Below, one piece after another: positions 1 to 64,000 of a stretch of 64,000 nucleotides of DNA. This DNA comes from Poriferisphaera corsica (GTDB lineage: Bacteria > Planctomycetota > Phycisphaerae > Phycisphaerales > Phycisphaeraceae). The position numbers and the translations under genes were made by a program. The stretch lies in assembly GCF_007747445.1 (NCBI RefSeq), contig NZ_CP036425.1:4014175-4078174 (forward strand), given 5' to 3'. The notes under the pieces are model-generated. The model had not been told where the DNA came from and searched no databases. It saw nothing but the letters and a program-made list of their open reading frames with translations. How positions within the stretch are numbered: position 1 is the stretch's first letter; each line of letters starts with the position of its first letter.

Positions 1-563
1 TGAATTTAGGCGAAGACAACACGTTAACCGTGAATGACTTTTATACAGAAAGTTTTAATGAAGATCATTCGTGGGTGACAAACAATAACGGGGCTTCGGA
101 TTATTACAGTGCTTTTGCTGAGCCGGTGCTGACGTTCACATTTGACGAAGCGCAGGATATCAACCAGATTGCGGTATGGGGATATGCGGTTGAGAATACT
201 TTAGCCAACGGTATTGGTAACTCGGCACGTACAGGTACGGTTGAATTTTCAACGGACGGCATTAACTATGGTGATGCGATTGCGTTCAACGTTGACTTGA
301 CTTTTCAGGGTGATGGAGCCACGGTTACAGAATTTGACACACAGAATGGTGTGGTCGCGGCAAGGATTACGTTCACCGACAACTATGCGAACCTGAACGG
401 TGGTGACCGTGTTGGTGCAAACCTGGTTGCGTTTAATACGGTTGATGATCCTGCGATTGCCGTGCCGACGCCGACGGCGGCGAGCTTGGCGCTGGCGGGT
501 TTGGCGGCGATGTTCTGTGTGAGAAAACGTCGTGTGTATGCACCAATGCGTGTGCGATCGTAG
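1..563 (+). CDS. PEP-CTERM-type surface protein, C-terminal part (partial)
   Basis: The reading frame is already open at the left edge of the window (no stop from base 3 onward), so this is the 3' end of a longer gene. The visible part reads like one beta-sandwich of the galactose-binding or discoidin type: an FTFDEAQDINQIAVWGY strand block, a FSTDGINYG block and a closing ARITFTDNYA block. It ends with a VPTPTAASLALAGL hydrophobic stretch and a CVRKRR basic tail. This matches the planctomycete variant of the PEP-CTERM sorting signal (Pro-rich motif, single membrane helix, Arg-rich end), which implies export and processing by an exosortase-type system. The basic tail is followed by about ten extra residues, which is longer than usual. 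Ligand and function are unknown. Confidence 0.75.
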   Translation, partial: NLGEDNTLTVNDFYTESFNEDHSWVTNNNGASDYYSAFAEPVLTFTFDEAQDINQIAVWGYAVENTLANGIGNSARTGTVEFSTDGINYGDAIAFNVDLTFQGDGATVTEFDTQNGVVAARITFTDNYANLNGGDRVGANLVAFNTVDDPAIAVPTPTAASLALAGLAAMFCVRKRRVYAPMRVRS

Positions 564-589
564 GGATTAAAATTAAAAACGAATAATTA

Positions 590-622
590 AACGCTGTACT
601 GAAAGGTGCGGCGTTTTTTTTA
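590..622 (+). terminator. Rho-independent terminator of the PEP-CTERM gene
   Basis: A 10-bp stem (AACGCTGTAC pairing with GTGCGGCGTT, including G-T wobbles) with the loop TGAAAG is followed by a T-run. It starts 27 bases after the stop codon. Confidence 0.85.
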
Positions 623-724
623 TGAGGGGGGGGGGAGATGGGGATGCTAAGACCGGTGGGCTGTCAGCCTGCGGCTACTTGAGTTGTAGGTGATAGGTAT
701 CAGGTTTCAATTTGATGACGGCAT

Positions 725-752
725 GGCGCGCCGCGAAGTGTCGCGGCGGCTA
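725..752 (+). repeat. Repeat A, copy 1 (28-nt palindrome)
   Basis: The core is GCCGCGA, loop AGTG, TCGCGGC. All 28 bases are identical to 32633-32660, and near-copies lie at 33523-33550 and 35668-35695. All copies are intergenic. Confidence 0.85.
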
Positions 753-803
753 TTGGGGGGGGGGTATTTTTGAGAGGATGAGAGGCGATTGATTGAGGTT
801 GTT

Positions 804-838
804 TCAGACACCCCGCCACCGGTGGTGGCGGGCTTGAA
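804..838 (+). repeat. Repeat B, copy 1 (GACACC, 21-nt palindrome, GGCTTG)
   Basis: CCCGCCACC, loop GGT, GGTGGCGGG (812-832) is preceded by GACAC and followed by GCTTG. The same framing surrounds the palindromes at 3550-3570, 6754-6774, 33389-33409, 33609-33637 and 35742-35762, and inverted at 59593-59613. It lies 60 nt after repeat A, as in the 33.5 and 35.7 kb copies. Confidence 0.85.
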
Positions 839-929
839 AAAAAATGAGGGGGAAAGGGAGGAAAAAAGGGGGGGGGGGAAGAGGGGGGAGGAGCGATTTG
901 TGTGAGTGGTTGGCGAAGCGGGATGCATT

Positions 930-935
930 TATAAT
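930..935 (+). promoter_or_regulatory. TATAAT box abutting the aguB start (candidate leaderless promoter)
   Basis: A perfect TATAAT is followed by six bases (TGGGGG) and then the ATG at 942. A transcript started about seven bases after the box would begin at the start codon. No good -35 element at standard spacing is visible. Confidence 0.45.
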
Positions 936-941
936 TGGGGG

Positions 942-1853
942 ATGACTGAAGCAAAGAATCAATCATGTGTGAAGGTGGGGCTGCTGCAGTATGCGATGGG
1001 TGAGGTGTGTGATCGGGATGGGGTACTGGAAAAAGTGTGTGGGATGATTCGGGAAGCGGCGGGGATGGGAGCAGAGGTGGTGGTGTTGCCGGAGCTGTGC
1101 TTGTGGCCGTACTTTTGCCGAGAGCAAGATCCGCAATATTTTGATTGGGCTGAAGAAGTGCCGGGGGCAACGACGAAGGTGCTGCAGGGGTTGGCGGATG
1201 AGCTTGGGGTGGTGATCCATGTGGCAGTGTTTGAGAAAAGAGCAGCGGGGCTGTATCACAATACATCGGTGACGTTGGAGCCGGGAGGTAGGGAGTTACA
1301 ACTGTATCGGAAGATGCATATCCCGCATGATCCGTCGTTTGAGGAGAAGTATTACTTCACGCCGGGGGGTGAGGGAGAAGGTGAGCAAGAATCGTTTGTC
1401 GTACATAAGGCATCTAATTTAAAGATAGGCCCGCTTATCTGTTGGGATCAATGGTACCCGGAGGCGGCGAGGATTGTGGCGATGAAGGGGGCGGAGCTAT
1501 TGGTGTATCCGACGGCGATTGGGTATTTGGATGGCGAGCGTGCGGCGGATCAGAAGGCACAGCGTGAGGCGTGGATGACGATGCAGAAGTCGCATGCGAT
1601 TGCGAATAATGTGTATGTGGCGGGATGCAATCGTGTGGGGAGAGAGGGTGAATTGGTATTTTGGGGAAGTTCGTTTGTGGTCGGGCCTGACGGGGTGGTG
1701 ATTGGGGAGATGGGTGAAGAGGAGGAGGGTGTGTTGATTGTGGAGGTAGATAAGGGGAAGATTGAGGAGCAGAGGCGATGGTGGCCGTTCTTTCGGGATC
1801 GGCGTGTGGATCAATATCAAACGATCTTGAAGCGGTGGGCCGATGAGAAGTGA
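942..1853 (+). CDS. aguB: N-carbamoylputrescine amidase
   Basis: Nitrilase-superfamily C-N hydrolase predicted to convert N-carbamoylputrescine to putrescine, ammonia and CO2, the last step of the agmatine route from arginine. With the ATG at 942 the protein has 303 residues, normal for AguB. The catalytic triad is visible as Glu51 (VVVLPELCLWPYFC), Lys124 (LYRKMHIP) and Cys167 (GPLICWDQWYPEAAR), and the EEKYYFTPG block is typical of the AguB branch. The upstream in-frame start at 906 would add a tail not expected in the family. The agmatine deiminase gene follows after one small gene, which supports the assignment. It is probably cytoplasmic, with no signal peptide. Confidence 0.9.
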   Translation: MTEAKNQSCVKVGLLQYAMGEVCDRDGVLEKVCGMIREAAGMGAEVVVLPELCLWPYFCREQDPQYFDWAEEVPGATTKVLQGLADELGVVIHVAVFEKRAAGLYHNTSVTLEPGGRELQLYRKMHIPHDPSFEEKYYFTPGGEGEGEQESFVVHKASNLKIGPLICWDQWYPEAARIVAMKGAELLVYPTAIGYLDGERAADQKAQREAWMTMQKSHAIANNVYVAGCNRVGREGELVFWGSSFVVGPDGVVIGEMGEEEEGVLIVEVDKGKIEEQRRWWPFFRDRRVDQYQTILKRWADEK

Positions 1854-1986
1854 GGTGGATCGGGAGGAAATGAGGGAATATGGGGAAAATGGGGCGATTG
1901 TGTGGCTGGGAGAGGGACGATTTACAGCGGGAGAGGGTGTGAGTGTTGTCCGGATAACATGAGTTTAGATGTTGAGATATAATGGT

Positions 1987-2382
1987 ATGGATACTTTGCA
2001 ATATGCTTTGTGGTATGTTTTTGTCGCGTTTGTTTTGTGGCGAGCGTACGTGATCTGGAACCGTGGCGGGAAGGGGTTTGCTACGGCAATGTTGGTTTTG
2101 GCGGCGTTTGTGCTGTACGAGGCGAACAGGAATTATTTCAGTGTTGATGATGCTGGGGGCCGGGAAGGTGAGGCTGTACAGGTTGATGAGGGACGGGAGA
2201 ACGGTGAAGAGGTTGATCATAGTGAGCAGTTTATGTCTGCGCCGGAGGAGCGCGGGTTGCCTCGGATGAGTCCGAACGACCCGAATGCACCGACGCCGAG
2301 GCTAAACGATCCAAATGCGCCGGATATCAATCCGAATGCGCCGGGGTTGCCGCGAGCAAAACCGAATGCAGACACGCGTTGA
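1987..2382 (+). CDS. Small membrane protein with Asn-Pro-rich tail
   Basis: This 131-residue protein belongs to no family I recognise. It starts with a hydrophobic helix (ALWYVFVAFVLWRAYVIW), a short basic turn, and a second helix (FATAMLVLAAFVLYEA). An acidic linker follows, then a tail repeating DPNAP/NPNAP units four times. Such tails are typical of disordered envelope proteins. I prefer ATG 1987, which stands three bases after a TATAAT box (1978-1983); ATG 1969 in the same frame lies upstream of that box. It sits between aguB and aguA on the same strand, so it is probably co-transcribed with at least aguA. A link to polyamine metabolism is inferred from position only. Confidence 0.6.
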   Translation: MDTLQYALWYVFVAFVLWRAYVIWNRGGKGFATAMLVLAAFVLYEANRNYFSVDDAGGREGEAVQVDEGRENGEEVDHSEQFMSAPEERGLPRMSPNDPNAPTPRLNDPNAPDINPNAPGLPRAKPNADTR

Positions 2383-2422
2383 TAGCGGGTGTCGAATCAA
2401 CCTATAGAGAGAGAAGTGAACG

Positions 2423-3496
2423 ATGCCGTTAAAAGGAGCGATTGCGGGGAAACATCCGAAAATTGAAGGATTTCAATCGTTGGTGGTGATGGGTCGTAGC
2501 GCGCGAGAGATGGGTTATCGCTTGCCTGCGGAGTTTGAGCGACAAAGAGCGGTGCTGCTCACGAGGTTGCATAACGGGGAGACGTGGCCGGGAGGGAGTT
2601 TAGAGAAGGCGCAAGAGGAATTTGAGTATTTCGCGGAAACCGTTGCGAAGTACACACGGGTTCGGTTTGTTGATGAATTGGGATTTGAGACGACGGATTC
2701 TTGGATTAGGGATTACGGGCCGATCTCGATGAAGCGGTGTGATGGGCGCGAGTCTAACCAGCGATTAGCTGGGCAAGGGTTGATGTATCAGGATTTTGTG
2801 TTTGATGGCTGGGGAGCGAAGTATGATGAGAAGACGGCGGATGATTTGATTCCGCAACAGTTTGGGTTGATGGATGGCGTGCCGATGAAGGTGCATGATG
2901 TGATTTTGGAGGGCGGGTCGATTGAAGTGAATGGGAAGGGGATGCTGCTGACGACGGAGCAGTGTTTGCTTAATGAGAATCGCAATGCGGGGATGAATCG
3001 ACGTGAGTTGGAGGGGTATTTGTGTGAGCATTTGAATGTGGATGATGTGGTTTGGTTGCCGGGCGGGATTACGGGGGATGATACGGATGGGCATGTTGAC
3101 GATATTGCACGATTCGTGTCGGAAGACGTGGTCGTTGCGGTAACGGCGGAGAAGGGGCATGCGGATTATGAGGTTTTGCAGGCGAATAAGTGTGTGTTAG
3201 AGGGGAAAGGGCTGGAGGTAGTGGAATTGCCGATGCCTGAGGTGATGACGCATGAGTTTCCGTCTGGGCAACCGTACGATCAGGCGGGGAAACAGGTTTT
3301 GCCAGCATCGTATGCGAATTTTTTGATAACGAATGGTGCAATTATGGTGCCGATGTTTGGGCAGAAAATGGATGAGGTTGCGCTGCGTGTGATTGAAAAG
3401 GCGGCTCCTAACTATGTGATAGAACCTGTGCCGGCGAAGCATTTGATTGTTGGGATGGGATCCTTGCATTGCTTATCGATGCAGGTGCCGTGGTAA
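2423..3496 (+). CDS. aguA: Agmatine deiminase (peptidylarginine-deiminase family)
   Basis: Predicted to hydrolyse agmatine to N-carbamoylputrescine and ammonia, the substrate made for AguB encoded just upstream. The 357-residue length fits the family. Visible hallmarks are the N-terminal PAEFERQRAVLLTRLHN and TWPG blocks, the DSWIRDYGP motif, the EGGSIEVNG block, the LPGGITGDDTDGHVDDIARF block with the catalytic Asp/His, and the nucleophilic Cys350 near the C-terminus (GMGSLHCLSMQ). The start has a purine-rich GAGAGAAG ribosome site. A dispersed palindrome and a strong terminator follow. Together the two enzymes make putrescine; the arginine decarboxylase is not in this window. Confidence 0.92.
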   Translation: MPLKGAIAGKHPKIEGFQSLVVMGRSAREMGYRLPAEFERQRAVLLTRLHNGETWPGGSLEKAQEEFEYFAETVAKYTRVRFVDELGFETTDSWIRDYGPISMKRCDGRESNQRLAGQGLMYQDFVFDGWGAKYDEKTADDLIPQQFGLMDGVPMKVHDVILEGGSIEVNGKGMLLTTEQCLLNENRNAGMNRRELEGYLCEHLNVDDVVWLPGGITGDDTDGHVDDIARFVSEDVVVAVTAEKGHADYEVLQANKCVLEGKGLEVVELPMPEVMTHEFPSGQPYDQAGKQVLPASYANFLITNGAIMVPMFGQKMDEVALRVIEKAAPNYVIEPVPAKHLIVGMGSLHCLSMQVPW

Positions 3497-3540
3497 GTGA
3501 GTGGGGAGTTGGGGATCAAAGCGTGTGATTGAATTAGGTT

Positions 3541-3576
3541 GTAAGACACCCCACGACCGGCGGTCGTGGGCTTGTG
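3541..3576 (+). repeat. Repeat B, copy 2
   Basis: The perfect 21-nt palindrome CCCACGACC-GGC-GGTCGTGGG (3550-3570) is framed by GACACC and CTTG. The stem bases differ from copy 1 but remain paired, so the fold is conserved rather than the sequence. Confidence 0.85.
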
Positions 3577-3597
3577 AGATCAATCAAAAAGAAAGAG

Positions 3598-3629
3598 AAA
3601 GGCCATGATCGATGATCGTGGCCTTTTTT
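3598..3629 (+). terminator. Terminator after aguA
   Basis: A 13-bp stem with one wobble (AAAGGCCATGATC / GATCGTGGCCTTT), a GAT loop and six T's. It lies between convergent genes; the T-run favours the plus strand. Confidence 0.85.
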
Positions 3630-3662
3630 GATTTGCTTGTGTGGTGTGTGGGGGAGGAGGGA

Positions 3663-4139
3663 TTATTGACGGTAGTTCATGCGTGAGAGGATGCGCTGTT
3701 TATCGAGTTCGAAGCGGCATCCGAGACGGAAGGTATTGCGTAGCACTTTGACGCAGTAGAGGGGGAGAATGGGGAGGATGCCGGCACATTGACAGGTTGC
3801 GTGTGGGATTAGTGCGCGGAAATTCACCCATACCATTTCGTCTTCGCAGACTTGCCATTGCTGGTCGACGAGTAGGCCGAGACCGCCTTCGGAGATATCG
3901 ATGGCCCAGGCGCGTGAGACGGGTTTAAAGTCGGCGGGTTTGCCGTCTTTCATGATGCAGGTTCCGATTTCGACGGGAACCTGTAGTGAGACGCGATGGT
4001 GTTGTCGTTGATTCTCTTCTTGGCCGTATTGTTGATCACGGGCACAGGATATTACGCACATGACGGCGTCTTCGACGGTCATATGCGCCCCTAACTCTGT
4101 TGCTGGCATTTTGAATGCTCCCGATGGATAGCGAGACAC
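3663..4139 (-). CDS. PilZ-domain protein
   Basis: Predicted cyclic-di-GMP receptor. Both parts of the PilZ signature are present: RQHHR (RxxxR) at about residue 45 and DISEGG (D/NxSxxG) about 35 residues later, followed by beta-strand blocks ending in FRLGCRFE. Those residues form the c-di-GMP site in known PilZ domains. The protein has 158 residues if the first ATG is used; Met11 and Met20 are alternatives. There is no output domain, so it may act by protein-protein contact. The next minus-strand gene upstream is a paralogue with the same two motifs, 59 bases away, suggesting a tandem duplication and one operon. Confidence 0.75.
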   Translation of the reverse strand: MSRYPSGAFKMPATELGAHMTVEDAVMCVISCARDQQYGQEENQRQHHRVSLQVPVEIGTCIMKDGKPADFKPVSRAWAIDISEGGLGLLVDQQWQVCEDEMVWVNFRALIPHATCQCAGILPILPLYCVKVLRNTFRLGCRFELDKQRILSRMNYRQ

Positions 4140-4198
4140 AGGCGGGAGTCACGAACTGCTTACGATAAAAAAATGAAATTTGGTTATGAACAGATGGA

Positions 4199-4651
4199 TC
4201 AGCGGATGACGTGTTGCCATGCTTTATCGGGAATGCTGCTTATGTCTTTGACGAAGGCGCCGCCGACACGGTAGGTGTGGGGGAGGAGCTTCATGCAGTA
4301 AGCGATCCTGATGGGGAGGAGTTGCTGCTGTTCGGGTCGGTGTTCTTCGGGGATCATGGATCCGAGGTTGAGCCACATGATGACGTTGTGGGGGAGATCA
4401 TGCTCGAGGAGCATGCCAACGCCGGATGAGGAGATGTCGGTGATCCAAGCGTGGTAAAGGGGCTTGAAATCGACGGGGAGGTTATTGGGGTCGCGGTCGG
4501 CGATGCCGAGCTTCGCGGGGGCGTGGACGTTGTGCCTGTGATCGACACGTTGTGAGAGGTGGTGGGCACGGCCTTCGCGTTCGAGGCGTTGCATCAGGTA
4601 GAGGATCGTTTGATCGACGAACGTATTGTTTTTTGAACTGCTAAAAACCAT
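4199..4651 (-). CDS. PilZ-domain protein (paralogue)
   Basis: This second predicted c-di-GMP-binding PilZ protein shows RVDHR (RxxxR) and DISSSG (DxSxxG) and shares the flanking blocks DFKP..HAWITDIS and MIPE with its neighbour. The frame is open to a TTG at 4672; I chose the ATG at 4651, seven codons later, giving 150 residues. The N-terminal half is a predicted helix (QTILYLMQRLEREG) not seen in the neighbour. It probably heads a two-gene minus-strand operon. Targets are unknown; motility or exopolysaccharide are reasonable guesses because flagellar and polysaccharide genes occur elsewhere in the window. Confidence 0.72.
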   Translation of the reverse strand: MVFSSSKNNTFVDQTILYLMQRLEREGRAHHLSQRVDHRHNVHAPAKLGIADRDPNNLPVDFKPLYHAWITDISSSGVGMLLEHDLPHNVIMWLNLGSMIPEEHRPEQQQLLPIRIAYCMKLLPHTYRVGGAFVKDISSIPDKAWQHVIR

Positions 4652-4872
4652 ATCACTAATGGTATCGTCCAAAATGAGACATCAAGGTTATTGGTGGTTC
4701 AGAAATACCCTAAAAATGAGACAATCTTGTATGTTTGCTCCTTACAACCGGATTTTGAGGGGTCAAAAAGGTGGGTTATAAACAGGAAATCCCGAGGTAA
4801 CCTGCGTCCGAAGGGGATTATTGGGTGATGGGCGCTGGGGCGGATTGGGTGGTGAGGTGGTAAACTGAAGGG

Positions 4873-5751
4873 ATGGATATTGAATCTCAGCAGTTAATCG
4901 ATCGTTCAAGAGGACGGTTGCCGATTGTGATGGGCGTGTTGAATGTAACGCCGGACTCGTTTTCAGATGGGGGTTGTTACGTTGATGTGGACGAAGCGGC
5001 TAAGCATGCATTAGAGATGGCGCGGGCGGGTGCGGGTTTGATTGATGTGGGAGGAGAGTCGACACGTCCGGGCGCGGCGCGTGTGAGTGAGGGAGAGCAA
5101 ATAGTACGGGTGGTGCCGGTGATCGAGGCGGTGAGGCGGGAGCTGGATGCACATCATTTTGAAAAAGTGATGATCTCAGTTGATACAACGCGGTGTGATG
5201 TGGCGGCAGCGGCGCTCGATGCAGGCGCGGGGATGATTAATGACGTATCGGCGGGGACGGAGGATGAGGGAATTTTAGGGTTGGCCGGTGAACGTGGGGT
5301 GCGATTGTGCTTGATGCACATGAAGGGTGAGCCGGGGAATATGCAGAAGGACCCACGCTATGAGGATGTGACGGGTGAGGTACTGGTCTATCTAATGGAT
5401 AGGTCGAAGGCGGCTGAGGCAGCGGGGTGTCATAAAACTAACATATGGATAGATCCGGGGATTGGGTTTGGGAAGACGGCGGCGCATAACTTGAAGTTGC
5501 TCGCGGATCTGGATCGGTTTGTGGAGACAGGGTATGGGGTGCTACTTGGGACGTCACGGAAGTCGATGTTTTATGCGGTGTCGCCGAGCACGGCGAAGTT
5601 GCCTGAGAACCGAGAGTACGCGACGGCGGTCACTTCGGCTTTGGGTGTGGCGGCGGGCGTTGCGTGTATTCGCGTGCATGATGTGGCGGCGAATGCGCAG
5701 GCGATCGAGACGATGGGGGCTGTAATTGAAGCGGGTGAGGGGAACGTTTAG
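4873..5751 (+). CDS. folP: Dihydropteroate synthase
   Basis: Catalyses condensation of 6-hydroxymethyl-dihydropterin pyrophosphate with p-aminobenzoate in folate synthesis. The 292 residues cover the whole TIM barrel: MGVLNVTPDSFSDGG near the N-terminus, DVGGESTRPGA, ISVDTTR, INDVSAG, CLMHMKG, IDPGIGFGKT, LLGTSRKSMF and the final IRVHDV block. All are canonical DHPS substrate-binding motifs. It stands alone, with no other folate gene adjacent, and is convergent with the esterase gene, their stops being seven bases apart. Confidence 0.95.
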   Translation: MDIESQQLIDRSRGRLPIVMGVLNVTPDSFSDGGCYVDVDEAAKHALEMARAGAGLIDVGGESTRPGAARVSEGEQIVRVVPVIEAVRRELDAHHFEKVMISVDTTRCDVAAAALDAGAGMINDVSAGTEDEGILGLAGERGVRLCLMHMKGEPGNMQKDPRYEDVTGEVLVYLMDRSKAAEAAGCHKTNIWIDPGIGFGKTAAHNLKLLADLDRFVETGYGVLLGTSRKSMFYAVSPSTAKLPENREYATAVTSALGVAAGVACIRVHDVAANAQAIETMGAVIEAGEGNV

Positions 5752-5758
5752 GAATCCA

Positions 5759-6580
5759 TTAAGCGGTGGTTTGGATGGTGTCACGCTTGTGGTTATCGAT
5801 AAATTGTTTGATGGTGTTGAAGACGATGTCGTTAGGCTTGTGGGCTTCAAAGATGATGGTGTGGTGATCACGGTCTGGGACGGGGAGGAATTTGATCGGT
5901 TTTTCGGCTCGCTGACGATATGCGGCGAAGAGCGCGTTTTCTTGTTCACGGCATGGGATATCATTGACGCCGACGACGAGGAGGATTGGGACGTCGGTCT
6001 TGGCATGATGGAAGAGAGGGGCGAATTTGTCGGTGATGACGGTGTGGTTGTTGATGGATTGTTCGGTTTTGATTTGTTCGTGTGTGAGCATTTGACCTGA
6101 GACGGGGATGACAGCGGCGAGGTCTTCGGGTTTTAGGTTGTGGGGGGCGAGGTATTGTGGGTCGGTGGCGATCATGGTGATGAGGTATGCGCCGGCGGAG
6201 TGGCCGAGGAGGGTGATGTTTTGTGAGTTGCCGAGGTATCGGTGGATGTTGTTGAAGACCCAAGCGGTGATGGCGGCGACGTCATGGATGTAGGTAGGTG
6301 CGGTGATGCCGTCGGATGAGAGACGGTAGTCGGCGGTAATGACGGCGATGTTGTTGTTGAGTAGTGTTGTGGTGAGGTCGGGGTTGTCGTTACGTTGGCC
6401 TTCGATGAGGCCGCCGCCGTGGATGTAGATGACGGTTTGGCGGGTGCTGGCGTGTGTGTTTTCTATCCAAGATTGTGGCAGGAAGATATCGAGGACGCAG
6501 CGCTGTTGGATGAGTGGATTGGACTGTTCGGAGGCAGGGCGATAGTTGATGTTGGTGTGGGTTGGTGTGGGGAAAGGCAT
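5759..6580 (-). CDS. Alpha/beta-hydrolase, esterase of the HGGG type
   Basis: Predicted carboxylester hydrolase of 273 residues. The oxyanion-hole motif IYIHGGG, the nucleophile elbow GHSAGA, the acid residue in VVGVNDIP and the catalytic His in DRDHHT occur in the correct order and spacing. The shape fits the BD-FAE/kynurenine-formamidase-like group of hormone-sensitive-lipase relatives. No signal peptide is seen, so it is probably cytoplasmic. The substrate cannot be told from sequence; the polysaccharide theme of the window would suit removal of acetyl groups from sugars, but that is inference. Confidence 0.8.
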   Translation of the reverse strand: MPFPTPTHTNINYRPASEQSNPLIQQRCVLDIFLPQSWIENTHASTRQTVIYIHGGGLIEGQRNDNPDLTTTLLNNNIAVITADYRLSSDGITAPTYIHDVAAITAWVFNNIHRYLGNSQNITLLGHSAGAYLITMIATDPQYLAPHNLKPEDLAAVIPVSGQMLTHEQIKTEQSINNHTVITDKFAPLFHHAKTDVPILLVVGVNDIPCREQENALFAAYRQRAEKPIKFLPVPDRDHHTIIFEAHKPNDIVFNTIKQFIDNHKRDTIQTTA

Positions 6581-6747
6581 GATACACCTCGTGGGCAGGC
6601 AAAAAAATACTTAAGATGAGGGCATCATCATAGCGGAATTGGGTTGCAATCAAAGCGAAAAGAGTCACAGATATGGGCGATGTGTTGAGATCGGCGATTG
6701 AAGGTTGGGATGGGAAATCGGCGAAGTATATGGATCGTTTATGTTTC

Positions 6748-6780
6748 AAACACCCTACCACCAGCGGTGGCAGGCTTGAG
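6748..6780 (+). repeat. Repeat B, copy 3
   Basis: CCTACCACC-AGC-GGTGGCAGG (6754-6774) is framed by AAACAC and CTTGAG, with one mismatch in the stem. It lies alone in the gap between two minus-strand genes. Confidence 0.75.
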
Positions 6781-6835
6781 AAAAGCACATCAATTTTCGT
6801 GACAGTATGTATTCAATGAACAGGTTACTGAGGTT

Positions 6836-7750
6836 TTATTCTGTGACGGGTTTCTGGTCAGCATTTTGCTCTGGTTGTACGTGTTCTTTTTCTTGCTGCT
6901 CTTTGTAGGCTTCATAGTAAAAGGGAACGGGCTTTTGCTCGGTAGTTTGCTCGAGTGATTGCTGCTGGGTTGTGTTTAGTGGGGTGGGCTGAATTTGCAG
7001 TGGCTGAATAGGCGAGGAAGAAGGAGGGATAGGTGCTGCGTTTTGCGGGGTTGGTTGTTGTTGCGAGAAGGGGATGGAGTTTTGGTTATATGCGGATTCA
7101 GTGTTGGTGCGTTGACCGGTGAGGAGGCCTTCACGAGCGGGGAGTTCTTGTGTGAAGAGTGTTTGGGGATTGCGATCGATGACGAGGTTGCGGTAGGCGC
7201 CGAAATTAGCGGTGGGTGTGGAGATTGGGCGTGGTGTATTTTCGGGTTGACTGGTGACGAGTGGTGAGAGGTAAAGTTGGGGGTTACCAACGGTTTGGGG
7301 GTTGATGTAGTTGCCGCGTTCGTTGGCGATGAAGGAGTCGGGCTGAGAGTATCGCGAGGCGAGGCCGGAGGCGTCGAGATTGGTGAAGCCGGTGCCGAGC
7401 ATGCGGAAGTCGTTGACACCGAGGCCGCCGGTGACGCCGGGGATGCCGAAGAGTTGGTTGCGGTTGTAGAGGATGCCGCCGCTACCTCCCGCGGAAGAGC
7501 CGTAAGCGTTACCACCTGAGACACGCTGGTTGGCGTAGAGGCCTGCGGAGGCGGGGCCGCCGCCTTCGATGCGTTGACCGGTCGATGGGGCGTAGCTACC
7601 AGGCGCGTAAACGCTTGGATTGTACTGTGCGGGGTTGGCAGTTCCACCGGGGCCGGCTGCGTTGCCCGCGGGGAGTTGGGCCTGGAGTTGGGGTGCAACA
7701 ACGAGAGAGAGTATCGATGTGGCGGCAAAGATGGTTACGCGATGATTCAT
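6836..7750 (-). CDS. Secreted Gly/Pro/Gln-rich protein of unknown function
   Basis: No family recognised. The 304-residue product starts with a signal peptide (basic start, hydrophobic FAATSILSLVVA, cleavage after AQA-like residues). A low-complexity Gly/Ala/Tyr region follows, then a central stretch mentioning FRMLGTGFTNLDASGLASRY, and a Gln/Pro-rich C-terminus ending in a charged EQQEKEHVQPEQ tail. The ATG at 7750 has an AGGTG ribosome site; an in-frame start three codons upstream is less likely. The composition suggests a disordered periplasmic or surface protein. Confidence 0.65.
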   Translation of the reverse strand: MNHRVTIFAATSILSLVVAPQLQAQLPAGNAAGPGGTANPAQYNPSVYAPGSYAPSTGQRIEGGGPASAGLYANQRVSGGNAYGSSAGGSGGILYNRNQLFGIPGVTGGLGVNDFRMLGTGFTNLDASGLASRYSQPDSFIANERGNYINPQTVGNPQLYLSPLVTSQPENTPRPISTPTANFGAYRNLVIDRNPQTLFTQELPAREGLLTGQRTNTESAYNQNSIPFSQQQPTPQNAAPIPPSSSPIQPLQIQPTPLNTTQQQSLEQTTEQKPVPFYYEAYKEQQEKEHVQPEQNADQKPVTE

Positions 7751-8075
7751 ATCAAGCACCTATCTGATCGTTAGACTGTAATGAATGTACGTATAGCTCG
7801 CGGGATGGGCTGTGAGGAATGATAGGCAGGCAGAGAAGGGATATTCAGGGGATGTGTATTTATAACAAAGTACGACGGCAAATAGGCATCATTTCCTGAG
7901 TATACGAGGTGATTACCCTATTTTTTATGGTTGTTATGGGATGATGCGAAAAAGTGATTGCTCTGGAAAAACGAAGCCATACACTGGCGAATGTCGTGTT
8001 GTTGCGATTGTATTTGTTGCGGATTGGTGATGGGGAGGAGGAGGGGGGGGAAGCAAAACGTCTGGGAGCAAGTTG
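7751..8075. other. Divergent intergenic region without a recognisable gene
   Basis: This must hold the promoters of the flanking divergent genes. A G-tract lies at 8043-8050, just before the heparinase ribosome site. No repeat of the window families is present and I see no RNA gene. Confidence 0.5.
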
Positions 8076-9881
8076 ATGGCATATCTTGATACGTTGAAAA
8101 TGGATCACCCGAGGTTGATGTTGCATGAAGAGCGGGTTGATCGGATGAGGCATTGGCTTCGGCCAAAGACGTTCGTACAAAGGTGGTATGCGTATGTGAA
8201 GAAGGAGGCAGATGAGCTGCTTGAAAGTGATTTGTTAGTGTATGAGTTGCCGGACGGGTTACGTCTTTTGGATGTATCGCGAGAAATGGTAAGGCGGGTG
8301 TATGCGTTGGGGTTAGCGTATCGGGTTGGCGGCGAACGAAAATATGGCGAGCGGCTTGTTGCGGAGTTGCTACAGGTGTGCGGGTTTGTGGATTGGAATC
8401 CGAGGCATTTTCTGGATGTGGCGGAGATGTTGCATGGGGTTGGGGTTGGTTACGACTGGGTTTATGGATTGCTTTGTGAAAAGGAGGAGCGGCTAATTCG
8501 TGCGGCGATTATTGAGAAGGGGTTGCGGCCAGCGCTTTGGTGTTATGAGCATGGGGACGAGCTGGAGAATCGGTGGACGCGAGATATAAATAATTGGAAT
8601 CAGGTTTGTAATACGGGGATCGTGATTGGCGCATTGGCGGTGGCGGATAAGGAAGGTGAGGTTGCTGAACGGGTTTTGGAAAGAGCGGTGAGCGCTTTGC
8701 CGATTTCGTTAAAACAGTTTGAGCCGGATGGCGGATGGTTTGAAGGGCCGATTTACTGGCGGTTTGCGTCGGAGTATACGTGCCATTTTTTGGCGGCAAT
8801 GAATAGCGCGTTAGGACATGATGGGGGTTTGGGTGAGTTGCCGGGGCTGAGCGAGACGGGAACATTTTTGGTTTATATGACGGGGCCAAGCGGGAAGTAT
8901 TTTAATTTTGCGGATGGACATGAAGAGCTGATTGGGACGCCGCAGATGTTGTATATGGCGGAAAGATATGGTCAGCAGATGTATGCGGCTCATCATATTC
9001 AGAAGGGCGAGATGAGTGAGACTGATTTGATGTACTGGCATGAGGGATTGGAGAAATTAAATGGAGGAAGATATGAGGAGGCGATGCGTGGGGTTGATTT
9101 GGACAAAGTTTTTGAGCCTTGCAATGTGGTAAGTATGCGATCGTCGTGGGAGGATGATGCGATGTATGTGGGGATGAGTTTTTCAAATAATGGATTGTCG
9201 CATACGCATTTAGATATGGGATCGTTTGTGCTGGATTATGGCGGGGAACGGTTTGCGACGGAATTGAATGCGGATGACTACAACGCACCGGGTTTTTTCA
9301 CCAAAGAGCGGTATTGCTTTTATCGTAATCGGGCGGAGGGGCATAACACGTTGGTGGTAGATCCGGTGGTAGGGGATTTAGAGAGGGATCGGGATGATGG
9401 AGGGATAATGGAGCCGGATCAGAATTTGCCGGAGCGAGGGACGTCGATGAAGGCGGAGTTGATGGAGTTCAAGGCGGATGATGAGCGGTGTGCTGTGAAG
9501 GTCGATTTGAGTGCGGGGTATGAGCCGCGGCTGAAACGGTTTGAGCGTAAGATGCGGTTGGAACGAAAAGCAAAAGAAGTTGTCGTGACGGATTGGGTGG
9601 AGTCGGATGAAAGCAGCGATGTCTATTGGTTTATGCATACCGAAGCTGAGGTTGTGCTACATCATGAGGGGAGGCGAGCAATATTGCGGCGTAATGGGGT
9701 TAATCTGGTGGCGGAGGTATTGAAGCCTGACGGGGCGGTGTTTCATGTGCGAAAGGCGGAGGGGTTTGATCAGAACCGGACTCGGGGCGAGAAATCGAAC
9801 GAGGGATATCGAAAGCTAGCAGTGCTGTTAAAAACGGTCATGAGAGAACAGGTTGTGGTGCGGTTTCGAGGGATTGAATAA
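8076..9881 (+). CDS. Heparinase II/III-family protein (polysaccharide lyase-like)
   Basis: Predicted uronate-polysaccharide lyase of 601 residues with the two-part architecture of the family: an N-terminal alpha/alpha toroid (roughly residues 1-340, with RDINNWNQVCNTG holding the catalytic-region Asn) and a C-terminal beta-sandwich beginning with the conserved THLDMGSFVLDYGGE block and the AEGHNTLVVD block. No signal peptide is visible, so it would act in the cytoplasm on imported oligosaccharides unless exported another way. The ATG at 8076 follows a GGGAG ribosome site by nine bases; the frame also offers a TTG three bases earlier. Substrate (alginate, heparin-like or other) is not predictable by eye. 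Confidence 0.82.
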   Translation: MAYLDTLKMDHPRLMLHEERVDRMRHWLRPKTFVQRWYAYVKKEADELLESDLLVYELPDGLRLLDVSREMVRRVYALGLAYRVGGERKYGERLVAELLQVCGFVDWNPRHFLDVAEMLHGVGVGYDWVYGLLCEKEERLIRAAIIEKGLRPALWCYEHGDELENRWTRDINNWNQVCNTGIVIGALAVADKEGEVAERVLERAVSALPISLKQFEPDGGWFEGPIYWRFASEYTCHFLAAMNSALGHDGGLGELPGLSETGTFLVYMTGPSGKYFNFADGHEELIGTPQMLYMAERYGQQMYAAHHIQKGEMSETDLMYWHEGLEKLNGGRYEEAMRGVDLDKVFEPCNVVSMRSSWEDDAMYVGMSFSNNGLSHTHLDMGSFVLDYGGERFATELNADDYNAPGFFTKERYCFYRNRAEGHNTLVVDPVVGDLERDRDDGGIMEPDQNLPERGTSMKAELMEFKADDERCAVKVDLSAGYEPRLKRFERKMRLERKAKEVVVTDWVESDESSDVYWFMHTEAEVVLHHEGRRAILRRNGVNLVAEVLKPDGAVFHVRKAEGFDQNRTRGEKSNEGYRKLAVLLKTVMREQVVVRFRGIE

Positions 9882-9907
9882 AAATACCTGCTTGAAGGCA
9901 GGTATTT
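9882..9907. terminator. Bidirectional terminator between heparinase and lipoprotein genes
   Basis: A perfect 10-bp stem AAATACCTGC / GCAGGTATTT with loop TTGAAG. It begins directly after the last base of the heparinase stop codon and serves both convergent genes. Confidence 0.85.
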
Positions 9908-9935
9908 GATGGTTTGAATAATATTGATTGCTGGC

Positions 9936-10622
9936 TTACTGGAAGTAGTTAAGAACCTGATAGCGGATGTATTCATTGGTGGCTTCAAGTATGCGAAGCC
10001 TAGCGCCTTGGTAGCCAATGATATCGTCTTCAGAAATATCGTAGTTCGTTTGATTGGTAAAAAGCGGTCTTGAGGATGGGCCAGCGTATTCGTTGTAGCT
10101 GATTGAGATGGCGTTGTTGATGGTGCCGTTGTAAGTCAGCGCTCTGACAAGATAATCTTCGTCCTTGCTTGGAACTTTGGTGCGTGTGAAGCGAGGGCGG
10201 GTTGTTTTGCCGCGCATTTTGAAAATGGTTACGCCGTAGAGGTCGCTGGTATAGGTATCAAGTTGCATGATGAGGAATGGGTCGGCAATGGGATTGCGAT
10301 CAACGGAGCCGGGATTAGGTACGTTGCCGGGGAGGTAGTATTCAAAACGCTCATCAAAGCCGGCACGAATGTAGTTGCCTTTGGAGAACTTATAGACGTA
10401 TCCGAGTAATCCGGCGGGCATGGTTGCTTCTACATCGAGGTGGATGGCGTCATATTCTTTATAGTTTCCGATTTTGAGGATTTCGTCGCCGACGTAGGCG
10501 GTCTGCTCGATCATCAGATCAGGTTTTTGGATATTCACGTCAGTCGGTATGTAGTTGTACTTGGGGGAGACACAGCCGAAGAGGAGCAGTGAAAGCACAA
10601 TCAGGGGGAGAATTTGTCTCAA
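9936..10622 (-). CDS. Lipoprotein of unknown function
   Basis: The 228-residue product has a short basic start, the hydrophobic stretch ILPLIVLSLLLF and a lipobox LLFGC, so it should be lipidated at Cys17 and anchored in a membrane. No family is recognised for the mature part, which is rich in Tyr, Asp and Asn and predicted to be mostly beta (segments such as YVYKFSKGNYIRAGF and LYGVTIFKMRG). It is monocistronic between a terminator and a long intergenic region. Confidence 0.75.
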   Translation of the reverse strand: MRQILPLIVLSLLLFGCVSPKYNYIPTDVNIQKPDLMIEQTAYVGDEILKIGNYKEYDAIHLDVEATMPAGLLGYVYKFSKGNYIRAGFDERFEYYLPGNVPNPGSVDRNPIADPFLIMQLDTYTSDLYGVTIFKMRGKTTRPRFTRTKVPSKDEDYLVRALTYNGTINNAISISYNEYAGPSSRPLFTNQTNYDISEDDIIGYQGARLRILEATNEYIRYQVLNYFQ

Positions 10623-10985
10623 TGTTGGACCCTTCGGAAGAGAAATGACATAAAAAGATGTAAGTCATTTTTTATCATAACAATTATCGAAAACTTCGTA
10701 AAAGAACATACCTGATTGAAAAAACCGCGTTTGAATTAGGTTTTAATTTGGAAAAATTCTCCTGATTGAGCGAAAATTGTTCTCGGATGGGCCTATAAGA
10801 GCGGAATTTTGAGTGCTAAAAAGAGGTGGTAAAAAATTTTGGTGGGGTCTGGATAATGGCCGAAAGTAGCGATAAGCCTTGGGATAAGCAGGACTTCGGT
10901 GCATGAGTACCAATATAGGGGGGCAGAATATTACCGGACGAACATTGTTCAATCTGCGACTTAAATGTATATTTTACAGTGATTT
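10623..10985. other. AT-rich intergenic region upstream of the flgM leader
   Basis: No credible gene is seen. Short open frames here lack ribosome sites and protein-like composition. I did not find a convincing sigma-28 box. Confidence 0.45.
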
Positions 10986-11250
10986 AACCTGTTATTCAGG
11001 TAAAGACAGTTTCGCTCAAGATTTCTTCCGGTAATTGTCGATACCGTTGGTGTGATACAAAGGAAGGCCTGAGAGGGCCGCGTTGGGCGGGTATGAAGCT
11101 GGATAGGAGATCCGGCGGAATACAAGCGAACGGGTATCACGAAGTGAGTGGAGCAAAGCCGGCACCCCGTGGGTCGAGGTGCTTGGAACGGCAAGTTCGC
11201 AAGGGACTTGCTTTGACAGACGCATGAGCACGGAGGCGTGCCATCAGGAG
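10986..11250 (+). ncRNA. Candidate structured leader RNA in front of flgM
   Basis: Many complementary segments cluster between an ACCTG/CAGGT hairpin (10987-11001) and the flgM ribosome site. GTGATAC (11052-11058) can pair with GTATCAC (11134-11140) and encloses GTAT/ATAC (11091-11094, 11120-11123) closing near a perfect hairpin CTGGAT-AGGAG-ATCCGG (11099-11115). Further hairpins are GCACC/GGTGC (11162-11182), GCAAGT/ACTTGC (11191-11211) and GCACG-GAGG-CGTGC (11228-11241). The last ends five bases before the AGGAG ribosome site (11246-11250). It matches no riboswitch or RNA consensus I know. It could be a cis-regulator of flgM or an independent small RNA. Confidence 0.5.
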
Positions 11251-11258
11251 TCAATGAG

Positions 11259-11537
11259 ATGAGTGATATTGCCCCAATCAGTCGCACATCCGCGGCCGCG
11301 GTTCAGACACGAATGAGTGTGCCTGCTGCACCGACGGCGGTTGAGACGAGCCCACATCGGAAAGCCGACAGTGTGGAGTTCTCAGAGGCGGCGCGTTATT
11401 TGGCAAAGATCGCTGAACTTCCGGACATTCGTCAGGACCTGGTCGATCGCGTTAAAGGCGAGATCGCAGCGGGTACGTACGATTCGGAAGACAAGGTCGA
11501 TTCAATGCTAGATTCGCTCGCAGAGGATTTGCTCTAA
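11259..11537 (+). CDS. flgM: FlgM-family anti-sigma-28 factor
   Basis: FlgM binds the flagellar sigma factor FliA and releases it after the hook is finished. The 92-residue product has a disordered Ala/Pro/Thr-rich first half and the FlgM C-terminal core: DSVEFSEAARYLAKIAEL, then DIRQDLVDRVKGEIAAGTY and the terminal DKVDSMLDSLAEDLL helix. Start ATG 11259 follows AGGAG by eight bases. It stands apart from other flagellar genes and has a long structured leader. The Maf/NeuC operon at 41-47 kb is the other flagellum-related locus here. Confidence 0.85.
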   Translation: MSDIAPISRTSAAAVQTRMSVPAAPTAVETSPHRKADSVEFSEAARYLAKIAELPDIRQDLVDRVKGEIAAGTYDSEDKVDSMLDSLAEDLL

Positions 11538-11622
11538 CCAATTCTCTTCAACCGAGTTACGGTGTTGTTTGCCGTGGCATTATGGCGGCCGCCTGCCGCT
11601 GACAGCTAAACTAGAATCATAT

Positions 11623-11649
11623 AACCGTCGCTGAACTCGACGGTTTTTT
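11623..11649 (+). terminator. Terminator after flgM
   Basis: Stem AACCGTCG / CGACGGTT with a seven-base loop and a six-T run, about 85 bases downstream of the stop. Confidence 0.85.
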
Positions 11650-11821
11650 CATGGACAAAGACGGAAAAGACTGGGTGGTATTTACTGAAAAAAAGAAAGC
11701 TAACACGATTGGGGAATGCGTGTTACAATCGAGGTTCAGTTGGGTCGCTTAATGATTGCGGTGGTATGGGAGCCGCGATCGGATTAATCGAACAATTTAG
11801 GTATATAGATGGAGTTTGCTG

Positions 11822-13408
11822 ATGCGCAGGTTCAAGCTGCTGAATGCTGTCCCTTTCATGGCTGTGGTTTTACTGATGCTGGGGAGTATGGGGGAATTTG
11901 CATGGGGCGAGGTGAAGTTAGCCGGTGAGGTTAAGGTGAGTGAACCGTTTGTTGGGGTGAAGCATGTGCAGGTCGTGCAGAAGAAACCACGAGCACGGAT
12001 TATCAATGCATTGGTCATTGATCCAAAAGCAGATGGGGTGAGATTCAAGATGACACCGGGCAACGGTGATCCCAATGGGAATGAGCCGGGAGATCTGAAT
12101 TACGAAGTCACACGTCAAACTGTTCGTGAATTCATGAAGCAAGAGGGCGCGGTCGCGGGAATTAATGCAGCGTTCTATGTTTTCATTAATGGGACAAGTC
12201 ACACGAATGTGATTGGGTTAGCTGCTTCAGATGGGGAGATCTATTCCGCGTTTCAAAAGAACGAGAAAGACAAAGATTGGCCGGCCATTAACTTTGGGCC
12301 TGATGGCAAGGCGGATGTGATCACATCCGCGAAACCGAACACCATAACGACAGAGTATATGCCGCGAAATGTGAAGATCTATAATGCGATTTCGGGTTCG
12401 CATATGCTAGTCAGAAATGGCAAAGCGAAAACTTTTGAGAAAAGACCTTTTAATGATGTTTATCATCCACGCACAGCAGCGGGCGTGACGGTTGACGATA
12501 AAGTGTTGTTAGTAACGGTTGATGGCCGACAACCGGACTTTACAGAAGGTGCATCGCTTGCTGAACTTGCAGAAATCATGGTTGGGCTTGGTGCGAAAGA
12601 TGCGATCAATCTAGATGGCGGCGGTTCAACAACCATGGTAATGGCAGACCCGGTCATGCGTGTGGTTAACAACCCATCGGACGCAAAATCAAACGGTAAT
12701 GCGGGACGTGAACGATCGAATGGTGTGAATATCGCGTTGTTTGCAAAACCAAAGCCGGGATATAAAGCTTTATCACAACCATCGAAACCGGCACCGCCAG
12801 CATTGCTACCTTACCCTAAAAAGAAGATTGTGCTGGATGATTTCGAAGGTGGACTTGGCCGCTTTGCCAGTGCGGTTTCAGCATGTGGATCTAATCGATG
12901 CGTTGATAAAAAATCTGAATCATTCATCGTCAAAGATCGGAACGCTCCATCGGGTAACAAAGCACTGGGCCTGAAGATATTGCGTGGAAAAGATAATGGC
13001 AAAGGCCTACTTTTGCGTTTTCTGTCAGGCGGCGGCTCTGTAAAGAACAACGTCGTGCTTGGCCGCGTAGGCACGGTTGGCTACTGGATTAAAACGAAGC
13101 AAGTGAACTTAAAGGCATCGATCGTGATTGATGACACAATCATGCCGAAAAAGAATACGAGCAAAGCACATGAGAAGGGTGCGTATCGACCAATCAAGGC
13201 TGACGGGAAGTGGCACTTCTATGCGTGGGACTTACAGAAAGTCCATCACTGGTCGAACTTCTTTAATGGAAATGGCGCATTGGAAGGCCCTAACACATCA
13301 ATAGATGGCATTCTGATTGTTTCTGATCCGAAATTCAACAAGCAGGGCGAAGTGATCGAGTTAATGATTGATGCAGTCACTTATGATCCGGACGGGGATT
13401 TTGAATAA
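11822..13408 (+). CDS. Secreted phosphodiester glycosidase-domain (NAGPA) protein, copy 1
   Basis: The 528-residue protein has a signal peptide (hydrophobic FMAVVLLMLGSMGEFAWG) and an NAGPA/DUF2233-type domain at about residues 30-300. Visible blocks are GINAAFYVF, HPRTAAGVTVDD, LLVTVDGRQPDFTEGASL, AINLDGGGSTTMV and a closing NPSDA/NGVNIALFA block, which include the conserved Asp and Gly-rich active-site loop of the family. A C-terminal beta-rich domain (about 350-528) is shared only with the next gene. The ATG at 11822 has GGAG seven bases upstream. The family cleaves phosphodiester-linked sugars or acts in exopolysaccharide processing; the exact substrate is unknown. Confidence 0.8.
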   Translation: MRRFKLLNAVPFMAVVLLMLGSMGEFAWGEVKLAGEVKVSEPFVGVKHVQVVQKKPRARIINALVIDPKADGVRFKMTPGNGDPNGNEPGDLNYEVTRQTVREFMKQEGAVAGINAAFYVFINGTSHTNVIGLAASDGEIYSAFQKNEKDKDWPAINFGPDGKADVITSAKPNTITTEYMPRNVKIYNAISGSHMLVRNGKAKTFEKRPFNDVYHPRTAAGVTVDDKVLLVTVDGRQPDFTEGASLAELAEIMVGLGAKDAINLDGGGSTTMVMADPVMRVVNNPSDAKSNGNAGRERSNGVNIALFAKPKPGYKALSQPSKPAPPALLPYPKKKIVLDDFEGGLGRFASAVSACGSNRCVDKKSESFIVKDRNAPSGNKALGLKILRGKDNGKGLLLRFLSGGGSVKNNVVLGRVGTVGYWIKTKQVNLKASIVIDDTIMPKKNTSKAHEKGAYRPIKADGKWHFYAWDLQKVHHWSNFFNGNGALEGPNTSIDGILIVSDPKFNKQGEVIELMIDAVTYDPDGDFE

Positions 13409-13430
13409 ACTTAATTAAATCTGAACATTA

Positions 13431-13463
13431 AGAGCTACGGTAATTGCCGTAGCTCTTTTTTTT
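13431..13463 (+). terminator. Terminator between the two NAGPA genes
   Basis: A perfect 10-bp stem AGAGCTACGG / CCGTAGCTCT with loop TAATTG and a T-run. The paralogues are therefore separate transcription units. Confidence 0.9.
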
Positions 13464-13552
13464 ATGGAAATTTACTGCGTGATCTAGAATCGTCAGGTTA
13501 TAATCCGAATTCAAATCGCTTGAGATTATCATGCTTATGAGGGAGCAATGAG

Positions 13553-15124
13553 ATGAATAAAGTTTGGCGTATTGTTGGCTGCTGTGTCTTGATTGTTAGT
13601 AGTTCACAATTATGGGCTGAGGATGAATCGATCGGCCAATGGGACATTAGCGGGAAAATGGAAAGTGCAGATCCGTTCATCGGTGTGAAACACACACAGA
13701 TTATTCAGCAGATTCCGCGGCCAACTGTCATCAATATCATTGAGATTAACCCGAAAGCTGAGGGGATACGTTTTTTGTGTTCACCAGCAAATGGCGATCC
13801 TAACGGTGACGAGCCAGGGGATCCAAATCTTGAAGTAACGCGACTGCATACATTCGATTACGTCAAACAAACCAAAGCGCAGATCGGGATCAATACCGCG
13901 TTTTACGGCAGCATCAGTAACGAGCATCATTTCGCAGATATCAAGGGGTTAGCGGCGTCGGAGGGTGATGTTTATTCGAATTTCTACAAGGGGTGGCCTG
14001 CATTAAATATTACCGCTGACAATCAGGCGATGCTTATCAAATCGGCTGAACCCAAAGCGAATAATGCCAAAACAATACCATCTAATGCTCCGCTGTATAA
14101 CACGATAGGTGGATCGCACATTTTGCTTGAAAATGGTGTAATGCCCGAGACTAAAAGATGGAGCTTTACGACAGGTCGACACCCGAGAACGGCGGTCGGC
14201 TGGAAAGAAGATGGGACGATTTTGCTTGTTATCGTGGATGGAAGGCAAGCCAGATTTTCTGAAGGCATGACACTATTCGAGCTTGCCGATCTATTTCGCG
14301 ATCTCAGTTGTGTCAATGCAATCAATCTGGACGGTGGCGGATCAACGACGTTAGTAATGGGTGACCCGAATGTACGAATCGCCAACAACCCATCGGATAC
14401 ATTTGAAAACGGTGAGACCGGTCGGGCGAGATTTGTGGCAGCATCACTGTTAGTTTTCGCAAAGCCAAACCCGGAATATACGAAACCGATCGTGATGGCG
14501 ATCAAGCCAAAACCAATTGAGGCTCTGCCCTATCCGCAGGAGAAGATTGTTTTGCATGAGCAGTCAATTGGTTCGCAAAATTTTGTAAAACAGCACCCAA
14601 CATCAGTTTCTAACATCGGCATTGAAGGCGAAATCACAAGCTCCCTGCACAATGCGGCTCACAGAAAATCACACATTGCGGAGCAGTTCAGTTTCCAACG
14701 TTCAACACAGAAATCGAAGCTGGTCATGCGACATCTGTATGGCGAGGGTGAACCGAAAGGGAATATTGCGTTAGGTCGCGTAGGAACGATCGGTTATTGG
14801 CTCAGAACAACAAATAAAAATCTCAAAGCATCAATCATTCTTGATGACTCAGCGAACCCGAACACCAACAAATCAAAAGGTGAGGAGCGAGGTTCAACGA
14901 TTCCGATTATTGGGGACGGGGAATGGCATTTCTATGAATGGGATTTACGCGTCGTTGACCACTGGTTTAATTTTGATGGCGGCAGTGGCGTGATTGATGG
15001 ACCAAATACGACACTGGATTCGATCTTAATTCTGCAGGATAAAGAACATACTCAGGTTGGCGAAACGATGGAGATCATGATCGATACGATTGTTTATGAT
15101 CCGAAAGGTAAGATGAGACAATAA
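13553..15124 (+). CDS. Secreted phosphodiester glycosidase-domain (NAGPA) protein, copy 2
   Basis: This paralogue of the preceding gene has 523 residues, with a signal peptide ending near LWAED. It keeps the same domain order: FIGVKHTQII, NGDPNGDEPGDPNLEVTR, GINTAFYGS, HPRTAVGW, LLVIVDGRQARFSEGMTL, AINLDGGGSTTLVMGDP, and the C-terminal GRVGTIGYWLR and GEWHFYEWDLR blocks. The NAGPA signature is intact, so both copies are probably active. A GGGAG ribosome site precedes ATG 13553, and a TATAAT (13499-13504) lies 48 bases upstream, consistent with its own promoter. The duplication is clearly old, with moderate divergence throughout. Confidence 0.8.
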   Translation: MNKVWRIVGCCVLIVSSSQLWAEDESIGQWDISGKMESADPFIGVKHTQIIQQIPRPTVINIIEINPKAEGIRFLCSPANGDPNGDEPGDPNLEVTRLHTFDYVKQTKAQIGINTAFYGSISNEHHFADIKGLAASEGDVYSNFYKGWPALNITADNQAMLIKSAEPKANNAKTIPSNAPLYNTIGGSHILLENGVMPETKRWSFTTGRHPRTAVGWKEDGTILLVIVDGRQARFSEGMTLFELADLFRDLSCVNAINLDGGGSTTLVMGDPNVRIANNPSDTFENGETGRARFVAASLLVFAKPNPEYTKPIVMAIKPKPIEALPYPQEKIVLHEQSIGSQNFVKQHPTSVSNIGIEGEITSSLHNAAHRKSHIAEQFSFQRSTQKSKLVMRHLYGEGEPKGNIALGRVGTIGYWLRTTNKNLKASIILDDSANPNTNKSKGEERGSTIPIIGDGEWHFYEWDLRVVDHWFNFDGGSGVIDGPNTTLDSILILQDKEHTQVGETMEIMIDTIVYDPKGKMRQ

Positions 15125-15146
15125 AACACTAAAAACAATTAATAAT

Positions 15147-15174
15147 AAAAAAGCCACTCATTGAGTGGCTTTTT
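15147..15174. terminator. Bidirectional terminator between NAGPA copy 2 and polX
   Basis: A-run, stem GCCACTC / GAGTGGC with a three-base loop, then a T-run on both strands. It suits the convergent genes on each side. Confidence 0.88.
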
Positions 15175-15192
15175 ACATGTGCCAAAATTTTA

Positions 15193-16932
15193 TTACGGGC
15201 GACAAGATTTAAGCCACCCCATCAACTTGTCTTCGGCAAAACAGTTAACGATGTTTTTAGGTTCAGCCCAGGCGCGACGAGCGGTAAGCAAGCCGTATTG
15301 AAGTTCATTGAAATCATTGGGGCGATGCGCATCTGTATTGATAGCAAGCAAACAGCCTGCTTCGATCGCAGCACGAGCATGCGTATCTCGCAAATCGAGT
15401 CGATGATGATTCGCGTTTATTTCAAGAGCGATACCACGATCCGCAGCAGCCTTGATAATAGTATTCATATCAGGTGACATGCCTTCACGACGGGCAAGCA
15501 AACGGCCGGTGGGATGTCCGATGATATGTACGTATGGATTATTGATTGCTTTGATAAGACGATCGGTTGCTTTTTTACCGGTTTGCGAAAGAGCGGAGTG
15601 AGGTGAAGCAACGACGATGTCGAGCTGTTTCAGTAAAGAATTTGGGTAATCAAGTTTGCCGTCAGCAAGGATGTCGACTTCACTACCTGCGAGAACGTGT
15701 ATCTTTCCTGCCATCTCATCGCGAACAGCATGAATATCTTTGATATGTTGTTCGAGCCGTTTCTCGTCGAGGCCGTGAGCCTGGACTTGCGATTTCGAGT
15801 GATCGGTGACCGCAATCGTATGAAAACCACGATCGTAAGCAAGACCAGCTAACTCTCGAATAGAGAGAAGTCCATCGGACGCGTGCGTATGAGCATGTAA
15901 TTCTGCATGTATATCACGCTGAGTTACTAGCTTAGGAAGTTTATGCTCCTCGGCTGCTATGATTTCACCACGATCCTCACGGAGTTCAGGTGGGATAAAA
16001 TCGAGACCAAGAGCTTTGTAAATTTCTTCTTCGGTTCTAGCAGCAACCGTCTTCTCTGTTTGTTTATCTGTCAGCGCGTATTCTGACAACGTCATGCCCA
16101 TTGACTGAGCGCGTTCCCTTAGCACAACGTTATGCTCTTTCGAGCCGGTGAAGTACATAAGCGCAGCCCCATAAGATTCGGGAGCTATGATTCGCAGATC
16201 GACTTGAATACCGCCTTTGGTGCGAACTGATGTCTTCGTTTTGCCGGAAAGCATGACATCTTCAACCGGCTCAAGTGCTGTAAATCGCTCGGTCACGATT
16301 GATGCATGTTTAGGATCTGCCGCAACGAGAATATCGATATCACCAATGGTTTCCTTACCACGACGGAGCGAACCTGCATAGGCAGCCTGCTTAACCTCTT
16401 TTAATTGGCGAAGCTGGGCCACGAAGTAGACGGCTTTGAGATGAGCACGGCCAATGGTGTGTCGTTTGCCAGCTTGCTCAGCAAAAGCAAGATTCTTAGC
16501 GATCATATCGATCTTTTTTTGGCCTAATCCTTTGATAGACGTCAGCAACTCGGGCTTCTTTAGTGCTCTTTCAAGTGATTTGATGGAAACGATATCCGCT
16601 TCTTTCCAGAGAAGAGCGACAGTTTTTGCGCCTAGGCCGGGGATATTGAGTAGATCGGGAAGCCCCTTGGGGATCTCTTTAAGTAATTCATTGTGCTCGA
16701 TCATTTGACCGGTTTCACAAAACTCAACAATCTTGTCGGCAGTACCTTTCCCCACCCCATCGAGTGAGAGAAGTTCTGCATGGGTCATACTGGCGGTATC
16801 GGTCGTAAGTTCTTTGACAACTCGGGCAGCTTTTTGCATCGCGATAATACGAAAACGGTTAGCGTCGAGAATTTGTAAGACGTCCGCCATTTGGTTGAAA
16901 ATTGATGCGATTTGTTTGTTTGTGTCTGCCAT
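15193..16932 (-). CDS. polX: DNA polymerase/3'-5' exonuclease PolX
   Basis: Family X repair polymerase with a PHP exonuclease domain, 579 residues, the usual PolX length. In order: N-terminal helix-hairpin-helix region (about 1-110, with LDGVGKGTADKI and IPGLGAKTVALL), nucleotidyltransferase palm with GSLRRGKETIGDIDILV (metal-binding Asp pair), and PHP domain (about 335-579) with LHAHTHASDG, VTDHSKSQ, GSEVDIL, ASPHSAL, GHPTGR and NTDAHRP metal ligands. It acts in gap-filling base-excision repair. It is monocistronic and divergent from gcvP. Confidence 0.93.
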   Translation of the reverse strand: MADTNKQIASIFNQMADVLQILDANRFRIIAMQKAARVVKELTTDTASMTHAELLSLDGVGKGTADKIVEFCETGQMIEHNELLKEIPKGLPDLLNIPGLGAKTVALLWKEADIVSIKSLERALKKPELLTSIKGLGQKKIDMIAKNLAFAEQAGKRHTIGRAHLKAVYFVAQLRQLKEVKQAAYAGSLRRGKETIGDIDILVAADPKHASIVTERFTALEPVEDVMLSGKTKTSVRTKGGIQVDLRIIAPESYGAALMYFTGSKEHNVVLRERAQSMGMTLSEYALTDKQTEKTVAARTEEEIYKALGLDFIPPELREDRGEIIAAEEHKLPKLVTQRDIHAELHAHTHASDGLLSIRELAGLAYDRGFHTIAVTDHSKSQVQAHGLDEKRLEQHIKDIHAVRDEMAGKIHVLAGSEVDILADGKLDYPNSLLKQLDIVVASPHSALSQTGKKATDRLIKAINNPYVHIIGHPTGRLLARREGMSPDMNTIIKAAADRGIALEINANHHRLDLRDTHARAAIEAGCLLAINTDAHRPNDFNELQYGLLTARRAWAEPKNIVNCFAEDKLMGWLKSCRP

Positions 16933-17221
16933 AATTTCATGTGTGTGGTCAATATGTATCGGCCAATCTGCCTGCCGGGATAACGGAATATTGTAATGAG
17001 ACAGACAGTTTTATGCTCAATTTTTCTTGTATTAGTTCAACAATGATTACGATTTCCAGGTGGAAAAGTTGATGTATCGGGTTTGATGAGCAAACTAGAC
17101 ACATAAAGGGGTTGTATGAATTGCCAGTCAGGGGCAGTCTGTCTAGACTTGGTATATCGACGAAGCAACCGAAGACGGATTGTTTTCGGGGTTAGGACGC
17201 GTGGCCAAATAGAGAGACAAT
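16933..17221. other. Divergent polX-gcvP intergenic region
   Basis: About 290 bases. I looked specifically for a glycine riboswitch ahead of gcvP and did not find the conserved tandem aptamer core. No gene is seen; it must carry promoters in both directions. Confidence 0.5.
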
Positions 17222-20200
17222 ATGAGTTCAAACAAGCAAATTTCGCCTGAGAATATCGTTGCAAGCGAGCATTTGAGACCGAGTGATACGTTCGAGGCTC
17301 GACATATTGGGCATACCGAGCAAGACCTCGCAGAGATGCTGAGTGTGGTTGGTTACGATTCGCTTGATGCGCTCATTAAAGCGACGGTTCCAAGTGACAT
17401 CCGTCTTGAAGGGGATCTTGACCTTACCGATTTGCCCGACACGCTATCTGAGGCAGGGATTCTTGATCATCTCCGTAGTATTTCTCGCAAGAATCGTGTT
17501 TTCCGAAACATGATCGGGATGGGCTACCATGACACCAACACCCCAGCGGTGATACTACGAAACGTATTAGAGAACGCACGCTGGTATACACCTTACACAC
17601 CATATCAAGCTGAGATCTCACAAGGCAGACTCGAAGCATTACTCAACTTCCAAACCATGGTCTCAGACCTTACGGGCATGGAATTAGCCAACGCCTCATT
17701 GCTAGATGAAGCCACTGCCGCGTCAGAAGCAATGGCCATGGCAGTGAGTATTGCTCGTGGCAAAAAAAATCGTTTCTTTGTTGCTGACTCTACACATCCC
17801 CAAACAATCGCACTCATGAAAACACGTGCGCGTTCCATGGACATTGAGTTAGAAATCGGCAAGATTTGGGATCTCAACCTCAATGACGACGCAGCCAAGC
17901 AACTTGCTGGCGTTCTGGTTCAATATCCAACAACCGATGGCAACATCGAAGACTATTCAACGATTAGTGATCAAATCCACAAACATGGCGGCCTCATGGT
18001 CGTTGCTGCGGATCTGCTCGCATTAACTTTGCTCCGCGCACCCGGTGAATTCGGTGCTGACATCGTCATCGGCAACACACAACGCTTCGGCGTACCCATG
18101 GGCTTCGGCGGGCCACATGCCGCTTATATGGCAACCCATGAAAAATATGTCCGAAAGATGCCGGGCCGCATCGTTGGCGTTTCCGTCGATTCTCAAGGCA
18201 ACAAAGCCTACCGCCTAACGATTCAAACTCGCGAACAGCACATTAAGCGTGATCGCGCAACCTCAAACATCTGTACCGCACAGGTTCTACTCGCAACCAT
18301 TGCGGGCTTCTATGCTGTTTTTCATGGGCCAGAAGGCATTAAAAAGATTGCATGGCGAGTTCACTCACTCACCTCAATCCTCTCTAGTGCCCTCAAATCA
18401 ATGGGCTATGCAATCCCATACGAGAATATCTTTGATAATCTCCGTATCGATCTGCCTGCCGATCAGGTCAACCAGATCCTTTTCGCAGCTCGTGAACATC
18501 TCATCAACCTCCGCAAACTCAATAGCACTGCGATCTGCGTCAATCTGGATGAAACCACCACACTCGACGAAGTACAAACGTTGATTGGCATTTTTGCCGA
18601 GGCAAAAAACACAACCGCACCTGTGGCAAAATCGATTGCTGACTCACTGGAAATCTCATACAAATCCCCATCCGCACGCACATCGGACTTCCTCTCGCAC
18701 GAGGTCTTCAATCGCTATCACTCTGAGCATGAGCTGCTGCGTTACATGACCCGTCTGCTCGACAAAGATATTTCGCTCGCAAATAGTATGATTCCTCTCG
18801 GTTCTTGCACGATGAAACTCAATGCCGCTGCAGAGCTCATCCCCATCACATGGCCAGAATTCTCCAAACTCCATCCGTACGCGCCATCCGATCAGACCCG
18901 AGGCTACCGCGAACTGTTTTCGACACTTCAATCATGGCTCGCTGAAATCACCGGGTTTGAAGCGGTCTCTTTACAGCCTAACTCTGGCGCGAATGGCGAA
19001 TACGCCGGCCTCATGGCCATCAAACGTTGTCATATTGCCAACAATCATGCTCATCGTGATATCTGCCTTATCCCTCTTTCAGCTCATGGCACCAACCCCG
19101 CATCATCCGTCATCGCCGGCCTCAAGGTGATTGGCATCAAGTGCGACAACGATGGCAACATTGATCTGGATGACCTAAAAGCACAAGCCGAAAAGCATAG
19201 CAAAAACCTCGCAGCCCTCATGATCACATACCCATCAACACATGGTGTCTATGAGGCACCTATTAAACAGATCTGCCAGATCATCCACGATCATGGCGGA
19301 CTTGTTTACATGGACGGGGCAAACATGAACGCACAAGTCGGCCTCACAAGTCCCGGCATCATCGGCGCAGATGTGTGCCACCTCAATCTTCACAAAACAT
19401 TCGCGATCCCACATGGCGGCGGCGGCCCCGGCATGGGCCCCATCTGTTCCACCAAGCAACTCGCCCCCTACTTGCCCGGCAACCCCATCACGGGTGACGC
19501 TCAATCCAATTACGCGTCAACCGCCATCTGGGGGCTTGATCCCGATCCGAGCGAAGATTTCAACTACCCCGTCTCAGCCGCACCATACGGGTCTGCCTCA
19601 ATCCTCCCAATCTCATGGATGTACATCGCCCTACTATCCTCAAAAGGCCTCAAACGAGCCACCAAGATCGCGATCCTCAACGCCAACTACATCACATCAC
19701 GACTCAAAAATCACTACAACATCCTCTACACCGGCGATAACGGCACCGTCGCACATGAAGGTATTGTCGATTGTCGCGACTTCCAAAAAACAGCCGATAT
19801 CTCAGTCGAAGATATCGCTAAACGATTAATCGACTTCGGCTTCCACGCCCCGACAATGTCTTGGCCAGTTGCCGGTACACTCATGATCGAACCCACCGAA
19901 TCCGAGTCTAAGCAAGAATTAGATCGTTTCTGCGACGCGATGATCGCCATTCGAAAAGAAATCTCTGACATCGAAGCCAACATCTCCGATCAAGAAGATA
20001 ATCCTCTACGCAATGCGCCTCATACCGCAAGCATGATTGCCAATGACGATTGGCCACACAACTACACACGCCAACAAGCCGCTTATCCCGCAGCATGGCA
20101 AAACCCACGCAATGTTGGCGCATCCAACGCATGGAAGTACTGGCCGCCCGTTTCGCGTGTCGACAACGCCTACGGCGACCGCAACCTTCAATGCTCCTGC

Positions 20201-20230
20201 CCAACCATGGAAGCCTACCAAGACGCATAA
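17222..20230 (+). CDS. gcvP: Glycine dehydrogenase (decarboxylating), P protein
   Basis: PLP enzyme of the glycine cleavage system that decarboxylates glycine and passes the aminomethyl group to lipoylated GcvH. The 1002 residues are the fused single-chain form, carrying both the N-terminal half (FEARHIGHTEQDLAEML, MIGMGYHDTNTP, NPGWYTPYTPYQAE-like block) and the C-terminal catalytic half (SMIPLGSCTMKLN, QPNSGANGEYAGL, VYMDGANMNAQVG, HLNLHKTFAIPHGGGGPGMG with the PLP lysine). No gcvT or gcvH gene is adjacent. Base composition changes along the gene: the first third is balanced while the last third is strongly C-rich on the coding strand, so a skew boundary lies within or near it. Confidence 0.95.
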   Translation: MSSNKQISPENIVASEHLRPSDTFEARHIGHTEQDLAEMLSVVGYDSLDALIKATVPSDIRLEGDLDLTDLPDTLSEAGILDHLRSISRKNRVFRNMIGMGYHDTNTPAVILRNVLENARWYTPYTPYQAEISQGRLEALLNFQTMVSDLTGMELANASLLDEATAASEAMAMAVSIARGKKNRFFVADSTHPQTIALMKTRARSMDIELEIGKIWDLNLNDDAAKQLAGVLVQYPTTDGNIEDYSTISDQIHKHGGLMVVAADLLALTLLRAPGEFGADIVIGNTQRFGVPMGFGGPHAAYMATHEKYVRKMPGRIVGVSVDSQGNKAYRLTIQTREQHIKRDRATSNICTAQVLLATIAGFYAVFHGPEGIKKIAWRVHSLTSILSSALKSMGYAIPYENIFDNLRIDLPADQVNQILFAAREHLINLRKLNSTAICVNLDETTTLDEVQTLIGIFAEAKNTTAPVAKSIADSLEISYKSPSARTSDFLSHEVFNRYHSEHELLRYMTRLLDKDISLANSMIPLGSCTMKLNAAAELIPITWPEFSKLHPYAPSDQTRGYRELFSTLQSWLAEITGFEAVSLQPNSGANGEYAGLMAIKRCHIANNHAHRDICLIPLSAHGTNPASSVIAGLKVIGIKCDNDGNIDLDDLKAQAEKHSKNLAALMITYPSTHGVYEAPIKQICQIIHDHGGLVYMDGANMNAQVGLTSPGIIGADVCHLNLHKTFAIPHGGGGPGMGPICSTKQLAPYLPGNPITGDAQSNYASTAIWGLDPDPSEDFNYPVSAAPYGSASILPISWMYIALLSSKGLKRATKIAILNANYITSRLKNHYNILYTGDNGTVAHEGIVDCRDFQKTADISVEDIAKRLIDFGFHAPTMSWPVAGTLMIEPTESESKQELDRFCDAMIAIRKEISDIEANISDQEDNPLRNAPHTASMIANDDWPHNYTRQQAAYPAAWQNPRNVGASNAWKYWPPVSRVDNAYGDRNLQCSCPTMEAYQDA

Positions 20231-20402
20231 TCATCAAAATGTGACCGCAACATTTTGCCTCATCATGCATGAAAAATCATGGCAACCAACCCACTTCCGG
20301 TAAAAGTCTCAACAAAGAAAATGAAAGAGGGATGGGGGGAGATGGGGGGGGGGGGAGGGGCAACGAGTGAATCATTACGGAAGACGCTCTAAGTAACACA
20401 CG

Positions 20403-20432
20403 AATCGGAGATCAGGTGATCTCCGATTTTTT
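20403..20432 (+). terminator. Terminator after gcvP
   Basis: An 11-bp stem AATCGGAGATC / GATCTCCGATT with loop AGGT and a T-run. A 12-base G-tract (20344-20355) lies just upstream in the same gap. Confidence 0.85.
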
Positions 20433-20454
20433 CTTTCCCCTTCAGATCCATGTC

Positions 20455-20460
20455 TATAAT
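20455..20460 (+). promoter_or_regulatory. TATAAT box abutting the phosphoribosyltransferase start
   Basis: TATAAT is followed by five bases (CACCC) and then the ATG at 20466. The upstream terminator ends 22 bases before the box, so there is little room for any other promoter. Confidence 0.5.
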
Positions 20461-20465
20461 CACCC

Positions 20466-21113
20466 ATGGCAGTCCGTTACCAAAACCGAAGTCACGCCGG
20501 GCGCATCCTCGCCAATCATATCCGCGACTCTAAATGCCATTGCCAAAGCAACTCCATTGTCCTCGGTATGCCTCGTGGCGGCGTTCCCGTCGCATACGAA
20601 GTCGCACTTGAACTCCAGCTCCCCTTCGATGTTATGCTTGTCAAAAAAATCGGCGCACCCGAACAACCCGAACTTGCGATCGGCGCTGTTGCAGGCGACA
20701 ACCTCACCATTCTCGACAAATCACTCATTAAAAGCGTCGGCTTGTCTAATCATGCCATTGAAATACTCATTGACACCAAACGCCATGAACTCAACCTGCA
20801 ACGTCTCCGCTATGAACTTGATCGTCCACACCCAGACCTCTACAAGCAAGATGTCATTCTTGTCGATGACGGCCTCGCAACGGGCACGACCATGGTCGCT
20901 GCAATCCGCGCCGCCAGATCTTCACGCCCCAATCGCATTATCCTCGCTGTCCCCGTTGCCCCACCTGATACCATCAAGAAAATAAACCCAATGGTAGACT
21001 TCATCATCTGCCCCCTTCAACCAGAAAACTTCCACAGCGTTAGCGAATTTTACGACAATTTCCCCCAAACCAGTGACGATGAAGTTAAACAAATCCTATC
21101 TCACGCTGGCTAG
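20466..21113 (+). CDS. Phosphoribosyltransferase-domain protein
   Basis: The 215-residue protein has the PRPP-binding signature DVILVDDGLATGTTMVAA at about residues 135-152 and the N-terminal GMPRGGVPVAYEVA and LVKKIGAPEQPELAIGAV blocks. This is the pattern of the stand-alone COG1926-type group, which is often predicted but rarely characterised, and not of a named purine or pyrimidine salvage enzyme. It is predicted to be cytoplasmic, probably transferring or removing phosphoribosyl groups; the substrate is unknown. No nucleotide gene is adjacent. Confidence 0.82.
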   Translation: MAVRYQNRSHAGRILANHIRDSKCHCQSNSIVLGMPRGGVPVAYEVALELQLPFDVMLVKKIGAPEQPELAIGAVAGDNLTILDKSLIKSVGLSNHAIEILIDTKRHELNLQRLRYELDRPHPDLYKQDVILVDDGLATGTTMVAAIRAARSSRPNRIILAVPVAPPDTIKKINPMVDFIICPLQPENFHSVSEFYDNFPQTSDDEVKQILSHAG

Positions 21114-21208
21114 CACCCGCCACATACCTCTCAATATGAAGACACTTCCGATCCTCGGGTTCAACCGTTATACTGCAAACAACCATCCTCATTATTTGGA
21201 GTTGCAGC

Positions 21209-22105
21209 ATGACACGACGATCAAACCTGATCCTGCTATTTCTTTCCCTCATCTGTCTTGTATCAATCACATCTCAGCAGCTACAAGCCGCAGAGAATGC
21301 ATCCTCCAAATCACAACCCAAAACGATCACCCTCAAAGTTTTCTGGATCGGCAACTCCTACACCGCTTCTGGCAACCTGCCCCAACTCGTCACAAACATG
21401 ATGGCAGAGGGCCGTACTAAATATCGCATGGACGCCTCCCATCACTGGGTCGGCGGCAAAGGTTGGGATCACCACGTCGAAGAAACGAACGTGCTATCCA
21501 AAATCTCCGCAGGTAACTACGACTACGTCGTCCTTCAGGACTACTCATACGCGCCCACGCACCGTAAAGAAAAGATGCGCAAATACGGCAAAATCCTCGC
21601 CGACGCCATCAAAGATTCCGGCGCAACCCCCGTCTACTACAACACCTGGGCCAAAGCTCACCTCCCCAACGAAGCCGATGAAATCAACGGCATGTATCAC
21701 GAGGTCGCACTCGCCAACGACGGCATCCTCGCCCCTGTCGGCGCAGCCTGGCAATACCTCATCGACAACAAAGACAAACACAACCTCACACTTCATCTCG
21801 TAGACCGTTCACACCCTTCCGCCCAAGGCACATACCTCAACGCCGCAATCTTCTACAGCGTTTTCACCGGCAAATCCCCCGTCGGCCTCAAATTCCGTAA
21901 GTCCAAAGGCTACATCATGGGTAAGGGGCAATATGAAAAGCTCAAAAAGAAACACCCCAACCTCAACAACGACAACGTCGACACCACACACGCCAACACC
22001 ACCATCAATATCCTCCAAAAAGCCGCATGGTATACTATTCAAAAGTACCAAAAAGAAAACAAAATCCCGGTCACTGCCAAACAAGCTGAACTAATCGTTC
22101 AATAG
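21209..22105 (+). CDS. Secreted SGNH-hydrolase-like protein
   Basis: The 298-residue protein has a signal peptide (LILLFLSLICLVSI, cleavage near LQAAE). The mature part begins with VFWIGNSYTASGNLP, matching SGNH block I with Ser as nucleophile. It also has VVLQDYS, a YYNTWAK block and DRSHPSAQGTYLNA, which supplies the Asp/His of block V. This resembles DUF4886-type SGNH proteins, so esterase or carbohydrate deacetylase activity outside the cytoplasm is likely. The start has GGAG eight bases upstream and a TATACT box near 21170. The next gene follows after five bases. Confidence 0.75.
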   Translation: MTRRSNLILLFLSLICLVSITSQQLQAAENASSKSQPKTITLKVFWIGNSYTASGNLPQLVTNMMAEGRTKYRMDASHHWVGGKGWDHHVEETNVLSKISAGNYDYVVLQDYSYAPTHRKEKMRKYGKILADAIKDSGATPVYYNTWAKAHLPNEADEINGMYHEVALANDGILAPVGAAWQYLIDNKDKHNLTLHLVDRSHPSAQGTYLNAAIFYSVFTGKSPVGLKFRKSKGYIMGKGQYEKLKKKHPNLNNDNVDTTHANTTINILQKAAWYTIQKYQKENKIPVTAKQAELIVQ

Positions 22106-22110
22106 AGACA

Positions 22111-22644
22111 ATGCCCAAGCAATCATCTACAAACGGACAACTCCTTGAGAAGATGGAAACCTTCCTCTTCTCGCTCCCTCACGTGTTCGCAACCATCCAA
22201 TGGGGCGGTAAAGCCTACAAGCTCCCCGACACCAAAGGCAATAAAAGCAAACCCAAACTCTTCATCTTCTCAACGCTCGGCTCAGACGACGACGGCTCAT
22301 ACCTGCACGCCGAATTCAAACTCCCACTTCAACAAGCCAACGACGCTGTCGAAAAATACGATTGGCTCAACTTTTCTACCTTCGGTAATTGGGCCAAAAA
22401 CGGCTGGTGCTCCGCCAAAATCCGCAAAACCGCTCACCTCAAGCCGCTCCTCGCACTCTTCAAAATCACCTACGAAAATCTGCCCAAACCAGCCGAAACA
22501 TCAGAACCTAAAACTGCAAAACGTCCTTCCAACTCAAAGAACAAACAACAACAGACAACCTCGTCTCCAATCGCACGTAAAATTGATCGCGTCATGGATC
22601 AGATCACCCTACCGCCTGATGACGAAGCCTTCGATCGGCTGTAA
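22111..22644 (+). CDS. Hypothetical small protein, possibly MmcQ/YjbR-like
   Basis: The 177-residue protein lies five bases after the SGNH gene and is probably co-transcribed. The first 120 residues look like a small alpha-beta fold: LLEKMETFLFSLPHVFATIQWGGKAYKL, KPKLFIFSTLG, then EKYDWLNFSTFGNWAKNGWCSAKI. The order (helix, conserved W-G-G-K, later a W followed by a basic segment) recalls MmcQ/YjbR-type DNA-binding-fold proteins, but the match is weak. The last 60 residues are Lys/Ser/Thr-rich and probably disordered. Function is not predicted. Confidence 0.55.
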   Translation: MPKQSSTNGQLLEKMETFLFSLPHVFATIQWGGKAYKLPDTKGNKSKPKLFIFSTLGSDDDGSYLHAEFKLPLQQANDAVEKYDWLNFSTFGNWAKNGWCSAKIRKTAHLKPLLALFKITYENLPKPAETSEPKTAKRPSNSKNKQQQTTSSPIARKIDRVMDQITLPPDDEAFDRL

Positions 22645-22656
22645 AATACCTCGCTA

Positions 22657-22705
22657 CATACAACCACACCGTGTTGTATGCATGCCCTAACCGCATGCCT
22701 TTTTT
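22657..22705 (+). terminator. Double hairpin ending the SGNH operon
   Basis: CATACAAC/GTTGTATG (22657-22680) overlaps by one base a second hairpin GCATGC-CCTAACC-GCATGC (22680-22698), followed by six T's. It stands just before trhO. Confidence 0.65.
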
Positions 22706-22734
22706 CGTCATCGACCTTTGCCTGTGAGTCCACG

Positions 22735-23628
22735 ATGCCCGACACCTATATCATTGCCGCTCTCTACCACTTCACCAAGCTCGAAGATTTCAAAGATCTG
22801 CGCGTCCCTCTAATGGACCACTGCAAGCAGTACAACATCACCGGCACACTCCTCCTCGCCGCAGAAGGCATCAACGGCACCATCGCAGGCTCACGATCCG
22901 ACATCGACTCGATCCTCACCTATCTCCGTTCCGATCCACGTCTCGCCAACCTCGATCACAAAGAATCAACCGACACGCAAAACCCATTCCGCCGCATGAA
23001 GGTTCGGCTCAAAAAAGAAATCGTCACCATGGGCGTCCCCGACATCGACCCCAATCAAACCGTTGGCACGTACGTCTCACCACAAGACTGGAACAACCTG
23101 CTCAACGATCCCGACACCATTCTCGTCGACACCCGCAACGACTACGAGTACGCCATCGGCACCTTCAAAAACGCGATCGACCCACAAACCGAATCCTTCC
23201 GTGAGTTCCCTGAATGGATCAAGCAGAACCTCCCCACAGAGCAGTACAAAGACAAAAAAATCGCCATGTTCTGCACCGGCGGCATCCGCTGTGAAAAAGC
23301 CACCGCATACATGCGTCAGTTAGGCTTCCCAAACGTCTACCACCTCAAAGGCGGCATCCTCAAATATCTCGAAACCGTCCCCGAAGAACAATCCCTCTGG
23401 GAAGGTGATTGCTACGTCTTCGACGGCCGCGTCTCCGTCAAACACAATCTCGTCCCCGGCAACTTCGACATGTGTTACGCCTGCGGCCTCCCCATCACAC
23501 AATCCGATACCACCCACGCCGACTACGAGCCCGGTGTCTCCTGCCCCACATGCATCAGCCAGACCACCGACAAGCAAAAAGACCGCTTCCGTGACCGCCA
23601 AAGACAACTCACCACCACCCAATCATGA
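22735..23628 (+). CDS. trhO: tRNA uridine(34) 5-hydroxylase TrhO (rhodanese-type)
   Basis: This 297-residue protein of the YceA/TrhO family is predicted to hydroxylate U34 of tRNA toward 5-hydroxyuridine. It has the N-terminal ferredoxin-like domain ([30 protein letters not shown]), the linker [12 protein letters not shown], the rhodanese domain with [13 protein letters not shown] and the active-site loop [13 protein letters not shown], and a C-terminal Cys-rich zinc-type module (CYACG and CPTC). The frame opens 19 codons upstream, but the family starts at this ATG ([13 protein letters not shown]). Confidence 0.92.
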
Positions 23629-23729
23629 CTCACACTCCTCCCGCCTTGTAACCGACCCCCAAGACACATTAAAATACAGTCTCAGTGGAACCCCTGTTAT
23701 CGCCTGCTAATCACGCAAAGGAACCAACC

Positions 23730-24653
23730 ATGCCGCGATTGCGTCCACTATCCATTTGTCTTCTATTTATCCTCTTCGCCACGTCTTCTGTCTTCGCACA
23801 AACCGGCAACACCCCTGAAGATAAAGGCCCCATCCAAGTCTTCATCCTTTCCGGGCAATCCAACATGGATGGCCGCGGCGTCCCCGAAAAACTCACGCCC
23901 GATCAACTCAAACTCGTCACTCCTTCTCCCGACATCCTCTACTACTTCCACCTCATGCCCGGCCTCGACTACGCCGAAATCGGCAACCACAAATGGGAAC
24001 AACTCGCCATTTTCACCAATCGCTGGAAAGCAAAACAGTTCGGCCCAGAAATCACTTTCGCCAAATCCATCGCAAAAAACATGCCTAATCAAAAGATAGC
24101 CATCCTCAAACTCTCACAAGGCGGCGCAAACCTCTACCGCGATTTCTCTCCCACCATCAACGACGAGGAAATCCACGGCTACCATCTCTACCCATGGCTT
24201 ACACGCACGGCTCACCGCGCAATCGGCCGCCTCGAGCAAATGGGCTATCAACCCAAGATCAACGCATTCATCTGGGTTCATGGCTGGTCAGATGCTTTCG
24301 CCTCCGAAGCCTCTGCCAACAATTATGAAAAAAACCTCACCGAGTTTTTTCAGTATGTTCGTCGTGATTTCGACAACCCCAAACTCCCCATCGTTTTTTC
24401 ACAGATCAACCCCGACATCAAAGTGAAATGGGCCCCGCCCGTTCTCTCCGCTCAGACCGCAGTCGCCGCCGCTGATCAAAACAGCATCATGATTCCTTCC
24501 ACCGACCTTACCCTCCTCGAGGACGGCGCTCACTTCACCCCCGACTCCTACATCACCCTCGGCAACAACCTCGCCAACGCTTACATCAAACTCAAATCCC
24601 AACTGGATGAAGCCGAGAAGGAAGCGAAGACCACCGAAGCAATCTCCGAATAA
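23730..24653 (+). CDS. Secreted sialate O-acetylesterase-like protein (SASA/DUF303)
   Basis: The 307-residue protein has a signal peptide (ICLLFILFATSSVFAQ). The mature domain begins VFILSGQSNMDGRG, the SASA form of SGNH block I, then AILKLSQGGANL, INAFIWVHGWSDA (block III region) and EDGAHFTPDSY with the catalytic Asp/His. Many relatives read W-x-QGE/SD where this one reads WVHGWSD, a modest deviation. It probably deacetylates sugars in exported or environmental polysaccharide. ATG 23730 follows AAAGGA; the upstream in-frame ATG at 23685 would prepend 15 residues before the signal peptide. Confidence 0.8.
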   Translation: MPRLRPLSICLLFILFATSSVFAQTGNTPEDKGPIQVFILSGQSNMDGRGVPEKLTPDQLKLVTPSPDILYYFHLMPGLDYAEIGNHKWEQLAIFTNRWKAKQFGPEITFAKSIAKNMPNQKIAILKLSQGGANLYRDFSPTINDEEIHGYHLYPWLTRTAHRAIGRLEQMGYQPKINAFIWVHGWSDAFASEASANNYEKNLTEFFQYVRRDFDNPKLPIVFSQINPDIKVKWAPPVLSAQTAVAAADQNSIMIPSTDLTLLEDGAHFTPDSYITLGNNLANAYIKLKSQLDEAEKEAKTTEAISE

Positions 24654-24676
24654 ACCTCATCCAATTATCAGCTAAT

Positions 24677-24706
24677 AAACCCGCCCACAAATGCGTGCGG
24701 GTTTTT
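24677..24706 (+). terminator. Terminator after the acetylesterase gene
   Basis: AAACCCGC / GCGGGTTT stem with an inner CAC/GTG extension, followed by T's, 23 bases after the stop. Confidence 0.85.
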
Positions 24707-24805
24707 CTTTGCCAAACAATCTTATGCCACATTGATCCAACAATTGCCTCTCGAAACCTTACTTAAAGGCCCACCATCTTCAATCAAATCCACCTCAACC
24801 ATGAA

Positions 24806-24831
24806 AAAACCCGCTAAAAATAGCGGGTTTT
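24806..24831 (-). terminator. Terminator of the PEP-CTERM gene at 24.9 kb
   Basis: A perfect 11-bp stem AAAACCCGCTA / TAGCGGGTTTT with loop AAAA. An A-run on the plus strand gives the T-run on the minus strand, 23 bases beyond the minus-strand stop. Confidence 0.88.
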
Positions 24832-24854
24832 CTTACATCCATATCTTTACCAAC

Positions 24855-26432
24855 TCATCCCACTCTACGCCGCATCAATCCCAACACCCCACCAACACCA
24901 AGCAGCATCAACCCACTCGGCTCAGGAATCTGCATCGTAAATACACCACTCGAATGATCCATAAACACTAGCCCGATCGCCAACATGCCATCACTATTCA
25001 ACCAAAAACTATGCTCATCAATCGTTTTAATCTCACGCATATCCCCACCACCAACATCAAACAAATCCCCTTCCTTCACGAGCAGCGACAATACACCTTC
25101 CGTGTCATACAGCAACACGCCATGCCCAACGCCACCATCCGCCTCAACACTTGAATTGAAAACCATATTCCCAACAGCATCCGTAAATAGTTCAATGCCT
25201 TCTTCATACTGAGGCATATGATTTTCATACCGAGATCCGTGATAAACAAACTCACGCCCATTCGTCCCCACATACGTCTCATCCGCATCCGCCGCCACAA
25301 TCAATTCATCCCCTTCCCATACAATTAACTCAAAATCACGAGACGGCCAACTATCGGGCACATATCCAATTAGCCCAACGCGTCCATTCTCAGAAATCAC
25401 CATCTCATCCTGAAAACGAAATTCCGACAAGCCTTCCTTGTTTGCCCAGCTATCCTTGTAACTTAATAACCGACCAGCATGCACTAACTCACCATCTCGC
25501 TTAACTAATAAATCAATACATGCCATATAATCTGTATCAGAAACCGATGACATCGCTATGAACGCCAGATCACCCCGTGAATTGGTCGCCAATGGATATG
25601 GCAACGCATACCCATCCATACTCGCAGAAACCGATCCATCCACCGCATTAACCACATCTTCCCCAGTCACCAACGTTTCAAATCCCTCCCCATTAAACTT
25701 CACAATCTTGCTCCCCTCATCAGTCCGAAGCCCCATCACCAACCCACCATCAGCACTCGGCTTGTAAATCTCCGTCATCCCCTCCGGGTTAGGCCGCAAC
25801 ATCACCTGCAACCCCAGCCTATCTTCACTTGAAGTCGTGCTCGTCGATGCGATCACCCGATCCTCGCCGGTTTCAGCCGAACGATAAACAAATGCATCAT
25901 CATATCCCTGATGAGCGCCAACCTGCCTGACCGTCCCCATCCCCATCTGATATATCCCAGTCACCCCCTTATCGACCGCATCTGATGCACCCGGCTCATT
26001 ACGATATATCTCACTAACCCCGCCATCGTTCCATTCGTAATATAGATTCGCCCTGTCCTCCGCCAGGCTGCCCGACTTACTGCCAAAATAAAGATTCCCA
26101 TTCATCCACTGCAACTTCGTATGCAGCCATGCCTGCGTCTCTTCATATAAAACCGTCCCACCAATATTTCCATCACTATCAAACCGTTTGACCAACATTC
26201 GGCTATCAGAATCTACATCATATAAATCAACCGTATCAACAAACCCAATCTGCCCATCATCACCTATCGCCGCCATCGCGTAATGGTACGCTTCCTGATT
26301 CTTCTCAAGCTCCCCATAATCGATCGATGCCTCAAAATGATCAACCGTATTCCAACTCATCACTGCCCCGCTAGATACACTGCACAGCAGCACACCAGCA
26401 ACTAAGCTACTACTCAACGCGCACAAGTTCAT
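24855..26432 (-). CDS. PEP-CTERM protein with NxxGxxxF-type tandem repeats, copy 1
   Basis: The 525-residue exported protein has an N-terminal signal peptide (ALSSSLVAGVLLCSVSSG) and a C-terminal PEP-CTERM signal (MQIPEPSGLMLLGVGGVLGL followed by MRRRVG). The body shows spaced units such as IGDDGQIGFVD, NSRGDLAFIA, SENGRVGLIGY, DAVGNMVFNS and NSDGMLAIGL. This is the NxxGxxxF repeat pattern of the DUF7453-type choice-of-anchor proteins abundant in planctomycetes, probably a beta-propeller. GAGAGGGAAAG precedes the ATG. It is a paralogue of the next gene. Its role is probably structural or adhesive at the cell surface. Confidence 0.82.
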   Translation of the reverse strand: MNLCALSSSLVAGVLLCSVSSGAVMSWNTVDHFEASIDYGELEKNQEAYHYAMAAIGDDGQIGFVDTVDLYDVDSDSRMLVKRFDSDGNIGGTVLYEETQAWLHTKLQWMNGNLYFGSKSGSLAEDRANLYYEWNDGGVSEIYRNEPGASDAVDKGVTGIYQMGMGTVRQVGAHQGYDDAFVYRSAETGEDRVIASTSTTSSEDRLGLQVMLRPNPEGMTEIYKPSADGGLVMGLRTDEGSKIVKFNGEGFETLVTGEDVVNAVDGSVSASMDGYALPYPLATNSRGDLAFIAMSSVSDTDYMACIDLLVKRDGELVHAGRLLSYKDSWANKEGLSEFRFQDEMVISENGRVGLIGYVPDSWPSRDFELIVWEGDELIVAADADETYVGTNGREFVYHGSRYENHMPQYEEGIELFTDAVGNMVFNSSVEADGGVGHGVLLYDTEGVLSLLVKEGDLFDVGGGDMREIKTIDEHSFWLNSDGMLAIGLVFMDHSSGVFTMQIPEPSGLMLLGVGGVLGLMRRRVG

Positions 26433-26589
26433 GACTTTCCCTCTCGCTCAACGATCCAAATTAATGCCTATACACCGCCACACACATCCTATCTGCCTCA
26501 AAATAATAACACATATTTACCCGGCAACCTATCGGCAGCAAACTTTACTCATCCAAATGCAACATCTTTTCGTTAACAATTAATTTAAA

Positions 26590-26617
26590 AAAAGGCCGCA
26601 ATACTTTGCGGCCTTTT
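26590..26617 (-). terminator. Terminator between the two PEP-CTERM paralogues
   Basis: A perfect 12-bp stem AAAAGGCCGCAA / TTGCGGCCTTTT with loop TACT, 34 bases past the minus-strand stop. Confidence 0.9.
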
Positions 26618-26650
26618 ACCATTGTTTTCTAGCATGATTTCGCCATCAAC

Positions 26651-28276
26651 TCACCCCACTCTACGACGCACCAATCCTAACACCCCACCAACACCCAGCA
26701 GCACCATCCCGCTCGGCTCAGGTATCTGCATTGTAAACACACCCTGCGATCCATCCGTAAAAATCAAACCAACTGCCAATAGTCCCCGATCATTCATCGA
26801 CAAACTATATTCATTGATGAACGAAATCTCACGCAGATCCTCACCCACTCCCGCATCAACATCAAACAGATCCCCTGCTTTCACAAGTAGCGAAAGCACC
26901 CCGTCTGTGTCATACCAAACGATACCACCATACAACTCACCATTCTCCTCAACGACCGTATTGAAAACAATATTGCCCGTCAAGTCATTGAACATGTTTG
27001 TATTATCACCTCGATTGCCCTCCACTAGTCCATTCTTCCTACCAGCAAACACAAACGCTCTACCATTCTTCCCGACATAAGTCTCACCAATTTGTCCCGC
27101 AATTCTCAGCTCACCATCCTCAACTACGTAAAAGGCCTGCTCATTATCAAAATCACCAATTTGATCACTTGCCACAAAAGCATACCGACTATCCTCAGTC
27201 AACACTGCAGCATCAACCGAGTAAATTAACGGACCACCATCGACCTGCCACGGACTACTATTCGCATCAAGACGCCCCAAAGCCACGATATGCTCAAGAT
27301 CATCCCCTTGCTTAAAAAACAAATCATACCCATACCGCTTACCACTCAATTCACTATAAGTAACGAATGCCATATCTCCGCTCTCATTGAACGCAACCCC
27401 TTGCCGGCTCTGCTCATAAGCACCATCAACTTGCGTTCTGATCGCTCCATCTACTTTACCGACCAGATCATCGCCCGTGATGTAATCTTCAATCGTCTGC
27501 CCATCAAATCTCATGATCGCACTAGAGCCATCTTTCTTCTGCACACTCAGAAGCCGTGATCCATCTTCCAAACTAAAAACCTGATCCATCCAAGACGAGA
27601 TTTTATCGCCATAGTACAATGGCGACTTCAAATATTGAACATTCAGTGCATCCCCATAAGCAGCATTCTCATCCCCGGTATAAGCAATGACCTTTGGCGC
27701 TGCATCCCAGCCCGAATAATAAGCATAAAAAACTTCTTCATTTTGTAAGAAACTCGCGATGTAACTCCCATCCTCCTGCAACCCACTTACCCCTAAAACT
27801 CGCTCAGCTTCAATACCAAAATCCCCAATCCCCTTCACATGCAATGCTTCCCCATTAAAATAAGTAAGCTTCTCCTCCCACTCCCACGTATCATTGTCAA
27901 TCTCAATCAACTTCGTAAGAATCCTCCCACCCGCTATAACGTCGTGTTGTTGAAACATAAAGGAATGATTCTGATATCGATATATTGGCGTCATCTGTTT
28001 ATTCGGTGAATACACACGAGATTCAGAATATTTCAGTTCTCCACCTGCAAAAATATTTTCAGCAATATACGTGCGATAAAAAATCTGACCAGCATCGTCA
28101 ACATTCACATAATGATTCTGCCAATACGCCTCATCCCTTTGTTCATAATACGCATCCTTATAAACATCAACCGTATCCCACACGTATGGCTCAGCCACCA
28201 CCCTATCGCCCACACTACCCAACAATCCAGCCATACCAATAGCCAACCCGAAACGTCTACTTACACCATAGCCCAT
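26651..28276 (-). CDS. PEP-CTERM protein with NxxGxxxF-type tandem repeats, copy 2
   Basis: The 541-residue paralogue of the neighbouring gene has the same plan: signal peptide (FGLAIGMAGLLGSVGDRVVA), an N-terminal motif WDTVDVYKDAYYEQRDEAY that mirrors WNTVDHFEASIDYGELEKNQEAY in a shorter form, repeat units VDDAGQIFYRT, NESGDMAFVT, DLTGNIVFNT and NDRGLLAVGL, and the end MQIPEPSGMVLLGVGGVLGL plus RRRVG. The C-terminal hundred residues are the best conserved part between the copies. GAGGG precedes the ATG. Each gene has its own terminator, so they are expressed separately. Confidence 0.82.
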   Translation of the reverse strand: MGYGVSRRFGLAIGMAGLLGSVGDRVVAEPYVWDTVDVYKDAYYEQRDEAYWQNHYVNVDDAGQIFYRTYIAENIFAGGELKYSESRVYSPNKQMTPIYRYQNHSFMFQQHDVIAGGRILTKLIEIDNDTWEWEEKLTYFNGEALHVKGIGDFGIEAERVLGVSGLQEDGSYIASFLQNEEVFYAYYSGWDAAPKVIAYTGDENAAYGDALNVQYLKSPLYYGDKISSWMDQVFSLEDGSRLLSVQKKDGSSAIMRFDGQTIEDYITGDDLVGKVDGAIRTQVDGAYEQSRQGVAFNESGDMAFVTYSELSGKRYGYDLFFKQGDDLEHIVALGRLDANSSPWQVDGGPLIYSVDAAVLTEDSRYAFVASDQIGDFDNEQAFYVVEDGELRIAGQIGETYVGKNGRAFVFAGRKNGLVEGNRGDNTNMFNDLTGNIVFNTVVEENGELYGGIVWYDTDGVLSLLVKAGDLFDVDAGVGEDLREISFINEYSLSMNDRGLLAVGLIFTDGSQGVFTMQIPEPSGMVLLGVGGVLGLVRRRVG

Positions 28277-28438
28277 ATTTATTTCCCTCAGAATATATCA
28301 CTGTAATCCTAGAATCTAACAATCGTATCTTATCAAAACTCAACCCCATCAAGCAACAACGACCAAAGCGAAGTTGAATGATCGCGATTTTAACGATGCA
28401 CATCTCTCTAACTTCTTGTCCATTTTGCCCATCTTCAC

Positions 28439-28465
28439 AAAAAGCCCGCATTTCTGCTGGCTTTT
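28439..28465 (-). terminator. Terminator of the ParA gene
   Basis: AAAAGCC / GGCTTTT stem with an inner GCA/TGC extension and one mismatch. It lies 30 bases past the minus-strand stop. Confidence 0.7.
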
Positions 28466-28494
28466 ATAGATTTACATGTTTTTAACTGACGAAC

Positions 28495-30111
28495 CTAAAA
28501 ATCCCAAACTAACTCATGGTTAGCCACGCATTCAGCCAGCTGCATATAATCCTGCGCACCATTACAATTGACATCATAATCAAAGATCGACTGACCAAAC
28601 GACGGCGACTCCGCCAACTTAATATTTCTGCGAATCGGCGGATCAAAAATCTTTGCCTGCGACCAAGGCTCATCCCCACCCTGCGCCCCCTCTAAAAACC
28701 CTTCTAAATCACCGATCACTTCACCCGCCAAAATCGTCTGCCCTTCATGCATACAAAGCACGATCCCCGCAACCTGCAAGTTTGGATTGAAACCCTGCCT
28801 CAACATCGTAATCGTCTCAAACAATTTACCCATCCCCTGCAACGCCAAGAAGTGCGCCTGCATCGGCACAATCACTTCCTTCGATAACGTCAACGCGTTA
28901 ATCGTCAACAAACCCAGCGACGGCGGGCAATCAAGTAATATAAAATCATACTCCTTCGCAATCGGCTTCACCTTCGTTCGAAGCACCGACTGCGCCGCGC
29001 CCGTCACCACTTTATCCGCCAACTCACTCTCCACTCCAGCCAGACTCACATCCGCCGGCAAAACATCCAGTTTCTCATAACCTTCAATCGACTGCCGTAT
29101 ATCCGCCGCCGTCACCTCATCATCAACCAACAAGTCATAAATCGTCTGCTCCAACTGTTCCGGATCAACACCCAAGTACAACGTCAGATGCGCCTGAGGA
29201 TCTAAATCCAATAACAACACCCGATATCCAAGCCGCCCAAGCGCCGCACCAAGATTAACCGCCGTCGTTGTCTTACCCACCCCGCCTTTCTGATTCATGA
29301 GCGCAATCACGCGCGGCGACTTCAATCGCTTCACTTCACCGCCCTGCTTCTTGACCGGCTTCTCAACCGCCACCTCTTGCTCCGACTTCTCCGATTGCTC
29401 AGCAGGCTCGTCAACCTCATTCTTTTCTTCTTGCCCCGTTCGCTCATCCAGCGATTCCAACAATTCATCCGCGCTCACCATCTGAATCTCAGCTAGCTTC
29501 TCATCACCAATCACATCTCCCCCGCCTTCAACCTCGCGACTGACTATCTCATGATTAGTCTCGCCCGCCATATCCATACCATGATTTTCTATCGCATGGT
29601 TAGCCTGAACATCTGCCGCCCGCCTGATCTCAATCTCCTCCACCTTCATACCACTATCCTCACCCCCACTCCCCCCGCCATTCCCCATGGGCATCTCTTC
29701 CATCAATTGACCATCACCCACAAATTCCTCCGCATCAGGACCAAGCCCCGCGCTCACACTCACTGCGCCAATCCCCCACATCTCTCCAACCCCCATATCA
29801 TCTCCGCCACCCAAAACTTCCACCTGTTTCTTTTCTTCCTCATCAGCACTGACCACCTGCCCCGCATTCACAACCTCTTCACGCGCTGCCGGAATGGACC
29901 ACGATCCTCCGCCCGTCATGATCCCCCCCACAACTGATTCACCCACGCCATCACTTACCACGCCAACAGATTCATCAGCCACCCCCTCCACGTTCGCCTG
30001 ATCGCTTCCCACCTCCACAGGCTTGCCCACCGGGATATTCATCCCTTCACCGCTACCCGCGCTGTTGGATTCAAATGCGTACTCAGAATGATTCGTTGGC
30101 TGGTCGGTCAC
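28495..30111 (-). CDS. ParA-family ATPase with long acidic N-terminal extension
   Basis: The last 265 residues are a complete ParA/Soj ATPase: deviant Walker A NQKGGVGKTTTAVNLG at about residue 273, VLLLDLDPQAHLT, Walker B DFILLDCPPSLGLLT, and C-terminal FDPPIRRNIKLAESPSFGQ. In front stands an extension of about 265 residues rich in Gly, Glu, Val and Met, with no Cys, predicted to be disordered and strongly acidic (for example EVDEPAEQSEKSEQE). Ordinary ParA proteins are near 260 residues in total. I chose GTG 30111, which follows GGGAGG by five bases; a TTG at 30141 in frame has no such site. No parB is adjacent. A role in positioning chromosome, chemoreceptor or flagellar cargo is possible. 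Confidence 0.85.
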   Translation of the reverse strand: MTDQPTNHSEYAFESNSAGSGEGMNIPVGKPVEVGSDQANVEGVADESVGVVSDGVGESVVGGIMTGGGSWSIPAAREEVVNAGQVVSADEEEKKQVEVLGGGDDMGVGEMWGIGAVSVSAGLGPDAEEFVGDGQLMEEMPMGNGGGSGGEDSGMKVEEIEIRRAADVQANHAIENHGMDMAGETNHEIVSREVEGGGDVIGDEKLAEIQMVSADELLESLDERTGQEEKNEVDEPAEQSEKSEQEVAVEKPVKKQGGEVKRLKSPRVIALMNQKGGVGKTTTAVNLGAALGRLGYRVLLLDLDPQAHLTLYLGVDPEQLEQTIYDLLVDDEVTAADIRQSIEGYEKLDVLPADVSLAGVESELADKVVTGAAQSVLRTKVKPIAKEYDFILLDCPPSLGLLTINALTLSKEVIVPMQAHFLALQGMGKLFETITMLRQGFNPNLQVAGIVLCMHEGQTILAGEVIGDLEGFLEGAQGGDEPWSQAKIFDPPIRRNIKLAESPSFGQSIFDYDVNCNGAQDYMQLAECVANHELVWDF

Positions 30112-32072
<1,961 letters not shown>

Positions 32073-32157
32073 GCCCCCGCCTCCCCCCCGCTCCCGGAAG
32101 GTGGACAAGCTTCAAACTGAAACCTGTTCTAACTAACGGTTAGGAATAAAAAATTAG

Positions 32158-32192
32158 AAGCTGCGGATCATTGTTTGTCCGCAGCTTTTTTT
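32158..32192 (+). terminator. Terminator after atpD
   Basis: AAGCTGCGGA / TCCGCAGCTT stem with a ten-base loop and a long T-run, 86 bases after the stop. Confidence 0.88.
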
Positions 32193-32632
32193 GTGCGCAT
32201 ACGGACGTCTATTCACAAGTTATACGCTGGATTTTACACAAGCAATTTTGCGCGCGTTCTGCGCAGCAGTTGAACATGGGATTTACAAACAGTTTTAGGT
32301 CAACGGGTTACAGAATCCAACTTGTGCGCGAGGCGCGACTCGCAGAATTGCGAAAATGGGCTGTATTGGCCAAAAAACATCTGGTTTGGTTCGGTTTTGA
32401 TGTGTTTTGGACAAAAAGCAGCTAGATATAGTAAGCAAAACGTGCGCACAAAACCGATCACTCAACATTCTGTGCGATCCCTCCATCCCCCCGGATTCTC
32501 CCCTCTTCTCCCCTTATTCTCCCCCCCCGTGGCCGCTCGGGGTTGTCTGAGAAATGTGTATCAAAACTCATGACATTGAACGAATGATCTTCATGAACAG
32601 GCCTGCGTTTGTTGACTTACTTTGTATGTATT
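32193..32632. other. Intergenic region after atpD; composition switch point
   Basis: I see no credible gene. The open frame at 32171-32425 starts inside the terminator and has no ribosome site. The words TGTGCGC, GCGCGCG and TGCGCAG recur without a clear palindrome. The plus strand changes here from C-rich (atpD and leftward) to G-rich (rightward). Confidence 0.45.
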
Positions 32633-32660
32633 GGCGCGCCGCGAAGTGTCGCGGCGGCTA
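32633..32660 (+). repeat. Repeat A, copy 2
   Basis: All 28 bases are identical to 725-752, preceded by GTATT as in copies 3 and 4. It stands alone 17 bases downstream of a minus-strand stop. Confidence 0.88.
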
Positions 32661-32677
32661 ACTAGTACAACTAGCAA

Positions 32678-33235
32678 TCATGCAAACTGCACGTGAATTG
32701 ATTTCGGTTCAGCAGTGATGATGCGTTTTTCGATGAGGTGGAAGGGGTGGATCGTTTTGGTTTCGGAAAGCTGAATGAAGTAGACGGGGTTGTTTTTTGA
32801 GTCGGGGACAAAATCCCATTTCAGGTGAAGGGTTGGGTTGGTTTTGATGAGTGTTTGGCCGAGGTAAGCGGCCCAGTAGGGGATGAGTGAGGCGAGCTCT
32901 TCGGCGGGGATGTTGCCTGCATGGAAGTGGGTGTGGATTTGCGTGAGGATATCGTCTAACCGTTCAATAGACTGCGGTGAATAGTCGAGGTTGATATCGA
33001 ATTGCTTTTTGGCGGAACGGACTGCGTAGTAGGCATAATCGGGGAATTTACGGGTATAGCGTTTGGCGGAGGCGGGGCTGAATTTCTGAGGTGCGTTATC
33101 GGGGCCTAAGTTGCGAGAAGAGCTGAACGGCTTAGGAATAGGGTGGATATATTTCTTGTAGAGAAAGCGGACTGAGCGGTAAAGCGCGATGGCGATCACG
33201 AGGATCACCATGAGTTTGAGATCGAATGGGTTCAT
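32678..33235 (-). CDS. Hypothetical membrane-anchored protein
   Basis: The 185-residue protein has one N-terminal membrane helix (LKLMVILVIAIALYRSVRFLY), a basic Pro/Ser linker, and a soluble domain of about 130 residues. That domain has a helix pair (SIERLDDILTQIHTHF, ELASLIPYWAAYLGQTLI) and a beta part with HLKWDFVPDSKNNPVYFIQL. I do not recognise the family. The frame has an earlier ATG at 33244, but that codon lies inside a TATAAT box; ATG 33235, seven bases after the box, is more likely the start. Confidence 0.65.
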   Translation of the reverse strand: MNPFDLKLMVILVIAIALYRSVRFLYKKYIHPIPKPFSSSRNLGPDNAPQKFSPASAKRYTRKFPDYAYYAVRSAKKQFDINLDYSPQSIERLDDILTQIHTHFHAGNIPAEELASLIPYWAAYLGQTLIKTNPTLHLKWDFVPDSKNNPVYFIQLSETKTIHPFHLIEKRIITAEPKSIHVQFA

Positions 33236-33242
33236 AGAGGGC

Positions 33243-33248
33243 ATTATA
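33243..33248 (-). promoter_or_regulatory. TATAAT box abutting the start of the 33.2 kb gene
   Basis: Reading the minus strand: TATAAT, seven bases (GCCCTCT), then ATG at 33235. The arrangement is the same as at 49463 and 53509. Confidence 0.5.
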
Positions 33249-33359
33249 AATAGTGCTAGTGCTAGAGACTAGTGCTAGAAGCGATGAGAATCGGAAGTGC
33301 AGAAGGTCGGCGATTTGTAATCGATGATTAATTGGCTTTGATAGGGATGAACGTGGTTG

Positions 33360-33935
33360 CAGACGGTAGTATGGCGGTTGTAAAACACCCCATGACCGGC
33401 GGTCATGGGCTTGATGAAGGAGTGATTATGATGCACTGCGCGCTGGATCAATAAAGTGGGGAGTGAGAATTGCATCGATGATGACACGAACAGGGGAATG
33501 GTTTTAGATGTGTGGGTGTATTGACGCGCCGCGAAGTATCGCGGCGGCTAAAAGGGGGAAATGGGGAGGGAAATGATTACGAGCGATTGTCAGTTGGTTG
33601 TAAGACACCCCGCCATCGGCCCCCGGAAGATGGCGGGCTTGATTAGAAAGTGATAATGATACGCTGCACGCTTGGTCAGGGGAGATGGATGATACGAACA
33701 GAGGAGAGATGAGGGGGAGCAAATAGATTAGTGGTGCGCTGCCAATCAGGGGGGGGAGGATATGAAAGCTACCTGATACGAACAGGGGGGGGGGGGGGTG
33801 GATGGGGTGGGGGAAACGCTAGTTATATGCTGTTTTTGTGGGATGATTGGGTAATCGAGCGATAGTGTAAATGGTGGGGATGTTGTGCGGCAAGCATGAG
33901 CGGCTGTGGAAGTATCGTGATACGAACAGGAGGGG
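33360..33935 (+). repeat. Cluster of composite repeats (B-D, A-B-C-D, C-D, D) with G-tracts
   Basis: The 720-base gap before the decarboxylase gene has no gene of its own. It holds repeat B at 33389-33409 then box D (TGACACGAACAGGGG) at 33482-33496. Next come repeat A at 33523-33550, repeat B with an 11-base loop at 33609-33637, element C (GCTGC..TTGGTCAGGGG) at 33664-33682 and D at 33690-33704. A second C-D pair follows with D at 33774-33784 running into thirteen G's (33785-33797). A last D (TGATACGAACAGGAGGGG) at 33918-33935 touches the next reading frame. The order A-B-C-D is the same as at 35.7 kb. Confidence 0.85.
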
Positions 33936-33956
33936 ATGGGGCATGGAGATCATGAG

Positions 33957-35606
33957 ATGGCGCAGACGGTTGTAGAACATGTGTTATGGTGGTTGAAGCA
34001 GGTTGGGATTAAGGACGTGTTTGGCGTGCCGGGGGATTTTTCATTTCCGGTGACGGATGCGATTATTGAAGATAAAGAAGTGCGGTGGGTGGGGTGTACG
34101 AATGAATTGAATTCAGCGTATGCGGCGGATGGCTATGCGCGTATTAGAGGGATGAGTGCGCTTTGCACGACGTATGGGGTGGGGGAATTGAGCGCGATTA
34201 ATGGTGTGGCGGGTGCTTATAGCGAGTACTTGCCGATTGTTCACATTGTGGGGATGCCGGGGATGAAAACGCAGGCGGGAAAGAAGGTGATTCATCATTC
34301 GTTGGGGAATGGTGAATTTGATTTTTATTATCACATGACGAAGCCGGTGGTTTGTGCGCGGACGATATTGACGGCTGAGAATTGCGTGAGTGAGATGGCG
34401 CGAGTGATGGGGTGTGCTGTGAGGGAGAGGCGGCCGGTGTATATTGCGATCCCGAAAGATTGTGCGGAGATGAAGGTGGTTGGGAATGCGGGTGCTGGTA
34501 ATAGCGAGATTGAGATGAAGAGTGATCAGGAGCGGCTCAAGGCTGCGGTGGATGATATCTTAGCGCGTATTAGAGGGGTTGAGGGTAGAGGCGTGTTTTT
34601 GCCGGGGATCATGGCGTACCGGATTGGCGTGGGGAAGGTTTTGCAGCGGCTCGTTGAGAAAACGGGGTTTGGGTTTGCAACGATGTTTCACGACAAGTCG
34701 GTGCTAGACGAGACACATGAGCAGTATGTGGGGATGTATGACGGGCAGTTGATGAATCAGCATGTGCGGGAGTATGTGGAGGAGGCGGATCTGGTGATTA
34801 ATGTGGGGGCTTTGTGGGGTGATTTTAATACAGGGATGTTTACGTCGAATCTGGACGGACATAAAACGATTGATATATATCTGGATCATGCGCAGGTGGG
34901 ATATGCGGTGTATGAGCAGGTTTATATGAAGGATCTAATCAGCGCATTGGCTGATCGGGTGAGCGGGCAGGATTATGTCTCGGAACTCCGGGCGGAAGGT
35001 CTGGGCGAGGCAGAAGGGAAAGCGGACGATAAGATCACGGCAAAGTATTTGTATCCACGGTGGGAACAGTTCTTGAGAGAGGGGGATTTGTTGGTGTGTG
35101 ATACGGGGACGGTATCGATGGGGATGGGTTTTGCAAAGTTGCCGAAGGGTGCGGTATTTTGTAATCAGACTTTGTGGGGGGCGATTGGGTGGGGGACACC
35201 GGCGGCGTTTGGTGCGGCAATCGGAGCGGAAGAGAAACGTGTGATTTTGATGACTGGGGACGGTGCGCATCAGATGACGGCAACGGAGGTGGGTCAGTTT
35301 GCTGCGAATGGACTGAAGCCAGTGATTTTTGTGCTGAATAATGATGGATACACGATTGAGCGATTGTTGTGTCGAGTGCCGGAGTATGCGTATAACGATG
35401 TGACGGGTTGGCGGTATGCAGATTTGCCGCGAGCGATGGGGTGTAAGGAGTGGATCTGCGCGCGAGTGGAAACGAATGGGGAGTTAGACAGGGTATTGAA
35501 GAAGATTAATGAGAATGGGCATGCGGCGTATGTGGAGGTAGTCATAGATCAGATGGAGGTGCCGCCGCTGGCGAAGAAGATTGGGAATGAACTGGGGATG
35601 AAGTAG
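33957..35606 (+). CDS. Thiamine-diphosphate-dependent 2-oxoacid decarboxylase (pyruvate/indolepyruvate decarboxylase family)
   Basis: The 549-residue enzyme is predicted to decarboxylate a 2-oxoacid to the aldehyde. The Pyr domain (about 1-170) has VFGVPGDFSFPVTDAI, the catalytic-type Glu in CTNELNSAYAADGYAR, and the double-His region KKVIHHSLGNG characteristic of pyruvate and phenylpyruvate decarboxylases. The PP domain has the ThDP motif TGDGAHQMTATEVGQF ending in VLNNDGYTIE. I chose ATG 33957, which has GGAG eight bases upstream; ATG 33936 lies only three bases from an AGGAGG that is itself part of a dispersed repeat. Substrate (pyruvate, indolepyruvate or phenylpyruvate) is not resolved. 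The gene is isolated between repeats. Confidence 0.88.
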   Translation: MAQTVVEHVLWWLKQVGIKDVFGVPGDFSFPVTDAIIEDKEVRWVGCTNELNSAYAADGYARIRGMSALCTTYGVGELSAINGVAGAYSEYLPIVHIVGMPGMKTQAGKKVIHHSLGNGEFDFYYHMTKPVVCARTILTAENCVSEMARVMGCAVRERRPVYIAIPKDCAEMKVVGNAGAGNSEIEMKSDQERLKAAVDDILARIRGVEGRGVFLPGIMAYRIGVGKVLQRLVEKTGFGFATMFHDKSVLDETHEQYVGMYDGQLMNQHVREYVEEADLVINVGALWGDFNTGMFTSNLDGHKTIDIYLDHAQVGYAVYEQVYMKDLISALADRVSGQDYVSELRAEGLGEAEGKADDKITAKYLYPRWEQFLREGDLLVCDTGTVSMGMGFAKLPKGAVFCNQTLWGAIGWGTPAAFGAAIGAEEKRVILMTGDGAHQMTATEVGQFAANGLKPVIFVLNNDGYTIERLLCRVPEYAYNDVTGWRYADLPRAMGCKEWICARVETNGELDRVLKKINENGHAAYVEVVIDQMEVPPLAKKIGNELGMK

Positions 35607-35660
35607 TGCTAGCTTTTTTGTGTGGTTAACGGTGATTGCATGGGGGTTGTAAGAAGGAAA

Positions 35661-35830
35661 GTGTATTGGCTCGCCGCGAGGTGTCGCGGCGGCTATTGGG
35701 AAGAAGTGATTGCAGGCAAATGAAAATTGATTGTAAGACACCCCGCCACCGGTGGTGACGGGCTTGATGGGTTGCGCGCAGGGTCAGAAATGAGCTTGAA
35801 AAATTGATGACACGAACAGGGGGGGGGGGG
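35661..35830 (+). repeat. Composite repeat A-B-C-D with G-tract
   Basis: A at 35668-35695, B at 35742-35762 (one stem mismatch), C-like GCGCGCAGGGTCAG at 35774-35787, D (TGACACGAACAGG) at 35808-35820 running into twelve G's (35819-35830). It fills almost the whole gap between the decarboxylase and mraY stops. Confidence 0.88.
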
Positions 35831-35837
35831 ATGGGGG

Positions 35838-37049
35838 TTAGCGGATTTTGATGGTGGCGAGGGCGAGGGCCGTGAAGAGAGCAGTGAGGAGCCAGAAGCG
35901 GACGACGACTTGTTGTTCGGTCCAGCCGAGGAGGTGGAAGTGGTGATGAACGGGTGCGCATTTGAAGACGCGGCGTTTGCCCTTGGTGAGTTTGAAGGTG
36001 GCGACCTGGATGATGACGGAGAAGGCTTCGAAGACGAAGATGCCGCCGATGAGGAGGAGTAGGAATTCCTGCCGGATGACGACGGCGATGAAGGCGATGA
36101 GGCCGCCGAGGGTGAGGGAGCCGGTGTCGCCCATGAAGACCTGGGCGGGGTGGCAGTTGAACCACATGAAACCGAGACAGGCGCCGGCCATAGCGCCGGC
36201 GACGACAGCGAGTTCATCGGCTTCGGGGATGTAGGGGACGAGGAGATGTTTGGAGAGAACGAAGTCCTGATCTTGGTAGCCGGCGATGAGGGCGAGGATC
36301 ATGAAGGAAGATGCGACGATGACCATGTTGCCGGAGGCGAGGCCGTCCATGCCGTCGGTGAGGTTAACGGCGTTGGAGAAGAAGGTGATGATGAGGGTTG
36401 CGATGAGGATGAATGTGCCTGTGCCGAGGATGAACATGTTGGGGTTGGGGATGAACTCGCCCGCGGTGTGGTTCCATGTTTTGAGGAAGGGGAGGTTGAG
36501 GGCGTGGGACATGATCTGAGTGTTTTCAGGATCGATGGTGTATTTGGAGAGGCCGTGATGGTGGATGAAGTAGGCGAGAATGGCGGCGAGGCAGATCTGG
36601 CAGAGGAATTTTTCTTTGGAGTAGAGGCCTTCACGGGAACCGGGCTTGCGGCGGGCGGAGGTGAGCTTGAGCCAATCATCGGCGAAGCCGATGGCGGCGA
36701 AGGCAACGGCGGCGATAAGCGCCATGCGGATGTAGAAAGATGAGAGATCAGCGAGGAGTAGCGTGGAGATGAAGATGGCGATGACGATGAGGAGGCCGCC
36801 CATGGTGGGGGTGTTGGCCTTTTGCTTCATGAGTTGGTTGAGGTCTTTGTGATAGAACTCGGGGTTGTCGCCGACCTTTTGTTTGACGAGCCAGAGGATG
36901 GTGCGTTTGCCGAAGGCGGTAACGATGAGGAAGGAGAGGACGATGGAGGCGACGGCGCGGAACTCGACCCAACGCAGGACGTTAAGGGGGCCAAGGAAGG
37001 AGGATGAGTTGATGAATTCTTGGAAGTATGAATAGATGAGGTAAATCAT
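35838..37049 (-). CDS. mraY: Phospho-N-acetylmuramoyl-pentapeptide transferase
   Basis: Integral membrane enzyme that makes lipid I from UDP-MurNAc-pentapeptide and undecaprenyl phosphate. The 403 residues carry the family signatures: KANTPTMGGLLI, GFADDWLKLT with the metal-binding Asp pair, NAVNLTDGMDGLASG, FMGDTGSLTLGG and the PVHHHFHLLGW end, in about ten membrane helices. The frame runs nine codons further upstream through GGGGATG units; I chose the ATG at 37049, where the family normally begins. It is not in a dcw (mur/fts) cluster. The presence of mraY supports peptidoglycan synthesis in this planctomycete. Confidence 0.92.
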   Translation of the reverse strand: MIYLIYSYFQEFINSSSFLGPLNVLRWVEFRAVASIVLSFLIVTAFGKRTILWLVKQKVGDNPEFYHKDLNQLMKQKANTPTMGGLLIVIAIFISTLLLADLSSFYIRMALIAAVAFAAIGFADDWLKLTSARRKPGSREGLYSKEKFLCQICLAAILAYFIHHHGLSKYTIDPENTQIMSHALNLPFLKTWNHTAGEFIPNPNMFILGTGTFILIATLIITFFSNAVNLTDGMDGLASGNMVIVASSFMILALIAGYQDQDFVLSKHLLVPYIPEADELAVVAGAMAGACLGFMWFNCHPAQVFMGDTGSLTLGGLIAFIAVVIRQEFLLLLIGGIFVFEAFSVIIQVATFKLTKGKRRVFKCAPVHHHFHLLGWTEQQVVVRFWLLTALFTALALATIKIR

Positions 37050-37315
37050 GTCACCACTTTCCATCCCCATCCCCATCCCCCCTGTTTTAGTTTAAGGCGT
37101 AGATACCATTAGGGGTGGAAAGAGCGAGGGACTGGTTTTGATCAATCCGTTGATACAGAGCGCGGGATGATTGCAACGATCGCGCTCAATGAGAAGGCTT
37201 CATGATACTCGAAATGGGAGGTTTTTATAGGGAGAAATGTGGTGTGGAATGGATGGGGAGAGAGCTTAATGTTGGGTGTGACGTGAGGGGGTGGGAGAGG
37301 AGATGGGGGGGATGG

Positions 37316-38305
37316 TTATGGGGTTGCGGCGGCGATGGGAAGGAAAGATTCGATGTTCATGAGAAGGATGACAAGGAAGGTGGCGGCGAGGCCAAAGTAT
37401 TGAACTTTGGAGATGGGCTCTTTCCAGTAAAGACGAGCGATGAGGATATTGAAGGCGATGATGGCGACGGAAACTGTGGGAAGGACGATAGTTGAAGAAA
37501 GTACGTCGAGTGAGAGGACGAGGAAAATACAGATGGCGACGTTGGCGATCCCTGCGACTGATCCGGTGGTGTAGGTGGCGAGTTTGTGGCGCTTACGTTC
37601 AAAGACGAGGACATGGGCACCGTTACAGATCGTGCCGGTGATGAAGATGACGGATGTATAGGCGAGGAAGCCGGCGTTTACGTTGTCGTCGAAACGGGGG
37701 ACAGCGTCATGGATGATTGCAAAGAGGGTTTGTGTGAGTGCGGTCGCGAGGAGAATAAAGAGGACGAAAAGTGCGTTTGGTTTTGAGGAAGTTGCGGTTT
37801 GCGGTTCGGTGAGTGTGGCTGTCGCTGCGGGTGAATCGGAAGATTGTGGCTGGGCTTGTTCGGGAACAGACTGAGTGAGTTGATCGGGCGTTTCTTTCGG
37901 GCGCATGAGCAGAAGTGCGGGGGGAATGATGGCGAGGCCGATCCATTGGATAGCAGAGATGTGCTGGCCGTAAAAAGCCCATGCGTAGATAGCGGCGAGT
38001 GTCACGCCCATTTGAATGAGCGCTGAGGTGATGCCGACGCCAAAGAAGTTGTAGGCACGGAAGAGTACAAAGAGGTAGACATAGAAGATGGTGCCCATGG
38101 CGATGCCGCCGATTAAGGCGACGGTCGTGAGATGCTGAGGGGTGATGAAGACATGTGCGATGATCAGGAGGAGGATGGAGAGAAGAGCGCCAACGGCGTA
38201 GTTGATGGCGGAGACTGTCATTTCGGAAAGCTTTTTGACCTGACCAAAACGGAGGGCCTGGAAGAAAATGACAGTAGCGATGATGTTTAGTGCGAGGTAG
38301 AGCAT
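37316..38305 (-). CDS. EamA/DMT-type membrane transporter
   Basis: The 329-residue protein has about ten predicted helices in two five-helix halves, the drug/metabolite-transporter layout. The first half ends in LAIIPPALLLMRP. A polar linker of about 40 residues (PDQLTQSVPEQAQPQ and a Ser/Thr-rich run) separates the halves, longer than usual. The second half includes VAICIFLVLSLDVLSS and the final LARLYWKEPISKVQYFGLAATFLVILLM-like block typical of EamA C-termini. The substrate is unknown. It precedes mraY on the same strand with a 266-base gap. Confidence 0.75.
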   Translation of the reverse strand: MLYLALNIIATVIFFQALRFGQVKKLSEMTVSAINYAVGALLSILLLIIAHVFITPQHLTTVALIGGIAMGTIFYVYLFVLFRAYNFFGVGITSALIQMGVTLAAIYAWAFYGQHISAIQWIGLAIIPPALLLMRPKETPDQLTQSVPEQAQPQSSDSPAATATLTEPQTATSSKPNALFVLFILLATALTQTLFAIIHDAVPRFDDNVNAGFLAYTSVIFITGTICNGAHVLVFERKRHKLATYTTGSVAGIANVAICIFLVLSLDVLSSTIVLPTVSVAIIAFNILIARLYWKEPISKVQYFGLAATFLVILLMNIESFLPIAAATP

Positions 38306-38508
38306 AGCGGGGCAATTGTAACGATATTAGGGTGCTGGCGAAATTGTTCAGGTTGTAGAAATACGCGGAATAGGTGTGAGAAGTTTGTTGGGGGTTATGT
38401 ATTATTGCTATTTATGGTTAAGAAATGCTGTGTACAAGTGGGCAAATGGGGTATAGTCGCGTGTGGCTGTTTGTTAGGATCGGGGTAGAGGTGCTTGAGC
38501 AGAAAGGA

Positions 38509-40035
38509 ATGGATGTGAAGTGTGTTGTGGTGATGTTTGATACGTTGAACAGACGGCACTTGCCGGGGTACGGATGCGATTGGGTGAAGGCTCCGAATTT
38601 TGAGCGACTGGCTGAAAAGAGTGTGCAGTTTAATCAGAGTTATGTTTGCTCGATGCCGTGTATGCCGGCGAGACGTGATTTTCATACGGCGCGGCCGAAT
38701 TTTTTGCATCGGAGTTGGGGGCCGTTGGAGCCGTTTGATGACAGCGTGCCTGAGATGTTGAAGGAAGCGGGTGTGTATACGCATTTGTGTACGGATCACT
38801 ATCACTATTTCGAGGATGGCGGGGGGACGTATCACAATCGGTATCGCTCGTATGAGTTTAATCGCGGGCAAGAGGGAGATTTATGGAAAGGGGTTGTGAA
38901 GGGGGAAGTTGAAGGGCCAGAGGGTTATGCAGGGAGGGGGCCGGGGAGCGGGGTGTACGAGCGGCAAAACTGGGTGAATCGTGGGTATCAGCATGAGGAA
39001 AGTGATTGGCCGGTAGCGAAGACGTTTCGGCATGGCATGGCGTTTATTGAAACAAATTGGGCGGAGGACGATTGGTGTTTGACGATTGAAACGTTTGATC
39101 CTCACGAGCCATTCTATTCGTGTGATAGATACAAGGAAGCGTATGCGGAACATTACGAGGGATATCGTGGGCCGTTTTTTGATTGGCCGGAGTATGATCG
39201 GGTGAAGGAGGGAGATGAGGCGGTGGCTCATTTGCGGTATGAGTATGCGTCGCTGGTGAGTATGTGCGATGCGAAGTTGGGTGAGGTTTTGGACACGTTT
39301 GATCGGTATGAGTTGTGGGAAGATACGATGTTGGTGGTTTGGACGGATCATGGGTTTATGTTGGGGGAACGGGATATGTGGGCGAAGTGCTGGATGCCGT
39401 TTTATGATGAGGTGGCGCGGACGCCGTTTTATGTGTGGGACCCGAGGTGTGGTAAGAAAGGGGAGGTACGTGAATCGTTGGTGCAGCCGGCAATTGATCT
39501 GGGGCCAACACTGCTTAGGTATTTTGGTGTTGAAGGGACAAAAGATATGCTGGGGAAGGATTTAGCTGAGGTGATCGAGAACGATGAGGTCGTAAGAGAG
39601 GCGGGGATATTTGGGATGCATGGCGGGCATGTGAATGTGACGGATGGGCGATATGTTTATATGCGAGGGGCGGCTGAATCTACTAATCAACCACTGTATA
39701 ACTATACGTTGATGCCAACTCATATGCGCGGGTTTGTGGGGTGTGATGTGCTTGGTGAAGCGGAGCTTGTTACGGGATTTGGGTTTATGAAGGGATGCAA
39801 GGTATTGAAGCTGGCAGCGAAAGGATGGGAGCATCCGGGAGTCAGTGAGCAAGAAAGAGGTACGATGCTGTTTGATTTGGCAAAAGATGCGGGGCAGGAA
39901 GTTAATATAAAGGATGAGGCGGTTGAATCTCGGATGGTGGATTGTCTGATTGAGTTAATGCGTGAGGCGGAAGCGCCGAGTGAGCAATATGAACGTTTGG
40001 GGTTAAACAATAAAAAAACGCAGCCTATCGATTAG
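38509..40035 (+). CDS. Sulfatase (formylglycine-dependent, type I)
   Basis: The 508-residue arylsulfatase-family enzyme is predicted to cleave sulfate esters, probably from sulfated polysaccharide. It has the N-terminal metal site VVVMFDTLNRRHLPGYG, the modification motif C51-M-P-A-R for conversion of Cys51 to formylglycine by a sulfatase-maturing enzyme, the LCTDHYHYFEDGGGTYHNRY block and the C-terminal VWTDHGFMLGERDMWAK block with further metal ligands. No signal peptide is visible. The frame is open to 38425, but ATG 38509 has AAAGGA upstream and starts the conserved fold. Planctomycetes are well known for large sulfatase sets. Confidence 0.88.
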   Translation: MDVKCVVVMFDTLNRRHLPGYGCDWVKAPNFERLAEKSVQFNQSYVCSMPCMPARRDFHTARPNFLHRSWGPLEPFDDSVPEMLKEAGVYTHLCTDHYHYFEDGGGTYHNRYRSYEFNRGQEGDLWKGVVKGEVEGPEGYAGRGPGSGVYERQNWVNRGYQHEESDWPVAKTFRHGMAFIETNWAEDDWCLTIETFDPHEPFYSCDRYKEAYAEHYEGYRGPFFDWPEYDRVKEGDEAVAHLRYEYASLVSMCDAKLGEVLDTFDRYELWEDTMLVVWTDHGFMLGERDMWAKCWMPFYDEVARTPFYVWDPRCGKKGEVRESLVQPAIDLGPTLLRYFGVEGTKDMLGKDLAEVIENDEVVREAGIFGMHGGHVNVTDGRYVYMRGAAESTNQPLYNYTLMPTHMRGFVGCDVLGEAELVTGFGFMKGCKVLKLAAKGWEHPGVSEQERGTMLFDLAKDAGQEVNIKDEAVESRMVDCLIELMREAEAPSEQYERLGLNNKKTQPID

Positions 40036-40045
40036 ATAGACTGCG
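40019..40045 (-). terminator. Minus-strand terminator embedded in the sulfatase 3' end
   Basis: Stem CGCAG-C-CTATC / GATAG-A-CTGCG with loop GATTA. On the minus strand it is followed by seven T's, which are the Lys-codon A-run of the sulfatase. It thus overlaps the last sulfatase codons and serves the convergent VWA gene. Confidence 0.75.
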
Positions 40046-40069
40046 AGCGCAGGCATAGCTTGGCTGCGA

Positions 40070-40100
40070 TTAACACCGCCCGCGGAGAGATCGGTGTTAA
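40070..40100. terminator. Second hairpin between sulfatase and VWA genes
   Basis: TTAACACCG / CGGTGTTAA, a perfect 9-bp stem that includes the stop codon of the minus-strand gene. On the plus strand it is followed by a U-rich tail (TTATTTTCT) and could end the sulfatase transcript. Confidence 0.6.
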
Positions 40101-41368
40101 TTATTTTCTATTTGAAGCTCAGGTTCGATCGTTGTAGTTTCAATAGCAAATCCGTTGTTTGTGAGCTGGGTAGTGATGGTTTGGGTAATGACATCGCCGA
40201 GGGTATCTTTAGCGAGTTCTTTACGTTTCTCGGCGATAAAGGCTTGACGTTTCATCTCGAGTTCGGCTATCTGTTTTTGAATTTTTTCACGTTCTTCTTT
40301 GGTGATTTTGACGTGTTCAATACGCTGTTCAGGGGTCATTGCCTGCATTGCTTTGGGCAGCTCTTCGGTGGCAACGGTTGCGAGTTCTTCAAGCTTATCT
40401 TTATCACCGAAGGTATCGACGAGATCACGGCCAGAATTGTTGTACACTTGTTTTTTAGACTTTGATGCAACACGTTCGGCTATAGCCATGCCGCCCATGT
40501 TCATCATATTTTTATCTTGCTTGAGTTGATTTTGAGCACGTGATCGGCGAACTTCAGTAACACCGAAGTAGAGATAGGTGCCGTTGATTTGCGAATTGAG
40601 TTCTAAGAATTTGTCGTCGTAGGGGGTCTTGATATTGGCGACTTGACGGTCATGGTTGATGTTGAGGTACTTGCCGGCTGCGAGAATGGCACCGGCCTGC
40701 CATGAACCATTGATACCTTCATTGGCGTCGCCGCAATGGATGGTATTGACGATAATATCTTTGGATTTTGCGGTTGAGCAGGCTTGCGAGAAGGGGAATT
40801 GACCTTGTGTGAAGGGTTCGTTGCCGGCGATGTAGATGGCGCGGTAATCGTCGGGGTTGGTTGACCAGTCTAATCGTTTGATCGCTTCATTGATGACAAG
40901 GCCGCAGTATTCATCGCCACCGTTTGTGGTGAGTGAGAAGAGAGCTTGAGAGACGGCATCGAGATCGTTTGTGAATGGAAGGACTTGGCGGATGTAGCCT
41001 TCGGAGGCGGGGAGGCCGGAGTTGCCGTATTCAAAAATGGCGATGGTGAGGTTTGGTGCGAGGCCGTTATAGGTCGCTTTGCCGCATTGGTTAACGATTG
41101 TCCAGAGTTGAGCTTTTGCCTGATTGATGAGGCCAGACATTGAGGAGGAGGTGTCGAGGAGGATGGCTATCTGAAGGTTAGGGTTGTCAATTGAGGGAGG
41201 GGTGGGTTTGACTTCGATGGTGATTTCGATGGATTCGGCCGTGGCAGGTGCGGGGATGGTCGTTGTGGTTGTGGTTGGGGCGGATTGTTGCGCGATTTTT
41301 TTCGCGGAGAGTGGTGCGGAGAGAATCAGGCTGGAGAGAATGGGCAATAGGATCGCTGCTCGCATCAT
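40097..41368 (-). CDS. Exported von Willebrand factor type A domain protein
   Basis: The 423-residue protein has a signal peptide (AAILLPILSSLILSAPLSA), a Thr/Pro-rich spacer, and a VWA domain (about 65-260) opened by the MIDAS motif LLDTSSSMSG. Other metal-site elements are a conserved Thr in TTNGGDE and an Asp/Asn later (AGNEPF). The C-terminal third is a charged helical region (TKEEREKIQKQIAELEMKR) probably forming a coiled coil. VWA domains bind protein ligands through a metal ion, so a periplasmic adhesion or assembly role is likely. The gene is monocistronic. Confidence 0.8.
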   Translation of the reverse strand: MMRAAILLPILSSLILSAPLSAKKIAQQSAPTTTTTTIPAPATAESIEITIEVKPTPPSIDNPNLQIAILLDTSSSMSGLINQAKAQLWTIVNQCGKATYNGLAPNLTIAIFEYGNSGLPASEGYIRQVLPFTNDLDAVSQALFSLTTNGGDEYCGLVINEAIKRLDWSTNPDDYRAIYIAGNEPFTQGQFPFSQACSTAKSKDIIVNTIHCGDANEGINGSWQAGAILAAGKYLNINHDRQVANIKTPYDDKFLELNSQINGTYLYFGVTEVRRSRAQNQLKQDKNMMNMGGMAIAERVASKSKKQVYNNSGRDLVDTFGDKDKLEELATVATEELPKAMQAMTPEQRIEHVKITKEEREKIQKQIAELEMKRQAFIAEKRKELAKDTLGDVITQTITTQLTNNGFAIETTTIEPELQIENN

Positions 41369-41456
41369 GGTGCTGCCTTTCGTTTTAATTGAAATATGGA
41401 CTGCTTTATGTGTTTGACGTGATACGCGAGGAAAAGTTCCCGGGCGAGCATATTTT

Positions 41457-42608
41457 TTAGAATGTATTTTGTTTTCTCAAAGAAAGTGATTTGAGATTGA
41501 GATTAGCAAGGGTTTTTGCGATTTTGAGGCCTGCATTACCGGAGCCATAGGGATGGGTCATGCGGGAGAGGTTTAGCGTGAGCGCTTTATCTGCAGCGGT
41601 AAGGACGGGCTTGATGCCGTAGGGAGAATCAATCACGGAGCGGGGTTTTTCGCGGCCATTCTGGCGAGGGCCGATATTGACTGCAGGTGTTTTTAGGGCG
41701 GCGGCTTCGATCAGGGCGGCGGAAGAGTTTCCGAGGATGAGTTTGGCGTTCTTAAGATGGGCAAGGAACTGAGGGCGAGGTAGATGTGTGAGATGTGTAG
41801 TATTACGATTTGCTTGAGGCTTTTTCATGAAAGAATCAATAGCGGTGTTGATGCCGGTTGTGCCGGGATCAGCATTGGGTGAGAGTATGAGGATTTTAAA
41901 GTTGTGCTGTTGAGCAAGTTTGCGAGCGGCTGAAAGGGTTTGCGCCATGTGGGATTGCTCTTGCTTTGGTGAGTCTCCGACAGGATGCTGCAAAACAATG
42001 ATATCTGTGGAGCTTTCTATCTGATGGATAGATAAAACGAGATCGTCGATGGATGGAGAGCCGTGGAGATGGATGGTGCTAGGTAACTCGCCGAGCTTTC
42101 TTATGCGCGTGGCGGATTGTTTGGAGGCGGGGAAGTGGATGTGGGCCAATTTGGTGATGGCGTGACGCATGGATTCATCGGCGATCCCTTCTGCGCGATC
42201 GCCGCCATGGATATGGGCAAGGTGTATGTTTGAGATTGCGGCGGCGGAGGCGGCGGCGAAAGCCTCGATGCGGTCGCCGAGAACGAGGACGAGGTGTGTT
42301 GGGTGTGAGGCGAAATCTGTTGCGAACGAAGCAATTCCACGAGCTAGAGCTTGTGCATCAGCTGCGTAGCCGGAATCATTCTTAGTCTGCATGCGAACTT
42401 TTGCGTCTATTTGAAAATCTGATTTGAGAATATCTTTGTATGAACCGGTCGTCAGATGTTGTCCGGCGGCAATGAGACGTAGCTGCAGCTTTGGATGTGC
42501 GCTGATCGCGGCGATTACAGATCGAAGGAGGCCGAACTCTGCGCGTGTGCCGGTCACGACGGTGATGTACTTTGTTTGTTTGGAGGTAGGGCGTGTTGTA
42601 TTTGTCAT
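41457..42608 (-). CDS. neuC: UDP-N-acetylglucosamine 2-epimerase (hydrolysing), NeuC type
   Basis: Predicted to convert a UDP-N-acetyl amino sugar to the free 2-epimer, the first committed step toward a nonulosonic acid. The 383 residues begin with VVTGTRAEFGLL, then IAAGQHL, LVLGDRIEAFAAA, AHIHGGDRAEG, HGSPSIDD, and the C-terminal LILGNSSAALIEAAALKTPAVNIGPRQNGR-like block typical of NeuC/NnaA/LegG enzymes. It is the last gene of a four-gene operon, nine bases after the CMP-sugar synthetase. Whether the product is sialic, legionaminic or another acid cannot be read from sequence; no neuB-type synthase is in the window. Confidence 0.85.
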   Translation of the reverse strand: MTNTTRPTSKQTKYITVVTGTRAEFGLLRSVIAAISAHPKLQLRLIAAGQHLTTGSYKDILKSDFQIDAKVRMQTKNDSGYAADAQALARGIASFATDFASHPTHLVLVLGDRIEAFAAASAAAISNIHLAHIHGGDRAEGIADESMRHAITKLAHIHFPASKQSATRIRKLGELPSTIHLHGSPSIDDLVLSIHQIESSTDIIVLQHPVGDSPKQEQSHMAQTLSAARKLAQQHNFKILILSPNADPGTTGINTAIDSFMKKPQANRNTTHLTHLPRPQFLAHLKNAKLILGNSSAALIEAAALKTPAVNIGPRQNGREKPRSVIDSPYGIKPVLTAADKALTLNLSRMTHPYGSGNAGLKIAKTLANLNLKSLSLRKQNTF

Positions 42609-42617
42609 GACTAATCG

Positions 42618-43328
42618 TTAAATAGATTGGCGCTGATCTGAGAGAATCGCTTCGGCGATTTTTAGGTCAATGGCAGTGTCGATATCCACAACATCGTGAG
42701 GCTGTGTGATGATGGCACGACGATCTGAGCCGAGGAAAGCATGGGGCTGATCGGGGCTGGTTGTCTGTAGCGATTGACGTGTGAGTGCAATGACACCGCC
42801 ATCAAGCATATAGACTGGGGGGAGATCTTGCCGGCGGTAGATATTGTTGTCTTGGTACATGAGAAGGCGAGAGTCGTCGTCAACACGCTTCATCCAATAG
42901 GGATGATTCTTCTCGACAGGATAGACTGATTGAACTGAATCACAATTAGTTTCGGTAAGCTTGTTGATAGCACGATCTGTTAGATCGTGAGGACGTACCG
43001 GCACATTACCATATAGAATGGCGATACAGCCGAAGGTTAGGCTGGTTTGTTTTTCGTACTCCGTCAAAGCGTGGCGGGCGGCTGCGTCCACTGTTGCGGT
43101 CGAGGTTGCGAGATCGTCTGGTCGTAGGATCGTTGGGATATTGTTATGTTTGGCAATTTGGGCGAGATGAGGGCCATCGGTACTGAGGATGGTGTGTGTA
43201 ATAGATGTTGAGGCGAGCGCGTGATCGAATGTGTATTGCAGCATAGGCTTGCCGGCGAGAATGAGGCCGTTCTTGTTGGGGAGACCTTGAGAGCCTGCAC
43301 GGGCGAGGATAATGGCGAGTGTATTCAT
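42618..43328 (-). CDS. neuA: Acylneuraminate (nonulosonate) cytidylyltransferase
   Basis: Predicted CMP-sugar synthetase activating a nonulosonic acid with CTP. The 236-residue protein has the N-terminal P-loop-like LARAGSQGLPNKN followed by LILAGKPMLQYTFDHA, the STDGPHLAQIAK block, LRPDDLATSTATV, an ILYGNVPVRPHDL segment corresponding to LQPTSPLR, and YMLDGGVIALTR and a final DVVDIDTAIDLKIAE. These are hallmarks of NeuA/PseF/LegF. The LQPT motif is altered (LYGN), so the substrate may not be sialic acid. It sits 21 bases after the SPASM-fusion gene and 9 bases before the NeuC-type gene. Confidence 0.85.
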   Translation of the reverse strand: MNTLAIILARAGSQGLPNKNGLILAGKPMLQYTFDHALASTSITHTILSTDGPHLAQIAKHNNIPTILRPDDLATSTATVDAAARHALTEYEKQTSLTFGCIAILYGNVPVRPHDLTDRAINKLTETNCDSVQSVYPVEKNHPYWMKRVDDDSRLLMYQDNNIYRRQDLPPVYMLDGGVIALTRQSLQTTSPDQPHAFLGSDRRAIITQPHDVVDIDTAIDLKIAEAILSDQRQSI

Positions 43329-43349
43329 GCGTTAGACTTCTTGATTAGT

Positions 43350-45017
43350 TTAAGGACGAAACCATTCAGAACAAGAGGCGCAGAGTTTATTGCAATCAAA
43401 GCAATGCTGCGTGTGTGATGCATAAATGGTGAATTGCGATTGCCAGAGTTCTAAAAGCGGCTGCTGAGACATATTGCCTAATGGAGATTGGGCGGTGATA
43501 TCCTGATCGCATTGAAGAACGGAGCCGTCAGAAAGAATTGTAAGGCGGTTGGCAAGCTGACTGCATGGTTTACGCTTAGGAGGTTGCATGGGAACCGGGG
43601 AGAGATCGGGGAGCTTGCCAATGGCGGTCTGGAAGGGGCGGATAAGGGCATGCTTCGCGTGATACATCCAGCGTGCAAAAAAACTGTCCATATCCTCAAG
43701 ATTAAGCTTTGTCTTTAGAAATGAGGGGATGATCCATGGGATAAAGGCGGGGTTGAAATCTCGCTGACGTTGGAGGCGGGTATTGAGAAGACTTTCAATG
43801 TTAAAGAAAGGCGTGTTGTAATCTGATGAGTTCATGACACGCTGGTAGGCTTGCTCAGAATCCGCGTTGAGGTTTGTGATGAGCAAGTCGATGGGGAGAT
43901 CATGAAGCGAGGCGAGTTGATCTGGGTTGTTGATATGCAGATCGGTTTCAAGTGCGATGCCGAGAACACCGGCGTCATGAGCGGCGATGATGATTTCTTT
44001 GTATTGAGGATGAAGAAGTGAATCGCCAACACCTGCAAATGTAAGCACAATGTCGTTGTTGGGATCAACGGCAATCTGTTTAATCACTTTGTGTGCGTGA
44101 TCAATCGTGATCGGCTCACGGTCGGGGGTGATGTAGTGCTGAACAGTGAGCGGGCCATCTAACGATCGATTAGGCGTAAGCTCTAATGTTATCTGCTGAG
44201 GCAGGGACTGGTAATGAAGCAGCGGATTGGAGGTTTCGATTTCGTTGGCCGCGGTGGCAATTTGCAGATTTGTTGCGGAGATGAGTGATTTGCCGAGATG
44301 GCTGGCGAGCTGGTTGACGAGCGCGACTGATCGGGCGGTGTCATAGACAAAACGGCGGTTGCAGTCGCGAACAGCGGGAGGAATGGCGATATTCGCATCA
44401 CGTGAGATGGGGTCGAGCATCGGCTGACTGTGAGAGTAGCCGAGGATTTGACCAAAAGAGGCGTTGTGGTCGGTGAACTGCTGAAATGTTGACTGTGAGG
44501 CGATGTAACCTGCCAACCCGGGAGGGGATTGGGTGAAACAGAAACGAAGCGCTTCAGGCGCTTCGCGATGTCGTGTGATCAGCTGTGAGGCGGATTGAAG
44601 ATCGAAAAGTGGCCAATCGGCACGAACGATGAAGGCGGCGTCTTGTTTGTAATGAGCTAAGGCGTCGGCGAGAGGTTTAGCGGGAAGCGATTCATCAAAG
44701 ATGGATGACCAACCGAGACCGCCTCGCCATGCGGTGAGTGCCCACTTACGACCAGATTGCCAATTGCGATGCGTAACGTTTGGCGTGTGATTGTGAGGAA
44801 AGTAATACAGCGGTTTATCGATGCTTGTGGTAATGAGCGATTGAGGTGCTTGGGATTCAGGGTGCACAATGATAATCTGATCTATCTCTGGAATAGAGGC
44901 GAGCCGCGTTAATGTGATATCAAGAATGGTGCGATCCAAAAGTTCATCGGCGATACGAGAAGGGAGGCCGAGGAAGGAATGCTGTGTGTCAGCGATAATG
45001 ATAGCGGGGAAAGACAT
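43350..45017 (-). CDS. SpsF-like nucleotidyltransferase fused to a radical-SAM-like domain lacking its cluster cysteines, plus SPASM domain
   Basis: The 555-residue protein has three parts. Residues about 1-215 resemble SpsF-type nucleotidyltransferases (FPAIIIADTQHSFLGLPSR, ILDITLTRLASIPEIDQIII). Residues about 270-450 follow the radical-SAM/SPASM barrel pattern: ITLELTPNRSLDGP where the family has a strand plus CxxxCxxC, then VLTFAGVGDSLLHPQYKEII, which matches the GGEPLLHP block. The three cluster-binding cysteines are absent. The C-terminal 80 residues keep a SPASM-type Cys set (KPCSQLANRLTILSDGSVLQC, HCFDCNKLCASC). ATG 45017 has GGAG upstream; a TTG at 45053 would overlap the maf stop. 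The operon partners point to flagellin glycan synthesis. Catalysis by the middle domain is doubtful. Confidence 0.75.
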   Translation of the reverse strand: MSFPAIIIADTQHSFLGLPSRIADELLDRTILDITLTRLASIPEIDQIIIVHPESQAPQSLITTSIDKPLYYFPHNHTPNVTHRNWQSGRKWALTAWRGGLGWSSIFDESLPAKPLADALAHYKQDAAFIVRADWPLFDLQSASQLITRHREAPEALRFCFTQSPPGLAGYIASQSTFQQFTDHNASFGQILGYSHSQPMLDPISRDANIAIPPAVRDCNRRFVYDTARSVALVNQLASHLGKSLISATNLQIATAANEIETSNPLLHYQSLPQQITLELTPNRSLDGPLTVQHYITPDREPITIDHAHKVIKQIAVDPNNDIVLTFAGVGDSLLHPQYKEIIIAAHDAGVLGIALETDLHINNPDQLASLHDLPIDLLITNLNADSEQAYQRVMNSSDYNTPFFNIESLLNTRLQRQRDFNPAFIPWIIPSFLKTKLNLEDMDSFFARWMYHAKHALIRPFQTAIGKLPDLSPVPMQPPKRKPCSQLANRLTILSDGSVLQCDQDITAQSPLGNMSQQPLLELWQSQFTIYASHTQHCFDCNKLCASCSEWFRP

Positions 45018-45049
45018 GCGGGGTGTAACTCCGGGTTGAGTGAGATAAA

Positions 45050-46966
45050 TCAAGCGGGCTGTGGGGATTGATGTTGAATGAGAGCGTGGGATAGACGCTG
45101 CATTGCCTGTTCGAAGATTGTGATGGCTTCATCACAGGATTGAACAATCCAGTCGAGGTTTTCAGCATCACGTTCAAGCTGCTTGTATTGCCTTTCATAG
45201 GGATCGTTTGTCGTTATTTCGAGAAGACGATCTTTCTTTTGCCGCTTGTAAGCGCCGAGGACGTTTAGTTTGGTGATGAGATTGAATGCGTGGGCGAGAT
45301 CATTGGTGGCGTGCTCACGTTGCTCGGTTAATTGGTCAAAGAGGCGAACCATCTTGGCTTTGTTTCGCTGATTTTTCATCATGTCTTCGATAGTGGCGAT
45401 GGTTTGAACCGTTGTCTGGCGAAGCTCGTTGATATCTGTCATGCGGTTGCCGATTTGTTTTTCGACCTCAGACAGACGATCGGAATCGAGGTGCGTGCTG
45501 GGAAGTGGGATTGAGGGGGTTGGTTCTGTCGCGTGTTTTTCGAGTGATTCTGCAAAAGGCATGGCGATGGTATGCTCTTTGGGGAGTCCGCCTTCTGTGG
45601 CATCAATGATGGTTTGCGGGGCGTTTGAGAAGTCACGCTCGAATTGTTTGTGGTAGGTGGCCATTTGTTCATCGGTGTAGATTGTGCGGCCGTGATGGTC
45701 GGTTGCTTCGCGTAGATGGCCACGCATGCGCATGACACGGATGTACTCCATCATTTCGATTGTGTTGTGAGCGTTGATTTCGGATGACCAGACTTGGTGG
45801 ACAGCGGTGCCGGGTGCGTAGTAGAGGCCATCGGAAAAGGCGAGATCTTGGCCGATGAACATGATGGGGTCACAGCCGATGTATTGAGCGAGATAGAGAG
45901 AGAGATGCGCGACGGTTCCGCCGGCTGGGAGAGAATCTTTGGGCGTGGCCATATCGCCGAGCAGAACGTCATTAAATTCATTACTTAAGGTGCGAACTGG
46001 GCCGGGGTAACTGTCGAGGATGGTACAGTGAGCTTTGGGTTCTGCGACAAGTGTGACGGTGGGGAGTGGGGGGAGGTCTTCGTAGAACCGGGCACTGATT
46101 TGTGAATAATCGAGTGCGGTGACGAAGTCGGGGGTGATGCCGCGATCGAGGAGTGGGCGGAGTGCGGTCTGAACGGCGATGACGATGATGTTTTTGCGAA
46201 TCTCTGGGTTTTGGAGGAGATGAACGTTTTTAACGAGTGATGGGCCGGCAGCAACACAGACTGCGGGGAAACCTTTGGCGAAGTCTTTGAGTTCGTTGAT
46301 GGATGCGCCCGCTGCGTAGAGTGGGAGATTGGCGGTGAGGTTTTCATGGGTGCGGAGATTATTCACCAGCGCGGTGGCGATGCATGTACGCGCGTAGGCG
46401 ACGATGTCCTTGGCGTGATTATTGAGCTCGGTGAGTTGCTCTGGGAAAAGGCGGCGATAGGCGGGGTGCTCGAAGAGACGAAGACCCTGCGTGATCGCGA
46501 ACGCGTAGGGTTCGACTTTGGTTTGGAAGGTTGTGCGATCGGGCTGGCCGGTGAAGATGATGAGGTGCTGGCGTGAGAGCCAGGGCGTATGGTCGACGTG
46601 CGTCAGCGCGACCAAAAGATTGGCAGGGTCTGGCTCCCAGACGATGAGCAGCCCTTTGGGGCCAAGTCTTTTGGAAACCTCAGCGACGTGGTAGCCGAGC
46701 CCGATGCCCATGACAAAGACGGTGGCGGACTCAGAATAGTCAACCTGATCGGCCATGCGCGTGGCTTCTTTAATGGGGTCGTACTTTGAGCAAAGCGCAA
46801 CGGCTTGGCCGTCTACAGTAAGTGAAGCTGCGGGCAGATCAGATTTTGAATCGGAGATCTTGAATGATTCAGCTGGCTGAAGATCAGCGAGCTCACATGC
46901 CAATTCCGGGGCATGATTCTTCAAGAGTGCGAGATTCAACGATAATATGTTTTGCTTGTTTAACAT
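45050..46966 (-). CDS. Motility-associated glycosyltransferase (Maf/DUF115 family)
   Basis: The 638-residue Maf-family protein would transfer nonulosonic acids to Ser/Thr of flagellin in the cytoplasm. It has the N-terminal Maf domain (TVFVMGIGLGYHVAEV, LLIVWEPDPANLLVAL) and the central DUF115 domain with AAGPSLVKNVHLL, IVIAVQTALRPLLDRGITPDFVTALD, and LPAGGTVAHLSLYLAQYIGCDPIMFIGQDLAFS-type blocks, which form the GT42/GT29-like Rossmann fold. A helical C-terminal region (LRQTTVQTIATIEDMMKNQR) follows. It is the first gene of the operon. Confidence 0.88.
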   Translation of the reverse strand: MLNKQNILSLNLALLKNHAPELACELADLQPAESFKISDSKSDLPAASLTVDGQAVALCSKYDPIKEATRMADQVDYSESATVFVMGIGLGYHVAEVSKRLGPKGLLIVWEPDPANLLVALTHVDHTPWLSRQHLIIFTGQPDRTTFQTKVEPYAFAITQGLRLFEHPAYRRLFPEQLTELNNHAKDIVAYARTCIATALVNNLRTHENLTANLPLYAAGASINELKDFAKGFPAVCVAAGPSLVKNVHLLQNPEIRKNIIVIAVQTALRPLLDRGITPDFVTALDYSQISARFYEDLPPLPTVTLVAEPKAHCTILDSYPGPVRTLSNEFNDVLLGDMATPKDSLPAGGTVAHLSLYLAQYIGCDPIMFIGQDLAFSDGLYYAPGTAVHQVWSSEINAHNTIEMMEYIRVMRMRGHLREATDHHGRTIYTDEQMATYHKQFERDFSNAPQTIIDATEGGLPKEHTIAMPFAESLEKHATEPTPSIPLPSTHLDSDRLSEVEKQIGNRMTDINELRQTTVQTIATIEDMMKNQRNKAKMVRLFDQLTEQREHATNDLAHAFNLITKLNVLGAYKRQKKDRLLEITTNDPYERQYKQLERDAENLDWIVQSCDEAITIFEQAMQRLSHALIQHQSPQPA

Positions 46967-47033
46967 CGTACTACAGGGAGAATTATCGGGCAGTCATGGG
47001 TGTGATCTTGAAAGTGAATGAGGTAAAGGGGCA

Positions 47034-47164
47034 ATGGTTGAGTGTGGTTTCCGCAAACATTTGCTGCGCTAGCCTGTAGGTCGTTACGGCTAGATGTTTT
47101 TAGAAATTGATTTGTTGCCGCTTGCGGTATGGGCAAGGTGGAAAGTCATAGACAATTTGCTCTA
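47034..47164 (-). repeat. TIR element, degenerate copy
   Basis: The core TAGGTCGTTACG at 47076-47087 and the far end ACAATTTGCTCTAA match the element at 49288-49418 in the same orientation. The near end is eroded. It shares the 435-base maf-Dabb gap with the repeat B/D remnant; no gene is seen there. Confidence 0.55.
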
Positions 47165-47260
47165 ACAGGAGGTGTGAGAATTGACCTAGTCGAGTGAATG
47201 GGGGAGGGAAGAGGACGTTTTGATGAAGTTGTGCTATTTGAAAACTTTGGCGGATATTTT

Positions 47261-47331
47261 TCAAACAACCTGTCACCGACAGTGGCAAGATTGAGTACAA
47301 ATCGGAAGTGTAGTTACCAAACAGGGGGGGG
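47261..47331 (+). repeat. Degenerate repeat B followed by a D-like box and G-tract
   Basis: CAAACAACCTGTCACC-GAC-AGTGGCAAG (palindrome positions 47269-47289, several stem mismatches) is followed by TTACCAAACAGG running into eight G's (47324-47331). Order and spacing agree with the B-D copies at 33 kb. Confidence 0.6.
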
Positions 47332-47401
47332 ATTGGGTATGATTCGTTGACGTGATTTGGGGTGTGGGAAGAGGTTAACACTGTTTGTTTGGAGCAAAAT
47401 G

Positions 47402-47692
47402 ATGGCTGTTGAGCATATTGTCTGGGTAAAATTCAACGATGGCGTGAGCGAAGAGAAGAAAGCGGAATTGGTTGATGGATTAAAGGGTTTGGAGTCAAAG
47501 GTGCCAGGGATTGAGCGGTTTACGATCGGAAAAAATTTCACGGACCGCGCGAAGGGGTTTGGGCTTGGATTTGTGGTTACATTGGAATCCAAGGAAGCTC
47601 TAAAGGTTTATGCGGAGCATCCGGAGCATGTGAAAGTGGCGGTTGAGCTTAAAGCAAATGCTGAGCTGATGGCAATGGACTATGAGTTTTAG
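47402..47692 (+). CDS. Dabb-family (stress-responsive alpha/beta barrel) protein
   Basis: The 96-residue dimeric alpha/beta-barrel protein of the Dabb family has the N-terminal VEHIVWVKFNDGVSEEKKAELVDGL helix-strand, a central GIERFTIGKNF block and HPEHVKVAVEL near the C-terminus, all typical. Biochemical role is unknown; relatives are stress-induced or act as small cyclases and monooxygenase-like proteins. ATG 47402 is seven bases after GGAG; an ATG at 47399 is too close to it. The stop codon TAG is contributed by the left end of the TIR element at 47689. Confidence 0.82.
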   Translation: MAVEHIVWVKFNDGVSEEKKAELVDGLKGLESKVPGIERFTIGKNFTDRAKGFGLGFVVTLESKEALKVYAEHPEHVKVAVELKANAELMAMDYEF

Positions 47693-47728
47693 AGCGCTTT
47701 GTGTAAATAATCACGCAATCTGCTCTAA
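47689..47728. repeat. Minimal TIR element (ends only)
   Basis: TTAGAGCGCTTTGTGT and its inverted partner CACGCAATCTGCTCTAA lie seven bases apart. They match the two ends of the 130-bp elements without the middle. This is either an internal deletion or a solo hairpin form. Confidence 0.65.
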
Positions 47729-47750
47729 TTACTTAAGATAGATACGAAAT

Positions 47751-47780
47751 AAAAAAACCGCTTTTAAAAGCGGTTTTTTT
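47751..47780. terminator. Bidirectional terminator between Dabb and TPR genes
   Basis: A-run, stem ACCGCTTT / AAAGCGGT region, T-run; the 30 bases are a near-perfect palindrome. It serves both convergent genes. Confidence 0.88.
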
Positions 47781-47801
47781 GATAATCCGGGTGAATCTCG
47801 C

Positions 47802-48851
47802 TCAGGATTGAGATTTCATGTCGGCGATTTGCGTTGCGAGATCCTGTAATTTGGGCGACGCTGGATTGATTTGGCGAAGATGGTTCATATAGGTTTCCGC
47901 ATCCTTGGCGTTGCCGGCAATGATGTAGTACTGGGATGCAAGCGCGGTGGCGGCTTCGTTCGCGGGGTCTGCTTTTACAAGCTGCGCAAAATAGAGAGCG
48001 GCCTGATCGGGCTGGCCGAGATCATTCCAAACTTCGCCGATTTGCGCAAGTACTTCGGGTTGCATCCGAGCGGATGTGGTCATTTCTGCGATGAGCGGGA
48101 GCGCCTCTTCGGGCTTGCCTTGCTCGGTTAGCATTTGTGCATATTTAAAAAGATAGATGGAGTGCTGACGTTGCAGTTTTGAATTGTTGGACTGCTCAAG
48201 AGCGATCTCGTACTCACGCGAAGCGGCATCGAAAAGCTCACGCTTGCGGTAGAGATCTGCAAGTGAAGCGTGAGCTTGTGGGAGGTTACGGTCAATCGCA
48301 ATTGCTCGATTGAGGTAATCGAAGGCTTCCTCGGCCATATCCTGCTGTGCGCGGATCTGAGCGAGATATAGCAGTGGTTCTGGATTAGTTTTATTGAGCT
48401 GCGAAGCGCGTTCAAAGTGCTTCACGGCGTTTTCCAGATTATTCAGATTGTCGTAGGCAATCGTGCCCGTGAGCATTTCGGTTTGATATTGATTGGGATC
48501 AAGCTGTAGCGCACGCTCAAGCGCATCATAGGCGGCTTGGAAGTTGCGGATGTAGAGCTGAGCCTGACCATCAAGAACCTGAGCCGATGCTGAATCTGGG
48601 TTTTCTTTGGCGTATGCAGCAATCTCACCGATCAGCTCGGGAGCGGGCCTTTGATTTTCCATCGCAAGGACGAAGCTGTTTTGTAGCTTGTCGAGGCGAT
48701 CGGCGAGTTCGACTTGCTTGTCCGCAATCTGCTCTGGCGTTGGCTCTTCGGAATCGAAAAGAAAAATATATGTGCCAAAACACATCGCAATCACGGCGAT
48801 GAAAACGGCAAACGCAGCGAAGAGGGTCTTATTTGAGCTTGTTTCTGACAT
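47802..48851 (-). CDS. Membrane-anchored TPR protein
   Basis: The 349-residue protein has one N-terminal membrane helix (LFAAFAVFIAVIAMCFGTYIFLF) after a short cytoplasmic Ser/Thr-rich start, then about seven tetratricopeptide units. Clear examples are AQLYIRNFQAAYDALERALQLDPN, AVKHFERASQLNKTNPE, AFDYLNRAIAIDRNLPQA and AALYFAQLVKADPANEAA. TPR arrays form a protein-binding superhelix, so it is probably a periplasmic scaffold of some envelope complex. No partner is evident. Confidence 0.82.
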   Translation of the reverse strand: MSETSSNKTLFAAFAVFIAVIAMCFGTYIFLFDSEEPTPEQIADKQVELADRLDKLQNSFVLAMENQRPAPELIGEIAAYAKENPDSASAQVLDGQAQLYIRNFQAAYDALERALQLDPNQYQTEMLTGTIAYDNLNNLENAVKHFERASQLNKTNPEPLLYLAQIRAQQDMAEEAFDYLNRAIAIDRNLPQAHASLADLYRKRELFDAASREYEIALEQSNNSKLQRQHSIYLFKYAQMLTEQGKPEEALPLIAEMTTSARMQPEVLAQIGEVWNDLGQPDQAALYFAQLVKADPANEAATALASQYYIIAGNAKDAETYMNHLRQINPASPKLQDLATQIADMKSQS

Positions 48852-48988
48852 AACACATCCGCATAGCTGTCATTGTGCTGGTGAAGACGAACCGCACGAG
48901 ATCGATTCATCGACGTACAAGTAAGCGTATCCGAGCGAAGGGGATTCGTCACGGAATGAACATAAATCAGCGGATTAATTGTGATTTA

Positions 48989-49168
48989 TTAACGGTTTAG
49001 AGTGATTTCTGCTGTGTTATCGGCCCGAGAAGCAGCCAATTCGATCTTGGAGACGGTTTGAAGTCGGCCATCCTCGCCGAGATTGATCCATGCATCACCC
49101 GTAGGCAGCGCGCCACCAAAAAGGATGAGGGTATAGACAAGAATTGATGTTTTGATCAGCTTGGGCAT
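48989..49168 (-). CDS. Small exported or membrane peptide
   Basis: A 59-residue product from ATG 49168: basic start (MPKLIKTS), hydrophobic ILVYTLILFGGALP, then a 35-residue soluble tail (DAWINLGEDGRLQTVSKIEL). The frame is open to 49255, but the upstream part has no signal-like start. No family is known to me. It lies between the TPR gene and a TIR element. The ribosome site is poor, so this is a tentative call. Confidence 0.45.
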   Translation of the reverse strand: MPKLIKTSILVYTLILFGGALPTGDAWINLGEDGRLQTVSKIELAASRADNTAEITLNR

Positions 49169-49287
49169 GCTCACACCATGAGGAAAAATGTCTGCCGCTG
49201 AAAGATGCGGCAACCGTGCTTCGGTAATCATGCAATTAATGTGAGAGAAGTACAAATCATTTTTGCGTAAAAAAAGTGTTAATCGCT

Positions 49288-49418
49288 TCTAGAGCGTTTT
49301 GCGTCAATACCTTCAGCGTTGATTAGTAGGTCGTTACGCGAAAAACAGTCATAGCGTGGATCGGCTGTTTAATGATGTGTATACAGATCCTATAGATAAC
49401 CACGCAAGCTGCCCTAGA
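49288..49418 (-). repeat. TIR element, full copy (131 bp)
   Basis: It begins TCTAGAGCGTTTTGCGTCAATA and ends AACCACGCAAGCTGCCCTAGAA, which are inverted versions of each other. It contains TAGTAGGTCGTTACG. It is the reverse orientation of the copies at 54.4, 59.8 and 61.3 kb. It lies 45 bases upstream of a TATAAT box. Confidence 0.85.
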
Positions 49419-49462
49419 AATACACAGTAAACAAGTTCGTGCAGGAATGACAGAGCCCACGC

Positions 49463-49468
49463 TATAAT
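49463..49468 (+). promoter_or_regulatory. TATAAT box abutting the PTPS-like gene
   Basis: TATAAT, seven bases (GCTCCAC), ATG at 49476. The earlier in-frame ATG at 49467 lies inside the box and cannot be a translated start if this is the promoter. Confidence 0.5.
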
Positions 49469-49475
49469 GCTCCAC

Positions 49476-50303
49476 ATGTTGGAATTACAGCGAAGAGTAA
49501 GGATGTGTGTCACTGATGGATCAGCAGCAGGCGGGGTTTTGCCACCAGAAGCAACGGAAAAATTTAACACCTGGGGCGGCTGGCCTGCGATGCGTGGGCT
49601 TAGCAGATGGTATGAGGTGGAAGTGATCTGCAAGGGGGATGCAGACGAAACGGGGTACTTCATCAACATTAGTGAGATTGACCAGGCGGTCCGCGAGCAG
49701 ACATTGCCTTACTTGCAGGACATGATCAGCGGGCCTGGAGATCCGGCAAGCGCGCCGATAGGTGAGGTGGTACGTGGAATGATTAACGGTCTTCAGCCGT
49801 TATTACAAGAGGCGGTCGCTGAAGTGCGGCTGCATCTGACACCGATGTTGAGTATGGGGATTGAGAGCGAAAACATGGATAAGGTCACAATACGACACGA
49901 ATATGAGTTTTCTGCTGCTCACAGGCTGCACTGTGATTCGCTGAGCGATGAGGCAAACCGTGAAGTGTTCGGCAAATGCAATAACCCCGAAGGGCATGGT
50001 CACAACTACGTTGTGCAAGTCGCGGTTGCGATGCCGATCGACCCCATGGGGGATGTGGCTCATGTCGAAGAACTCGACGAACTTGTCGATACGGTCGTCA
50101 TCAAACCTTTTGACCACAAGCACTTAAACAAAGACACAGAAGAATTCGCTGCTTTGAATCCTACGGTTGAGAATATTACAAAGATGGTTTGGGAGAAGCT
50201 GACGGGCAAGGTCGATGACCTAGGCTCCATGCCTGGCGCGGAACTGGTGGAGGTCAAAGTCTGGGAAACCCAGAAGACCAGTTGCGTCTATCGTGGCGAG
50301 TGA
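49476..50303 (+). CDS. 6-pyruvoyl-tetrahydropterin synthase-family protein with an extra N-terminal PTPS-like region
   Basis: The 275-residue protein is about twice the length of QueD. The C-terminal 140 residues are a complete PTPS/QueD domain: FSAAHRLHCDSLSDEANREVF, catalytic Cys in GKCNNPEGHGHNY with zinc-binding His residues, DHKHLN and VKVWETQKTSC with the substrate-binding Glu. It should act on dihydroneopterin triphosphate, giving 6-carboxy-tetrahydropterin for queuosine or a pterin. The first 130 residues (SRWYEVEVICKGDADETGYFINISEIDQAV) follow the same strand-helix order but lack the Cys and zinc His residues, so this may be a degenerate duplicate domain. Confidence 0.82.
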   Translation: MLELQRRVRMCVTDGSAAGGVLPPEATEKFNTWGGWPAMRGLSRWYEVEVICKGDADETGYFINISEIDQAVREQTLPYLQDMISGPGDPASAPIGEVVRGMINGLQPLLQEAVAEVRLHLTPMLSMGIESENMDKVTIRHEYEFSAAHRLHCDSLSDEANREVFGKCNNPEGHGHNYVVQVAVAMPIDPMGDVAHVEELDELVDTVVIKPFDHKHLNKDTEEFAALNPTVENITKMVWEKLTGKVDDLGSMPGAELVEVKVWETQKTSCVYRGE

Positions 50304-50331
50304 TCTACAAAACACTTCCATTTATTCACAT

Positions 50332-50820
50332 ATGCGCGTTAAAATAAATACCATGATCAACAGCATCACACTCCCTGTCGCCATGACCTTCATTGGACAG
50401 CAAACGGCTGACCCAACCCGCGATCATGTCTTTAAAGAGATGGCGAATCGTTATAGCATCGGGGTGTTCTGGATCGTGATTTTGGGTGTTTTGGGTGTCG
50501 TCTCCATCGTATGCCTGACCTTCCTTTGGCATCGCTACCGCAAACGCATGAATCGGCTAGAGCAGAAAATCAATGAGCGACGTGAAAGCACCTCTCCGCT
50601 CGCCAGTGCGTGGGAATCTGCAGCCGATCGCATGGACGACAAAAAAGTCATGGCTGAGTTTGGTGAAACCGATGCCCCACCACCGCAAGGCGCGGAAATC
50701 GATGATGCACTCGAAGCAGAGTACGACGAATCAGATTGGGATCAGCCCGACTGGGATCCGGATAATGAAGATAAAGGCAATCTGGATGATGACCCCAAAG
50801 ATGGACCGCGGTATTGGTGA
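50332..50820 (+). CDS. Hypothetical single-pass membrane protein with acidic tail
   Basis: The 162-residue product (from ATG 50332; ATG 50353 and an overlapping GTG at 50293 are alternatives) belongs to no family I recognise. One membrane helix (IGVFWIVILGVLGVVSIVCLTFLW) is followed by a basic stretch (HRYRKRMNRLEQKINER), a Ser/Ala linker and a very acidic, Trp/Asp/Pro-rich tail (DESDWDQPDWDPDNEDK). The basic-after-helix pattern puts the tail in the cytoplasm. It follows the PTPS gene closely and may be co-transcribed. Confidence 0.6.
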   Translation: MRVKINTMINSITLPVAMTFIGQQTADPTRDHVFKEMANRYSIGVFWIVILGVLGVVSIVCLTFLWHRYRKRMNRLEQKINERRESTSPLASAWESAADRMDDKKVMAEFGETDAPPPQGAEIDDALEAEYDESDWDQPDWDPDNEDKGNLDDDPKDGPRYW

Positions 50821-50845
50821 TTGATCGATATTCGACGCGTGCAAA

Positions 50846-51340
50846 TTATTCTGGCTTTTGAAGCTTGCATCGACCAGTGCCTTTGCATGACTCACATTCG
50901 TCAGCAGCACCTTCAATATGCGATAGGCAATGCTCAATCCGTGACGAGATTACATCGCGCATCATCGGATGCAAGCCGATCGGTGCTGTGACAACAAACG
51001 AAACATCTGGATACTTCTTTGCAGCAGCCTTGGTCAGATCTGGGATATCCTGATGCCAATGCTTCCCCGGCAGTAAAAAGTATGGGCACACCAAAACCTT
51101 TTTCGCACCTCTTGCAATACACTTATCAAACGCCGTTTCGATTGATGGCTCTGCCAACTCCATATGAGCAGGCTCAACGATCGAGTATTCGGTCTCTTCC
51201 GCAAAAGCTTCAACAAAAGCTTCCAGCATTTTATTCGATGCCTCGCGGCGTGAGCCGTGATCAACAATAATGATCCCCGTATGGGCCAGATCATGATCGT
51301 TTGGATTGAGTTCAGTGGGCGTCTGATTCATACACTTCAT
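50846..51340 (-). CDS. cbiX: CbiX-type sirohydrochlorin chelatase with C-terminal Cys motif
   Basis: The 164-residue protein is a single-domain chelatase of the CbiX(S)/SirB type, inserting a divalent metal into sirohydrochlorin for sirohaem or cobalamin. It has GIIIVDHGSRREASNKMLE with the metal-binding His, HMELAEPSIETAFDKCI, and VLVCPYFLLPGKHWHQDIP with the second His. The last 20 residues add CESCKGTGRCKL, a CxxCxxxxxC element able to hold a metal or an Fe-S cluster; longer CbiX enzymes also have metal-rich tails. No other tetrapyrrole gene is adjacent. Met4 (51331) is an alternative start. Confidence 0.8.
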   Translation of the reverse strand: MKCMNQTPTELNPNDHDLAHTGIIIVDHGSRREASNKMLEAFVEAFAEETEYSIVEPAHMELAEPSIETAFDKCIARGAKKVLVCPYFLLPGKHWHQDIPDLTKAAAKKYPDVSFVVTAPIGLHPMMRDVISSRIEHCLSHIEGAADECESCKGTGRCKLQKPE

Positions 51341-51342
51341 AA

Positions 51343-51487
51343 TAGAGTAGAACGAGCTATGTGAATATCTGGCACAGTTAAAAAATGGACGATTCAGCAG
51401 TCGACTCGTGCTATAACTACTTTTTATCGAAACGACCTACTTCCAGAGCCAGCCAACGATCCAAGTATTTTCGCAAAACGCTCTAGA
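51343..51487 (+). repeat. TIR element, partly degenerate copy
   Basis: The right half is clear: AAACGACCTACTTCC and TTTTCGCAAAACGCTCTAGA, ending at 51487. The left end is uncertain (ATAGAGTAGAACG at 51343 is a candidate). Confidence 0.65.
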
Positions 51488-51548
51488 AACTGCAAATTTC
51501 TCAAATTCATTCAACCTATACATTGAGATTCCAAGGTCTTTAGACAAG

Positions 51549-53501
51549 CTACAAGTTTTTTAGTGTAAAGGTGAGTTTCAGCATTTGCTGCCCGCGCACA
51601 ACGAATAACTCAATCTGTTTACCTGTATCCAGCCCTTGGATAACGGTCATCAAACGATTCATATCCTTAATCTGAACACCATTAATCTGGACAATCTGAT
51701 CACCCTGCTTTAGCCGCAGCGAAACGAGCAGCTTGCTGATCGGCGTCCAGTAAATCTTAAATCCACTTGCGTTTGTCTCTTTGGCCTTTAGATCCCGGCG
51801 ACGCATCGCTGTCACATCTGCGGTATACCAATTTAAAAATGAGCCATTAACCAAACCGCTATCCGAATCAGATTCAGTATCACGGTAAGCCAATCCTGAA
51901 TCTCGTGTCACCAGATCAGACAACATCAATTGTGATAACGCCAGTAGCTTCGCTGCTCCCTCAGCATTAATCTTGTCCGAGGTATCTGACACACGATGGT
52001 AATCCTCATGCATACCGCTGAAGAAGAGAACTGCGGGGATCTGTTGGCCGATAAACGAGTTGTGATCTGACATGCCCGGACAATTCTCTCTGATCTTTAA
52101 ATCAAAGCCTATCTTATGATTAGCCTCTACCGCAATATCTTGCCATGCCGAACACGTCTGCGACTCAAACATTTCAATTGCGTTCTCTCGTATCCGGCCC
52201 ACCATGTCATAGTTCATCATGGCCACAACCTTAAACCCCTCAGACAGCGCGAGCTGATCTAAATGATTCACCATATATCGTGAACCCCATAACCCACGTT
52301 CCTCTGCGGAGAAAAACGTAAAAACAACCGTTCGTCTTCGATCAGTCTGATGCTCAAGCACATACTGTTGATACTTCTCAGCAAGCATCATGACCAGCGC
52401 ACTACCCGATGCATTATCATCCGCACCGTTATGAATAGCATGTATACCTGAACGCGAGGCAACCTCACCGTACCCCAGATGATCGTAATGAGCACCAACA
52501 ACAACCACTTCACTTGCTAAATCACCGGCCCCATCCACAATACCAATCACATTATCAACCTGCCCATTCTGGCGGTCTACAACTACCGTACCCGAAAGCT
52601 TGATCTGCTGAAACTCAACTGGCTCATCTTCACCACGATTCGCCTTAGATTCAAGACGTTTCATCATCACCTTCTGTTTCCCCTCCAGCTCAAGCATCTG
52701 CTCGAACAATTCTGCTTTCATGTGATACACCGGAATCGAAACAGCCTTCTCACCATAATCTGAAGCGTCAGTTGGAATCAATGACGAATATCTAAAGCTA
52801 GGGGGATCAACAATCACAACCGCAGAAGCGCCACGCCCTTCCGCTTGTTTTACCTTTTGTGGAATCGATGCATGCTCCGTCCACGGCACCTTAATCTTCA
52901 GATCTTTCGCCCACTGGCTCTTGCGTTCAGTCATAGGCTCATATCGAAACATCACAACCACTGCATCATCTACATCCACATCACCATAACTATCATATTC
53001 GTACGCGTCCGCAACAATGCCATACCCCACAAACACTACACGTTTATTTACAAACGATTGACTTGAAGACAAACCCAGTACATTCATTTTATTAGAATCA
53101 AAAACAATTTCATTTATCACTTCATGACTTTGAGTGACACGAAGTGATTTTTCTTTCGCAACCACTGGCATGCGAATCGACAATCTCTGTGTATATTGAT
53201 TAGACGCTGCCTGTTCATTGATTATCCCCGGCCGCACTGCCATCTCTTCTAAATTCACGATCAGATAATCTCTTGCTTTCACAAGACCTGAATACCCTAC
53301 ACCCCTGCCCTGCAACTCATCCGATGCAAGATAATCAACCATGGCTTGATATCGTTCTGTATCGGAAGCCGATGCGACTTTTATTCTTTGAGTACCAACC
53401 GAAACCTGACTTACGCACCCAACGGATAACGCCAACATCAATCCGATTGCACAAAAATATAAACGCGTTTTATACACCGAGATTAAATGAAAGGTAATCA
53501 T
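51549..53501 (-). CDS. M28-family zinc metallopeptidase lipoprotein with PA-like insert and C-terminal PDZ domain
   Basis: The 650-residue protein has a signal sequence ending in lipobox LALSVGC. Then come an N-terminal strand block (ASDELQGRGVGYSGLVKARDYL), a PA-type insert (VVFVGYGIVADAYEYD to ASIPVYH), and the M28 catalytic domain with VVVGAHYDHLG, HNGADDNASGSALVMMLAE, FTFFSAEERGLWGS, MMNYDMVGR and SDHNSFIGQQIPAVLFFSG, which supply all five zinc ligands and the catalytic Glu. The last 100 residues form a PDZ-like domain (LRLKQGDQIVQINGVQIKDMNRL). It is probably an aminopeptidase facing the periplasm. ATG 53501 follows TATAAT by seven bases. Confidence 0.88.
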   Translation of the reverse strand: MITFHLISVYKTRLYFCAIGLMLALSVGCVSQVSVGTQRIKVASASDTERYQAMVDYLASDELQGRGVGYSGLVKARDYLIVNLEEMAVRPGIINEQAASNQYTQRLSIRMPVVAKEKSLRVTQSHEVINEIVFDSNKMNVLGLSSSQSFVNKRVVFVGYGIVADAYEYDSYGDVDVDDAVVVMFRYEPMTERKSQWAKDLKIKVPWTEHASIPQKVKQAEGRGASAVVIVDPPSFRYSSLIPTDASDYGEKAVSIPVYHMKAELFEQMLELEGKQKVMMKRLESKANRGEDEPVEFQQIKLSGTVVVDRQNGQVDNVIGIVDGAGDLASEVVVVGAHYDHLGYGEVASRSGIHAIHNGADDNASGSALVMMLAEKYQQYVLEHQTDRRRTVVFTFFSAEERGLWGSRYMVNHLDQLALSEGFKVVAMMNYDMVGRIRENAIEMFESQTCSAWQDIAVEANHKIGFDLKIRENCPGMSDHNSFIGQQIPAVLFFSGMHEDYHRVSDTSDKINAEGAAKLLALSQLMLSDLVTRDSGLAYRDTESDSDSGLVNGSFLNWYTADVTAMRRRDLKAKETNASGFKIYWTPISKLLVSLRLKQGDQIVQINGVQIKDMNRLMTVIQGLDTGKQIELFVVRGQQMLKLTFTLKNL

Positions 53502-53508
53502 GCCGCCG

Positions 53509-53514
53509 ATTATA
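53509..53514 (-). promoter_or_regulatory. TATAAT box abutting the M28 peptidase start
   Basis: Minus strand: TATAAT, seven bases (CGGCGGC), ATG at 53501. No ribosome site is needed if the transcript is leaderless. Confidence 0.5.
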
Positions 53515-53695
53515 CCAACCGCAACAACACGACACAGGACCACAAATTCCTAATCTGAAACGATATCGCGTCAATTCCGTCATATTGATAGAGCAACGAG
53601 GAAAGCTCTAAAATTCCAAATTGATAACACAGCCTTCGCTGACAACCATTTGTGTATGATGGTTGTGCGCGACCGCATACCAGAAAGGACACACC

Positions 53696-54295
53696 ATGCT
53701 CACAACACTCAGTGTTACAGTTAAAACCATGTTTCTTGAAAACCCTTGGCCACTCGCCGCCTCCATGGGTGTTTGCGGGTTTGCTTTCCTGGTCATGGCT
53801 TCCCGGCAAGGCAACAAACGCTATCTCAGCACCGGCATCACTGCCTTCATACTCGCAGCCATCACCATCACAATGGCCTACGTCGTCACCACACCCCGCG
53901 AAATCATCCTCAACAACACACGTCTTCTTGTTGCCGCCACTTCACCACTCGAAATGAAGCAGGTCGATCATTACATCGATCCATATGCCGTCCTATACGG
54001 CCCAAACAAAACCGCTTGGCTGACCTACGATCAAATCCAAAACATCCTCCCCACGGTCGTCAGTAAGCACAGTATCAAAGAGCAGAGCATCCGTTTACTC
54101 AACGCACAAGAAACCAACGACAACACCGTCGTCGCATGGTTCGGCCTCAGCAGCAAAATTGCCCAAGGCTTCCCCGTTCGCACCGATTGGCAACTCGTCT
54201 GGACCCGTCTCCCCGATAACCAGTGGAAGGTCATTGAAATCCACTTCCTTAAATTCCAAGGCAAATCCCCAACAGACGGAATCTGGAATCAATAA
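53696..54295 (+). CDS. Hypothetical membrane protein with a C-terminal NTF2-like-looking domain
   Basis: The 199-residue product has two N-terminal membrane helices (WPLAASMGVCGFAFLVMAS and GITAFILAAITITMAYVV), then a soluble domain of about 130 residues. Its pattern of helices followed by beta strands (QVDHYIDPYAVLYG, TVVAWFGLSSKIAQG, DWQLVWTRLPDNQWKVIEIHFLKF) resembles the NTF2/SnoaL fold, which is a guess. AAAGGA precedes the ATG. It ends in a strong hairpin at 54393-54417. Function is unknown. Confidence 0.68.
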   Translation: MLTTLSVTVKTMFLENPWPLAASMGVCGFAFLVMASRQGNKRYLSTGITAFILAAITITMAYVVTTPREIILNNTRLLVAATSPLEMKQVDHYIDPYAVLYGPNKTAWLTYDQIQNILPTVVSKHSIKEQSIRLLNAQETNDNTVVAWFGLSSKIAQGFPVRTDWQLVWTRLPDNQWKVIEIHFLKFQGKSPTDGIWNQ

Positions 54296-54392
54296 CCAAC
54301 TCTACCTGACACAAAGCACATTTCACGCACTTGGCAACAAAAACCGCTACCCGCATCAACATTTGGCCGATAAACTGCTAGTATCAACACCT

Positions 54393-54417
54393 ATGGCCGC
54401 TATCCTTTAGCGGCCAT
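54393..54417 (+). terminator. Hairpin without T-run after the 53.7 kb gene
   Basis: A perfect 10-bp stem ATGGCCGCTA / TAGCGGCCAT with a five-base loop. With no T-run following, it is either a weak terminator or an RNA-stabilising hairpin. Confidence 0.55.
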
Positions 54418-54439
54418 TCACACAACAACTATTCCACGG

Positions 54440-54567
54440 TTAGAGTAGGTTGCATCATTACGTGCCATATGTCCTGCGAAACAATCGAAAGCAGGCTCAT
54501 GATAAGATGCATTTTTACGTAACGACCCACTGGTCAACGAGCAAGTAACTTCGCAAGACGCTCTAGA
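54440..54567 (+). repeat. TIR element, full copy (128 bp)
   Basis: It starts TTAGAGTAGGTTGCATCATTA, contains ACGTAACGACCCACTGGTCAAC and ends TTCGCAAGACGCTCTAGA. The next gene starts 26 bases after its end. Confidence 0.85.
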
Positions 54568-54593
54568 CATCCAATATCGAAAGATTCGTGGCC

Positions 54594-55559
54594 ATGAACA
54601 AACCGATCACTTTACTATTGACGCTTCTCACCATTCTCACAGCCTACTCATCCTCCCTCATCGCTCAGGATCAGCAAGCAACCTATGATCTGCGCCCAGC
54701 CACGTGGAAAGCCAACCAAACAACGCGGTACGAATTCTGGAACCGCCGTGACCGCAACATCAACATGAGCTTCGCTGGCGATAGCCGCGATAGCACCGAT
54801 GCTTATGAAAGTACTGGTGAAACCACATGGATCGTTGATCGTGTGAACGCCGATGGCTCAAGTACTTGCCGCATGAAAATCGATTGGCTCAAAATCACAC
54901 TCATCGGCCCAACTGGTGACGAAGTCGCTGTCGATTCAAGAGAAAACAATCCGGCACCATACGAAGAATACGGCAACCTGCTCAAAGCCATGTGCTCCGC
55001 TTGGCTTACCTACGAAATCGGGGCCGATGGCTCAGTCAACTCTGTCTCCGGTATGGATCAAATGGTTTCACAAGTCGACAATCCCGACGATTTACCAACC
55101 GAACTCGACTTCATCGAATCCGCCAGCGACCTCGCCCAACTCATCGGCCCGCCCCCCGCACTCGTCATCGGTGGATCATGGCAGCACGATTTCAGATGGT
55201 CATACAACGTCGGCCTCCCCGGCGTTAAAGCCTTCATGAACTACGATATGGATTTCACACTAACCAATGTTGAGGACATCGAAACCATCCCTGTCGCCAC
55301 CGTCGACGGTACCGGCAGCATGACGCTCGAAATCGATCAAGCATCCATCCCAGCTGAAGCTCCGCCTGTCAATATCCGTTTAATCAACTCTTCTCTCCAA
55401 AGCCAGGTTCTGTTTGACCTAACCCGTTCAGAAGCCGTTGGCCGCAACCTCTCGCAAGACGAAACAATCAACATCACAATCAGCACACCTAATGGCGAAT
55501 TACTACAGGTTATCCAGACCAAACATCAGGGTCAGGTCTTGCGTCTAAGTGAGGAATAG
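54594..55559 (+). CDS. Secreted protein of unknown function (DUF6263-like)
   Basis: The 321-residue protein has a signal peptide (ITLLLTLLTILTAYSSSLIA, cleavage before QDQQ). The mature part is beta-rich: TTRYEFWNRRDRNINM, TTWIVDRVNADGSSTCRMKIDW, then a GSWQHDFRW block and a final LRLINSSLQSQVLFDLTRSEAVGR-like segment. Its layout recalls the planctomycete DUF6263-type periplasmic proteins, which have no assigned role. The mature part has only two Cys. The TIR element immediately upstream probably supplies part of its 5' region. Confidence 0.7.
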   Translation: MNKPITLLLTLLTILTAYSSSLIAQDQQATYDLRPATWKANQTTRYEFWNRRDRNINMSFAGDSRDSTDAYESTGETTWIVDRVNADGSSTCRMKIDWLKITLIGPTGDEVAVDSRENNPAPYEEYGNLLKAMCSAWLTYEIGADGSVNSVSGMDQMVSQVDNPDDLPTELDFIESASDLAQLIGPPPALVIGGSWQHDFRWSYNVGLPGVKAFMNYDMDFTLTNVEDIETIPVATVDGTGSMTLEIDQASIPAEAPPVNIRLINSSLQSQVLFDLTRSEAVGRNLSQDETINITISTPNGELLQVIQTKHQGQVLRLSEE

Positions 55560-55689
55560 CTCCCGATACTTGCATCCATATCACTCAATCCAAGCGTAAG
55601 TATATTCTCTCAGGCTCACCACACGCATCATGCGATATATAAACATATAGCGTGGTGATTGCCTGCCTATAATGGCTTGGAGAATCGTT

Positions 55690-56088
55690 ATGATGCGCTC
55701 AAAACAAAAACTATTACTCTCAATCACCACGCTCGTTACATCCGCGTTCGCTTTCGGCTGTGCCTCGAATCAACCAACTCAAGAAGAGTATGCAGACGCT
55801 GAACAAAGAATCGCTGAAATCCGTGAAGCGCAACGCCGTGGTTTTTATCGCTACGAATACGATAGTATGCCAGGCCTCGCCATCGAATATCAAGTCTTCA
55901 ACAACTCCTTCCGTGCACGCCCCGACATGCCGCTCGGCTACGAAGATATGTATCGAACCGATATGGAAATTGAAGAAACTGAAGATCCCATTAAGCGACA
56001 GGAAGAAGAGTTGCTCAGAGAAGAGGAAGCAGAAAAAGTCGAAGGTGAACACGAAAGCTCACCTGGCACAGACGACCGACGTCAATAA
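55690..56088 (+). CDS. Small lipoprotein with acidic helical tail
   Basis: The 132-residue product (from ATG 55690) has a signal sequence and lipobox (LLLSITTLVTSAFAFGC), then a Tyr-rich middle (GFYRYEYDSMPGLAIEYQ) and a Glu/Lys/Arg-rich C-terminal helix (KRQEEELLREEEAEKVEGE). I do not recognise a family. GGAG lies seven bases before ATG 55690. The earlier ATG at 55672 overlaps a TATAAT (55668-55673), so it is probably part of the promoter. It is convergent with xerD, 20 bases away. Confidence 0.68.
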   Translation: MMRSKQKLLLSITTLVTSAFAFGCASNQPTQEEYADAEQRIAEIREAQRRGFYRYEYDSMPGLAIEYQVFNNSFRARPDMPLGYEDMYRTDMEIEETEDPIKRQEEELLREEEAEKVEGEHESSPGTDDRRQ

Positions 56089-56108
56089 CAATCTATTCAC
56101 AAATTAGA

Positions 56109-57020
56109 TTATGCCCGCGGATGAAACCGTGTCACCACCTCTTTTAACCGCGACCGATCCACATGCGTATACAACTCCGTAGTCGCAATATTCGAATGCC
56201 CGAGCACTTCCTGCACCACACGTAAATCTGCCCCACCTGCAAGCAGATGCGTCGCACATGAATGCCGTAACGTATGCGGATGCACATCAGCCAACCCCGC
56301 CGCCTTCGCATGACGCTTGATTATCTGCCAAACCACGACCCGCGTAATCGGCAACCCTGTTCGTGACAAAAACACATGCCGTTGATGCTTCTTGCCACCC
56401 AACAACTTCGGCCTCGCCTCCATCACATACTCACCCAGCGCACGCATCGCCGCATCCCCAATCGGCACGACCCGCTCTTTGTTCCCTTTACCCAATACCC
56501 TCGCCGCACCCATATCCCAATGCAGATCGCGCTCTTTCATATTCGACAACTCACTCGCGCGCAAACCCGACGCATACAACAGCTCCATCAACGCCACGTC
56601 CCTCACACCCAGCACGTCCTCCCGATTCGGCGCCGAAAGTAATGCCTCAATCTGCTCCTGCCCCAGCACATTCGGCAACCTTCGCCAAACCTTCGGCTGA
56701 ACCATTTTCTCAGCTGGATCAACTTCAACATATCCACGCACCGACATAAATCGACTAAACACCCGTATCGTCGCAACATGCCGCGCAATAGACGTATCCA
56801 CCAACCGTTGCTTCTCATGCAACCACGCCAAATGCTCCGCAATCATCTCCAAAGTCAGCTTCGCCCACGTACCAATACCCCGATCAAGCAGCCAATTCTG
56901 CAGATCATACAAATCCGCGCCGTACGCCATCAGCGTCGCCTGCGCAAAACCACACTCTAATCGACAATATTCAAGAAATTCACGAACCGGTTGCTCGAAG
57001 GGAACCGTATCCACCGCCAT
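56109..57020 (-). CDS. xerD: Site-specific tyrosine recombinase XerC/XerD
   Basis: Predicted chromosome-dimer resolving recombinase acting at dif with a partner. The 303 residues (from the ATG at 57020) match normal XerC/D length. The N-terminal SAM-like DNA-binding domain (VREFLEYCRLECGFAQATLMAYGADL) is followed by the catalytic domain with the full R-K-H-R-H-Y set: GLRASELSNM, GKGNKERVVPI, HPHTLRHSCATHL, LGHSNIATTELYTHV. The frame is open 35 codons further upstream, but that part overlaps the preceding Cys-rich gene. XerC versus XerD is not decided by eye. Confidence 0.9.
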   Translation of the reverse strand: MAVDTVPFEQPVREFLEYCRLECGFAQATLMAYGADLYDLQNWLLDRGIGTWAKLTLEMIAEHLAWLHEKQRLVDTSIARHVATIRVFSRFMSVRGYVEVDPAEKMVQPKVWRRLPNVLGQEQIEALLSAPNREDVLGVRDVALMELLYASGLRASELSNMKERDLHWDMGAARVLGKGNKERVVPIGDAAMRALGEYVMEARPKLLGGKKHQRHVFLSRTGLPITRVVVWQIIKRHAKAAGLADVHPHTLRHSCATHLLAGGADLRVVQEVLGHSNIATTELYTHVDRSRLKEVVTRFHPRA

Positions 57021-57309
57021 AACCGCTGCCTGACATACAGCCGACCCGTCCCCCACCAAACCGGGCATCACGGTACTCGCCGCATGCCTTGCCTTGTATC
57101 GTGATGGATTGGGTGCGGACTTCAACTACCGCCTTCTCCTTACGACTCTGCTCCGCCGTCATTTTTTGATACGTCGGGCACGTCATCGGGTTGTTCAGAC
57201 AAATATGGAAAGCCTCGCTCAGATGCGCGAGATTAAACCGTGATGCACACCGCGAGTCTTTCGCGTTGATAAACGGGCACTGTGATGATTCTTCCTTGGA
57301 TCTTGGCAT
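56980..57309 (-). CDS. Small four-cysteine protein upstream of xerD
   Basis: The 109-residue frame ends 41 bases inside xerD. The first half is protein-like, with the cysteine pattern C-P-F-x-x-A-x-D-S-R-C, then FNLAHLSEAFHIC and a final C-PTYQ. The four Cys could bind zinc or an Fe-S cluster. I recall similar short C-P-F/RC/C/CP-Y arrangements as uncharacterised proteins in planctomycetes, but cannot verify this. The last 20 residues are Gly/Tyr/Ser-rich and may be an artefact of the overlap. It is probably translationally coupled to xerD. Confidence 0.55.
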   Translation of the reverse strand: MPRSKEESSQCPFINAKDSRCASRFNLAHLSEAFHICLNNPMTCPTYQKMTAEQSRKEKAVVEVRTQSITIQGKACGEYRDARFGGGRVGCMSGSGYGGGYGSLRATGS

Positions 57310-57445
57310 GACTCCATTCTGCCTATATCAAACCATGGGAATTTATCGGCCATCACCCTCCTATAACCTAAATTATTCGCAACCCGACTTTCTTACTCCC
57401 CACCTCACACCACATCACTTTCCTATCCCCCTATCACAACTCCAG

Positions 57446-57479
57446 TTATCCACACCTCTCACCAAAATACCGTGGATAA
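57446..57479. promoter_or_regulatory. Inverted pair of DnaA-box-like sequences
   Basis: TTATCCACA (57446-57454) and, on the other strand, TTATCCACG (57471-57479), 16 bases apart and facing each other. They lie upstream of the tRNA gene, 30-60 bases before its promoter. DnaA binding here is inferred. Confidence 0.35.
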
Positions 57480-57512
57480 GCAAGAATCACACCCACCATC
57501 ATCCCCTCCGAG

Positions 57513-57540
57513 TTGATCCACTCGCAAAGTCCTTTACAAT
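57513..57540 (+). promoter_or_regulatory. Sigma-70-type promoter of tRNA-Met
   Basis: -35 TTGATC (57513-57518), 16-base spacer, -10 TACAAT (57535-57540). Transcription would start near 57547, giving a short leader that contains the hairpin CCGTCC/GGACGG (57554-57567) before the tRNA. Confidence 0.75.
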
Positions 57541-57575
57541 ATCTCAACCAAATCCGTCCTCGGACGGCCCCATAC

Positions 57576-57648
57576 GGCGACGTAGCTCAGTCGGTAGAGC
57601 GGGGGATTCATAAGCCCTAGGTCACAGGTTCAAGTCCTGTCGTCGCCA
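57576..57648 (+). tRNA. tRNA-Met (anticodon CAT), elongator type
   Basis: Full cloverleaf of 73 nt: acceptor GGCGACG / CGTCGCC, D arm GCTC...GAGC, anticodon loop TTCATAA, variable loop AGGTC, T arm ACAGG-TTCAAGT-CCTGT, discriminator A. The 3' CCA is not encoded. The anticodon stem GGGGA / GCCCT has one G-T pair and an A-G mismatch at the loop end (31-39). Acceptor and T arm resemble elongator tRNA-Met, and the first pair is G-C, unlike the initiator. A CAT tRNA read by TilS as Ile2 is the alternative. Confidence 0.92.
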
Positions 57649-57658
57649 TTACAAAATC

Positions 57659-57684
57659 ACGCTGCTTGCGAGCAGCGTTTTTTT
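57659..57684 (+). terminator. Terminator after tRNA-Met
   Basis: A perfect 8-bp stem ACGCTGCT / AGCAGCGT with a four-base loop and seven T's, ten bases after the tRNA. Confidence 0.92.
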
Positions 57685-57941
57685 ATGCCCTTTTTCACCC
57701 AAAACTACACATTCACACCAATCAAACCTCGGCAAATCATGTATCTACCTGCCCCCTTCATTCAGATACAATCCACACAACCTGCCATTATTTGATTCAT
57801 ATCCGTTACGCAGGCTCAGCAGCGATCCATTTTTACCTTCTCTTTCGCTGCACAAATATTTTAGTTCCGCTCGTACTCACCACACACCTTTCGCCACGTT
57901 ATCGCTGCGCCACCCCTTCTCCCAGCCAGAGAACCAATCAA

Positions 57942-59426
57942 ATGTCGGAAACGACTCAAACACTTGAAAACAAATCATTTACCCTTCCTCCCCCGCAACA
58001 CAATCCAGCCCTCACCCTTTCCTCATCCGCTAGCCCTAGGTTAACCATACTCATCCTCATTCTCACCGACGCTTTCGCGCTCCTCTTTGCCGCCATTCTC
58101 GCCCTCATCATCCGCACCCCCTTCCAAAACGGCGTCTCCATCCCTAGCTATCTCCCCATCGTCCCCATCATCACGCTCTGCATCCCCGCTTTCGCCCTCG
58201 CCCGCCTCTATCCCGGCATCCCCCTCACCCCTGCCCGCGAACTCCGCACCATCACCCTCACCATCTCACTTTTCGCACTCACACTCGCTGCTCTCACTTT
58301 CCTCCTCAAAGAAGGTCCAACCTATTCTCGCGCCATGCTCCTTCTTTCATGGATGTTTGCCATCATTCTCGTCCCCTTCGCTCGCGCCATGACTCGCTCC
58401 ATCTTCTCCCATCGCCCATTTTGGGGCTCCCCCGCCGTCATCATCGGCTCAGGCACCACCGCAAGAACCCTCCTTCGCTCACTCATCCATCGCCCAGAAA
58501 TCGGCCTCAAGCCCATCGCCATCATGCGATCCCCCTACTCCTTCTCCGCACGATCCATCTTTCAAACCATCCCCGTCATCACAGATCTAAGCCCTGCCAT
58601 CAACAACCCCAAACTCCTCCGCCGCGCCACCGCCGTCATCGCATTCGCCGATTTTGACTCCGATCAATACGAAAAAATCCTCAACATTACCTCACAAAAT
58701 TTCCGTTCCACAATCCTTCTCCCCGCCATCCAACACCACGCCTCACTCTGGGTCACTACCACCGACATCGATGGCCAACTCTCACTCAAAATCCGTCACC
58801 ACCTCATCAATCCCGCAAAAAGACTCACCAAAAACATCCTCGAAACCATCCTCATCCTCATCATCACACCCATCCTCTTCCCCATCTTTTCTCTCATCTG
58901 CATCCTCATCAAGCTCGACTCCAAAGGCCCCATCTTCTTCTTCCAAACCCGCATCGGTAAGCACGGCCTCCCCTTCCAAATGATCAAATTTCGTACCATG
59001 CAAACCGACTCACACCACCGACTCGAAGAGTACCTCAACCTCAACCCCAGTAAACGCATCGAATGGAACCGTACCCACAAACTCCAACACGACCCCCGCA
59101 TCACACGCATCGGCCGCTTCCTACGCAAAACCTCCCTCGATGAACTCCCCCAACTCATCAACGTCATCCTCAGCGACATGGCCATCGTCGGCCCCCGCCC
59201 TATCTTTCCCAAAGACGTCAAACGCTATCAAGCCGACTTCGACACCTACACGCTCGTCCGACCCGGCATCACCGGCATGTGGCAAACCCACGGCCGAAAC
59301 ACGCTCACATATCCCGAACGCGTTCAACTCGATCTCTACTACGTCCGCAACTGGTCTATCTGGCTCGACCTCCACATCCTCATCAAAACCATACCCACCG
59401 TCCTCTTTGGCAAAGGCGCCTACTAA
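57942..59426 (+). CDS. Undecaprenyl-phosphate sugar-phosphotransferase (WbaP-type exopolysaccharide initiator)
   Basis: The 494-residue membrane enzyme is predicted to start synthesis of an exopolysaccharide or O-antigen unit by moving a sugar-1-phosphate to undecaprenyl phosphate. The first half has four membrane helices (LTILILILTDAFALLFAAIL onward) and a Rossmann-like CoA-binding-type domain (AVIIGSGTTARTLLRSL). The C-terminal 200 residues are the bacterial sugar transferase domain: fifth helix (TILILIITPILFPIFSLICI), GPIFFFQTRIGKHG, FKIMKFRTM-like IKFRTMQTD, RKTSLDELPQLINVI, VGPRPI and LVRPGITGMWQ. I take ATG 57942 because the 92 residues before it start inside the tRNA terminator. Confidence 0.9.
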   Translation: MSETTQTLENKSFTLPPPQHNPALTLSSSASPRLTILILILTDAFALLFAAILALIIRTPFQNGVSIPSYLPIVPIITLCIPAFALARLYPGIPLTPARELRTITLTISLFALTLAALTFLLKEGPTYSRAMLLLSWMFAIILVPFARAMTRSIFSHRPFWGSPAVIIGSGTTARTLLRSLIHRPEIGLKPIAIMRSPYSFSARSIFQTIPVITDLSPAINNPKLLRRATAVIAFADFDSDQYEKILNITSQNFRSTILLPAIQHHASLWVTTTDIDGQLSLKIRHHLINPAKRLTKNILETILILIITPILFPIFSLICILIKLDSKGPIFFFQTRIGKHGLPFQMIKFRTMQTDSHHRLEEYLNLNPSKRIEWNRTHKLQHDPRITRIGRFLRKTSLDELPQLINVILSDMAIVGPRPIFPKDVKRYQADFDTYTLVRPGITGMWQTHGRNTLTYPERVQLDLYYVRNWSIWLDLHILIKTIPTVLFGKGAY

Positions 59427-59433
59427 ATCCCCT

Positions 59434-59620
59434 CCCCCCCCTGTTCGTATCACACAACTTCCAACTCCGCCCCTGACCTGCAGCGCACCACAATCATCCT
59501 CTTCATCAACTCCGCCCTTATCCCTGTTCGCATCACACAACTTCCAACTCCGCCCCTGACCTGCAGCACGCCACAACACCTTCCTCACCAAGCCCGCCAC
59601 CGCTGGTGGCGGGGTGTCAT
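59434..59620 (-). repeat. Inverted composite repeat B-C-D with a duplicated C-D unit
   Basis: Read on the minus strand: repeat B (59613-59593, framed by GACAC and GCTTG), element C (GCTGCAGGTCAGGGGCGG), box D (TGATGCGAACAGGG, 59535-59523), then C and D again with D at 59451-59439 ending in a G-run. The two C-D units are almost identical over about 44 bases and 84 bases apart. The rest of the 613-base gap to the M20 gene holds the TIR element below and no gene. Confidence 0.85.
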
Positions 59621-59773
59621 ACAACCAACGCCCAATCGCCTGCAACAAACAGCACCGCACCCGTATCTTCATGAGCACTCCAATCCCCCACCTTCATCTC
59701 CTAATCATCGATTAGTCTATTCGTACGAATTTCGCACCCCTAAAAAACCCTACAATTTATTGCAAATTGCCTA

Positions 59774-59904
59774 CGAGAGCAGTTTGCATGAATACCCATA
59801 GACCTTGCCAGTAAATTACAGCAGCCAAGGATTGGTGAAATACCTTCGCCTTATGCGATCGACCTGCTGCTCAACACACGAATAACCACACAAAACGCTC
59901 TAAA
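59774..59904 (+). repeat. TIR element, copy upstream of the M20 gene
   Basis: It starts CGAGAGCAGTTTGCATGAATA, contains GCGATCGACCTGCTGCTCAAC and ends CACAAAACGCTCTAAA. The middle has diverged from the other copies but length and both ends agree. Confidence 0.75.
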
Positions 59905-60039
59905 CACCTTTGTCTCCCCTGATTCCCCTCGCTATCATGCATTCTTTGTACTTTCTCAGTTATTCTTGAATATAGTTTCGTATCCATGCTCGCCAACGCA
60001 TTTCTCGGCTGCAGCTCTGTACCATCAAAGTGAATCATC

Positions 60040-61260
60040 ATGAACGCCCTCGAATCAAACACAGCTCAATGGATCGACAGCCAACAACAAAGCATGGTGC
60101 AACAACTCTGCGCTCTCGCTGAAATCAATTCCCACACCTACAACATCCCCGGCATCAACGCTGTCGCTGAACTCGTCACACAATTCGCCGCACCACTCGA
60201 ACTCGAAGCCTCAACGCTCGCACCAAAACCCATCCCCAATATCGACTCAGATGGCAACTTCACACAAACACCCGTTGCCCCCATCCTCAAATTCACTAAA
60301 CGGCCCAACGCGCCCATCCAAGCGCTACTCATGATCCACCTCGACACCGTCTACCCCGCAGACCACCCCTTCCAGTCACTCACATGGATCGACGACAACA
60401 CCCTCAACGGCCCCGGCGTCCTCGACGCCAAAGGCGGCATCATCACCATGCTCACCGCACTCCAAGCCTTCGAGCAATCCCCCCACGCCCAAAACCTCGG
60501 CTACACCATCCTCTTCAACACCGATGAAGAAGTCGGCTCGCTCGGCTCCGTCGATCACATCCATCAACACGCAAAACAAGCAGACTTCGCACTCGTCTAC
60601 GAACCCTCACTGCCCAACGGCCACCTCGTCTCCACACGAAAAGGTTCCGGCAATTTCTCCGTCGTCATCCACGGCCAGGCCGCACACGCCGGACGCGACT
60701 TCTTTGCAGGCCAAAACGCACTCTCCCAAGCCGCAAAACTCGCCACACAACTCGAAACGCTCATCAACCCCCAAAACGAAACAACCCTAAACATCGGTTA
60801 CATCCACGGCGGCGGCCCCGTCAACGTCGTCCCCGACAAAGCCGTACTCAAATTCAATGCACGCATCCACGAACTCGAAACCCAAAACCAGCTCACCGCC
60901 CAAATCGACCATCTCATCGAGCAAATCAACCAAACCCCCGGCTTCTCCGCAACACTACACGGCTCCTTCTACAACCCGCCCAAACAACAAACCACAGCCC
61001 TTGCACAAATGATGCACGACATCCAAACGCTCGCCAAACAACTAAACATCGACGTACAATATCAATCCTCCGGCGGCGTCTGCGATGGCAACAAAATCGC
61101 CGCCGTCGGAACACCCGTCATCGACACACTCGGCCCCACCGGCAACCACATGCACAACACCAAAGAATTTGTACTCATCAACACACTCCCCCAACGCGCA
61201 AAACTCTCCGCCGCAATCCTCGCCGCCTACGCCTCCCAGCAGCTCCCATGCCCTCAATAA
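60040..61260 (+). CDS. M20-family zinc peptidase/amidohydrolase
   Basis: The 406-residue enzyme is predicted to remove an acyl or amino-acid group. Metal ligands and catalytic residues are seen in LLMIHLDTVYP (His, Asp), NGPGVLDAKGGI, FNTDEEVGSLGS (catalytic Glu pair) and LVYEPSLPNG. The dimerisation (lid) domain starts at GNFSVVIHGQAAHAG. A last ligand lies in GPTGNHMHNTKE. It resembles the glutamate carboxypeptidase/ArgE-DapE group. Its place before a class III aminotransferase and astA suggests a role in acylated arginine/ornithine metabolism, possibly in place of the unrelated AstE. No signal peptide is visible. Confidence 0.85.
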   Translation: MNALESNTAQWIDSQQQSMVQQLCALAEINSHTYNIPGINAVAELVTQFAAPLELEASTLAPKPIPNIDSDGNFTQTPVAPILKFTKRPNAPIQALLMIHLDTVYPADHPFQSLTWIDDNTLNGPGVLDAKGGIITMLTALQAFEQSPHAQNLGYTILFNTDEEVGSLGSVDHIHQHAKQADFALVYEPSLPNGHLVSTRKGSGNFSVVIHGQAAHAGRDFFAGQNALSQAAKLATQLETLINPQNETTLNIGYIHGGGPVNVVPDKAVLKFNARIHELETQNQLTAQIDHLIEQINQTPGFSATLHGSFYNPPKQQTTALAQMMHDIQTLAKQLNIDVQYQSSGGVCDGNKIAAVGTPVIDTLGPTGNHMHNTKEFVLINTLPQRAKLSAAILAAYASQQLPCPQ

Positions 61261-61335
61261 AACCCTCCCCGTACGCTTTCCCTCACCCCCATCAACAAAC
61301 ATAATAACCGTCCCACGCTTGTGTATGACGATTCA

Positions 61336-61465
61336 TTAGAGCAGTTTGCATCATTATTTGCCGTATAAGCAGAAGCATCATCGACAGTAGGTTCACGTTA
61401 ATAAGCATTCAATACGTAACGACCAACTAGTCAACACGGAAAATATTTACGCAAGACGCTCTAGA
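61336..61465 (+). repeat. TIR element, full copy (130 bp)
   Basis: It starts TTAGAGCAGTTTGCATCATTA, contains ACGTAACGACCAACTAGTCAAC and ends TTACGCAAGACGCTCTAGA. It ends ten bases before the ATG of the aminotransferase gene, so it forms the 5' leader of that gene. Confidence 0.88.
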
Positions 61466-61475
61466 GGACACCACC

Positions 61476-62885
61476 ATGACAAATACCGCTAACAAACCCG
61501 CGACTGCAGCCAACAAACTTATGCTCGACCCGCGCGTCACCCAAGCCAAAGCACTTCTACACGAAGCGCTCGCCGACCATGCCGCGCCCCTGAACAACGT
61601 CCGCCCACCCGTCGAAGAACTCAAAATCCCATATGAGCAAGCCCTTGAGCACACCGCAGCACTCCGCGGCGGTGGCCTCTTCTTCCCATACCTCGGCTCA
61701 GGCCTTGGCAACGGCCCATTCGTCGAGCTCGGGGACGGCTCCGTCAAACTCGACTTCATCACCGGCATCGGTGTCCATTTCTATGGCCACAACCACCCAG
61801 ACCTCGTCGACACCTCCGTCGACGCCGCCCTCCAAGACACCATCATGCAGGGCAACCTTCAGCAAAACCTCGACACCCGCACACTCCTCGACCTGCTCAT
61901 GCAGCTCGCGAAACTCAACCCCGAATCAAACCTCCAACATTGCTTCATGACCTCATCCGGCTCCATGGCCAACGACAACGCATTCAAACTCGCACTACAA
62001 AAAAACCATCCCGCAAGCCGGATCCTCGCATTCGAGCACAACTTCTGCGGCCGAACCATCGCCATGTCCTCCGTCACCGATAAAGCCGCCTACCGTGTCG
62101 GCCTCCCCACCACCCTCAACGTCGACTACGTTCCGTACTTTGATGAAACCGACCCCGAAGGCTCAACCGCCCTCGCCGTCAAAACGCTCAAACGTCACCT
62201 CAAACGCTACCCCGATCGCTACGCGCTCATGAAATTCGAAATCATCCAAGGTGAAGGTGGCTACAACCTCGCCTCGCGCGATTTCCACGTCCAACTCATG
62301 GAAATCTGCAAGGAAAACAACATCGCCGTCTTCGCAGACGAGATCCAAACCTTTGGCCGAACCACCAAACCATTCGCATTCCAACACTACAACCTCGACA
62401 AATACATCGACATCGTCAACATCGGCAAACTCTCACAAGTCTGCGCCACCTTCTTCACCGAACAATACAAACCCAAGCCCGGCCTCCTCTCCCAAACATT
62501 CACCTCATCCGGCGCTCAAATCCGCGCAGGCATCCGCATCGCCGATGAATTCCTCAACGGCGACCTCTTCGGTGACTCCGGCAAAATCATGACCCTCTCA
62601 AACCTCATGCGTGACAAGCTCCAAGCCCTCGCCGACAAACACCCCGGCAAAATCGCCGGCCCATTCGGCCTCGGCGCCATGATCGCCTTCACCCCTTACG
62701 ACGGCTCACTCGACAAAGCCAAACAACTCATGATGAACCTCTACAACGACGGCCTGCTCTGCTTCCTCGCAGGCGGCAACCCAACATGGCGTCTCCGTAT
62801 GCTCCCACCTATCCCTGCGATAGACGAATCACACATCAACCTCGCCATCGATCTCCTCGACAACGCACTCTCAAAAATGGACTAA
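61476..62885 (+). CDS. Class III (acetylornithine/succinylornithine-type) aminotransferase
   Basis: The 469-residue PLP enzyme of fold type I has the large-domain blocks DFITGIGVHFYGHNHPDLV, MTSSGSMANDNAFKLAL, FEHNFCGRTIAMSSVTDK, the acidic pair FADEIQTFGRT binding the PLP nitrogen, and the lysine in NIGKLSQVCATFF. It ends in RLRMLPPIPAIDESHI. It is longer than ArgD/AstC by about 60 residues, with an N-terminal extension reading KALLHEALADHAAPLNNVRPP. Context with the M20 enzyme and astA suggests transamination of an acylated ornithine or related amine. The leader is a repeat element; a weak AGAGGA ribosome site overlaps its end. Confidence 0.85.
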   Translation: MTNTANKPATAANKLMLDPRVTQAKALLHEALADHAAPLNNVRPPVEELKIPYEQALEHTAALRGGGLFFPYLGSGLGNGPFVELGDGSVKLDFITGIGVHFYGHNHPDLVDTSVDAALQDTIMQGNLQQNLDTRTLLDLLMQLAKLNPESNLQHCFMTSSGSMANDNAFKLALQKNHPASRILAFEHNFCGRTIAMSSVTDKAAYRVGLPTTLNVDYVPYFDETDPEGSTALAVKTLKRHLKRYPDRYALMKFEIIQGEGGYNLASRDFHVQLMEICKENNIAVFADEIQTFGRTTKPFAFQHYNLDKYIDIVNIGKLSQVCATFFTEQYKPKPGLLSQTFTSSGAQIRAGIRIADEFLNGDLFGDSGKIMTLSNLMRDKLQALADKHPGKIAGPFGLGAMIAFTPYDGSLDKAKQLMMNLYNDGLLCFLAGGNPTWRLRMLPPIPAIDESHINLAIDLLDNALSKMD

Positions 62886-62910
62886 TCTTCGATTAGAAAT
62901 AAACCTATCA

Positions 62911-62939
62911 AAAGGACGCTCGTTATGAGCGTCCTTTTT
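62911..62939 (+). terminator. Terminator after the aminotransferase gene
   Basis: A perfect 11-bp stem AAAGGACGCTC / GAGCGTCCTTT with loop GTTAT and a T-run. It separates the aminotransferase from astA. Confidence 0.9.
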
Positions 62940-63090
62940 CATACCCTTTTCCACATCATTTTCCGGCCCCCTCAGTATTCTCCCTTATATAACCTCGCCT
63001 ATCGATTTTAAACCCTCACAACCGGCTCCACGTACCCCAAAACGCTTCTTTTACCCTTATCACAACACAATAAACCGATACCATTCCTAT

Positions 63091-64000
63091 ATGCACATCA
63101 TCCGACCGATCACCAAAAATGATGGCGAAGCAGTCCTCAAACTCGCTTCTCAAGCTGGCTATGGCTTCACCTCACTCCTCCCGCAAAAATCCTACATCCA
63201 CGAACGCATCGAAGCATCCATCCACGGTAAGAACCTCCTCTTTGTTCTCGAAGATCTCTCCTCAAACACCGTCATAGGCACATCCGCCATCAAACCCAGC
63301 GCTGGCAAACCCAAAAAACCCTTCTACTCATTCCGCATCGAAACAGCATTCCGTAAATCCGAAACACTGGGCGTCAACCACGCCGTTCGCACACTCCATC
63401 TCTACCCCCAATTCAAAGGCCCCACCGAACTCGGCTCACTCATGATCCTCCAACAACACCGCAACTCACGCATCGGTCTCGGCCGCCTCGCTTCCCTTTC
63501 ACGCTTCCTCTACATCGCTGAATCACCCTCGCATTTCAACCACAACATCGTTGCCGAAATCCGTGGCTTCTCCGACGCACACGGCCACTCTCCATTCTGG
63601 GATGCCATCGGCAAGCACTTTTTCAAAACCGACTTCGTCTCCGCAGACCGACTCTCCGCCATCGACAAACAATTCATCGCTGACCTCATGCCCATCTACC
63701 CCATCTACATTCCGCTTCTTCCTCAAACCGCCCGTAATGTCATTGCAAAACCTCACCCTCAAGCCCTGCCCGCTCAAAAAATGCTCCTCTCCGAAGGTTT
63801 CCGCTTCATCGACCTCGTCGACATCTTCGACGCCGGCCCCTCCATGCAAGCCTCGCGTGATACGATTCGCACTGTTCGTGAATCCGCACATTTCACCATC
63901 AAAGACATCGCCCCCGTTTCTTCCCCCGAACTCCTCGGCCGACATCTCGATCAACCCGACTCGCCCCGCAAAAACAACACACTCATCATCGCCACATTCA
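63091..64000 (+). CDS. astA: Arginine N-succinyltransferase (partial at window end)
   Basis: Acyltransferase that succinylates arginine from succinyl-CoA, first step of the AST pathway. The frame is open from ATG 63091 to the last base, giving 303 residues of an approximately 340-residue family. Visible signatures are the GNAT-like start IIRPITKNDGEAVLKLA, GFTSLLPQ, GTSAIKPSAG, TELGSLMILQQHR, and the diagnostic EIRGFSDAHGHSPFWDAIGKHFF block, then FIADLMPIYPIYIPLLP and the LLSEGFRFIDLVDIFDAGP block. The start has no clear ribosome site. The 151-base gap upstream after the terminator has no gene. Confidence 0.88.
   Translation, partial: MHIIRPITKNDGEAVLKLASQAGYGFTSLLPQKSYIHERIEASIHGKNLLFVLEDLSSNTVIGTSAIKPSAGKPKKPFYSFRIETAFRKSETLGVNHAVRTLHLYPQFKGPTELGSLMILQQHRNSRIGLGRLASLSRFLYIAESPSHFNHNIVAEIRGFSDAHGHSPFWDAIGKHFFKTDFVSADRLSAIDKQFIADLMPIYPIYIPLLPQTARNVIAKPHPQALPAQKMLLSEGFRFIDLVDIFDAGPSMQASRDTIRTVRESAHFTIKDIAPVSSPELLGRHLDQPDSPRKNNTLIIATF

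Follow-up and report, generated by a model that had tools for sequence, protein, structure and literature searches.

In the known SPASM enzymes of the radical-SAM type, an auxiliary cluster serves the SAM cluster, and the longer form of the SPASM domain contains seven cysteines. The radical-SAM/SPASM fold binds peptides in SuiB and anSME. BtrN, a dehydrogenase of antibiotic biosynthesis, is a radical-SAM enzyme that contains the SAM cluster together with one auxiliary cluster.

Maf is a flagellin glycosyltransferase that reportedly acts on flagellin prior to chaperone binding and export (PMC4065374). Another report describes a Clostridium Maf that modifies flagellin upon co-expression in E. 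coli, and calls the function of the N- and C-terminal domains of Maf unclear (PMC11339370). In Caulobacter, the flagellin glycosyltransferase FlmG is reported to obtain its specificity from an attached N-terminal flagellin-binding domain (PMC7591256).

Here, we describe a protein encoded beside maf in Poriferisphaera corsica, referred to below as the Maf-partner protein or partner. Our literature search, which reached little of the subscription literature, returned no paper that deals with this protein, a comparable Maf partner, or a Maf fusion, and the passages of PMC3438082 that were consulted contain nothing on the protein. We argue that the partner is probably a non-catalytic subunit dedicated to the flagellin glycosyltransferase Maf and serving in nonulosonate flagellin glycosylation.

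The Partner Gene and Its Neighbors

In the window, which is the whole stretch of 64,000 nucleotides that was analyzed, the partner gene is a single uninterrupted open reading frame (ORF) on the minus strand, with an ATG at 45017, a possible other start (TTG) at 45053, and a stop codon at 43350-43352 (Table 1). It is the single match in its own genome, a single contig of 4,291,168 bases. The maf gene lies immediately upstream on the same strand, with 32 nt between the maf stop and the partner ATG, and Pfam and NCBIfam matches show that maf adjoins nonulosonate activation genes. The first-pass annotation, made from the letters of this DNA, had correctly set the gene between maf and CMP-nonulosonate genes. 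It had read the product as an SpsF-like domain, a radical-SAM-like domain without CxxxCxxC, and a SPASM domain, and this architecture is borne out by the ORF, the AlphaFold2 (AF2) model, and the fold matches. Three features described below were not named in it: the fusion to Maf, a second loss of cysteines in the SPASM domain, and the NCBIfam relative TIGR04321.

Table 1. Coordinates of the partner gene, its domains, and its neighbors in the window.
Feature	Residues	Coordinates	Strand	Basis
Maf-partner protein: cytidylyltransferase-fold N-domain, radical-SAM barrel without cluster Cys, SPASM	555 aa	43350..45017	-	ORF and translation, Pfam, NCBIfam, AF2, fold matches
N-domain: SpsF/KdsB/IspD-type cytidylyltransferase fold, degenerate nucleotide-binding loop	1-246	44280..45017	-	Fold matches; loop compared with 6oew
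Well-conserved N-domain stretch	90-109	44691..44750	-	41 rows outside motif-pattern selection
Radical-SAM-type barrel, no CxxxCxxC	267-465	43623..44219	-	BtrN Z 23.1 over 267-555; alignment with 14 intact radical-SAM proteins
Loop expected to carry the [4Fe-4S] motif	283-300	44118..44171	-	Cys columns of intact proteins = R284, G288, T291
SPASM/twitch-like domain, C485, C503, C546, C549 (plus C539, C542)	480-555	43353..43580	-	PF13186; four Cys aligned with BtrN
maf, flagellin glycosyltransferase		45050..46966	-	PF01973 124.4 bits (cut-off 34.6); PF20157 33.4 bits (cut-off 23.5)
CMP-nonulosonate synthase-like cytidylyltransferase (PseF-like)		42618..43328	-	PF02348 E 2e-18; TIGR03584 PseF E 1.9e-26, under its cut-off
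NeuC-type UDP-GlcNAc 2-epimerase		41457..42608	-	TIGR03568 304.7 bits, cut-off 235.9 passed

The Radical-SAM Barrel and Its Missing Cluster Site

The Pfam Radical_SAM match of the window protein is weak (E 1.4e-3; 19.3 bits against a gathering score of 29.5) and begins beyond the cluster region, at profile position 29; TIGR04317 matches with E 8.4e-8. The AF2 model, built from an alignment of 46, has a pLDDT of 94.2 and a pTM of 0.93. In this model, residues 267-555 match BtrN (4m7t; 2.5 A, 233 aligned) at the Z-score given in Table 1, followed by SuiB, DesII, anSME, MoaA, and viperin (Z 18.9-21.6, 2.9-4.1 A, 232-275 residues). A partial TIM barrel is evident from the matches to MoaA (Z 18.9, 3.3 A, 244 residues) and viperin (Z 18.9, 2.9 A, 232 residues). 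Because of the model and the match to BtrN, the predicted barrel is a genuine radical-SAM fold. The structure comparison proposed in the first-pass annotation thus upholds its assignment, and a different fold for the middle domain is ruled out by the model and the fold matches.

Further relatives were collected by a pattern scan with an N-domain DNA motif as the sole selector. It listed 80 of the 119 matching stretches, 79 of the 80 carry the family, and 78 loci were scored, L144 (a short match) and L180 (a false pattern hit) being left out. A scan of genome contigs with the window protein alone found no relative. The plasmid tblastn search gave six radical-SAM-type matches, all from residue 260 on, and none of the six covers 80% of the query.

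The loop in which the cluster motif belongs was correctly located in the first-pass annotation, ITLELTPNRS being the cluster loop and FAGVGDSLLHPQYKE the GGE strand. The three-cysteine motif of radical-SAM enzymes is absent, with R, G, and T in its columns in the window protein, a variable loop, and no CxxxCxxC in the barrel of any of 93 de-duplicated family rows, all 93 of which have residues flanking the loop. Among the 78 scored loci, which come from the matches listed, 73 extend past the loop, and in none of these does the barrel carry the motif. The TIGR04321 profile finds 30 distinct loci across the phylum, 16 with the N-domain and 14 without; the barrel motif is present in 0 of the 16 N-domain loci versus 14 of the 14 stand-alone relatives. 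In an alignment with 14 intact proteins, R fills the first cysteine column in 28 of 41 rows and G the second in 22 of 41. The third column is mixed and the loop differs in length among the family rows, so that no alternative set of ligands is evident.

In a tree of 103 rows (quick IQ-TREE, SH-aLRT support), the family and 13 intact outgroup rows lie on opposite sides of one branch (97), and one loss of the cluster motif is therefore enough. The truncated rows L129, L118, and L164 were removed beforehand, as was L028 from the outgroup; the 13 outgroup rows were cut at their own CxxxCxxC, and the 14 stand-alone relatives of the TIGR04321 set constitute the unbiased control. A sequencing or frame fault that hides the cysteines is ruled out because the loss is common to the relatives. 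The first-pass annotation had also raised the question of whether the loss is lineage-wide and always linked to maf: it extends to the whole family, and 68 of the 78 loci from the matches listed have maf either next to the gene or fused with it. Judged by the alignments and the predicted models, the barrel keeps its fold, whereas the cluster site for SAM cleavage is gone from each of the family rows that were examined. We infer from these sequences that the partner would perform no SAM chemistry.

Association of the Partner with Maf

Among 41 loci, namely the window and 40 chosen by hand with fusions over-represented, maf lies in the same ORF as the partner gene in 16 (16/41 is thus no frequency) and immediately precedes it in 22. 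The remaining three (L087, L088, L091) have no adjoining maf, but their genomes all encode a PF01973 protein elsewhere. The partner gene of L091 adjoins the FliS and FliD genes. PseF-like genes are present in 29 and NeuC-like genes in 27 of these 41 loci, although contig ends truncate some of them. The PseF-like and NeuC-like genes of L062 are separated by a NeuB gene (PF03102, E 2.6e-62), and the fullest gene order is therefore maf, partner gene, CMP-nonulosonate synthase, NeuB, and NeuC-type epimerase; no NeuB gene was found at the corresponding place in the window operon. In the 78 named loci of the pattern scan, again among the matches listed, the two genes are fused in 31 and adjacent in 37, maf is missing in three (L108, L132, L179), and the remaining seven have at most 1,500 bases of upstream sequence. 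L068, in which maf is in another frame, was counted as unfused, and L075 as fused with its Maf part cut short. At L084 (G028:C5), the partner gene is flanked on both sides by maf-like ORFs.

In the tree, fusion to Maf occurs in one clade of 39 rows (99) and, independently, in L092. These fusions rule out the partner as a hitch-hiker of the operon. By gene order and alignment, the partner is usually encoded right behind Maf and is a covalent part of it in one large clade. The pairing with maf, seen in many planctomycetes, and the physical fusion in this branch suggest that Maf and the partner, whose two enzyme-derived domains both look inactive, work as one machine. A few family members come from unexpected labels: L104 and L144 are on contigs labelled Limnohabitans and Verrucomicrobiia, and L177, a planctomycete-type fused gene, is labelled Leptolyngbya sp. 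PLA1, a label that is probably wrong. The label of L104 is doubtful, as it lies deep in the fused clade among planctomycete rows, and is probably a binning error.

The fused protein L111, which is 1199 residues long, was modelled by AF2 from 42 rows, with a pLDDT of 91.3 and a pTM of 0.86. Parts of this model align with Maf 5mu5 (Z 23.3, 7.1 A, 535 residues), 6oew (Z 20.2, 3.4 A, 223), MoaA (Z 19.4, 2.8 A, 243), and BtrN (Z 17.9, 3.2 A, 224). A pTM is no contact map, but one of this height suggests a defined packing of the two 600-residue halves.

Across 201 genomes of the order, 153 have both the partner and PF01973, three the partner only, five PF01973 only, and 40 neither, where a partner is a match with E < 1e-25, a line drawn after the list was seen. 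For flagellin (PF00669), the corresponding numbers are 149 with both, seven with the partner only, 13 with flagellin only, and 32 with neither. Those genomes without a match that the searches left unnamed (23 for PF01973, 19 for PF00669) were identified by their absence from the lists of matches. Among 294 genomes of the phylum, the N-domain was found in 31, every one of which is among the 63 with PF01973 (57 of the 63 over its cut-off), and 32 of the 63 have no N-domain match. A diverged partner in G180 (L092, L093) was not reported by the N-domain search. Because only the top candidates from a permissive initial pass are scored in these searches, absences are less certain than presences, and kinship among the genomes means that the counts cannot be treated as independent trials. 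The counts indicate that the partner accompanies Maf, yet Maf can exist without the partner. The presence of the N-domain in 31 of the 294 phylum genomes rules out a trait of one genus.

Seven genomes of genera g241 and g246 (G399, G296, G303, G417, G444, G449, G467) keep the partner and have no flagellin match. Their PF01973 match is weak (E 2e-5 to 7e-11), and in L075 (G399, 6968-9496, minus strand) a shortened PF01973 match lies in one ORF with the partner. The partner in these genomes may be a relic or part of a glycosylation system redirected to another protein.

The N-Domain

The NTP_transf_3 Pfam match of the window protein is weak (E 2.4e-3). The AF2 model shows the nucleotidyltransferase fold of SpsF and the CMP-sugar cytidylyltransferases, with residues 1-270 matching the Leptospira cytidylyltransferase 6oew (Z 21.8, 2.6 A, 214 aligned) and the N-domain matching KdsB 2y6p (Z 15.5, 2.8 A, 179 aligned). 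By comparison with 6oew, the basic loop QARMGSTRLPGK (QAR..GSTR..K) is not conserved in the family, and just 27 of 41 rows have D as the first acidic residue of GDCPLID (D134 in the window protein), so that the basic loop and GDxPL acidic motif of these enzymes are not retained across the family. As the alignments show, this is a nucleotidyltransferase domain without the canonical nucleotide-binding loop.

Other positions are well kept. In 41 rows that were not chosen by motif pattern, R90 and G167 are found in 41, R98 and G100 in 39, R222 in 38, W97, G99, and E109 in 37, D202 and D226 in 36, and D108 and P166 in 35. Sixteen N-domain positions are invariant in alignment A3, whose rows were selected by pattern, eight of them (R90, W92, W97-G100, D108, E109) being set or narrowed by that pattern. 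The domain thus looks like a retained binding site that has lost its catalytic loop. We prefer donor binding as its role, since the conserved residues stay while the catalytic loop is gone.

Surviving enzyme activity is the main rival because the same residues stay conserved. The N-domain would then produce or alter the donor sugar as an unusual nucleotidyl- or sugar-transferase, and the loss of activity would be confined to the radical-SAM half. The conservation of R90, R98, G100, D108, E109, G167, D202, R222, and D226 speaks for such an enzyme, as do the cytidylyltransferases as nearest folds and an operon that consists of nonulosonate genes. The loss of the 6oew loop, the first acidic residue that is D in only some rows, and the adjoining separate gene for a CMP-sugar synthase-like protein make it unlikely, and we retain the non-catalytic subunit as the preferred reading.

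The SPASM Domain and a Second Loss of Cysteines

The SPASM domain of the window protein (PF13186, residues 485-549) matches with E 2e-8 and 34.8 bits, over a cut-off of 21.5. Its C485, C503, C546, and C549 align with the four cysteines of BtrN and, with D506, are invariant in 16 diverged rows. The domain had been called intact; the four cysteines are indeed kept, and the form is the short, four-cysteine (BtrN/twitch-like) one. The extra cysteines C539 and C542 of the window protein are absent from most of its relatives and form with C546 and C549 a chance CxxxCxxC (residues 539-549; 43371-43403, minus strand). The only string of this kind in the window protein is C542-C546-C549. Similar strings in the SPASM tail are seen in L096, from the same genus, and in L137, which has the single CxxxCxxC string among the scored pattern-scan loci listed.

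The auxiliary-cluster ligands, present in the window protein, are missing in the fused clade of 39 rows, where none of the four cysteines is left in 29 rows, one in eight, and two in two (counts with a tolerance of two columns). The separate fusion L092 retains all four. Among unfused rows, all four are present in 45 of 50, three in L148, L128, and L068, one in L101, whose tail is apparently frame-shifted, and none in L078. Since L092 keeps four and L078 none, the loss tracks the fused clade and not strictly fusion itself; a sign test of fusion against cysteine loss has only two independent pairs. Mean pairwise identities for the N-domain, barrel, and SPASM domain are 0.396, 0.375, and 0.285 in 38 fused rows, 0.290, 0.316, and 0.366 in 49 unfused rows, and 0.393, 0.470, and 0.446 in the 15 closest unfused rows. 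These figures imply that the SPASM domain relaxed most after fusion while the barrel is still constrained. Judged by sequence, the Cys4 site of the unfused members probably holds one structural Fe-S cluster, which the fused clade would lack.

The four cysteines in 45 of the 50 unfused rows make a redox or Lewis-acid role possible there. A Cys4 cluster that performs chemistry, with the barrel used independently of SAM and the activity lost or replaced in the fused clade, would agree with the invariant cysteines and D506 in the diverged rows and with SPASM as the best-conserved part over the 49 unfused rows. We consider it improbable: the full site is missing in 39 of 39 fused-clade rows, the one modelled member of this clade keeps the barrel fold and the clade keeps Maf, and the SAM cluster that such an auxiliary cluster would serve is absent.

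Proposed Role of the Partner

The family-wide loss of the cluster cysteines, the operon and fusions with maf, the co-occurrence across genomes, and the fused model support a dedicated, non-catalytic Maf subunit. The first-pass annotation had offered two readings for flagellin sugar assembly: a sensor or scaffold without catalysis, which fits the loss and the maf linkage, or an enzyme with a new chemistry, which has become less likely with a fused clade that loses SPASM cysteines as well and a degenerate nucleotidyltransferase loop. A regulatory role, in which the partner would sense a nucleotide or CMP-sugar and tune Maf or flagellin output without being a structural part of a complex, would suit an N-domain with conserved residues and a lost catalytic loop, but the one-chain fusion to Maf and the pTM of the fused chain favor a direct mechanical role, and we regard it as the least probable reading.

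As a subunit, the partner would form a stable cytoplasmic complex with Maf ahead of flagellin export. The pseudo-radical-SAM/SPASM half may position or stabilize flagellin, and the pseudo-cytidylyltransferase half, in which R90, R98, G167, R222, and others are kept, may serve hand-over or control by binding a nucleotide or CMP-nonulosonate. The exact role would accordingly lie in acceptor docking or donor hand-over. In a bolder version, which we put forward tentatively, a double pseudoenzyme makes Maf a two-part machine: a dead CMP-sugar synthase domain would hand over CMP-nonulosonate and a dead radical-SAM/SPASM domain would dock flagellin, and one clade would have fused both to Maf and discarded the last metal site, a stepwise passage from enzyme to structural part.

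Several observations count against the subunit. About half of the PF01973-positive phylum genomes (32 of 63) have no N-domain match, and the Clostridium Maf that modifies flagellin upon co-expression in E. coli (PMC11339370) implies that Maf is not always in need of a partner. The conservation of R90, R98, D108, E109, D202, R222, and D226 resembles a working site, and among the 15 closest unfused rows conservation is higher in the barrel and SPASM domain than in the N-domain. Seven genomes have the partner and no flagellin match, and three members of each set, the 41 chosen and the 78 named loci listed, have no adjoining maf.

Comparison with Known Systems

A dedicated partner would offer a way to study how Maf recognizes flagellin and its donor. 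PF01973 co-occurs in 31 of 31 phylum and 153 of 156 order genomes with the partner, and the two are sometimes fused. FlmG and the pair of Maf and partner differ in transferase class, and the attached module of FlmG is of a type other than the domains of the partner; their likeness is one of analogy only. The Magnetospirillum Maf 5mu5, which matches the Maf part of the L111 model, represents the operon and fusion partner found here, although 5mu5 is Maf by itself. The SpsF-like 6oew is the closest solved fold of residues 1-270 but has its catalytic motifs intact. BtrN is the closest solved fold of residues 267-555, and its Cys4 site aligns with that of the partner; unlike BtrN, with its SAM cluster, the partner has a barrel without cluster cysteines. 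The family offers a series for a radical-SAM protein turning into a non-enzyme, with the SAM cluster lost family-wide and the auxiliary cluster lost in an inner clade.

TIGR04321 (spiro-SPASM) is the best family model for the window protein (E 1e-43 over residues 123-553), and each of the 46 members of alignment A2 is matched by it with an E-value no worse than 0.01. The window protein differs in that its 149.8 bits stay below the curated cut-off of 250, which was passed in none of the 294 phylum genomes, and residues 1-122, including the WRGG motif, fall outside the match. The name suggests a family from spirochetes. Its NCBIfam listing gives no function, and the partner suggests one to test for these spiro-SPASM relatives. 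TIGR04347, a pseudo-SAM/SPASM model (pseudo_SAM_Halo), is a precedent named as "pseudo" that 13 of the 46 A2 members match (best E 1.4e-9); we know of no cytidylyltransferase domain or link to Maf in it. The kind of protein is thus already known, with TIGR04347 naming pseudo-SAM/SPASM proteins and TIGR04321 covering relatives of the partner.
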